This document shows positions 1-33,894 of a DNA stretch of 33,894 nucleotides, piece by piece. The position numbers and the translations under genes are program-made. The DNA is from an uncultured bacterium (GTDB taxonomy: Bacteria; Bacillota_I; Bacilli_A; RFN20; CAG-826). Location: assembly GCA_949299395.1 (NCBI GenBank), contig CASGAB010000012.1, positions 1 through 33,894 of the forward strand, read 5' to 3'. Positions within the stretch are counted from its first letter, which is position 1. The number at the start of each line of letters is the position of its first letter. Under the pieces are notes generated by a model. It saw only the letters and a program-made list of their open reading frames with translations. It did no database searches and had not been told where the DNA came from.

Positions 1-52
1 GTTTTTTAAAAACAAAAAAAGCCCGAATAATGAGCCTTTTCTCCTTTATCAT
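1..52 (-). CDS. Start of divergent gene, partial at window edge
   Basis: An ATG on the minus strand at 52 is preceded by a good ribosome binding site (AGGAG, complement of 63-67, ten bases upstream) and opens a frame that runs off the window. The visible residues are MIKEKRLIIRAFFVFKK. It would be transcribed away from rpsB. The visible part is too short to assign a function. The same bases can also be drawn as a weak hairpin followed by a T-run on the minus strand, but the start codon plus binding site explains them better. Confidence 0.45.
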   Translation of the reverse strand, partial: MIKEKRLIIRAFFVFKK

Positions 53-162
53 TTATTTTTATCTCCTAAAGAAATCTTGTGCTATCTTCTAAAGACGGGG
101 AATATAATAAATATTTCCCACAAAAATCTAGCAAAAAATAGCAATATTTTCTAAATTTTCCG

Positions 163-191
163 TTGAAATATATATTACAAATATATATAAT
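163..191 (+). promoter_or_regulatory. Sigma-70-type promoter of rpsB-tsf
   Basis: TTGAAA at 163-168 and TATAAT at 186-191 are separated by exactly 17 bases. Transcription would start near 198, leaving a leader of about 128 nt before rpsB. Confidence 0.8.
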
Positions 192-197
192 ATTTCT

Positions 198-325
198 ACT
201 TTTGTGCGCTTTTAGTATGCATAAAAGAATTCGCACACTATGGATTCAGCGTCCGTGTCTACTTTATTTAAGTAGGGAAGGCTGTTCGAAATAGTGGAGG
301 CTTAACAAATAAGGAGGAGACTTAA
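198..325 (+). promoter_or_regulatory. Structured 5' leader of rpsB, candidate S2 autoregulatory RNA
   Basis: The leader is far longer than translation needs and folds well on paper. TGTGCG near 204 pairs with CGCACA near 232, with an inner TTTT/AAAA pairing. CTACTT (259-264) and AAGTAG (270-275) form a perfect 6-bp hairpin with loop TATTT, and a short CTGTT/AATAG stem follows. The ribosome binding site AAGGAGGA (311-318) lies seven bases before the ATG. Autoregulation of rpsB-tsf by S2 through its leader is established in enterobacteria; that this leader does the same is inference. Confidence 0.45.
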
Positions 326-1405
326 ATGTCCGAAGAAAATTTAAACGTTGCGCTTGATCAAGCTGAAAAAGAAGTCAAAGCAGCTGAACAAGCAGAAAAA
401 GAAGAAGCAGCAAAAGAAGCTGCAGAACAAGAAATGGCAGAAGCAGTTTTTGATCCAAATGCTCCTATCATCACATTAAAGAAATTACTCGAAGCAGGTG
501 TTCACTATGGACATCAAACAAGAAAATGGAATCCAAAAATGAAACCATTTATCTACTGTGCTCGTAATGGAATTTATATTATTGATTTAAACAAATCAAA
601 AGAAGCTGTTGAAAATTCTTACACAAAATTAAAAGAAATCGTTTTAGAAGGCGGAAAAGTTCTTTTAGTCGGTACAAAACAAGTTGCTAAAGATATCGTT
701 AAAGAAGAAGCTGAAAGAAGTGGATCTTTCTATATCACAAATAGATGGCTTGGTGGTACATTAACAAACTTCAAAACTATTCAATTAAGAATTAAAAAAT
801 TAAAAGAATTAGAACAAGATGAAGCTGATGGTGTTTGGGAAAGACTTCCTAAAAAAGAACAAGCTGCTTTAAGAAAAGAAAAAGAAAAACTTGCTAAAAA
901 CTTAGATGGTATCAAAGAAATGAGAAAAGCTCCAAATGCTTTAATTGTTGTTGATCCAACTGAAGAAAGAATTGCTATTAAAGAAGCTATCAAATTAAAT
1001 ATCCCTGTCTTCGCAATTTGTGATACAAACTGTGATCCAGATGGTATTAATTATGTTATTCCAGGTAATGATGATGCTCAAAAGAGTGTTAAATTATTAC
1101 TCTCAGTCTTAGCAGATGCTGTTGTTGAAGCTAAAGGTGGACTTCCAGAAATCGCTTATAGTAAAGACGAAGGCGAAGAAGTTACTATGAAAGATGCAAT
1201 TAGACAAGCAGATAGAGAAAATGCATTACGTTTAGCTGCAAGAAGAGAAATGCAAAGAGAAAGAATGGAAAGAGAAAAAGCTAGATATGAAGCAAGATTT
1301 GCTAACAAAGCAAACAAAGAAGCTAAAAAAGAAGAAGTAAAAGCTGAAGAAGCTAGCGAAACAAAAGTTGAAGAAGCACCAGCAACTGAAGAAAAAGGAG
1401 AATAA
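326..1405 (+). CDS. rpsB: 30S ribosomal protein S2, with long N- and C-terminal extensions
   Basis: S2 is a component of the small ribosomal subunit that binds late in assembly near the S1 site. The family core is clear: IITLKKLLEAGVHYGHQ starts near residue 48, followed by KWNPKMKPFIY and the NALIVVDP segment near residue 205; the charged helical stretch between about 155 and 200 is the coiled-coil domain of S2. At 359 residues the protein is about 100 longer than usual. The excess is an N-terminal tail of about 45 residues rich in Glu, Ala and Lys, and a C-terminal tail of similar composition ending in EEAPATEEKGE. The start is supported by an excellent Shine-Dalgarno sequence. It is the first gene of a two-gene operon with tsf, which follows after eight bases. 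Confidence 0.97.
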   Translation: MSEENLNVALDQAEKEVKAAEQAEKEEAAKEAAEQEMAEAVFDPNAPIITLKKLLEAGVHYGHQTRKWNPKMKPFIYCARNGIYIIDLNKSKEAVENSYTKLKEIVLEGGKVLLVGTKQVAKDIVKEEAERSGSFYITNRWLGGTLTNFKTIQLRIKKLKELEQDEADGVWERLPKKEQAALRKEKEKLAKNLDGIKEMRKAPNALIVVDPTEERIAIKEAIKLNIPVFAICDTNCDPDGINYVIPGNDDAQKSVKLLLSVLADAVVEAKGGLPEIAYSKDEGEEVTMKDAIRQADRENALRLAARREMQRERMEREKARYEARFANKANKEAKKEEVKAEEASETKVEEAPATEEKGE

Positions 1406-1413
1406 TATTTAAT

Positions 1414-2283
1414 ATGGCAAATATTGAATTAATTAAAATCTTAAGAGAAAGAACAGGCGCAGGCATGATGGATTGTAAAAATGCTCTTGTTGCTTGTAAT
1501 GATGACGTTGATAAAGCTTGCGACTGGTTAAGAGAAAAAGGTATCGCAAAACAAGCTAAAAAAGCTGATAGAATCGCTGCTGAAGGGTTAGCATTAATCT
1601 CAAAATGCGATAAATGTGGTAAAGTTGTCGTTAGTGAAATCAACTGTGAAACAGACTTCGTTGCTAAATCAGATGCTTTCCACGATTTAGTTTTACAAGT
1701 TAATGAAGAAATCTTACATAACGATTGCAAATCAGTTGATGATGTTAATGCAGTTACTGCTACATTATTCACAGATGCAACTGTTAAAATCGGTGAAAAA
1801 TTAACATTCAGAAGATTTGAAGTTGTTAATCCAAGTGAAGGACAAGGCGTTGGAACATATATCCACATGGGTGGTAAAATTGCTGTTATCGTTGTCTTAG
1901 ATAAAGAAGACGAAGAATTAGCAAAAGGTGTTGCAATTCACGTTTGTGCAAACAATCCAAAATATATCAGTGAAGATGAAATCGATGCTGAAGCAAAAGC
2001 AAAAGAAACTGAAATTCAACTCGAAGCAGTTAAAAATGATCCTAAATTAGCTGGAAAACCAGAAGCAGCATTAAAGAATATTATTGCTGGCAAGGTTCAT
2101 AAAGTCTTTGCTGAAGTTACATTAGAAGATCAAGAATATATGATGGATCCTTCAAAAACTGTTGGTCAAGCTTTAAAAGAAAAGAATGCAAAAGTTCTTA
2201 AATTCATCCGTTTCCAAGTCGGTGAAGGCTTAGAAAAGAGAGTTGATAATTTCGCTGACGAAGTTATGGCTCAAGCTAAATAG
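1414..2283 (+). CDS. tsf: Translation elongation factor Ts
   Basis: EF-Ts is the guanine nucleotide exchange factor that recycles EF-Tu from its GDP form in the cytosol. The N-terminal UBA-like module (ELIKILRERTGAGMMDCKNA, residues 5-24) and the TDFV motif (residues 80-83), which contacts the EF-Tu G domain, are intact, and the length of 289 residues is normal. A Cys pair, CDKC at residues 65-68, sits just before the TDFV strand. The gene follows rpsB by eight bases; its ribosome binding site AAGGAG lies over the end of rpsB, about 13 bases before the ATG. It ends with TAG just ahead of a strong terminator. Confidence 0.97.
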   Translation: MANIELIKILRERTGAGMMDCKNALVACNDDVDKACDWLREKGIAKQAKKADRIAAEGLALISKCDKCGKVVVSEINCETDFVAKSDAFHDLVLQVNEEILHNDCKSVDDVNAVTATLFTDATVKIGEKLTFRRFEVVNPSEGQGVGTYIHMGGKIAVIVVLDKEDEELAKGVAIHVCANNPKYISEDEIDAEAKAKETEIQLEAVKNDPKLAGKPEAALKNIIAGKVHKVFAEVTLEDQEYMMDPSKTVGQALKEKNAKVLKFIRFQVGEGLEKRVDNFADEVMAQAK

Positions 2284-2304
2284 TTTAAATTTTTAAAATC
2301 TAAT

Positions 2305-2330
2305 AAGACCTCGAAAGAGGTCTTTTATTT
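2305..2330 (+). terminator. Rho-independent terminator of rpsB-tsf
   Basis: AAGACCTC (2305-2312), a GAAA tetraloop and GAGGTCTT (2317-2324) form a perfect 8-bp hairpin followed by a T-rich tract, 22 bases after the tsf stop codon. Confidence 0.9.
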
Positions 2331-2580
2331 AGAATATTTTCAAACTAATGGGGTTGAGCAAAAATAACTTTTCGAAGGAAGGAGGTTAACCCACTTCCTT
2401 TTGTAATATATTTAGCCGCAATTTTAATATTCTCACATTATAAGTTTTATAAGTACAAATAATACGAACGTTACCTGTTGTTATGTAATGGGTTGTAGGT
2501 ATTGGATAACAAAAAAACACCATATTGCTACGATGTTCTTTGTTGTTCATATTCTGTTTGAGATACTGGCAAACTGGATT

Positions 2581-2970
2581 TTATAATTTTAAATCTTCAA
2601 AGTGTTGTTTCTTGTCGATGATAATTTTATATCCATCGGATAGTACTTTATAAGTTCCCCTATCTAAAGGCATTGAAATCCATGATGGTTCTACAATACC
2701 AAATTCAACTTCTTTTCCATCTTTGTACCACACACGAATAGAAGTACAAGCACCATAATATTCTGTTTGTTGTTTGTAAATCTTCCCTAAACTCTTGCAT
2801 GAAGTCTTGCTTTGTAAGCATATCCGATTTATTTGATGTGATGATAACAATATCTAAATCTGAATTCTCTTTCTTTGTTCCCCTTGCATAAGCACCAACA
2901 ACAAGAATACTCTCAATATGTGAAGTACTCTCTGGATATTTTTTGAGGTAATTAAAAATTTTTCAAACAT
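2581..2970 (-). pseudogene. Nucleotidyltransferase (MNT-type) gene, two frameshifts
   Basis: Read on the minus strand from ATG at 2970, with ribosome binding site AGAGGAG (complement of 2981-2987), the gene begins MFEKF. A change of frame in the A/T run near 2950 then gives YPESTSHIESILVV and GAYARGTKKENSDLDIVI. This matches the G-x-x-A-R-G-(S/T)...D-x-D signature of Pol-beta-type nucleotidyltransferases (MNT and aminoglycoside nucleotidyltransferase-like). A second frame change near 2785 leads into IYKQQTEYYGACTSIRVW and ends EDLKL at 2581. The restored protein would be about 130 residues. An intact relative might be the MNT half of a HEPN/MNT pair, but no HEPN partner is visible. Confidence is high that it is broken, and moderate for its exact former function. 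Confidence 0.75.
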
Positions 2971-3050
2971 AATATTAACACTCCTCTAAATTCCAATTTG
3001 TTGCTCTTATCTATTTCACTTTATATCACTTCTTTATAAACTTTTCCACC

Positions 3051-3158
3051 ACCTCAATTACACTTGCTACTTTACTTCTTGAAGTTATCAAGACAAGTGA
3101 AATTGAGCCAAAAGAAGTAAAATGGCTGTGGTATCCGTATATTCTATTTGGAAAGTGA
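3051..3158 (+). pseudogene. Fragment of an AAA-family ATPase of mobile-element type
   Basis: From 3081 the plus strand reads EVIKTSEIEPKEVKWLWY followed by PYILFGK and a TGA at 3156. This resembles the N-terminal entry strand (W-L-W-Y-P-Y-I-P-F-G-K) that comes just before the Walker A loop in RepA-like AAA ATPases carried by Firmicute plasmids, prophages and conjugative elements. The Walker A motif expected next is absent, and upstream there is no start codon with a binding site. It is a short fossil. The family call is from memory of the motif and was not searched. Confidence 0.5.
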
Positions 3159-3713
3159 TAAAGTAAATGAATTTCGTACCACTATATTTCTTCTGATACT
3201 AAATATTTGCTAACTTATATATAAGATAGATCGTTTATTGTAATTAGATGTGAGTGGTGTAATAGAAGATTAACATTTCATTTAAAGATGTCTTGTTATT
3301 AGAAAAAATTCTTACCACTCAAAAATATTGTAATCTGTTGTAATGATTTTTCATATCTCACTTTTCTTAATTACCAAATAATATCTTTGCAAGAGATGAA
3401 ATAAGTTAATTTCCGTATGTTTTATAATAAGATTCTATAATTCAGCAGCCAATTCATTTATTCTTATTTCTAGCACCCCCGAAAGATTATAAATGATGTG
3501 GTACATTTTTTAATGGCCTTATTTGTAAAAATATTATAGCCTTATCAACTGACAATCTTAAACGTTGTCTTTCTTAACAATAATAAAAAATTTTTTCAAT
3601 TTAATGGGCTTATAAAAAATACCAAACCACTAGAAAGAAAAGAGCCTTTATTCATGAGTAAGTAAGTAGTAATAATTTAGTATATTTTTAGTTATTATAA
3701 GAACTATTTACTA

Positions 3714-3752
3714 TTAAATATATTATTGTTTATTGGTATAATTATTGAGATG
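3714..3752 (+). promoter_or_regulatory. Extended -10 promoter that places pyrH on a leaderless mRNA
   Basis: TGG directly followed by TATAAT (3734-3742) is an extended -10 element. The ATG of pyrH starts at 3750, eight bases after the last T, where transcription should begin. A poor -35 (TTAAAT, 3714-3719) lies at 17 bases. No Shine-Dalgarno sequence exists upstream of this ATG. Confidence 0.6.
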
Positions 3753-4481
3753 GAAAATCGTTGTTCAAATTTAAGGGTTATTTTAAAATTATCCGGTGAA
3801 GCCTTAAGTGATTCATCATCACATTTAATTTTTTCAAAAGAAAAAATGAATGATATTGTTGAGTTAATTATAAAATTACTCTCTAATAATGTTAGAGTTG
3901 GAGTAGTTTGTGGAGCTGGAAATATTTTTAGAGGTAGAATTGCTGAAGAAAATGGAATTCCTTATGAAGAAGGCGATTACATGGGAATGGTTGGAACTGT
4001 AATTAACTTAAAAGCAATTTCATCTATTCTTACAGTCCATGGAGTCAAAAATAAATTATATAGTGCTCTTGCTGTTGAAGATGTCGCACCAAAATATGAA
4101 ATCGGAAAAGCTAAAAATGAATTTGATAATGGTGAAGTAATTCTTTTTGCAGGTGGAGTTGGAAAAGTCCGTCATACTACCGATACATGCGCTGCTTTAA
4201 GAGCTATTGAAATGGAAGCTGATATGATATTAGCTGGAAAAAATGGTGTTGATGGAGTTTATGATAAAGATCCAAATAAATATAGCGATGCAAAGTTTAT
4301 TAAAAACTTAACATATAAAGATGCCATTGAAAAAGATTTAAAAGTTATGGATATGCAAGCTTTAAAATTATTAGAAAATAGCGATATCGTTACTAGAGTA
4401 TTCTCGATGGATGATTTTGATAATTTTATTAAAGTCATCAAAGGGGATGAAAATATAGGAACTACAATTAAAAAGGAGTAA
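3750..4481 (+). CDS. pyrH: Uridylate kinase (UMP kinase)
   Basis: UMP kinase phosphorylates UMP to UDP with ATP and is the first committed step toward UTP and CTP. The amino-acid-kinase fold is plain: VILKLSGEAL (residues 10-19), the nucleotide/UMP loop VCGAGNIFRGR (53-63), DYMGMVGT (76-83) and a C-terminal AGKNGVDGVYDKDP segment that binds the nucleotide. I chose ATG at 3750 (243 residues, a normal length). A TTG at 3726 would add eight residues upstream, but it has no ribosome binding site and would place the -10 box inside the gene. frr follows after five bases in one transcript. Confidence 0.95.
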   Translation: MENRCSNLRVILKLSGEALSDSSSHLIFSKEKMNDIVELIIKLLSNNVRVGVVCGAGNIFRGRIAEENGIPYEEGDYMGMVGTVINLKAISSILTVHGVKNKLYSALAVEDVAPKYEIGKAKNEFDNGEVILFAGGVGKVRHTTDTCAALRAIEMEADMILAGKNGVDGVYDKDPNKYSDAKFIKNLTYKDAIEKDLKVMDMQALKLLENSDIVTRVFSMDDFDNFIKVIKGDENIGTTIKKE

Positions 4482-4486
4482 AAATT

Positions 4487-5029
4487 ATGGATATTTTAAA
4501 TGAATGTAGTACAAAAATGGAAAAATGTGTTGCAAATTATAAAGATTCTTTAAACACATTAAGAACAGGAAGAGCAAATGCTGCCTTACTTGAAAATTTA
4601 ACTTGCGATTATTATGGCGATAGAATGCCTGTTACTCAAATTGCTGCAGTTAAAGTTCCAGAACCAAGACAACTTTTAATTGTTCCTTTTGATCAAAACG
4701 ATATTAAGAGTATTGTTGCTGCAATTAATGCTTCAGATATTGGAATTAATCCAATTGTTGATGGAAAACAAATAAGATTAAATATGCCTGCTTTAACTGA
4801 AGATAGAAGAAAAGAATTAACTAAGAAAGCTAAAACATATGGCGAAGAAGCAAAAGTTGCTATTAGAAATGTCCGTAGAGATTTAATGGACAAAATTAAA
4901 AAAGACGATACATATACTGAAGATACACGTAAACAAGAAGAAGGCGAAATTCAAAAGATTACTGATGAATTTATCGCAAAAATCGATACATTATTAAAAG
5001 AAAAAACTGAAGAAATCATGAAAGTCTAG
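4487..5029 (+). CDS. frr: Ribosome recycling factor
   Basis: RRF works with EF-G to split post-termination ribosomes. The 180-residue protein has the family's normal length and its typical features: LNTLRTGRANAALLENLTCDYYG near residues 23-45, the PVTQIAAVKVPEPRQLLIVPFD segment of the beta domain, and the long helices with LTEDRRKELTKKAK and VAIRNVRRDLMDKIKK. The ribosome binding site AAGGAG (4472-4477) overlaps the end of pyrH, five bases upstream of frr, so the two are probably translated in concert. It ends with TAG. Confidence 0.97.
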   Translation: MDILNECSTKMEKCVANYKDSLNTLRTGRANAALLENLTCDYYGDRMPVTQIAAVKVPEPRQLLIVPFDQNDIKSIVAAINASDIGINPIVDGKQIRLNMPALTEDRRKELTKKAKTYGEEAKVAIRNVRRDLMDKIKKDDTYTEDTRKQEEGEIQKITDEFIAKIDTLLKEKTEEIMKV

Positions 5030-5051
5030 TTTTTAAATAACTTTTTAAGGT

Positions 5052-6116
5052 ATGGAAGAGAATAATCAAAAAGATTCGCAATTAGAAACTCGAGAACATC
5101 ACGTCAACCAACTTAATAAAGAAGCTAAAAATAATATTGTTTCTAGAATTGTTATTGGTGCAATTTTAGTAGCGGTTGTTATTCCATGCGTAATTTTAGG
5201 CGGCTATTTTTGGCTCGCCTTAATTTTCTTTTTAGCCTTGATTATGACTCATGAATTATGCAAGGCTCCTCAATCAATTGAGAAAAAGTTTAAAAATATT
5301 ATTTATGTTTTTGCATATTTTATGATGTTTACGTTGGTTTATTATATCTTTTTAAAAGACTTAATTATTGAATATCAAAAATATTTAGCTAGCGGAAGTA
5401 CAGACCCATTTTATTTTGATATTTTAAGAGGCTTTAAAGGACCTCAAATTTCTTTAACTCTATTCTGCTTATCAATTGCATTTTTCTTTTTAAATGTTTT
5501 CTTTGATGAATCATTTACAATTCATGATGCTTTTTATTTAATCATGATGCTTTTTACAATTTCTTTAGGGCTTCAAAGTTTAATTTATATTAGATTTTTA
5601 CCATTTTTAAATCTTGATCCAGGAATTACTCCTGATCCTTTATTTAAATATTTCACTTCAACATTATTAATAATCTTTGTTTTAATGGGAACTTGTTTAA
5701 ATGATGTTGGTGCTTTCTTTATTGGTGTTTTATTTGGAAAACATAAATTATGTCCAAAAATTTCTCCTAAAAAGACTGTAGAAGGATTTGTTGGTGGAGT
5801 TATTTTTTCAATAGTTACTTCGTTTTTATACGGATTTATCCTTTCATATTTAGGATTCCCTCTTTTAGAAGGAGTTTTAGATTATGCTCATTGGTATAAC
5901 ATTTTAATTATTTCAATCATTATGCCACTTGTCGGTACACTTGGAGATTTACTTTTCTCATCAATTAAAAGAGCTTATAAAATTAAAGATTTTGGTACCA
6001 TTTTAAAATCACATGGCGGAATATTAGACCGCTTTGATTCAATTATTGTTACTGTTATTGCAGTTTCTTTAATTCTTTTAATTATGATTAACGGAGTTGG
6101 ATTTATCAACTTTTAA
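5052..6116 (+). CDS. cdsA: Phosphatidate cytidylyltransferase (CDP-diglyceride synthase)
   Basis: CdsA is an integral membrane enzyme that makes CDP-diacylglycerol from phosphatidate and CTP, the branch point to phosphatidylglycerol and cardiolipin. The family signature is intact near residues 303-331: SSIKRAYKIKDFG, then KSHGGILDRFDS. The protein has a charged N-terminal tail of about 30 residues and roughly eight hydrophobic segments. At 354 residues it is longer than the usual 260-290; the extra lies in the N-terminal tail and in long loops in the first half. Only AAGG two bases before the ATG resembles a binding site, so translation may depend on coupling to frr. dxr follows after two bases. 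Confidence 0.93.
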   Translation: MEENNQKDSQLETREHHVNQLNKEAKNNIVSRIVIGAILVAVVIPCVILGGYFWLALIFFLALIMTHELCKAPQSIEKKFKNIIYVFAYFMMFTLVYYIFLKDLIIEYQKYLASGSTDPFYFDILRGFKGPQISLTLFCLSIAFFFLNVFFDESFTIHDAFYLIMMLFTISLGLQSLIYIRFLPFLNLDPGITPDPLFKYFTSTLLIIFVLMGTCLNDVGAFFIGVLFGKHKLCPKISPKKTVEGFVGGVIFSIVTSFLYGFILSYLGFPLLEGVLDYAHWYNILIISIIMPLVGTLGDLLFSSIKRAYKIKDFGTILKSHGGILDRFDSIIVTVIAVSLILLIMINGVGFINF

Positions 6117-6118
6117 AA

Positions 6119-7273
6119 ATGAATAATATAATTATTTTAGGTGCTTCTGGAAGTATTGGAAGTCAGTCTATCGACATATTAAAGAAAAAAACAAGAACTT
6201 ATAATTTAATCGGGGTAAGCGTTGGGGATAATATCTCTTATTTAAAAAGAGAAATAATCCCTAGTTTTAATCTTAAATATATTTGTGTAAAAAATGAAAA
6301 TGACTATAAAGAACTTAGAAAACAATATAAAAATATTAAGTTTTTTCATGGTGATAAAGGGCTAATTTCTTTAACCAATATTGAAGAGTGCGATGTAATT
6401 TTAAATGCTTTAGTTGGATTTAGTGGTGTTTTACCTTCAATTTCTGCATTAAAAAATAACAAAAAGTTAATGCTTGCTAATAAAGAAAGTTTAGTAGTCG
6501 CTGGAGAAATAATTAAAAAAATAATTGGAAAAAGAAAATTACTTTATCCAATTGATAGTGAACATGCCGCAATAACTAAATGTTTAAAAAATGTTAATAA
6601 AAAGAATTTAAAAAGAATTTATTTAACCTGTTCAGGTGGACCATTTTTCTTTTTATCAAAAAAGAAATTTAAAGATATTAAAGTAAGTGATGCTTTAAAA
6701 CATCCAACATATAAAATGGGTAAAAAAATTACTATCGATTCTTCAACATTAATGAATAAAGCTTTTGAAATTATTGAAGCTCATTATTTATTTAATGTTC
6801 CAGCTAGTAAAATAAAGGTTAAGGTAGACCGTAAAAGCTATGTTCATTCTTTTATTGAATTAAAAGATGGAACTTATAAATTATCAGTTGGAAAACCAGA
6901 TATGCATATTCAAATTGAGGACTGCTTATCATTTTTTAAAACTAAAAGAAAAGAATTTAAAGATACTGAGATTAATACTCTTTCTAAATATAAATTTTAT
7001 GATGTTGATAAAACACGCTTTAAAGCCTTAGATTATGGCTATTTAGTTATTAAAAATAAAGGCATTTCAGGACTTGTTTTAAATGCTGCAAATGAGATTG
7101 CAGTCGAGGCTTTTTTATATGGTATTATTGATTATGTTGATATAAATAAAATTATTGATAAAATATTAAAGATGTACGATTTGACGACGCCTTTAAGTGA
7201 AGAAATGCTTGTCAAATTAAATAAAAAAGTTAGGATCGATACATCAAATTTGATAAAAATTAAGGAATTTTAA
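6119..7273 (+). CDS. dxr: 1-deoxy-D-xylulose 5-phosphate reductoisomerase
   Basis: DXR converts 1-deoxyxylulose 5-phosphate to methylerythritol 4-phosphate with NADPH, the first dedicated step of the MEP isoprenoid pathway. Visible features are the dinucleotide-binding loop GASGSIG (residues 8-14), LANKESLV (119-126), the metal ligands in PIDSEHAAI (D146, E148), the substrate loop TCSGGPF (170-176) and NKAFEIIEAHYLF (213-225). The length of 384 is normal. The ATG lies two bases after the cdsA stop and has no Shine-Dalgarno sequence, so initiation probably depends on termination of cdsA. The organism therefore appears to make isoprenoids by the MEP route. Confidence 0.96.
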   Translation: MNNIIILGASGSIGSQSIDILKKKTRTYNLIGVSVGDNISYLKREIIPSFNLKYICVKNENDYKELRKQYKNIKFFHGDKGLISLTNIEECDVILNALVGFSGVLPSISALKNNKKLMLANKESLVVAGEIIKKIIGKRKLLYPIDSEHAAITKCLKNVNKKNLKRIYLTCSGGPFFFLSKKKFKDIKVSDALKHPTYKMGKKITIDSSTLMNKAFEIIEAHYLFNVPASKIKVKVDRKSYVHSFIELKDGTYKLSVGKPDMHIQIEDCLSFFKTKRKEFKDTEINTLSKYKFYDVDKTRFKALDYGYLVIKNKGISGLVLNAANEIAVEAFLYGIIDYVDINKIIDKILKMYDLTTPLSEEMLVKLNKKVRIDTSNLIKIKEF

Positions 7274-7278
7274 ATATC

Positions 7279-8955
7279 ATGGGAATTTTAACTACAATCT
7301 TATCGATAATACTCTTTTTAGTAGCCCTTGGAGTATTAGTTTCAATACATGAATTAGGTCATTTAATCGCGGCTAAATCTTTTAATGTTTATTGTAATGA
7401 ATATGCAATTGGTTTTGGTCCAAAATTTATTCGTTATAAAAGAAAAGGTGGCGAAACATCTTTTGTCGTTGGTATTTTACCTTTAGGCGGATATGTTTCA
7501 ATGTATGGTGAAGGTATTGATCTTCCGGATGGAGTTTCAATTCCTCGTTCCCGTTCTTTAGAAGGAATAAAAAGATGGAAAAGAATTATCATCATGGCTG
7601 CCGGAATTGTCATGAACTTTGTTTTAGCTTATGTGATATTTTTTATTTCAGCTTCCTGTTTTCCTAACCTTACTGATTTTTATATTAATGTTTTTAGTAT
7701 TAATGATGAAGCTACTTTTAAAAGCCATGTCAAAATGGAAGATGGTAGTGAAATAAGTGATGAACTTTTAACTTATTTTAATGAAAAACCTGCGGTAGAA
7801 GTTGATGTTTTATCAATTGATATAAATTTAAATAATGGAAAAACTCAAACTATTGTTCCTAATTATTATTTCTTTAATTCTTCATCAATTTCATATAATG
7901 GAACATCAAGCTATGTTTTAGCTTTCGATCTTACTAATTTTTCATATAACGATACTGAAATCTCTCAATTTATTAAAGTTTATGAAGGTTTCACTTATGA
8001 AGTAGGAAAAGATACTTTACCTGCAAATTATGTCGATGTTAAGCGTGTCATTAATAATGAAGTAGTTCCTTTTGAAGAAGGTATAGTTTTAAATTTACCT
8101 GTTTTAGATGAAAACTATAATCTAAAAGAAGTTGAAATTCCTGCATCAAAAGAAGTTGAAGCATTACTAACTTTTAGAAGTACTGATATTGAAAATGAAG
8201 TCTTTAATAAAGTTAGAGTTACTTTCAAAAAAGATACTTTAGGTGAAAAATATGAAAGAGTTGGTATGGGACCAAACGCTGAATATAAATGGCTTGGATG
8301 GGATTCTTTTAGAGTTGCCGGAGAACAATGGGTTAATTCAACAACTTTAATTAGTGATGCTTTAATCCAATTATTTACTTCAGCTGAAGCTTGGAATAAT
8401 GTTGGTGGACCAATTGCTATTTTTACTCAAACAACCTCAATTTTAGCTAATAATCCTTTCTATATTTATCTTAATACTTGGGGAGTTATTTCTGTTAACC
8501 TTGCTTTATTTAACCTCCTTCCTTTCCCAGGACTTGATGGATGGCAAATTTTAGTTGAAATTGTCGAAGGAATTGTTAATGGTGGTTATCAAGTTAGCAA
8601 GAAATTTAGAAAGAATAAAAATAAAAATAATGAAAAAGAAGTTATCGAAAATAGTGCTATAGATAATAGTGACAAAGTAAGTAACAATGAAATTTCTAAT
8701 TGTGACAATTTAGCTAGCAATGAAGCTATTGTTAGTGAAGTAAAAGATGATCAAGTTTCCATAAATAAAGACACAACTTTAGTAGTCGGAAATGATGAAA
8801 ATAAAGATAGTAATGAGACTAATGAACACATTGAATATGATGATGAATGGCATATTCCTCAAAAGGTAAAAAACATTATGTCTTCGATTGGCTTAATCTT
8901 ACTATTTGGTTTATTTTTTGTTATTATCATTAAAGACATTATTGGATTGTTTTAA
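7279..8955 (+). CDS. rseP: Site-2 intramembrane zinc protease, RseP/RasP type
   Basis: This family cleaves transmembrane segments of anti-sigma factors and leftover signal peptides in the membrane. The zinc site HELGH (H24, E25, H28) sits in the first membrane segment, and the third ligand is in FNLLPFPGLDGW (N412 to D420). PLGGYVSMYGE and GIVMNFVLAYVIFF are also typical. Two parts are odd. The region between the two halves (about 130-345), where one or two PDZ domains are expected, is divergent and I do not see a clear PDZ signature. A polar Asn/Asp/Glu/Ser-rich stretch of about 90 residues (441-530) is inserted before the last membrane helix, making the protein 558 residues instead of about 420. 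No Shine-Dalgarno sequence precedes the ATG five bases after dxr. Confidence 0.92.
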   Translation: MGILTTILSIILFLVALGVLVSIHELGHLIAAKSFNVYCNEYAIGFGPKFIRYKRKGGETSFVVGILPLGGYVSMYGEGIDLPDGVSIPRSRSLEGIKRWKRIIIMAAGIVMNFVLAYVIFFISASCFPNLTDFYINVFSINDEATFKSHVKMEDGSEISDELLTYFNEKPAVEVDVLSIDINLNNGKTQTIVPNYYFFNSSSISYNGTSSYVLAFDLTNFSYNDTEISQFIKVYEGFTYEVGKDTLPANYVDVKRVINNEVVPFEEGIVLNLPVLDENYNLKEVEIPASKEVEALLTFRSTDIENEVFNKVRVTFKKDTLGEKYERVGMGPNAEYKWLGWDSFRVAGEQWVNSTTLISDALIQLFTSAEAWNNVGGPIAIFTQTTSILANNPFYIYLNTWGVISVNLALFNLLPFPGLDGWQILVEIVEGIVNGGYQVSKKFRKNKNKNNEKEVIENSAIDNSDKVSNNEISNCDNLASNEAIVSEVKDDQVSINKDTTLVVGNDENKDSNETNEHIEYDDEWHIPQKVKNIMSSIGLILLFGLFFVIIIKDIIGLF

Positions 8956-8963
8956 CTTTATTT

Positions 8964-11900
8964 ATGAATGAAAAAATGCTTCGCTTTTTAAATAGTATTG
9001 GAATCGAAAATACAGAAAAATTCGATTTAGATTTTCTTAAGATTTCTAAAGAAACAGGTGGAGCAAAACTTGATAAATATCGTTATTATGTTGTAAAAGA
9101 TACTCTTTGGGATTTTGATACATTAATCGAATTTAAAGATAAATTAAGCTCAATAAATTCATATGAATATGAGTTTATTTTTTCCTATAAAGAAAAAATG
9201 AATAAAGATTTTTTAGAAAACTTTATTCATGATTTTATTTATTCAAAAATATTTGATGATTTAGATATTTATATTCATCTTAATTCTAAGTTAAAAATCT
9301 ATTTTCTTAATGAACTTGATTTATCAAATTTTGAGTTAATAGAAGATGAATTAAAAGAACTATTTTCTTTTGTTTGTTATGATTTTCCAATCGAAACTTT
9401 TGTTGATACAAGAGAAAATATCGAACAAATTAAAGAAAGATATGAAAAATTAGATTTAGAAAATAAAAAGAAGAAGGAAGAAATAAACGAAAATATCGAT
9501 GTAAATATTAATGAAGATATCGTTGATATTTCTTTTGAAGAAAATAATAATACCGATATTTCTAATGTTACAAAAGAAGAAGATAAGCTTAATCTTGAAG
9601 AAGTCAAAAAAGCAAAAGAAGAAGAATTTAAAAAGTTAAACGAAACAACTTTAAAAAATATTCATAAAGAAGAAAAAGAATACGAAGAATATAAAAAAGA
9701 AAAAGATTATAAAAGAGAAGTCTTTAAAAAAGATAGCGAATATAAAGTAATGAATCTCGAAGATATCGATGAAAATTCAGGTTCAGTCGATTTTAAAGCT
9801 AAGATTTTTGAAAGTGAAATTAGAGACTTAAGAGATAATAAAAAGATGGTAAAACTCGGAGTTTTTACTCCTAAGAGTGCCGTTTATGTAAATATTTATC
9901 CATCTCAAAAAGAAATGAGTGAAACTAATTTTAATGATGTAGTTGGTAAAAATATTGAAATTAAAGGTAAAGTAACTTTATTCAAAAATAGTAAAGAATT
10001 CACTATTACTGGCCATTATTTTTATCTTCTTCCAGATGATCCTTTAAGAGAAGATGAAAGTGAAGAAAAAAGAGTTGAACTCCATCTTCATACTCAAATG
10101 AGTGAAATGGATGGAATTACAAATATTTCAGATTATTGTAAACTTGCTTCTCATTTTGGAATGAAAGCAATTGCTGTTACAGATCATGGGGTTGTTCAAG
10201 CTTTCCCAGAAGCTCAAAAAGCAGCTAAAAAATATGGAATAAAGGTTCTTTATGGTAGCGAATTATATTTAATTCCAGATTTTTTAAATGCTTGTATTAA
10301 TCCAAAAAATCAAAAATTAAAAGATGCAACTTTTGTTGTTTTCGACTTAGAAACAACAGGTTTATCTACTCGTTATGATAATATTACTGAATTTGGTGCG
10401 GTAAAAATTCAAGGCGGCATGGTTGTTGATCGACTTGATATTATTATCAATCCTTTAAAAGAAATCCCAGAAAAAATTGTTCAAAAAACTAAAATTACTA
10501 ATGAAATGGCTAAAGCTTCTCCAACTATTAAAGAAGTTTTCCCTGAAATTTTAAAATTCATTGGCGATTCAGTTTTAGTTTCTCATAACGCAAACTTTGA
10601 CTACGAGCACTTAAATCGTGCATTTAGAGAATGTTATGGAAGTGAATTTATTCATCCAGTTATTGATACATTAACTCTTTCTAGATATCTCTTTCCAGCA
10701 AATAGACGTCATAGATTAGGAGAATTATGTAGTAGACTTGATGTTATTTATGATGAAAAAAGCGCCCATAGAGCAGATTACGACGCTCAAGTTTTAGGAT
10801 CTTGTTGGATTTCTATAAAATCAATGATTGATCAAAAAATGAATGAACCTACTCTTTTAGATTTATCCGCTCTTCCTTATCCAAAAGAACTTTATAAAAA
10901 TTCTAGAAGTGCAAGCCATGCAACAGTTTTATGTAAAAATAAAGATGGTTTAAAAGATTTATATAAAATTATTTCTATTTCAGAATGTAACTATGTTGGA
11001 AACATCCCTCTAGTTCCACGTTCTTTATTAAATAAATATCGTAAGAATTTAATTATTGGATCAGCTTGTTTTAATGGCGATGTTTTCCAAAGCGCTGCTT
11101 ATCGAGATGAGCAAACTTTAAGAAAAGCTATTTCTTATTATGATTATATTGAAATTCAACCATTAGAAAATTATTCATATTTAATTAATATGGAAGAAGT
11201 TAAAGATGAAGATACTATAAAGCTCTATTTAAATTCAATTATTGATGAAGCAGCAAAGCAAAATAAAATCATTGTTGCTACAGGAGATTGTCACTACTTA
11301 AATCCTCAAGATAAGATTTATAGAGATATTATGATAAAAGCTGAAGCAGTTGGAAAAATTCTTCACCCATTAAATCCATATAATCGTAAAGATCATCCTG
11401 AATTTGAAAACCCTGATCAACATTTCTTATCAACAAAAGAAATGTTAGATGCTTTTTCTTGGTTAAATGATGAAGAAAAAATTAAAGAATATGTTATAAC
11501 AAACACAAATAAAATTGCAGAAATGTGCGATGTTATCGAACCTATTTCCGATCAATTATTCCCACCAAAAATTGAAAATTGTTCTGAACTTTTAACTGAA
11601 CTTTGCTATAAAAAAGCTCATGATGAATATGGCGAAGTTTTACCTGCTTATATTGAAAATCGTTTAAAAGAAGAGCTTGATGGTATTATTACTAATGGTT
11701 ATTCCGTTACTTATTATATTGCTCATGAACTTGTTAGATTAACAAATGAAGCTGGTTATATTGTTGGATCTAGAGGATCTGTTGGTTCATCTTTCGCTGC
11801 ATATTGTGGAGGAATTACTGAAGTTAATCCTCTTCCACCTCATTATAGATGTCCAAAATGTAAACATGTAGAATTCCACGATATGAGTGATGGATGTACT

Positions 11901-13475
11901 TCTGGATATGATTTACCAGAAAAAGAATGCCCACATTGTGGAACAAAAATGATCAAAGATGGACAAAATATTCCTTTTGAAACATTCTTAGGATTCCATG
12001 CTGAAAAAGTTCCTGATATCGATTTAAACTTCCCTGCCGATTTCCAATCAACAGCACATGGATTTACTAAAGATTTATTAGGTGAAGATAAAGTTTTTAG
12101 AGCTGGAACAATTTCTACTGTTCAATTTAAAACGGCTTATGGTTATGTAAGAAATTTCTTTGAACAACAAGGTATCGATCCAAATAAAATTAAGGGTTCA
12201 TATACCGCTGCTTTAGCTTATGGATGTGTAGGTATTAAAAGAACAACTGGTCAACATCCAGGCGGTATTATTGTTGTTCCTCGTGATATGGAAATTTATG
12301 ATTTCTCTCCTGTTCAATATCCTGCAAATGATACAACAGTTGAATGGAAAACAACTCACTTCGATTTCCATGCTATTCACGATACAATTTTAAAACTTGA
12401 TATGCTTGGTCACGTCGATCCTCAAGCTTTAAAAATGATGAGCGATTTAGCTAAACTTGATATTAAAAAGATTCCGTTTGATGATAAGAATGTTTTATCG
12501 CTTTTCACATCTAATAAAGCATTAAAACTTCAACATAAATATATTAAAAATGATGTTGGTACTACTGGAATTCCAGAATTTGGTACAAACTTTGTTAAGC
12601 AACTCTTAAGAGAAGCAAAACCAACATCATTTAAACAATTACTTATTGTTTCTGGTCTTTCTCACGGAACTGATGTTTGGTCAAATAATGCTCAAACTTT
12701 AATTTCTAGTGGAATTACTGATATTAACGGTGTTATTGGATGTAGAGATGATATTATGTCTTATCTTATTTCAATGGGTATAGATAACTCTAAAGCTTTC
12801 GCAATCATGGAAACTGTAAGAAAAGGTAAGAAATTATCTGATGAACAAATCTTAGATATGGAAAGCCATGACGTTCCTTCTTATTACATTGATTCATGTA
12901 AAAAGATTAAATATCTTTTCCCTAAAGGACACGCTTGCGCTTATGTTATGATGGCTCTTCGTGTTGGATATTTTAAAGTTTATTATCCACTTGAATTTTA
13001 TGTTACATATTTCACTTTAAGATGTGACCAATATGATATTGATACAATGATTAAAGGAATTGATGCAATTAATGCTAAAATTGAAGAACTTGAAGGTAGA
13101 AAAAATAGTCGTGATCCATTAAATAAATTATCAACAAAAGAAGAAGGAATTTTAGATACTTTAATTGCTGCTTTAGAATTTGCTGAACGTGGATTTAAGT
13201 TTGAAAAAATTGATATTAATCGTTCTTTGCCAGATCAATTTATTATTGATAAACAAAATAAATCTCTTATCCCACCATTTAAAGTTTTAGATGGAATTGG
13301 TGAAAACGGTGGTAAGGGTGTTTTAGATGCTCGTAGTGAAAGAGAATTTGATTCTATAGAAGATTTTACTAAACGAGCAAAATTACCTTCTAAAGTAGTA
13401 GATGTTCTTAAAAATATGGGAAGTTTATCACATTTAAGAGAAAGTGATGAATTATCTTTATTTAGTGATTTTTAA
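8964..13475 (+). CDS. polC: DNA polymerase III alpha subunit, PolC type
   Basis: PolC is the replicative DNA polymerase of low-GC Gram-positives and carries its own proofreading exonuclease. Domains in order: N-terminal domain (1-160), a highly charged linker (about 160-265), an OB fold (265-365), the first part of PHP with VELHLHT (metal ligands H374, H376), the inserted 3'-5' exonuclease with FDLETTG (D461, E463), SHNANFDYEHLN and HRADYDAQ, the rest of PHP, a Cys cluster CPKC...CPHC beginning at C963, and the polymerase active site PDIDLNFPAD (D1018, D1020). The length of 1503 is slightly above average because of the linker. The gene follows rseP by eight bases with no Shine-Dalgarno sequence, and tRNA-Arg(CCT) follows it closely. 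Confidence 0.98.
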   Translation: MNEKMLRFLNSIGIENTEKFDLDFLKISKETGGAKLDKYRYYVVKDTLWDFDTLIEFKDKLSSINSYEYEFIFSYKEKMNKDFLENFIHDFIYSKIFDDLDIYIHLNSKLKIYFLNELDLSNFELIEDELKELFSFVCYDFPIETFVDTRENIEQIKERYEKLDLENKKKKEEINENIDVNINEDIVDISFEENNNTDISNVTKEEDKLNLEEVKKAKEEEFKKLNETTLKNIHKEEKEYEEYKKEKDYKREVFKKDSEYKVMNLEDIDENSGSVDFKAKIFESEIRDLRDNKKMVKLGVFTPKSAVYVNIYPSQKEMSETNFNDVVGKNIEIKGKVTLFKNSKEFTITGHYFYLLPDDPLREDESEEKRVELHLHTQMSEMDGITNISDYCKLASHFGMKAIAVTDHGVVQAFPEAQKAAKKYGIKVLYGSELYLIPDFLNACINPKNQKLKDATFVVFDLETTGLSTRYDNITEFGAVKIQGGMVVDRLDIIINPLKEIPEKIVQKTKITNEMAKASPTIKEVFPEILKFIGDSVLVSHNANFDYEHLNRAFRECYGSEFIHPVIDTLTLSRYLFPANRRHRLGELCSRLDVIYDEKSAHRADYDAQVLGSCWISIKSMIDQKMNEPTLLDLSALPYPKELYKNSRSASHATVLCKNKDGLKDLYKIISISECNYVGNIPLVPRSLLNKYRKNLIIGSACFNGDVFQSAAYRDEQTLRKAISYYDYIEIQPLENYSYLINMEEVKDEDTIKLYLNSIIDEAAKQNKIIVATGDCHYLNPQDKIYRDIMIKAEAVGKILHPLNPYNRKDHPEFENPDQHFLSTKEMLDAFSWLNDEEKIKEYVITNTNKIAEMCDVIEPISDQLFPPKIENCSELLTELCYKKAHDEYGEVLPAYIENRLKEELDGIITNGYSVTYYIAHELVRLTNEAGYIVGSRGSVGSSFAAYCGGITEVNPLPPHYRCPKCKHVEFHDMSDGCTSGYDLPEKECPHCGTKMIKDGQNIPFETFLGFHAEKVPDIDLNFPADFQSTAHGFTKDLLGEDKVFRAGTISTVQFKTAYGYVRNFFEQQGIDPNKIKGSYTAALAYGCVGIKRTTGQHPGGIIVVPRDMEIYDFSPVQYPANDTTVEWKTTHFDFHAIHDTILKLDMLGHVDPQALKMMSDLAKLDIKKIPFDDKNVLSLFTSNKALKLQHKYIKNDVGTTGIPEFGTNFVKQLLREAKPTSFKQLLIVSGLSHGTDVWSNNAQTLISSGITDINGVIGCRDDIMSYLISMGIDNSKAFAIMETVRKGKKLSDEQILDMESHDVPSYYIDSCKKIKYLFPKGHACAYVMMALRVGYFKVYYPLEFYVTYFTLRCDQYDIDTMIKGIDAINAKIEELEGRKNSRDPLNKLSTKEEGILDTLIAALEFAERGFKFEKIDINRSLPDQFIIDKQNKSLIPPFKVLDGIGENGGKGVLDARSEREFDSIEDFTKRAKLPSKVVDVLKNMGSLSHLRESDELSLFSDF

Positions 13476-13494
13476 AAAATATAATATAAAAAGT

Positions 13495-13571
13495 GCCCAC
13501 GTAACTCAGTTGGATAGAGTATCACCCTCCTAAGGTGGAAGTCGGACGTTCGAATCGCCTCGTGGGCGCCA
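13495..13571 (+). tRNA. tRNA-Arg (anticodon CCT)
   Basis: A complete cloverleaf: acceptor GCCCACG/CGTGGGC, D stem ACTC/GAGT, anticodon stem TCACC/GGTGG with loop CTCCTAA (anticodon 13529-13531), T loop TTCGAAT and an encoded CCA. The T stem GGACG/CGCCT contains an A-C mismatch in the middle and a terminal G-T pair, which is weaker than normal. It begins 19 bases after polC, and a TATAAT lies just upstream. Confidence 0.93.
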
Positions 13572-13598
13572 TTTATATTAATTTTAAATAAAATAAAA

Positions 13599-13625
13599 AC
13601 GCGATATTTATCGCGTATTTTTTAT
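13599..13625. terminator. Bidirectional rho-independent terminator between converging operons
   Basis: ACGCGAT, loop ATTT, ATCGCGT (13599-13616) is a perfect 7-bp hairpin. It is followed by a T-run on the plus strand and, because A-runs precede it, by a T-run on the minus strand too. It can end both the polC/tRNA-Arg transcript and the ATP synthase/tRNA-Ala transcript. Confidence 0.88.
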
Positions 13626-13628
13626 ATT

Positions 13629-13704
13629 TGGTGGAGCTTGCCAGGATCGAACTGGTGACCTCTTCCATGCCATGGAAGTGCTCTCCCAACTGAGCTAAAG
13701 CCCC
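13629..13704 (-). tRNA. tRNA-Ala (anticodon GGC)
   Basis: Read on the minus strand: acceptor GGGGCTT/AAGCTCC, D stem GCTC/GAGC, anticodon stem CTTCC/GGAAG with loop ATGGCAT, T stem ACCAG/CTGGC with loop TTCGATC, and an encoded CCA. The acceptor has the G3-U70 wobble pair that is the main identity element for alanyl-tRNA synthetase. It starts 36 bases after the atpC stop codon and may be processed from the ATP synthase transcript. Confidence 0.95.
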
Positions 13705-13740
13705 GTTTATGAAAGTATTTATGATTTTAATATAAATACT

Positions 13741-14160
13741 TTATTTTTTAAATGTGTTTTTAGCGTTAATTTCAACAATAGAAGTTCTTAAAGCAAGTTC
13801 AGCTTTCTTATGTTCTTCTTTACTTAATTCACGTTTAAGTTTAGCTTCAGCAAGGAGTTTATCTTTAAAGGCTTTAGCAATATCAATATCTTCAACAGGA
13901 ATAATTGAATTTAAAATTAAAACTAATAAATTATCATCTTCTCTAAAATGAAGTGCACCACCTCCAACTGTATAATGTTTTGTTTCATCTTTAAAATTAA
14001 CAGTTAAAATAGAGATTTCAACATTAGTTAAATAATCGCAATGAAAAGGAAGAATTTCAACTTCTCCTAAATTAGTTTCTGCGGTTACACTTTTAACATC
14101 TTTTAAATCAATAACTTTATAAGGTGTAACTATTTTTAAATCCATTACTGATTCATTCAT
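13741..14160 (-). CDS. atpC: F1 ATP synthase epsilon subunit
   Basis: The epsilon subunit forms part of the central stalk and regulates ATP hydrolysis. The N-terminal beta-sandwich domain is recognisable in DLKIVTPYKVI (residues 7-17), LGEVEILPFHCDYLTNVE (31-48) and HYTVGGGALHF (62-72); the C-terminal part is the charged helical region with ELSKEEHKKAELALRTSIVEIN. The length of 139 is normal. It is the last gene of the operon, 19 bases after atpD, with no Shine-Dalgarno sequence before its ATG. An in-frame ATG also occurs at codon 6; either could be used. Confidence 0.9.
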   Translation of the reverse strand: MNESVMDLKIVTPYKVIDLKDVKSVTAETNLGEVEILPFHCDYLTNVEISILTVNFKDETKHYTVGGGALHFREDDNLLVLILNSIIPVEDIDIAKAFKDKLLAEAKLKRELSKEEHKKAELALRTSIVEINAKNTFKK

Positions 14161-14179
14161 TTTTTTAATAAATAGTTAA

Positions 14180-15676
<1,497 letters not shown>

Positions 15677-15680
15677 TTAA

Positions 15681-16535
15681 TTAACTTTCATTACTTCCTG
15701 AAACAATTTCAGTAATTTCTTGAGTAATCTTTTGTTGTCTAATTTTGTTATATTCTAACTTTAAGTTGTAAATAAGTTTATCCGCACTAGCAGTAGCATT
15801 TTCCATCGAATTCTTTCTTGAAGTTTGTTCGCTTAAGGCACTCTCTAAGAAGTAGCGATAAATCAAAGCATCAAGATAATGCGGAACTATTAAATCGGCA
15901 GTTTTTGCGGATTGTTTATCAAAAAATGGTAATTTTAAGGGTTTTGTAAAATCTACTTTAGCCTCTTGTAAAGGTAAAAGTTGTTCAATTTTTGCTTCAA
16001 CAGACATTGAACTAATATATTTTGTATAAATAATATAAATTCCTTCATATTTATTATCACGATACATCTTATCGATATCATGACGGAAAGAATTAACATT
16101 TTCTAAAGTTAAATTTTCATTAATTTGAACATAATCATGAATTGCTTTATTAACTTTATTTGCGTAATGTTTATAGCCCTTTTCACCAATAAAAATACAA
16201 TCGTCATCTTTGGTTAAATATTTTTTAGCGATTTTATCGAGATTATAGTAATAAGGTCCACATAATCCTAAAGTTGGAGTAATGAAAATATATAACTTTT
16301 TATTGCCATCATTTTTAGTTAAACAAGTTGGAAGATTGGTTTCATCATAATCAACTCTTTGAAGACAAAGTTGCATTGCGTATCTTAAAGCGGAGATATA
16401 TGAGGTATTTGAATCATAAATCTCTTTAAGTTTGTTATATCTACTAGAAGCGATTAACTTCATTGCTTTTGTAATCTTTCTAATAGATTGAACAGTATTA
16501 ATTCTTTTTCTAACCGCTAAAAGTGAATGAGCCAT
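15681..16535 (-). CDS. atpG: F1 ATP synthase gamma subunit
   Basis: Gamma is the rotating shaft of F1. The N-terminal helix shows the family pattern: LLAVRKRINTVQSIRKIT then KAMKLIASSRYNKLK (residues 5-37). The C-terminal helix carries the matching SRKNSMENATASADKLIYNL segment (240-259) and TQEITEIVSGS near the end. The middle Rossmann-like part is divergent, as is common, and the length of 284 is normal. It starts five bases after the atpA stop codon with only a weak binding site, and atpD begins 19 bases after its end. Confidence 0.96.
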   Translation of the reverse strand: MAHSLLAVRKRINTVQSIRKITKAMKLIASSRYNKLKEIYDSNTSYISALRYAMQLCLQRVDYDETNLPTCLTKNDGNKKLYIFITPTLGLCGPYYYNLDKIAKKYLTKDDDCIFIGEKGYKHYANKVNKAIHDYVQINENLTLENVNSFRHDIDKMYRDNKYEGIYIIYTKYISSMSVEAKIEQLLPLQEAKVDFTKPLKLPFFDKQSAKTADLIVPHYLDALIYRYFLESALSEQTSRKNSMENATASADKLIYNLKLEYNKIRQQKITQEITEIVSGSNES

Positions 16536-16540
16536 ATCTT

Positions 16541-18094
16541 TTAAATACTATAATCTGTTTCGTTAATACTCTTTTTCTTATCGTCTTTAACTGATAATTT
16601 GATTGTTCTTAATAGATCAACGACATGTTTTTTATCTTCATCAGTAAATTCTTTTGTTCTATTAATTTTTTCAAAAATATTGTCTGGTTTTGAAACAATT
16701 GAGTTATCTAATAATTTTAAAACATCGTGAACTTGTTCAACTTTTAAATCATCAAGTTCACCAGTTTGAGCAACATAAATATCAACAACCTCTTGAGCTA
16801 ATGAAAGAGGCATATATTGTCTTTGTTTTAATGTTTCAAGTAAAACAGCACCATGAGTTAAGATTTTTTGAGTTCCTTTATCAAGGTCACTACCAAAACG
16901 TGAGAAATCTAACATTTCATGATAATTTGCAAGTTCCATTCTTAAATCTTTACTAACTTGCTTCATAATCTTATATTGAGCAGCGCTACCAACACGGGAA
17001 ACTGATAAACCTGAATCAATTGCAGGTCTTTGGCCGCTATTAAACATATCGCTGTTTAAATAAAGTTGACCATCAGTGATTGAAATGATGTTAGTAGGAA
17101 TATAAGCAGAAATATCACCAGCTTGAGTTTCAATAATTGGTAAAGCAGTGATTGATCCGCCTTTAAGTTCATCATTTAATCTACAACTTCTTTCTAAAAG
17201 ACGTGAGTGAATATAGAAAATATCACCTGGATAAGCTTCTCTACCTGGGCTTCTTCTTAATAAAAGAAGAAGTGTTCTATAAGCAACGGCATGTTTTGAT
17301 AAATCGTCATAAACAATTAAGACGTCCTTTCCTTTATGTTCCCAATATTCAGCAATAGAAGTTGCTGCATAAGGAGCTAAATATTGCATAGGTGCTGGTT
17401 CAGCAGCGCTAGCGTTAACAATAACTGTATAATCAAAAGCATCGAATCTTTTTAAACGATCAACAATTTGAGCAAGTGAAGAATTCTTTTGGCCAATTGA
17501 ACAATAAATACAAATAACATCTTTTCCTTTTTGGTTGATAATTGTATCGATTGCAAGAGCAGTTTTTCCAGTTTGTCTATCTCCAATAATTAATTCTCTT
17601 TGTCCTTTTCCAATAGGAATCATCGAATCAATTGCTTTAATTCCGGTTTCTAAAGGTTCGTTAACACTTTGTCTATCCATAATTTGAGGAGCAGGCATTT
17701 CTGTTGGACGATATCCATCAGGTTTAATTGGACCTTTTCCATCAATTGGTTGACCAAGAGAGTTAACAACTCTTCCTAAAAGTGCATCGCCAACTGGAAC
17801 AGAAACAACTCGTCCAGTTCTTTGACAAGTATCACCTTCTTTAATTTCAATAACACTTCCAAAAAGTGCGCATCCAATAGAATCTTCTTCAATATTCATG
17901 ACCATGCCAAAATTATGGTTTGGGAATTCGATTAATTCGCCATACATCGCATTATCAATACCATAAATTGTTGCAATACAATCACCTACTGAAACAACTT
18001 GACCAACACTAGAAGTATCGATTTTATGTTCATATTTATTAAGTTCGTCTTTAATAATTTCTGAAAGAGAATTTAAGTTTTTATTATCGCTCAT
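16541..18094 (-). CDS. atpA: F1 ATP synthase alpha subunit
   Basis: Alpha forms the non-catalytic nucleotide sites of the F1 hexamer. The P-loop GDRQTGKT (residues 171-178) and the family segments [18 protein letters not shown] (106-123), [15 protein letters not shown] and [11 protein letters not shown] are plain, and the length of 517 is normal. Its ATG overlaps the atpH stop codon by one base (TAATG), a typical sign of coupled translation, and a good ribosome binding site (GGGAGG) lies within the end of atpH. Confidence 0.98.
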
Positions 18095-18669
18095 TAGTTT
18101 TCCTCCCTTTCATTTACAAGATTAAGTTGATATTTTTTCATCATCTCTTGTTTCATATCTTCTAAACGAGATGAAGCATTAAGTTCATACATTGTTCCAT
18201 CAATTAAAACTTTTAATCCGACAATTAAAGTTTTATCAATTGAAACTTCAAAAACACATTTTTTACCTAAAACTTTCTCAAAAGCTTCGGACATTCTTTT
18301 TATTTGTTTATCATCTAACATAAAAGGAGAATAAATAACCCCTTCTAAAACGTTTTGATCTCTATAAGCAAGAGTTGTAAAAATTTCGTTAACTTCAGCA
18401 ATATTTTTGATGATTTTATTTTGGATTAGCATTTTTGCAAATATGATTACATTAGGAGTTAATAAATCACCAAAAGTTTTTTCTAAAGCTTCAAATTTTT
18501 CTTTTTCTTCAACAAAAGTAGATGCTAAAAACATCAAGAATTCCTTATTTTTTTGTAAATTCCAAGTTAAAAACTTAAGATCTTCTTGATAAAGAGTAAC
18601 TAGATTGTTTTCGACGGCATTTTGATAAAATCCTTCTGCCATTTTGCTTATAAGAGCATCATTAATCAT
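18094..18669 (-). CDS. atpH: F1 ATP synthase delta subunit
   Basis: Delta links the top of F1 to the peripheral stalk b subunits. Sequence conservation in this family is low; identification rests on the 191-residue length, the helical N-terminal part ([12 protein letters not shown]... [11 protein letters not shown]), the C-terminal pattern [20 protein letters not shown] followed by [20 protein letters not shown], and the fixed position between atpF and atpA. It has a good ribosome binding site (AAGGAAG), starts two bases after atpF and overlaps atpA by one base. Confidence 0.93.
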
Positions 18670-18671
18670 TA

Positions 18672-19268
18672 TTAATTACTTCCTTTTGTTAATTCATTGA
18701 CAAAATCATCGACGAATTTGTCATTGTCTTCTTTTTTGATATTTCTTTTTAAGATTTCTTTTGAAGCAGCAATAGCACTATCAATAATTTCTTCGTGTAC
18801 TTCTTTAAGCATTTTTTCTCTTTCTGCTTCAATATCTTTATGAGCTTGTGTTTTTTGTTTTTCTAAAGTAACAGCAAGTTCTTTTTCAAATTCTTGAGCT
18901 TTAACTTCAGCGGTCTTTTGTGCATTTTTAATTAATTCACCAGCTTGTTGTTGGCTTTCAGCAATAATTTGATTTGATTTTTCAATATTTTGATCAGCTT
19001 CTAAGTTTTTTCTTTCACTTTCTTTAATATTGTTTTCGATATAATCAGCTCTTTGTTTCATCTTTTTCTTTAAAGGTTTATATGCTAAAAAGATAAAAAG
19101 CATAGCGATTAAAACGAAGATTCCAAGTTGCATTAAAGTGACCCAAAGATTTGGGAGCATATTATTTACAACTTCTTGGATACGATCACCGATTTCTTCA
19201 GTGTTACAAGAAGTTAATGTAAAAGAAACTAATAGAAGAGGTATGATAATTTTTAATTTCTTTTTCAT
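18672..19268 (-). CDS. atpF: F0 ATP synthase b subunit, predicted lipoprotein
   Basis: The b subunit forms the peripheral stalk that holds F1 still. Residues 1-21 are a lipoprotein signal peptide (MKKKLKIIIPLLLVSFTLTS then Cys21). A true membrane segment follows (LMQLGIFVLIAMLFIFLAY, about 42-60), then a long charged coiled coil to about 180. At 198 residues it is longer than the usual 160-170 because of the signal peptide. A lipid-modified b subunit is known in mycoplasmas, so this supports a Mollicute-like lineage. It lies between atpE and atpH with a weak binding site. Confidence 0.95.
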   Translation of the reverse strand: MKKKLKIIIPLLLVSFTLTSCNTEEIGDRIQEVVNNMLPNLWVTLMQLGIFVLIAMLFIFLAYKPLKKKMKQRADYIENNIKESERKNLEADQNIEKSNQIIAESQQQAGELIKNAQKTAEVKAQEFEKELAVTLEKQKTQAHKDIEAEREKMLKEVHEEIIDSAIAASKEILKRNIKKEDNDKFVDDFVNELTKGSN

Positions 19269-19288
19269 AAAATAACCACTTATTAAAC

Positions 19289-19501
19289 TTAGATAACGAA
19301 AGCCATTAAAATAGCGACAACAAGGATATAAATAGCGATTGATTCAATAAGACCAACACCAATAATCATAGTGGTACGAATATCTTTTGAAGCAGATGGA
19401 TTTCTACCAATTCCTTCCATCGCTTTAGAGACAGACCAGCCTTCTGCTAAAGCAGCAAGACCCATACCAATACAAGCAATACCTAATCCGATAAAATTCA
19501 T
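19289..19501 (-). CDS. atpE: F0 ATP synthase c subunit
   Basis: The c subunit forms the ion-carrying rotor ring. It is a 70-residue hairpin of two membrane helices with a polar loop GRNPSAS (32-38). The essential carboxylate of helix 2 is E53 in GLIESIAIY. Helix 1 has a second carboxylate, E20, at the position that is Gln32 in the Na+ rotor of Ilyobacter; the spacing of 33 residues to E53 is the same. S54 and Y58 also match Na+-binding positions. A strong binding site AAAAGGAG precedes the ATG, as expected for the most abundant subunit. Confidence 0.97.
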   Translation of the reverse strand: MNFIGLGIACIGMGLAALAEGWSVSKAMEGIGRNPSASKDIRTTMIIGVGLIESIAIYILVVAILMAFVI

Positions 19502-19537
19502 ATTTTTAAACTCCTTTTGATATAAAATTTATATTAA

Positions 19538-19555
19538 TTAAGTTAACTAACTTAA
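19538..19555 (-). promoter_or_regulatory. Inverted repeat between atpB and atpE
   Basis: TTAAGTTA (19538-19545) and TAACTTAA (19548-19555) form an 8-bp dyad directly after the atpB stop codon and about 20 bases before the strong atpE binding site. It could protect a processed mRNA end or help raise atpE expression. It has no T-run, so it is not a terminator. Confidence 0.4.
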
Positions 19556-19556
19556 A

Positions 19557-20435
19557 TTAAATATCCTCTTCATTACTAGCAGCAGCGGCTGCAAATTTTT
19601 TAGCTCTTTTTTCTTCTCTTTTTTGTTTTTTAGCAAGTTTATGAGCTTTTTTCTCTTCTTCAGCTTTTTTAAAGTCTTCAGGAGAGATATATTCATTAGA
19701 AACATTAATCATAGTTAAGATAGTAAAGACGACAAGTTGGATAAGACCATCAAACATATCGAAATATAAATGAGCAACTGGTGCTAAAATTGGTTCAAAG
19801 AAGAAGCCCCAATATGGTTCAATAACACTTCCTAAGCCAACATAAATAAGTGTGATAATACAATATCCTGCTAATGCATTACCAAATAAACGTAATGTAA
19901 GTGATAAAACTGGAGACCACATTGTAACTAAGTTAATTGGTAAAAATAGTGCAATTGGTTCAGTATATCTTTCAAAATAAGTCCAATGTTTATATTTAAT
20001 AGCAGTAGCGTGAGTAATAATAAATGTAATTAAAGCAATAGAAAGAGGCATTGCCATATTTGTAAATGGGTTAGGCATTGCTTCTAAATAAACTGCGGCA
20101 CCAGGTTGAAAAACATTAGGAATACCAATCATTCCAATAAAGAATCCTAAGAAGATATAAATTCCAACAAAAACAATATATCCACCAAACCCTTTAAAAG
20201 CTGGACCCATAAGTTCCATGACTTGTTTATCAGCAAATTCAACAACTGTTTCAATAACATTTATAAAACCACTTGGCTTTTTAAGTGGATCATAATTTTT
20301 AATTTTAAAATGAATGATGAGAGTAAAAATTAACATCACGAGTAAAACAATAATCGATGATAAAAATTCAGGTGGAAGTTCATTCCATCCAAGCCATTCA
20401 ATTACTTTATTAAAATCTAAACCGCCTTCATTCAT
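19557..20435 (-). CDS. atpB: F0 ATP synthase a subunit, with charged C-terminal tail
   Basis: Subunit a forms the ion half-channels against the c ring. The conserved Arg is R182 in SLTLRLFGNALAG (178-190), and the last membrane helix carries FDGLIQLVVFTILTMINVS. About six hydrophobic segments are visible. The N-terminal part includes the KKPSGFINVIETVVEF motif. A tail of about 35 residues made almost only of Lys, Glu, Arg and Ala (ending KFAAAAASNEEDI) follows the last helix, so the protein has 292 residues instead of about 240-260. The ATG has only a weak AGGT-like binding site. It follows the atpI-like gene by nine bases. Confidence 0.96.
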   Translation of the reverse strand: MNEGGLDFNKVIEWLGWNELPPEFLSSIIVLLVMLIFTLIIHFKIKNYDPLKKPSGFINVIETVVEFADKQVMELMGPAFKGFGGYIVFVGIYIFLGFFIGMIGIPNVFQPGAAVYLEAMPNPFTNMAMPLSIALITFIITHATAIKYKHWTYFERYTEPIALFLPINLVTMWSPVLSLTLRLFGNALAGYCIITLIYVGLGSVIEPYWGFFFEPILAPVAHLYFDMFDGLIQLVVFTILTMINVSNEYISPEDFKKAEEEKKAHKLAKKQKREEKRAKKFAAAAASNEEDI

Positions 20436-20444
20436 ATTTTTTAC

Positions 20445-20828
20445 CTATCTAAATATTACTCCAACTATATAACCAATAGTAAATAAAGTTACTGGGATAA
20501 ATATATAAAATATATTTGGAGAAGCTAATCCGCCATTAAAATTTAAAAATAAAAGGCTAAATCCAAGCGCTCCAATAATTGAAATAAAGCGAATAATATA
20601 GCCAATTAAAAAATAAATCTTACCTTTTGAAGTATTATCAAAATGTTTATATGTAAATTTAAGTGATATAAAAGTTAAAATTAAAAATGGATAAGAAATT
20701 AAAAAAGTATATAAAAAATTAGAGATATTATTTAAAAATAAAAGAATTAAACCAGCGGTTAAGCCACTTAGTAAAATAATAATAAAAATAATACCACTAA
20801 TAATTAAACTTTTCTTTTCGTTTCCCAT
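20445..20828 (-). CDS. AtpI-like membrane protein heading the ATP synthase operon
   Basis: This 127-residue protein has four hydrophobic segments (about 8-31, 36-57, 71-95 and 104-126) and short polar loops. Its sequence is not conserved enough for me to recognise it directly. Its place immediately before atpB in a canonical I-B-E-F-H-A-G-D-C order and its size and topology fit AtpI, a small protein proposed to assist c-ring assembly. It is first in the operon after a probable promoter; the nearest binding-site-like sequence, AGAGGT, is 15 bases from the ATG, farther than usual. It ends with TAG. Confidence 0.6.
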   Translation of the reverse strand: MGNEKKSLIISGIIFIIILLSGLTAGLILLFLNNISNFLYTFLISYPFLILTFISLKFTYKHFDNTSKGKIYFLIGYIIRFISIIGALGFSLLFLNFNGGLASPNIFYIFIPVTLFTIGYIVGVIFR

Positions 20829-20852
20829 AAAAATAATATTTAAAACCTCTTT

Positions 20853-20881
20853 ATTTAAATACTATTTTCTTATAAAGTCAA
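20853..20881 (-). promoter_or_regulatory. Probable promoter of the ATP synthase operon
   Basis: On the minus strand TTGACT (20881-20876) is followed after 17 bases by TTAAAT (20858-20853). The -35 is good and the -10 imperfect. The predicted start near 20846 leaves a leader of about 18 nt before the atpI-like gene. Confidence 0.45.
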
Positions 20882-20890
20882 ATTATTAAT

Positions 20891-20912
20891 CTCTTTTATT
20901 ATAATAAAAGAG
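20891..20912 (-). terminator. Perfect 22-bp palindrome after the lipoprotein genes
   Basis: The arms CTCTTTTATTA and TAATAAAAGAG are exact reverse complements with no spacer. It begins four bases after the stop codon of the upstream lipoprotein gene and lies between it and the ATP synthase promoter. It is AT-rich with no long T-run after it, so it may be a weak terminator or mRNA-end stabiliser. Confidence 0.5.
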
Positions 20913-20916
20913 AAAA

Positions 20917-23091
20917 TTAAGAAAGATTAGTGATTTGTTTATTGATTAAATCAACTAAAAGATAATATTTATCAATATAAGTTAAAGATGAAGAATAGTT
21001 TTTAAAAAGCGGTGAAGAAATAAAGTTATTTAACATTGAAAAAATTGAATCAAGTTCAGTTTTTGCTTCATTTAATCTATTAATATTTAACATATAATAA
21101 ATTTCTTCACTAGTAACACTTTCATCAATTCTTTTATTAGCAAATTTATCAACCTTAGAAATTAAAAGATTAATTAATTCATCATTTTTTCTTTTTAAAG
21201 TAAGATAATATGCGGAATTATTATTAGAAACTAAATTAAAGATTTCATATAAATTATCTTTATCTTCATTAACTAAAAGATAAGAAGCATAATCATTAAA
21301 TTTAGTTAATTCTTTTTCACTTAATTTATTAAAGTAGAGAGTTAAATCATTAAAATAATCAAGTAAGATATTGGAAATACTTTGAGATAATGTTTCATCA
21401 ATTAAAGAAGAAGTGAGTGAAAGATAATTAATTGTATTATTAATAATTTCACTTGATAAAACTTTGATTTTATCGCCTTCTTTAAAATCTTCGATATTAA
21501 TAACTCGATTATTTTCTAAAACTAAAACTGGTAAAACAGTTAAAGTATAGATTTTTTCAATTAATTCATGTTTATCTTCAATAGTTTTATCTTCTCCGTT
21601 ATTATATTCATTTAAAAGAGTAGTAATTTCTTTTTTAATAGGATCAACAAAACTATTCATATATCTTTGAATTTCATTTTTAAATTCATTAAATCTTTCT
21701 TCATTAGTTTTAGCAATGCTATTTAAAATATTATATTTAGTAGAAATAGAATATTTTGAAGAGAAGATATCACTAATTTTTCTATAAGCATCAATAAAAG
21801 ATGCATCGTTATTAACCTTTTTAGTAACCAAAGTAGCTAAATCATTTTTAAGTTTATTTAAATTATCTTCTTCAATTAATGAAACATATTGATCATTTTC
21901 TTCTTTTAAAAGAGGATAACCTAAATAATTATTGAAGTTTTCAACTCTTTTCTTTTCATCTTCACTTAAATTATTAATATTTTGAATTAAAGATTTAATT
22001 TCAGTTTGAATTCCGCTTTCAAAAGAATAATTATCATAGATTTCATAAAGCATATTAATATTATCAAGCGCTTTAAGTTGAATTAAATAATCTTCTTCTA
22101 AATTAAATGGAGGTTCAATATTAAGTTCTTTTGAATCGTTTCTTGTTAAAGAAAGATAAAAAAGTGGTTTTAAAGAGTTTTCATCTTCAAAAGAAGCTTT
22201 AATTTCTAATGGATTAACTTCAATTTCAGCGTTTGTAATATTAATTAATGGTTCTTCTTCATCAATTGTTAAACCGATATCATTATTTTTAAAAATATAA
22301 GAAGCAATAATATTAAAAATATATGAAAAAGATGTTAGTCCATCTTCTTTAAAATTAACTTTAAATCCACCATCAATAAATTCTAAAAGTGTGGATGAAA
22401 TGATGTTATCAATTAAACTAAAATCAATTGTAAAGCCATTTAAAATTGAAAAAAATTGAGAAAAAATCATATCTAATGACGAAGAGCCAGTAGAAGATGG
22501 GTTCATCATTTCTAAAATTGCGGAAATATCCATTTTAGATGTTCCAATAATTTCTCTTTTGTAATTTTTTAAAGCTTCTTTATCACCTCTAGCTGGTTTT
22601 TGATTATTTTCAAAACGGGAAATAGTTGTATATAAATTACCATCAGCTAAATAATAAAGATCTAAATCGGAAACATTGTTTAAAATATTTTGATATTTAA
22701 ATTCATTAAAACTTGAAGGAAGTAAAGTCGAAGTTAAAAGTGATGATTCATATGTTTCTTTAATTGAATATAAATCAAGATTCATATGGAATTTAAAAGC
22801 TTTATCATAATCAGTTTCTAAAACTTCGCCATCAACTTCTTGATAAGTTAAAGTAACATATGAAGAAAAAATATCTAAATCAACGCCAATATTGGATAAA
22901 ACATCGTAAGAGATAGAAGAATTAATTACTCCATCATAAGTTTTTGGAGTTTTGTATGTATATTCTTTTTCTCCACTTGGTTCATCTGGATTAGTAATTT
23001 CTCCACCGTTTTCTTCTTCATTGGTTGTTGGATTACATCCGACTAATAAAAGTGGTAAAACAGTTAATAAAAGTAATCTTTTTTTCTTCAT
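20917..23091 (-). CDS. Predicted surface lipoprotein, 724 aa, unknown function
   Basis: The N-terminus is a lipoprotein signal peptide, MKKKRLLLLTVLPLLLVGC, with Cys19 as the lipid-bearing residue. An acidic, Asn/Gly/Pro-rich linker follows (about 20-45) that would hold the rest away from the membrane. The body is rich in Asn, Ile, Leu, Ser and Glu. Its first half (about 45-320) alternates short hydrophobic strands, as in beta-rich lipoproteins; the second half (about 330-724) appears mostly helical with patterns such as LIQNINNLSEDEKKRVENF. I recognise no catalytic motif. It begins three bases after the preceding lipoprotein gene, so the two are cotranscribed. Size and composition resemble the variable surface lipoproteins of Mollicute-like bacteria. 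Confidence 0.85.
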   Translation of the reverse strand: MKKKRLLLLTVLPLLLVGCNPTTNEEENGGEITNPDEPSGEKEYTYKTPKTYDGVINSSISYDVLSNIGVDLDIFSSYVTLTYQEVDGEVLETDYDKAFKFHMNLDLYSIKETYESSLLTSTLLPSSFNEFKYQNILNNVSDLDLYYLADGNLYTTISRFENNQKPARGDKEALKNYKREIIGTSKMDISAILEMMNPSSTGSSSLDMIFSQFFSILNGFTIDFSLIDNIISSTLLEFIDGGFKVNFKEDGLTSFSYIFNIIASYIFKNNDIGLTIDEEEPLINITNAEIEVNPLEIKASFEDENSLKPLFYLSLTRNDSKELNIEPPFNLEEDYLIQLKALDNINMLYEIYDNYSFESGIQTEIKSLIQNINNLSEDEKKRVENFNNYLGYPLLKEENDQYVSLIEEDNLNKLKNDLATLVTKKVNNDASFIDAYRKISDIFSSKYSISTKYNILNSIAKTNEERFNEFKNEIQRYMNSFVDPIKKEITTLLNEYNNGEDKTIEDKHELIEKIYTLTVLPVLVLENNRVINIEDFKEGDKIKVLSSEIINNTINYLSLTSSLIDETLSQSISNILLDYFNDLTLYFNKLSEKELTKFNDYASYLLVNEDKDNLYEIFNLVSNNNSAYYLTLKRKNDELINLLISKVDKFANKRIDESVTSEEIYYMLNINRLNEAKTELDSIFSMLNNFISSPLFKNYSSSLTYIDKYYLLVDLINKQITNLS

Positions 23092-23094
23092 ATA

Positions 23095-24726
23095 TTAGTT
23101 GCCTCCGATTTGGTTGTTGTAGGTATTGGTTATTTCGTTAGGAAGAGCAGAAACATTTTCATAAAGATTGAAATATGTAGTCATAACTGAATCACATGTA
23201 AATGAACCTGCTGTATATTTTTCTTTTTGAATGATCTTATTAATGTTTTCATTGTTTTTTGAAATATAAATTTCGATTGTTGAATATTCAAAGTTTGGAA
23301 GTCCCATTCCTGACATATGATCCATTTCAACTTTATAGTCTTTTGTAGCGTCGATATGATTTTCATCTTCTTTAACAGATATATCATATGTATAAATCTT
23401 AAATTCTTTATCTTCGTTATAACGAGCATCTAAGAAAGATTTAGATGGTTCATTTTCATCAACAATAAAGTTAGTAATATTGTTCATTTTGTGACCTATG
23501 AAAGATAAATATTCTGATTCTGTATGCTTATTCCATGAATTCCAAGAAGAAACTGTACCAAATGTTGAAGAAGTGTCTGGATCATTACCATCGGCAAGCC
23601 AATAATCTTCATTAGTTTCATTTTCATATCTTAATTCTGCTTTTTTAACAAAAGCACTAGTTGTAACTGTTTGGAAGAAATACTCCTTATCTTTTTTGAG
23701 CTTAAAACCTTTAACAGTTTGACTATAAATTCCACCTAAAGCGTTAACTTTAGAGTCGGTTTGAGTATAGTAATTTAAATTTTGATATTTCTTATTTAAA
23801 TCAACATAAAAAGCATAAAGTTCATCTTTTTGCATGCTGTTTGCTTTTTCAACTGCTTTATCAATTTCACCTTTCAAGTTTTTGTAAAAACTATCAACTT
23901 CACTAATATCTTCATAAGTTTTAAAAGTTGTTTCATAAGAATAATCAAATTCTATTGTGTTGGCTTTTAAAATTTCGTGGACATTAATTTTATTAATTTC
24001 GTGATTTGTTGGATTAACTTCTAAAGTAAAAGTAGCAGAATCAACTTTAACCTTAGCAAGATTTAAAAAAGATAAAACCTCTTTTTCTTCATATCTTGCA
24101 GCATTAATTTGAGTAAAATTATCAAGATTATTATCTTCAGTATCAGTTTTTTTAATGTTTTCTAAATTAACTTCATATTGGTAAGCGTTTTTATTTGCAC
24201 TTTCTTCTATTAATTTTGCTGAAAGGAAAGATAATTTCTCATAATCTCTATGAACGATAAAATTTGTTAAAGAATTGAGTTGTTCACCATAATCAGTAAA
24301 ATAGGTATCTATAGATGATAAAGAAAGATTAGAATATTCACTAGAAGTTAAGTGATTATCGTTAGCTAAATCTCCACTACCGATACTAACTCCATATTGT
24401 GAAGTAGAACTATCAAAATATCTTTTTAAAGAACTAGAGCCAAATAATTCAGAAATACCACTTTTTTGTTCATAAAAATTATTATCGTTTTTAATCTTAA
24501 AAGATTTTAAAGTTTGGCTATTTCCTCTTTCAGTTTTTAAAAGATAATTTGTTTCAGCAATATAATTAAAATTTCCGTTATTATAAACGGAATCTAGGAA
24601 TGTATATGTTCTATATGGATTTGTGTAATCGTTTTTTAATGAATTTTCATCATTGTTAGGATTAGCACAACTTGTAAATATTGGTAAAAGTAATAATAAA
24701 TTTAAAAATTTCGAACTTTTTTTCAT
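23095..24726 (-). CDS. Predicted surface lipoprotein, 543 aa, unknown function
   Basis: The signal peptide MKKSSKFLNLLLLLPIFTSC places the lipidated Cys at residue 20, followed by a polar Asn/Asp-rich linker. The body contains short strand-like runs such as GNFNYIAETNYLLKTERG (about 52-69) and FTLEVNPTNHEINKINVHEI. These recall the curved-sheet folds of LolA/LppX-like lipoproteins, but this is a loose resemblance and I do not assign a family. The C-terminal part is Tyr- and Asn-rich and ends NTYNNQIGGN. It is the first gene of a two-gene unit with the 724-residue lipoprotein. Upstream there is a promoter-like pair and a weak AGGA binding site 11 bases before the ATG. Confidence 0.85.
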   Translation of the reverse strand: MKKSSKFLNLLLLLPIFTSCANPNNDENSLKNDYTNPYRTYTFLDSVYNNGNFNYIAETNYLLKTERGNSQTLKSFKIKNDNNFYEQKSGISELFGSSSLKRYFDSSTSQYGVSIGSGDLANDNHLTSSEYSNLSLSSIDTYFTDYGEQLNSLTNFIVHRDYEKLSFLSAKLIEESANKNAYQYEVNLENIKKTDTEDNNLDNFTQINAARYEEKEVLSFLNLAKVKVDSATFTLEVNPTNHEINKINVHEILKANTIEFDYSYETTFKTYEDISEVDSFYKNLKGEIDKAVEKANSMQKDELYAFYVDLNKKYQNLNYYTQTDSKVNALGGIYSQTVKGFKLKKDKEYFFQTVTTSAFVKKAELRYENETNEDYWLADGNDPDTSSTFGTVSSWNSWNKHTESEYLSFIGHKMNNITNFIVDENEPSKSFLDARYNEDKEFKIYTYDISVKEDENHIDATKDYKVEMDHMSGMGLPNFEYSTIEIYISKNNENINKIIQKEKYTAGSFTCDSVMTTYFNLYENVSALPNEITNTYNNQIGGN

Positions 24727-24755
24727 AAAATTAAAATCCTAATCAAAACTACAAT

Positions 24756-24784
24756 ATAATAAACTTAAAAATATGAAAAAACAA
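24756..24784 (-). promoter_or_regulatory. Probable promoter of the lipoprotein pair
   Basis: On the minus strand TTGTTT (24784-24779) and TATTAT (24761-24756) are 17 bases apart. Transcription would start about 20 bases before the ATG of the 543-residue lipoprotein. Confidence 0.45.
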
Positions 24785-24951
24785 GCATAATCATCAATTA
24801 TTCTAAAATTTAATATTTTAAATACTATGGAACCTAGTTTTAAATACTATGTATTAAAATATCAAGATTTTATCGACAAAAATGAAAGATTATTTATTCA
24901 TTAAAATATTCTAAAAATTTTATATAAGATTTTATTTTTGTGTGTTATTAT

Positions 24952-24960
24952 TGATATAGA
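24952..24960 (+). promoter_or_regulatory. Extended -10 promoter of the EF-G-like gene
   Basis: TGA followed by TATAGA (24952-24960) is an extended -10 element. The -35 region (TTATTT, 24932-24937) is poor. The leader would be about 35 nt and carries AGGAGGA (24989-24995) six bases before the ATG. Confidence 0.45.
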
Positions 24961-25001
24961 TTTTTTATAAAACTCTTCACACATAATTAGGAGGAATCAT
25001 A

Positions 25002-27065
25002 ATGAGTTTTACACCCGACAAAATAAGGGATATTGTCGTTTTAGGGCATCAAAGCTCTGGGAAAACGACATTAGTTGAATCCTTATTTCAAATAGCTACT
25101 AATAGCCCAACTAAGGGAACGGTGGAAAAAGGAACAACCGTTAGTGACTATTTAAAAGAAGAGCAAGATAGATTATCATCGATATCTGCTTCTGTTGTTC
25201 CTGTTGAATATGAAGGTTATCGTATTAATTTAATCGATTTACCTGGTAATGATGATTTCGTTGGCGAAATTATTGGCGTTACAAATTGTGTTAAAGGCGC
25301 AATCTTAGTAATCGATGCTACTAGTGGAGTCCAACAAGGTACAATTAAGCATTTCAGAATGCTCAAACGTAAAAACATTCCAACTCTCATATTTGTTAAT
25401 AAGATGGATAAAGAAAATATTGATTTCGATTCATTATTAACAGATATCAGAAATAAATTAGGTAAAAAAGTTGCTCCATTCTGTTATCCATTAGGCCATG
25501 CCGATCAATTTGATGGTTTTGCAAATTGTGTTGACTTAAAAGCTCGTATCTTTAACGGAACAGAATGTGAAGATGCAGAAATTTATGAAGATAAAAAACC
25601 AACAGTCTTAGAATACAATAATATGGTTTTAGAAGCTGTTGCTACTACTTCAGAAGAATTATTAGATAAATTCTTTAGTGGAGAAACCTTAACACGTGAC
25701 GAAATTCGTACCGGTTTAAGAAAAGGTGTCTTAGATGGTGAAATCACTCCATTATTAGTTGGTGCTGTTACTAAAAATATCGGCTGCCATACATTATTAA
25801 ATATGTGTATCGACTATTTACCATCTCCAGCAGACCTTGAACCATTTGAAGCATATGATAAGGACGGAAATTTAGTTGAAAGAAAAACAACAAGTGAAGA
25901 GCCATTTTCTGGATACTGTTTTAAAACAATTTCTGACCTTTATAGTGGAACTATTAATATTATTAAAGTTAATAGTGGTTCAATCGGAGTTGGCGATGAA
26001 ATCTATTGCCCAACATCTGATAAAACAACAAAAGTATCATCACTTTTCTATTTAGAAGGTAAAAAACAAATCCCTGTTGATAGAGTTCAAGCTGGTGATA
26101 TCGTTGCTGTTGCTAAATTAGAAGACGTTAGAACAGGTGATACAATCTGTGATCCAAAAAATATAATCAAATACGTTACTCCAAAATACCCAACAGCAGT
26201 TTATTTTAGAGGTATCGAACTCTCTAATAAAAAAGATGAAGATAAGATTTCAGGCGTTTTACAAAAATTATGCTTAGAAGATCCAACAATCGAAGTTAAG
26301 AGAAATCAAGAAACAAAACAACTTTTAGTTGGTGGATTAGGAAATCATCATCTTTCATATATCTTAGATAAATTAAAGAATACATATAAGATTGAATGTA
26401 AAACAGAAGCACCTAAGATTGTTTATCGTGAATCAATCAAAGGTAAAGCTGAAGCTACCGGAAAATATATTAAACAATCTGGTGGTAGTGGATTCTATGG
26501 CGTTGTTGTTATGGACTTTGAACCATGTGAAGAAAGTACATTTGAAGAAACAGTCTTTGGTGGAACAGTTCCAAAACAATATTTCCCAGCTGTAGAAAAA
26601 GGTTTCTATGAAGCATTACAATCTGGCTTACTTGCAGGTTTCCCAGTTTTAGGTGTTAAAGGTACACTTAAAGATGGTAAGTATCACCCAGTTGATTCAA
26701 ACGAAATGGCGTTTAAGATGGCAGCAATTTTAGCTTTTAAAGAAGCTTATATGAACTGTAAACCAATCATCTTAGAACCAATTATGAGAGTCACAATCCA
26801 TGTTGAAAACCAATATATTGGTGATGTTATCTCTGATTTAAATACAAGAAGAGCTAAAAACTTAATGATGGAAGAAGATGGACCAGATAGTCAAAAAATT
26901 ATCGTTTCAATTCCTGAAGCAGAAATTAATGATTATAGTGCAAAATTAAAATCTATCACTCAAGGCGGAGGTTACTTCAACCGTCAATTCGAATCCTATG
27001 AAGAAGTTCCAGCAAACTTAAAAGATAGAGTTATCGCTGAAAATGCTTTAAATAGAGATCGTTAA
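25002..27065 (+). CDS. Elongation factor G-like GTPase (EF-G2 type)
   Basis: The protein has the five-domain plan of EF-G at 687 residues but belongs to the divergent EF-G2 group, not to the main translocase. The P-loop is GHQSSGKT (residues 15-22), where EF-G has AHIDAGKT; switch 1 reads GTTVSDYLKEEQDR (44-57), typical of EF-G2; G3 is DLPGNDDF (79-86), where EF-G has DTPGHVDF, so the catalytic His is N83; G4 is NKMD (133-136). Domain IV includes GGSGFYGVVVMDFEP. In mycobacteria EF-G2 binds guanine nucleotides but is reported not to be a ribosome-stimulated GTPase. It has a strong ribosome binding site and a strong terminator, so it is a single-gene transcript. Confidence 0.9.
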   Translation: MSFTPDKIRDIVVLGHQSSGKTTLVESLFQIATNSPTKGTVEKGTTVSDYLKEEQDRLSSISASVVPVEYEGYRINLIDLPGNDDFVGEIIGVTNCVKGAILVIDATSGVQQGTIKHFRMLKRKNIPTLIFVNKMDKENIDFDSLLTDIRNKLGKKVAPFCYPLGHADQFDGFANCVDLKARIFNGTECEDAEIYEDKKPTVLEYNNMVLEAVATTSEELLDKFFSGETLTRDEIRTGLRKGVLDGEITPLLVGAVTKNIGCHTLLNMCIDYLPSPADLEPFEAYDKDGNLVERKTTSEEPFSGYCFKTISDLYSGTINIIKVNSGSIGVGDEIYCPTSDKTTKVSSLFYLEGKKQIPVDRVQAGDIVAVAKLEDVRTGDTICDPKNIIKYVTPKYPTAVYFRGIELSNKKDEDKISGVLQKLCLEDPTIEVKRNQETKQLLVGGLGNHHLSYILDKLKNTYKIECKTEAPKIVYRESIKGKAEATGKYIKQSGGSGFYGVVVMDFEPCEESTFEETVFGGTVPKQYFPAVEKGFYEALQSGLLAGFPVLGVKGTLKDGKYHPVDSNEMAFKMAAILAFKEAYMNCKPIILEPIMRVTIHVENQYIGDVISDLNTRRAKNLMMEEDGPDSQKIIVSIPEAEINDYSAKLKSITQGGGYFNRQFESYEEVPANLKDRVIAENALNRDR

Positions 27066-27085
27066 AAAAATGTTTTAAAAAAATA

Positions 27086-27120
27086 AAACGGGTTAATTAT
27101 GAGATTAGCCCGTTTTTATT
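27086..27120 (+). terminator. Rho-independent terminator of the EF-G-like gene
   Basis: AAACGGGTTAAT (27086-27097) pairs with ATTAGCCCGTTT (27104-27115) over 12 bp with one G-U pair, with loop TATGAG and a T-run after it. It lies 20 bases after the stop codon. Confidence 0.93.
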
Positions 27121-27142
27121 TATAATTATCCCCACAAACTAA

Positions 27143-27190
27143 TATTAATAAGGTGAGAATTTTTGGGCAAAAATTCTCACCTTATTAATA
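27143..27190. repeat. Perfect 22-bp inverted repeat with 4-base loop
   Basis: Bases 27143-27164 are the exact reverse complement of 27169-27190, with loop GGGC. The inner half-site reads AAGGTGAGAATTTTT. No long T-run follows, and a terminator already exists upstream. The bases just after it (GGAACTCAGTGCCTGACCC, about 27194-27212) and the competing small hairpins TTTATG/CATAAA and GTTAC/GTAAC suggest a small mobile or REP-like element. I cannot show copies within this window. Confidence 0.75.
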
Positions 27191-27297
27191 AAAGGAACTC
27201 AGTGCCTGACCCTTTATGCCGGTTACATAAAGTAACATGCTACGAAATGAAAAATCCTCTCACTTTTTTATTAATTTTAATATTATCTTAATATTAG

Positions 27298-27303
27298 TAT
27301 AAT
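27298..27303 (+). promoter_or_regulatory. -10 box close to the start codon of the YhhN-like gene
   Basis: TATAAT at 27298-27303 ends eight bases before the ATG at 27312. A transcript from it would begin at or within a few bases of the start codon, and no Shine-Dalgarno sequence is present. No convincing -35 is visible. Confidence 0.5.
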
Positions 27304-27311
27304 TTTAAAAG

Positions 27312-28025
27312 ATGGATAAATTAGTTATTAAAAAGATTGGATTATGGATATATTTAGCTATTGAAATTGGGCTATATATTTCTTTTTTAGTTCTTGATAC
27401 TACTTTTAACACATTTAATTTAACCTCTTCAATAATTAAATATAGTTCAATAATTATCAATTTAATTTTTATTATTCTTTTAAGTATCTTTTTCTTTAAT
27501 AAAGAAAGATTAATTACGATATTTATTGTTATTTTTACTCTTATTAGTGATTATTTTTTACTTTTTGAAAGTGATTATAACTATCTTGTTGTTGGTTTAA
27601 TTACTTTTAATATTGTTCAATTTCTTTATTTTTTTAGATTCCATCTTTTATCGTTTAATAAAAATAAATTTATTATTTCTTTAGTATTAAGAATTGTTCT
27701 TTTTATTATTGCTTTTTTATTCATTTATTTTTTATTAGATAAATCTTATTTTAATACCTTAAATATCTTAGCAGTATTCTATTTTATTAATCTTGTTTTT
27801 AATTTTTTAGATCCTCTAATTAGTAATTATAAAGATAGAAAAAACCAACTTTTAGTTGTTGGTTTTTTCTTATTTATTTTATGTGATATTAATGTTGGAT
27901 TAGTTAATCTTAATTTTAATAATGTTATATTTAGTATTTTAATGTGGGTATTTTATCTTCCTAGCCAAGTGATTTTACTTTATTCAGTTTATAAGGACGA
28001 TAAACGTATAGGAAATATCCAATAA
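27312..28025 (+). CDS. YhhN-like integral membrane protein (possible lysoplasmalogenase)
   Basis: This is a 237-residue protein made of about eight hydrophobic segments. Two spaced acidic motifs inside membrane segments, FTLISDYFLLF (D80) and GFFLFILCDINVGL (D192), plus a C-terminal MWVFYLPSQVILLYS, match the layout of the YhhN/TMEM86 family, whose members hydrolyse the vinyl-ether bond of lysoplasmalogens. The usual His after the first Asp motif seems to be Gln (VQFLYFF, Q103), so activity is uncertain. The assignment is by pattern and not by search. The ATG has no Shine-Dalgarno sequence and follows a TATAAT directly. The last 65 bases overlap the 3' end of the converging transporter gene. 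Confidence 0.6.
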   Translation: MDKLVIKKIGLWIYLAIEIGLYISFLVLDTTFNTFNLTSSIIKYSSIIINLIFIILLSIFFFNKERLITIFIVIFTLISDYFLLFESDYNYLVVGLITFNIVQFLYFFRFHLLSFNKNKFIISLVLRIVLFIIAFLFIYFLLDKSYFNTLNILAVFYFINLVFNFLDPLISNYKDRKNQLLVVGFFLFILCDINVGLVNLNFNNVIFSILMWVFYLPSQVILLYSVYKDDKRIGNIQ

Positions 28026-29430
28026 AGAGCGGGATTAAAGCTACTAACCAAGCAAATGGATCTGCTAAATAAGTTGAAATAAAAGGTAAAGGAGTAGTAA
28101 AAGGATCGATTGAAGTAGAAATAGTATCAATAAAAATATATGGTCCAAAACTACACATTAATATACGAGCAAATAATTCACTGATTCCACATATAAAAGG
28201 GATAATTGGTTTTTCTAAGCCTTGAATAGAACTTCTTAAAATAAATAATGCTCCAATTGCTGGAAGAAAAGGCATGACAGTTAAAAGATTAAGTCGACCT
28301 AAATAAGCACTTTTTTCATTAATTGAAGTTGAGGAATAGAATATATTCATGAAAACATTATCAATTAAAAGAAAAGAAGCAACGAAAAGCTCAAAAACTA
28401 CGATAATTAGCATAATAATAAAGGATTGATTAATTCCACTTTTAATTCGATCAAGTTTATTTGCACCTTTATTTTGACCGCAATAAGAAAGCATGGCTGT
28501 ACCTAAAGCATTAAGTGGACAAAATAAAAATGTTTGAAGTTTATTAACCGCTCCATAAGCTAGTTGAGCTGGACCATTATCAATAACAATTCCTTCAATA
28601 GTTGTATCAAATTTAACAATTGTATTTTGCATGGTGATAAGCCCAATTCCTAAAATTGAAAATTGAAAAGCTAAAGGAAGTCCGAGTTTAAGATGTTCAT
28701 AATAAAATTTAAATCTGATTTTTAAATCTTCTTTTTTAAATCTTAAAAATGGATATTTTATAAAGGAATAAATATAGCAAAATAGTGCACTTAATCCTTG
28801 AGCTAAAATCGTTGCAATTGCTGCTCCAGCAACGCCCCAATTAAATAAAATAATAAAAATTAAATCTAAAATAATATTTAAAATTGTTGAAATGATTAAG
28901 AAAATTAATGGAGTCATTGAATCTCCAATTGATCTTAATAATGAACAAACTTGGTTATAAGCAACTTGAAAAATTGTTCCTAAGAAAATAATAAATAGAT
29001 AAGTTCTAGCTGCTTCATAAGTTGCTCCACCATGACTCTTGGTTAAACCAACTAAAGAAAGAAGTGGATCAATAAAAAATACTGATAAAGCAGTTAATAT
29101 TATTGAAACTATTAGGCCTAAAACAAATTGAACAAAAAATGATTGCCTAAGCCCATCATTATCGCCTTTTCCTCTTTTTGCTGATGAAACAACGCTAAAT
29201 CCAGCGGTACAACCATAAGCAAATTGTAAGATGATAAAGGTTAGTGAACCAACATCATTAACCCCATTAACTTCACTTGCAGTTAAATTTTGTCCAACTA
29301 TAATTGCATCGGTTAATGTATAAATTTGTTGAAAAATATAAGATAAAAAAATAGGAATCATAAATAAAATGATTACCTTATAAATTTTTCCGTTTGTGAG
29401 ATCAATTGGTTTAAATAAATTCTTTATCAT
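27961..29430 (-). CDS. MATE-family multidrug/organic compound transporter
   Basis: MATE proteins export cationic or toxic compounds using Na+ or H+ gradients. The 489-residue protein has about twelve membrane segments and family patterns: PIFLSYIFQQIYTLTDAIIVG (residues 26-46), LQFAYGCTAGFSVVSSAKRG (73-92), LLRSIGDSMTPLIFLIIST (about 164-182) and the matching second-half LPLAFQFSILGIGLITMQN. The substrate cannot be read from sequence. The ATG at 29430 has no obvious Shine-Dalgarno sequence; a TTGACT lies about 24 bases upstream without a clear -10. The final 65 bases overlap the end of the YhhN-like gene on the other strand, and no hairpin terminator separates them. Confidence 0.92.
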   Translation of the reverse strand: MIKNLFKPIDLTNGKIYKVIILFMIPIFLSYIFQQIYTLTDAIIVGQNLTASEVNGVNDVGSLTFIILQFAYGCTAGFSVVSSAKRGKGDNDGLRQSFFVQFVLGLIVSIILTALSVFFIDPLLSLVGLTKSHGGATYEAARTYLFIIFLGTIFQVAYNQVCSLLRSIGDSMTPLIFLIISTILNIILDLIFIILFNWGVAGAAIATILAQGLSALFCYIYSFIKYPFLRFKKEDLKIRFKFYYEHLKLGLPLAFQFSILGIGLITMQNTIVKFDTTIEGIVIDNGPAQLAYGAVNKLQTFLFCPLNALGTAMLSYCGQNKGANKLDRIKSGINQSFIIMLIIVVFELFVASFLLIDNVFMNIFYSSTSINEKSAYLGRLNLLTVMPFLPAIGALFILRSSIQGLEKPIIPFICGISELFARILMCSFGPYIFIDTISTSIDPFTTPLPFISTYLADPFAWLVALIPLFIGYFLYVYRPYKLNKVKSLG

Positions 29431-29553
29431 AAATAATTAAATTGGTTTTTAAGTCAAAACCGGCTATTATTTTAATCACTTATTTATTAGAAATAAATAG
29501 GGAAATTATTATTTTTTAAAAGAAAGTATTGTAAAATATTTTAGATTTAAAAT

Positions 29554-29628
29554 ATGTCCATAGGTTAACTGGTAAACCGGTGGTCTCCGAAGCCATTATT
29601 AGAGGTTCAAATCCTCTTGGACATGCCA
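29554..29628 (+). tRNA. tRNA-Arg (anticodon CCG)
   Basis: Acceptor ATGTCCA/TGGACAT, D stem GGTT/AACC, anticodon stem GTGGT/GCCAT with wobble pairs at both ends, loop CTCCGAA (anticodon 29587-29589), T stem AGAGG/CCTCT with loop TTCAAAT, discriminator G and an encoded CCA. The acceptor begins with A1-U72, unusual for bacterial tRNAs, which mostly start with G. Confidence 0.85.
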
Positions 29629-29645
29629 AAAAAAGAATTTAATCT

Positions 29646-29963
29646 ATGAAAGATAAAAAAGAAAAAACATCAAAAACATATTATCTAGTTGGAATTACGC
29701 TTATTTCTATTGCCTTAGCAATATTTTTATTTTTGATTGTTTTTACTTTTATTCAACCAATAGAAGATATCTCAAAATCTTATTATTTATTTATCATTCT
29801 TGGTTTAGGTATAATTATTTTTGTTATCGCCTATATTCTTTTAAAGAAAGGTAATAAATTAAAAACTATCGAAGAAAGTGAAAAAACTAAAGAGATGGTT
29901 AGGTTTTTAAATGAACAAGACTTCATGAATAAAAAGAAAGAAGAGGAAGATAACAAAAAATAA
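29646..29963 (+). CDS. Small two-helix membrane protein, unknown function
   Basis: The 105-residue protein has a Lys-rich N-terminus (MKDKKEKTSK), two membrane segments (about 12-35 and 43-65) separated by a short loop, and a highly charged cytoplasmic tail ending KKKEEEDNKK. I recognise no domain. It lies 17 bases after tRNA-Arg(CCG) and ends six bases before tRNA-Leu(CAA), so it probably shares one transcript with both. The ATG has only a weak binding site. The amino acid pattern looks like a real protein, with long hydrophobic runs followed by charged residues. Confidence 0.7.
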   Translation: MKDKKEKTSKTYYLVGITLISIALAIFLFLIVFTFIQPIEDISKSYYLFIILGLGIIIFVIAYILLKKGNKLKTIEESEKTKEMVRFLNEQDFMNKKKEEEDNKK

Positions 29964-29969
29964 AATATT

Positions 29970-30056
29970 GGCCTAATGGCGGAATTGGCAGACGCGCTGG
30001 ACTCAAAATCCAGTGATAGCGATATCGTGTCGGTTCGACCCCGACTTGGGCCACCA
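29970..30056 (+). tRNA. tRNA-Leu (anticodon CAA)
   Basis: A class II tRNA with acceptor GGCCTAA/TTGGGCC, D arm GCGG AATTGGCAGA CGC, anticodon stem CTGGA/TCCAG with loop CTCAAAA (anticodon 30004-30006), a long variable arm (TGATAGCGATATCGTG), T loop TTCGACC and an encoded CCA. It marks the left edge of the accessory region that follows, a common integration site. Confidence 0.95.
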
Positions 30057-30086
30057 TCTAATAACTAACGTTTTGATACAAAGAAA

Positions 30087-30243
30087 GGTGTCGAAATGTC
30101 GCGATAAAGTCCTTGAAAATAAGGGCTTTTTTTAATTATGCAGTTTCTCTAGTAGGCAATTTTAGGTTCGAACCGACGATTTTATGAAAATTAAGGCTAC
30201 TAGCGAAACCGAGACTTATTAGAGAAACAGCAAAAACGACACC
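30087..30243. repeat. Nested inverted-repeat element next to tRNA-Leu
   Basis: Outermost arms GGTGTCG (30087-30093) and CGACACC (30237-30243) enclose a terminator-like hairpin and, further in, GTTTCTCTA (30143-30151) pairing with TAGAGAAAC (30220-30228), CTAGTAG (30149-30155) pairing with CTACTAG (30197-30203), and AATTTT/AAAATT inside that, around the palindrome GGTTCGAACC (30165-30174). Two of the stems share bases, so alternative folds are possible. I do not recognise the RNA or element class. Confidence 0.55.
30106..30133 (+). terminator. Terminator of the tRNA-Arg/membrane protein/tRNA-Leu unit
   Basis: AAAGTCCTT (30106-30114) pairs with AAGGGCTTT (30121-30129) over nine base pairs including one G-U, with loop GAAAAT and a run of seven or more Ts after it. 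Confidence 0.85.
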
Positions 30244-30325
30244 CCTAGAAATCGATATCTTTATATAAATTAGTAGGTGAACAATCCTATCTCATTTGCT
30301 CCTTAACTCTTGGAGGTGCATATGC

Positions 30326-31426
30326 ATGATAAGAGTTATAGAGTTATTTGCTGGTATAGGAAGTCAGCGAGAAGCATTAAAAAGAGCTAATATCGAGCAT
30401 GAAATAGTAGCGATTAGTGAAAATGATAAATATGCAAGTAAGGCTTATGAGTTACTTCATGGAGCAACTACTAATTTAGGAGATATAAGAGAAATAGAAA
30501 GATTGCCTAAAGCGGACTTATGGACTTACTCGTTTCCTTGCACTGATATAAGTTTAGCAGGAAAAATGAAAGGCTTTGAAAAAGGTAGTAATACTCATTC
30601 ATCACTCTTATGGGAAGTTCAAAGACTACTTGAAGTATCAAAAGAAAATGATGAACTTCCTAAATATTTGTTGATGGAAAATGTGAAGAATATAGTATCA
30701 AAGAAGTTTATGCCATTATTTCAAGTGTGGTTAGATTATTTAACTAATCTAGGATATAAGAATTTTTATAAGGTGTTGAACGCTAGGGACTATGGTATTC
30801 CACAAAATAGAGAACGCTGCTTTATGATTTCAATTAGAGATCAAAATGCTAACTATGAGTTTCCAAAACCCATTAAATTAAACAAAAAGCTTGCAGATCT
30901 ATTAGAAAATGATGTGGATGAGAAATATTTTCTTAGTGAAAAGCTCATCACTTGTTTTGCTGATATGAAAGATAGACATGGTCTTATTCGTGGACTTAGA
31001 TTTAAACCTAAATATATGAATGAAACCGATTATGCTTTTGCTATCACTACTCACGCTGGTTATAGACCAACCGATAATTACATCATTATTCCACAAGCTA
31101 CTAAAGAAGGTTATGAGCTAGCCGAAGTAGGTGATGGTGTTTATACAAATAGATGTCCATCAAAAAGAGGAGTGGTTCAAAGATCGATGATTCCTACCAT
31201 CAAAACATCAGTAACTGATATAGGAGTGGTTGCTAATGATAAGGATGAACTTATCTCCATTAGAAGATTAACGCCTAGGGAGTGTTGGCGACTTATGGGC
31301 TGGCATGATAATGAAATAAATAAGGTCATTAATGAGTTTAGTAATAATCAACTGTACAAGATGGCAGGGAATGGGGTAGTAGTGGATATTTTAGAAAGTA
31401 TGCTGGAAAATTTACAAAATGCTTAA
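30326..31426 (+). CDS. DNA (cytosine-5)-methyltransferase
   Basis: The enzyme transfers a methyl group from S-adenosylmethionine to C5 of cytosine in a specific DNA sequence. Visible motifs are I (IELFAGIGS, residues 5-13), IV with the catalytic Cys72 in SFPCTDIS, VI (MENV), VIII (QNRERCFMI) and X (MAGNGVVVDIL near the C-terminus). All are in standard order, with the target recognition region between VIII and X. I chose ATG at 30326 (366 residues) because GGAGG lies nine bases upstream and motif I then begins at the usual distance; a TTG at 30296 would add ten residues ahead of that binding site. The gene opens the island after tRNA-Leu. Its stop codon overlaps the promoter region of the XRE gene. 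Confidence 0.95.
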   Translation: MIRVIELFAGIGSQREALKRANIEHEIVAISENDKYASKAYELLHGATTNLGDIREIERLPKADLWTYSFPCTDISLAGKMKGFEKGSNTHSSLLWEVQRLLEVSKENDELPKYLLMENVKNIVSKKFMPLFQVWLDYLTNLGYKNFYKVLNARDYGIPQNRERCFMISIRDQNANYEFPKPIKLNKKLADLLENDVDEKYFLSEKLITCFADMKDRHGLIRGLRFKPKYMNETDYAFAITTHAGYRPTDNYIIIPQATKEGYELAEVGDGVYTNRCPSKRGVVQRSMIPTIKTSVTDIGVVANDKDELISIRRLTPRECWRLMGWHDNEINKVINEFSNNQLYKMAGNGVVVDILESMLENLQNA

Positions 31427-31444
31427 AAAGTGCTATACTATTGC
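31411..31444 (+). promoter_or_regulatory. Strong promoter and candidate operator of the XRE regulator
   Basis: TTTACA (31411-31416), 17 bases, then TGC plus TATACT (31431-31439) give a -35 and an extended -10. An imperfect dyad, GCTATA-C-TATTGC (31432-31444, ten of thirteen positions symmetric), covers the -10 box. A site of this kind would let the small XRE protein repress its own transcription, as restriction-modification controller proteins do. Operator function is inference. Confidence 0.6.
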
Positions 31445-31468
31445 TAATTCTTTTTGTAAGGTGTTGTT

Positions 31469-31660
31469 ATGGAATATACAAGGATTATTCGAGAATTAAG
31501 AGAGAAAATGATTGTTTCACAAAAAGAGTTAGCAGATTTGCTAGATGTTAACTTTACAACGATTAGTAGGTGGGAAAATGGTAAATGTGAGCCTACTATT
31601 AAAGCTAAAAGAAAAATAGTTGCTCTATGCAAAAAATATAAAATTTTTACGGGAAAGTAG
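31469..31660 (+). CDS. Small XRE-family HTH regulator, probable controller (C) protein
   Basis: The 63-residue protein is one helix-turn-helix domain: IIRELREKMIVSQKELADLL (residues 6-25), then DVNFTTISRWENGKCEPT with the recognition helix TTISRWENG. A short Lys-rich tail follows. Such single-domain XRE proteins next to DNA methyltransferase genes are typically restriction-modification controller proteins, which time methylase and nuclease expression. AAGGTG (31458-31463) lies five bases before the ATG, and a strong promoter with a dyad sits just upstream. The fused methyltransferase gene begins seven bases after its stop codon, so they form one transcript. Confidence 0.88.
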   Translation: MEYTRIIRELREKMIVSQKELADLLDVNFTTISRWENGKCEPTIKAKRKIVALCKKYKIFTGK

Positions 31661-31667
31661 GTAAAAT

Positions 31668-33755
31668 ATGGCTAACAAAAATACGAATCTGCAAAACGCT
31701 AAATATTTAAAAGATGATGAATTTTACACAACTTATGAAACGATAGAAGAGGAACTATCAAATTATAAGGAACAATTTAAAGATAAAACCGTTTTATGTA
31801 ATTGTGATGATCCATTTGAATCTAATTTTTGCCTTTATTTTTTAAGAAACTTCAAATTTCTAGAATTAAAACGATTAATATGCACAACTTATTATTCATC
31901 AAAAATATCACGAAAATTAAAAACAAATAAAAGAAGGAAAACTGGCTTTGTTTTAGATACAGACTTAATAAAGAACTTTGATGATATTAATTTAAATAAT
32001 ATTCTTGATAGTAATGAGAAGATATACGAATCAATAAGAGATTTGTCTGGTGATGGAGATTTCAGGAGCGAAGAATGCATTACTTATTTAACTCAGTCAG
32101 ATATAGTGGTTACTAATCCACCATTTTCATTATTTAAAGATTTTGTTTCATTAATGATTAAGCATGATAAGAAATTTTTGATAATAGGCAATCAAAATGC
32201 ATTAACTTATAAAGAGATATTTCCTTTAATACAACAAGGGAAAGTATGGACAGGCTATAAATTCGGAGAAATGAAATTTATGGTTCCTGATTTTTCTATG
32301 CCAAGAACAATAAGATATTGGGTTGATGAAAAAGGACAAAAATGGAGAAGCATGGGTAATGCAATGTGGTTGACTAACTTAGATACGAAAAGACGTCATG
32401 AATTTTTAAATTTAACAAAACATTATAATCCAGAAGATTATCCTAAATATGATAATTATGATGCCATTAATGTAAAGACTATTAGAGACATCCCTGTTGA
32501 TTATAGCGGTATTATGGGAGTTCCTATTACAATAATTAACAAATTTAACAATGAACAATTTGAAATTATAGGTGAAGCAAATCATGGTTCTGATAGTGAA
32601 TACGATTTGTTTAAACCAGCTATCAATGGTAGAGAAATTTTTAAACGTATATTAATAAGAAATAAAAATCCAGAAAACCATCGAATTAAAAATTTTAGAG
32701 TACTAGATCTATTTTCTGGTGCAGGTGGTTTTTCTTATGGTTTAGAAAAAAATCAACATTTTAAAACTGTTATTGCCGTCGATTTTAATGAGAAAGCGCT
32801 AGAAACTTTCCATAAGAATATGCCTGATGCACAAATAATTAATGGTGATATTACAGATTGCAAAGTGAAAAAAGACATCATTGCCAAAAGTTTGAGTGCT
32901 AAGATTAATATGATTATTGGTGGTCCACCATGTCAAGGTTTTTCACTTAAAGGTAAAAAGCTTGGTTTGAAAGACCCAAGAAATTTCTTGTTTAATGAAT
33001 ACTTAAATTTAGTTGCTGTTATAAAGCCAGAAGTTTTTGTCATTGAAAATGTTAAATCATTAATGTCTACCTCATCAGGTTGGTTTAAAAATGAAATTAT
33101 AAATAGGGTAGAAAAAATGGGGTATTTTATAAGTTGCGGAATATTAACTGCATCTGATTTCGGAGTACCACAAGCTAGACAAAGAGCCATTTTTATTTGC
33201 TGTAAATACAAAAAAATTAATTTACCTCTTCCTAAAAACAATACAATCGTTACTGTTAGAGATGCGATTTCTGATTTAGCTTATTTAGAATCTGGCGAAG
33301 GCGATTTTGTTCAACCATATATAACTAATCCAACAAGTTCTTATCAAATTGAAATGAGAAGAGGGAGTGAAGCGTTATACAATCATAGGGCTTCCAATCA
33401 TCTTAGTATTGCAATAAAAAAGCTCTCTTTAATTCCGCCTGAAAGTGGTAAAGAATATTTGCCAAAAAATTTGTTGGGAAAGCAAAAATTTAGTGGAACT
33501 TGGGGAAGATTGGTGTGGGATGATGTTTCTCCTACAATTGATACTCGCTTTGATGCGTGTTCGAACGGGCAAAATAATCATCCTTTTTTGAACAGGGCAA
33601 TCACACCACGTGAAGCGGCTAGATTACAGTCATTTGACGATAAATTTATTTTTATTGGACCAAAACTTTATATAAGACAACAAATTGGTAACGCTGTTCC
33701 GCCATTATTGGCAAAAGCAATAGCAGATAAAATTTTTGAAGAGTTAGGGGAGTGA
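31668..33755 (+). CDS. Fused adenine (EcoRI-like) and cytosine-5 DNA methyltransferase
   Basis: Two complete DNA methyltransferases are joined in 695 residues. Residues 1 to about 335 follow the EcoRI-type adenine methyltransferase family: NLQNAKYLKDDEFYTTYETI at the start, VLCNCDDPFESNF (42-54), DGDFRSEECI, the catalytic DIVVTNPPF (145-153), FLIIGNQNALTYKEIFPL and YPKYDNYDAI. After a linker of about ten residues the second half (342-695) is a cytosine-5 enzyme: motif I LDLFSGAGGF (346-355), IV GGPPCQGFS (catalytic C422), VI ENVKS, VIII QARQRAIF and X GNAVPP (674-679). No frameshift is needed: the frame is open throughout and both active sites look intact. It ends with TGA, unlike the chromosomal genes here, and follows the XRE gene by seven bases. 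Confidence 0.95.
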   Translation: MANKNTNLQNAKYLKDDEFYTTYETIEEELSNYKEQFKDKTVLCNCDDPFESNFCLYFLRNFKFLELKRLICTTYYSSKISRKLKTNKRRKTGFVLDTDLIKNFDDINLNNILDSNEKIYESIRDLSGDGDFRSEECITYLTQSDIVVTNPPFSLFKDFVSLMIKHDKKFLIIGNQNALTYKEIFPLIQQGKVWTGYKFGEMKFMVPDFSMPRTIRYWVDEKGQKWRSMGNAMWLTNLDTKRRHEFLNLTKHYNPEDYPKYDNYDAINVKTIRDIPVDYSGIMGVPITIINKFNNEQFEIIGEANHGSDSEYDLFKPAINGREIFKRILIRNKNPENHRIKNFRVLDLFSGAGGFSYGLEKNQHFKTVIAVDFNEKALETFHKNMPDAQIINGDITDCKVKKDIIAKSLSAKINMIIGGPPCQGFSLKGKKLGLKDPRNFLFNEYLNLVAVIKPEVFVIENVKSLMSTSSGWFKNEIINRVEKMGYFISCGILTASDFGVPQARQRAIFICCKYKKINLPLPKNNTIVTVRDAISDLAYLESGEGDFVQPYITNPTSSYQIEMRRGSEALYNHRASNHLSIAIKKLSLIPPESGKEYLPKNLLGKQKFSGTWGRLVWDDVSPTIDTRFDACSNGQNNHPFLNRAITPREAARLQSFDDKFIFIGPKLYIRQQIGNAVPPLLAKAIADKIFEELGE

Positions 33756-33759
33756 TTTT

Positions 33760-33894
33760 ATGAATGCAGAAATGGCATATTTAATTGGAATGATTTTAGG
33801 GAATGGTGAAATACAAAGGGGTAATCAGCAAACAACTGTAACCATTGATATTCCATATAAAAATTTGTATACAGATGATTTAAAAGACGTTGCT
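33760..33894 (+). CDS. Island gene cut by window end; LAGLIDADG-like N-terminus, nuclease candidate
   Basis: An ATG at 33760 with an excellent binding site (AGGGGAG, 33746-33752) begins four bases after the fused methyltransferase stop codon. The 45 visible residues start MNAEMAYLIGMILGNGEIQR and continue TTVTIDIPYKNLYTDDLKDV. AYLIGMILGNGEI has the shape of a LAGLIDADG helix (L-x-G-x-I-x-x-x-G), but the usual last Asp is Asn. As the next gene of the methyltransferase operon it is the natural candidate for the restriction nuclease or other effector. Function cannot be decided from this fragment. Confidence 0.7.
   Translation, partial: MNAEMAYLIGMILGNGEIQRGNQQTTVTIDIPYKNLYTDDLKDVA

Follow-up and report, generated by a model that had tools for sequence, protein, structure and literature searches.

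A single open reading frame at the end of a contig from an uncultured bacterium encodes an EcoRI-family adenine methyltransferase (MTase) fused to a 5-methylcytosine (m5C) MTase, and the two genes that follow it in its relatives suggest that it belongs to an unusual restriction-modification (R-M) system. We consider it probable that in this system an adenine and a cytosine MTase, either fused or split, modify one site, that a protein here called ORF2 reads this site, and that a second one, ORF3, cuts. With less assurance, we lean to the further view that ORF2 and ORF3 make up a Type II restriction enzyme of a new class, in which a dead LAGLIDADG-like reader directs a minimal PD-(D/E)XK nuclease and the protection comes from exchangeable pairs of adenine and cytosine MTases, fused or split.

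The fused methyltransferase and its genomic context

The window, i.e. the whole stretch of 33,894 nucleotides analysed here, is an entire contig, and it ends 139 bases past the stop codon of the fused gene, inside the next gene of the operon. The features discussed in the text are as follows.

30296-31426, + strand: second, unrelated m5C MTase gene directly upstream (Pfam)
31469..31660, + strand: XRE-type helix-turn-helix (HTH) protein of 63 aa, separated from the fusion by 7 bases (Pfam HTH_3, E 2.2e-11)
31668..33755, + strand: fused DNA methyltransferase of 695 aa, m6A half followed by m5C half (open frame, Pfam, full-length fused relatives)
31686..32666, + strand: adenine MTase half, residues 7-333, PF13651 (Pfam; NPPF catalytic motif at 32115-32126)
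32667..32691, + strand: junction or linker of about 8-12 residues (the overlapping stop and start of split relatives map here)
32694..33737, + strand: m5C MTase half, residues 343-690, PF00145 (Pfam)
32931-32933, + strand: catalytic Cys422 of the m5C half (PPCQ motif)
33174-33587, + strand: m5C target-recognition domain (TRD), about residues 503-640 (TRD comparison across relatives)
33760..33894, + strand: start of ORF2, a LAGLIDADG-fold protein that has about 290 aa in relatives; the contig ends after its codon 45
33802-33804, + strand: Asn15 of ORF2, at the position of the catalytic Asp in LAGLIDADG motif 1

The fused gene is one frame of 695 codons with no internal stop. EcoRI_methylase (PF13651) matches its residues 7-333 along positions 1-345 of a profile of 345 (E 9.8e-118; 393.8 bits against a curated cut-off of 26.4), and DNA_methylase (PF00145) matches residues 343-690 along positions 1-323 of 324 (E 1.5e-69); both MTase domains are complete and no part of either half is missing. 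This agrees with the initial annotation, which had described one protein joining an EcoRI-like m6A MTase to a full m5C MTase and had advised the Pfam search of both halves. The motifs that it had named, NPPF at residues 150-153 and PCQ with C422, were both located, and so were the other main m5C motifs (I, DLFSGAGG; VI, ENV; VIII, QARQR; IX, REAARLQ; X, GNAVPP); the other proteins with the same domain order that it had advised looking for exist as about 30 fused relatives. The catalytic and m5C motifs are common to the full-length fused relatives, which have 62-69% identity, and among solved structures DNMT1, HaeIII and HhaI come nearest to the m5C half. With 391 copies of the EcoRI site GAATTC, the genome shows no avoidance of it, which is uninformative on the specificity of the MTase.

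Downstream of the fusion, the last 135 bases of the window hold 45 codons that share 82% identity with ORF2 of the Lachnospiraceae phage NatCom_40364, in which ORF2 is the gene directly after the fused MTase; the rest of ORF2 and the whole of ORF3 were not found in this assembly. Upstream, the XRE-type protein is possibly a controller of the R-M genes, and several related loci, such as L004, L096, L099, L106 and L128, likewise have a small HTH-like ORF just 5' of their first MTase gene. The unrelated m5C MTase further upstream has a homologue in L192 (7116-8252) whose neighbours are an m5C~m6A fusion and a gene for an HNH nuclease, an arrangement that suggests a shared defence neighbourhood.

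ORF2 and ORF3 as a putative restriction enzyme

Further relatives were gathered by scanning genome contigs with the downstream gene as query; for viral contigs a single-protein scan matched nothing and an alignment-based scan succeeded. The counts given in this paper are of loci and not of independent events, the rows L003/L092, L005/L006 and L013/L091 being near-duplicates. The gene order in the relatives is one or two MTase genes, then ORF2 (about 290 aa) and then ORF3 (about 165 aa). Both of the latter are present at every uncut ORF2 locus except L141, which is without ORF3, and in most loci their reading frames share about 4-20 bases. Searches with the two sequences gave nothing convincing in Pfam, NCBIfam, PADLOC, PHROGs and PDB; weak matches to colicin Z and YhcG_C were below the cut-off and were ignored.

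The structure model of ORF2 (pLDDT 89) is of the LAGLIDADG fold, with Foldseek ranks 1-45 all occupied by LAGLIDADG proteins (best E 2.6e-6) and VIA-align Z scores of 14.9 for PI-SceI, 13.6 for I-DmoI and 13.1 for WhiA. Like the homing endonucleases PI-SceI and I-DmoI it has two motifs in one chain, namely GMILGNGEI and LRGIADVTGYI. Unlike them, it has Asn15 and Thr130 at the positions of the catalytic acids in 64 of 64 sequences, an assignment made from the motif pattern and from the I-DmoI alignment, which begins without gaps (model residue 1 to chain residue 7), and not from a residue-by-residue superposition or an experimental structure. It differs from them also in its setting, since neither an intron nor an intein was visible around it in the loci examined and ORF2 is a free-standing gene, always inside an R-M operon.

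The ORF3 model (pLDDT 95) has the PD-(D/E)XK core fold. Its top matches are restriction enzymes and resolvases, with PaqCI, EcoRI, MspJI and BamHI as the best, at moderate scores (Z 8.4 for PaqCI and 7.1 for the small subunit R.BspD6I2; no Foldseek E under 0.001). Residues E8, D66, E83, K85 and Q96 are invariant in 56 of 56 sequences, and D66, E83 and K85 are the residues of the D...ExK motif. ORF3 is, as modelled, a small PD-(D/E)XK nuclease, and since it has only one apparent active site, cutting of both strands would need either dimerisation or sequential cuts.

From these genes together we infer the following scheme of restriction. The EcoRI-family half would methylate adenine (m6A) and the C-terminal half cytosine (m5C); the two marks, most probably placed one on each strand of a single site, would protect the host DNA. 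ORF2, keeping the LAGLIDADG fold without either catalytic acid, would read the site, ORF3 would cut as a separate nuclease, and these next two genes of the operon would form the matching Type II restriction enzyme. A different division of labour, which we hold unlikely, would make ORF2 a WhiA-like regulator or the relic of a homing element instead of a recognition subunit, and would leave ORF3 alone as the restriction enzyme. WhiA is a LAGLIDADG-fold DNA-binding protein with no nuclease role and is itself among the matches of ORF2, and ORF3 has the full PD-(D/E)XK residue set. However, at 165 aa ORF3 is barely more than a nuclease core and has no evident DNA-recognition domain, the lack of any visible intron or intein around ORF2 argues against a homing relic, and the two genes, overlapping in most loci, stay together through every swap of the MTases.

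Methyltransferase pairs and the site that they would modify

The EcoRI-type m6A and m5C enzymes occur at ORF2 loci as fused genes in 32 rows and as split genes in 25 rows, plus one decayed copy. At 22 ORF2 loci there is instead a gamma-type N6 enzyme (NPPY) together with a beta-type enzyme carrying SPPY, predicted to make m4C; SPPY goes with the m4C mark and DPPY with the m6A mark (PMC12898733), and the assignments here remain predictions. An N6 and an m5C enzyme accompany ORF2 and ORF3 in L160 as separate genes, in L170 as a fusion and in L171 as a fusion that is cut. Each uncut ORF2 locus has exactly one adenine MTase and one cytosine MTase, also where unrelated families have been swapped in, and the loci showing fewer MTases are truncated by the end of a contig. 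On the tree of ORF2 and ORF3 the MTase combination changes three times. The TRD of an m5C enzyme is usually its most variable part; here it has 61-76% identity to that of the window across fused, split and N6-paired members, and is as conserved as the catalytic core.

Some of these loci have peculiarities of their own. L170 and L171, from two Bacteroidales MAGs, have the order m5C~N6 and are an independent cytosine-adenine fusion. In many of the loci with N6 and m4C enzymes, small uncharacterised ORFs of 112-162 aa stand between the m4C-type gene and ORF2 (L143, 5497-5985; L147, 5642-5986), and one locus of this kind, L012, has a NOV_C-domain protein (2868-3944). In Streptobacillus notomytis (L133, 4354-7366) the whole module has decayed into short frames. 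The viral contig L011 has the fused MTase (4965-7148) with no ORF2 or ORF3 within the 12 kb examined, possibly as a phage self-protection enzyme, and hence the MTase can occur without them.

Because one adenine and one cytosine MTase are always paired, the site would be asymmetric, and the simplest reading, well if indirectly supported by this pairing and by the conserved TRD, is a single conserved asymmetric site in which A is marked on one strand and C on the other. The search for the recognition site by homology did not yield it, and the sites of HpyAV (CCTTC) and of HphI type (GGTGA) are only leads.

Two other readings of the site have to be weighed. The initial annotation had named two different sites as an alternative, which is less likely than one. 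In this case the fusion would be a dual-specificity methylase that shields a mobile element from two host restriction systems, and the neighbouring genes would be unrelated to it in their job. Phages do have multispecific MTases, the gene is found on phages as well as plasmids, and L011 carries the fusion by itself; however, in all other uncut loci ORF2 and ORF3 are there (but for the missing ORF3 of L141), the pairing of A and C survives the swaps of MTase families, and protective specificities should give varied TRDs whereas the m5C TRD is uniformly conserved, so that we regard this reading as quite improbable. A slightly smaller chance still is given to the adenine and cytosine marks lying on the same strand, or to a palindromic site with each half redundantly modifying both strands. 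M.EcoRI does act on a palindrome, GAATTC (PMC4081073), but a single MTase suffices for a palindrome, and yet the loci always retain two that differ in base chemistry; the known m6A and m5C pairs modify opposite strands of asymmetric sites.

Fused and split relatives

The same fusion occurs in about 30 relatives, on closed plasmids, in phages and in cultured isolates. Those at 62-69% identity come from two gut phages and from closed plasmids of Lactiplantibacillus plantarum, and more copies come from cultured isolates including [Ruminococcus] torques ATCC 27756, Ruminococcus albus 8 and Streptococcus suis. The linker in fused relatives has 10-12 residues, and dN/dS of the fused genes is 0.04-0.17 in both halves, which indicates purifying selection. 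In about 24 distinct relatives the two MTase genes are separate and adjacent, with ends that mostly overlap: of 25 split junctions listed, 9 have an overlap of 11 bases and another 9 an overlap of 4 bases (18 of 25 together).

The fused or split state changes 8 times on the MTase tree, with at least 5 of the changes forced by well-supported branches, and 10 times on the independent tree of ORF2 and ORF3; with the root not known, no direction is claimed for any of these changes. Conversion between the two states may proceed by small indels at the overlapping gene ends, to judge from the junctions. Since the state switches repeatedly on both trees, fusion is a recurrent and dispensable state of a two-gene arrangement. 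This bears on the initial annotation's proposal that an adenine-plus-cytosine enzyme could mark two bases of one asymmetric site in one binding event. The one asymmetric site is in line with the pairing of A and C in all complete loci and with the conserved m5C TRD; the one binding event is unsupported and not needed, because the fusion itself is dispensable and the split relatives use two separate proteins.

That the fusion is an artefact of sequencing or assembly, joining two neighbour genes, has next to no probability and is rejected for the family: the window does belong to a draft assembly, as one of its contigs, and there are relatives with split genes, but closed plasmids and several isolates carry independent fused genes, with their short linkers and under purifying selection. 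The full-length fusion is absent from 25 of the 25 other genomes of the genus that were examined, which is consistent with its recent acquisition by this strain. As a separate observation, L093 and L094 are near-identical loci from MAGs labelled Desulfobulbaceae and Clostridiales, and one of the two labels is probably due to contamination or misbinning.

Comparison with known systems

The novelty that the initial annotation had implied for an m6A-m5C fusion was not borne out, as such fusions are already documented for Esp3I/BsmBI (PMC3874165) and HpyAV (PMC2816704). Type IIS systems usually rely for modification on two MTases, which in some cases are fused (PMC3874165, PMC2816704, PMC12898733), and the unfused MTase pair of Eco31I modifies A and C on complementary strands. 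Fused enzymes have been described as "DoubleMTases", among which those of Esp3I and BsmBI are a gamma-MTase fused to an m5C-MTase and those of BssSI and BseRI are m6A~m4C fusions (PMC3874165). On re-sequencing, M.HpyAV was judged to be a true fusion, of the kind C5~N6A, and its restriction enzyme is of the HNH type (PMC2816704).

Among the closest known systems are M.Esp3I and M.BsmBI (CGTCTC), each one natural protein that serves both strands of an asymmetric Type IIS site, one with m6A and the other with m5C, the adenine domain being listed first (PMC3874165); however, their adenine half is a gamma-MTase and their m5C half is circularly permuted, whereas in the window the adenine half is of the EcoRI family and the m5C motifs follow the canonical order. 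M.HpyAV (CCTTC) and the split M1/M2.Hin4II have C5 and N6A MTases fused in one and apart in the other, which is the same pattern of fused and split forms (PMC2816704). The difference is that HpyAV is C5~N6A with an HNH enzyme, while the protein of the window has the order A then C and goes with LAGLIDADG and PD-(D/E)XK genes; no HNH gene, as HpyAV/Hin4II-type systems have, was found at the ORF2 loci examined, where ORF2 and ORF3 stand next to the MTases instead. MhoVII of Mycoplasma hominis (GATG/CATC) likewise fuses MTases of unrelated classes for the complementary strands of an asymmetric site, as established experimentally (PMC12898733), but both of its halves make m6A, and its families and restriction enzyme are unrelated to those of the window.

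Close kin of the m5C half are found in Mollicutes and a Mycoplasma prophage, in fusions of about 600 aa with a beta-type m6A enzyme (DPPY) and in the order opposite to that of the window (L009 3995-5797, L180-L188, L193-L197). An HNH nuclease gene, recognised by similarity to the HNH protein of plasmid pLY7801, adjoins the m5C kin in 6 of the 7 loci checked, all of them Mollicute loci or pLY7801, with L197 giving no match. These m5C~beta-m6A systems with HNH genes look closer to HpyAV. The beta-type enzyme of the Mollicutes being a third kind, one m5C family is partnered by three unrelated adenine families. The plasmid pLY7801 (L007) was considered as a case of m5C and HNH genes without an adenine partner, which was rejected, as a decayed DPPY-type adenine MTase in three broken frames lies just after the m5C gene, across the plasmid origin (1-900 and 8266-9348). 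M.Phi145I (GGWGA) was compared by eye and is of a beta-class kind visibly different from the mollicute beta half.

On the side of restriction, ORF3 resembles the small catalytic subunit of R.BspD6I, in which recognition and cutting are split over two proteins, as is proposed here. In heterodimeric Type IIT enzymes, by contrast, each subunit has its own active site, and ORF2 has a LAGLIDADG fold without catalytic acids. We found no restriction enzyme with a LAGLIDADG recognition subunit in the open-access literature on LAGLIDADG and restriction, which is weak evidence of absence, and the word LAGLIDADG is absent from the Type II enzyme review PMC4081073. The system of the window differs from the known m6A~m5C fusions by its EcoRI-family adenine half, by its canonical m5C order and, above all, by its putative restriction genes; the fusion itself is a further double methyltransferase, and the operon context is the more unusual part.

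Implications

For the engineering of DNA recognition, homing endonucleases are highly valued. If the proposed system is true, a disarmed LAGLIDADG protein working with a separate nuclease would be a natural, ready-made model for modular cutters. At the same time, unrelated MTases swapped around one restriction module, always one for adenine and one for cytosine, would offer an uncommon natural experiment on how a system holds its specificity as the modification chemistry changes, i.e. between m5C and m4C.
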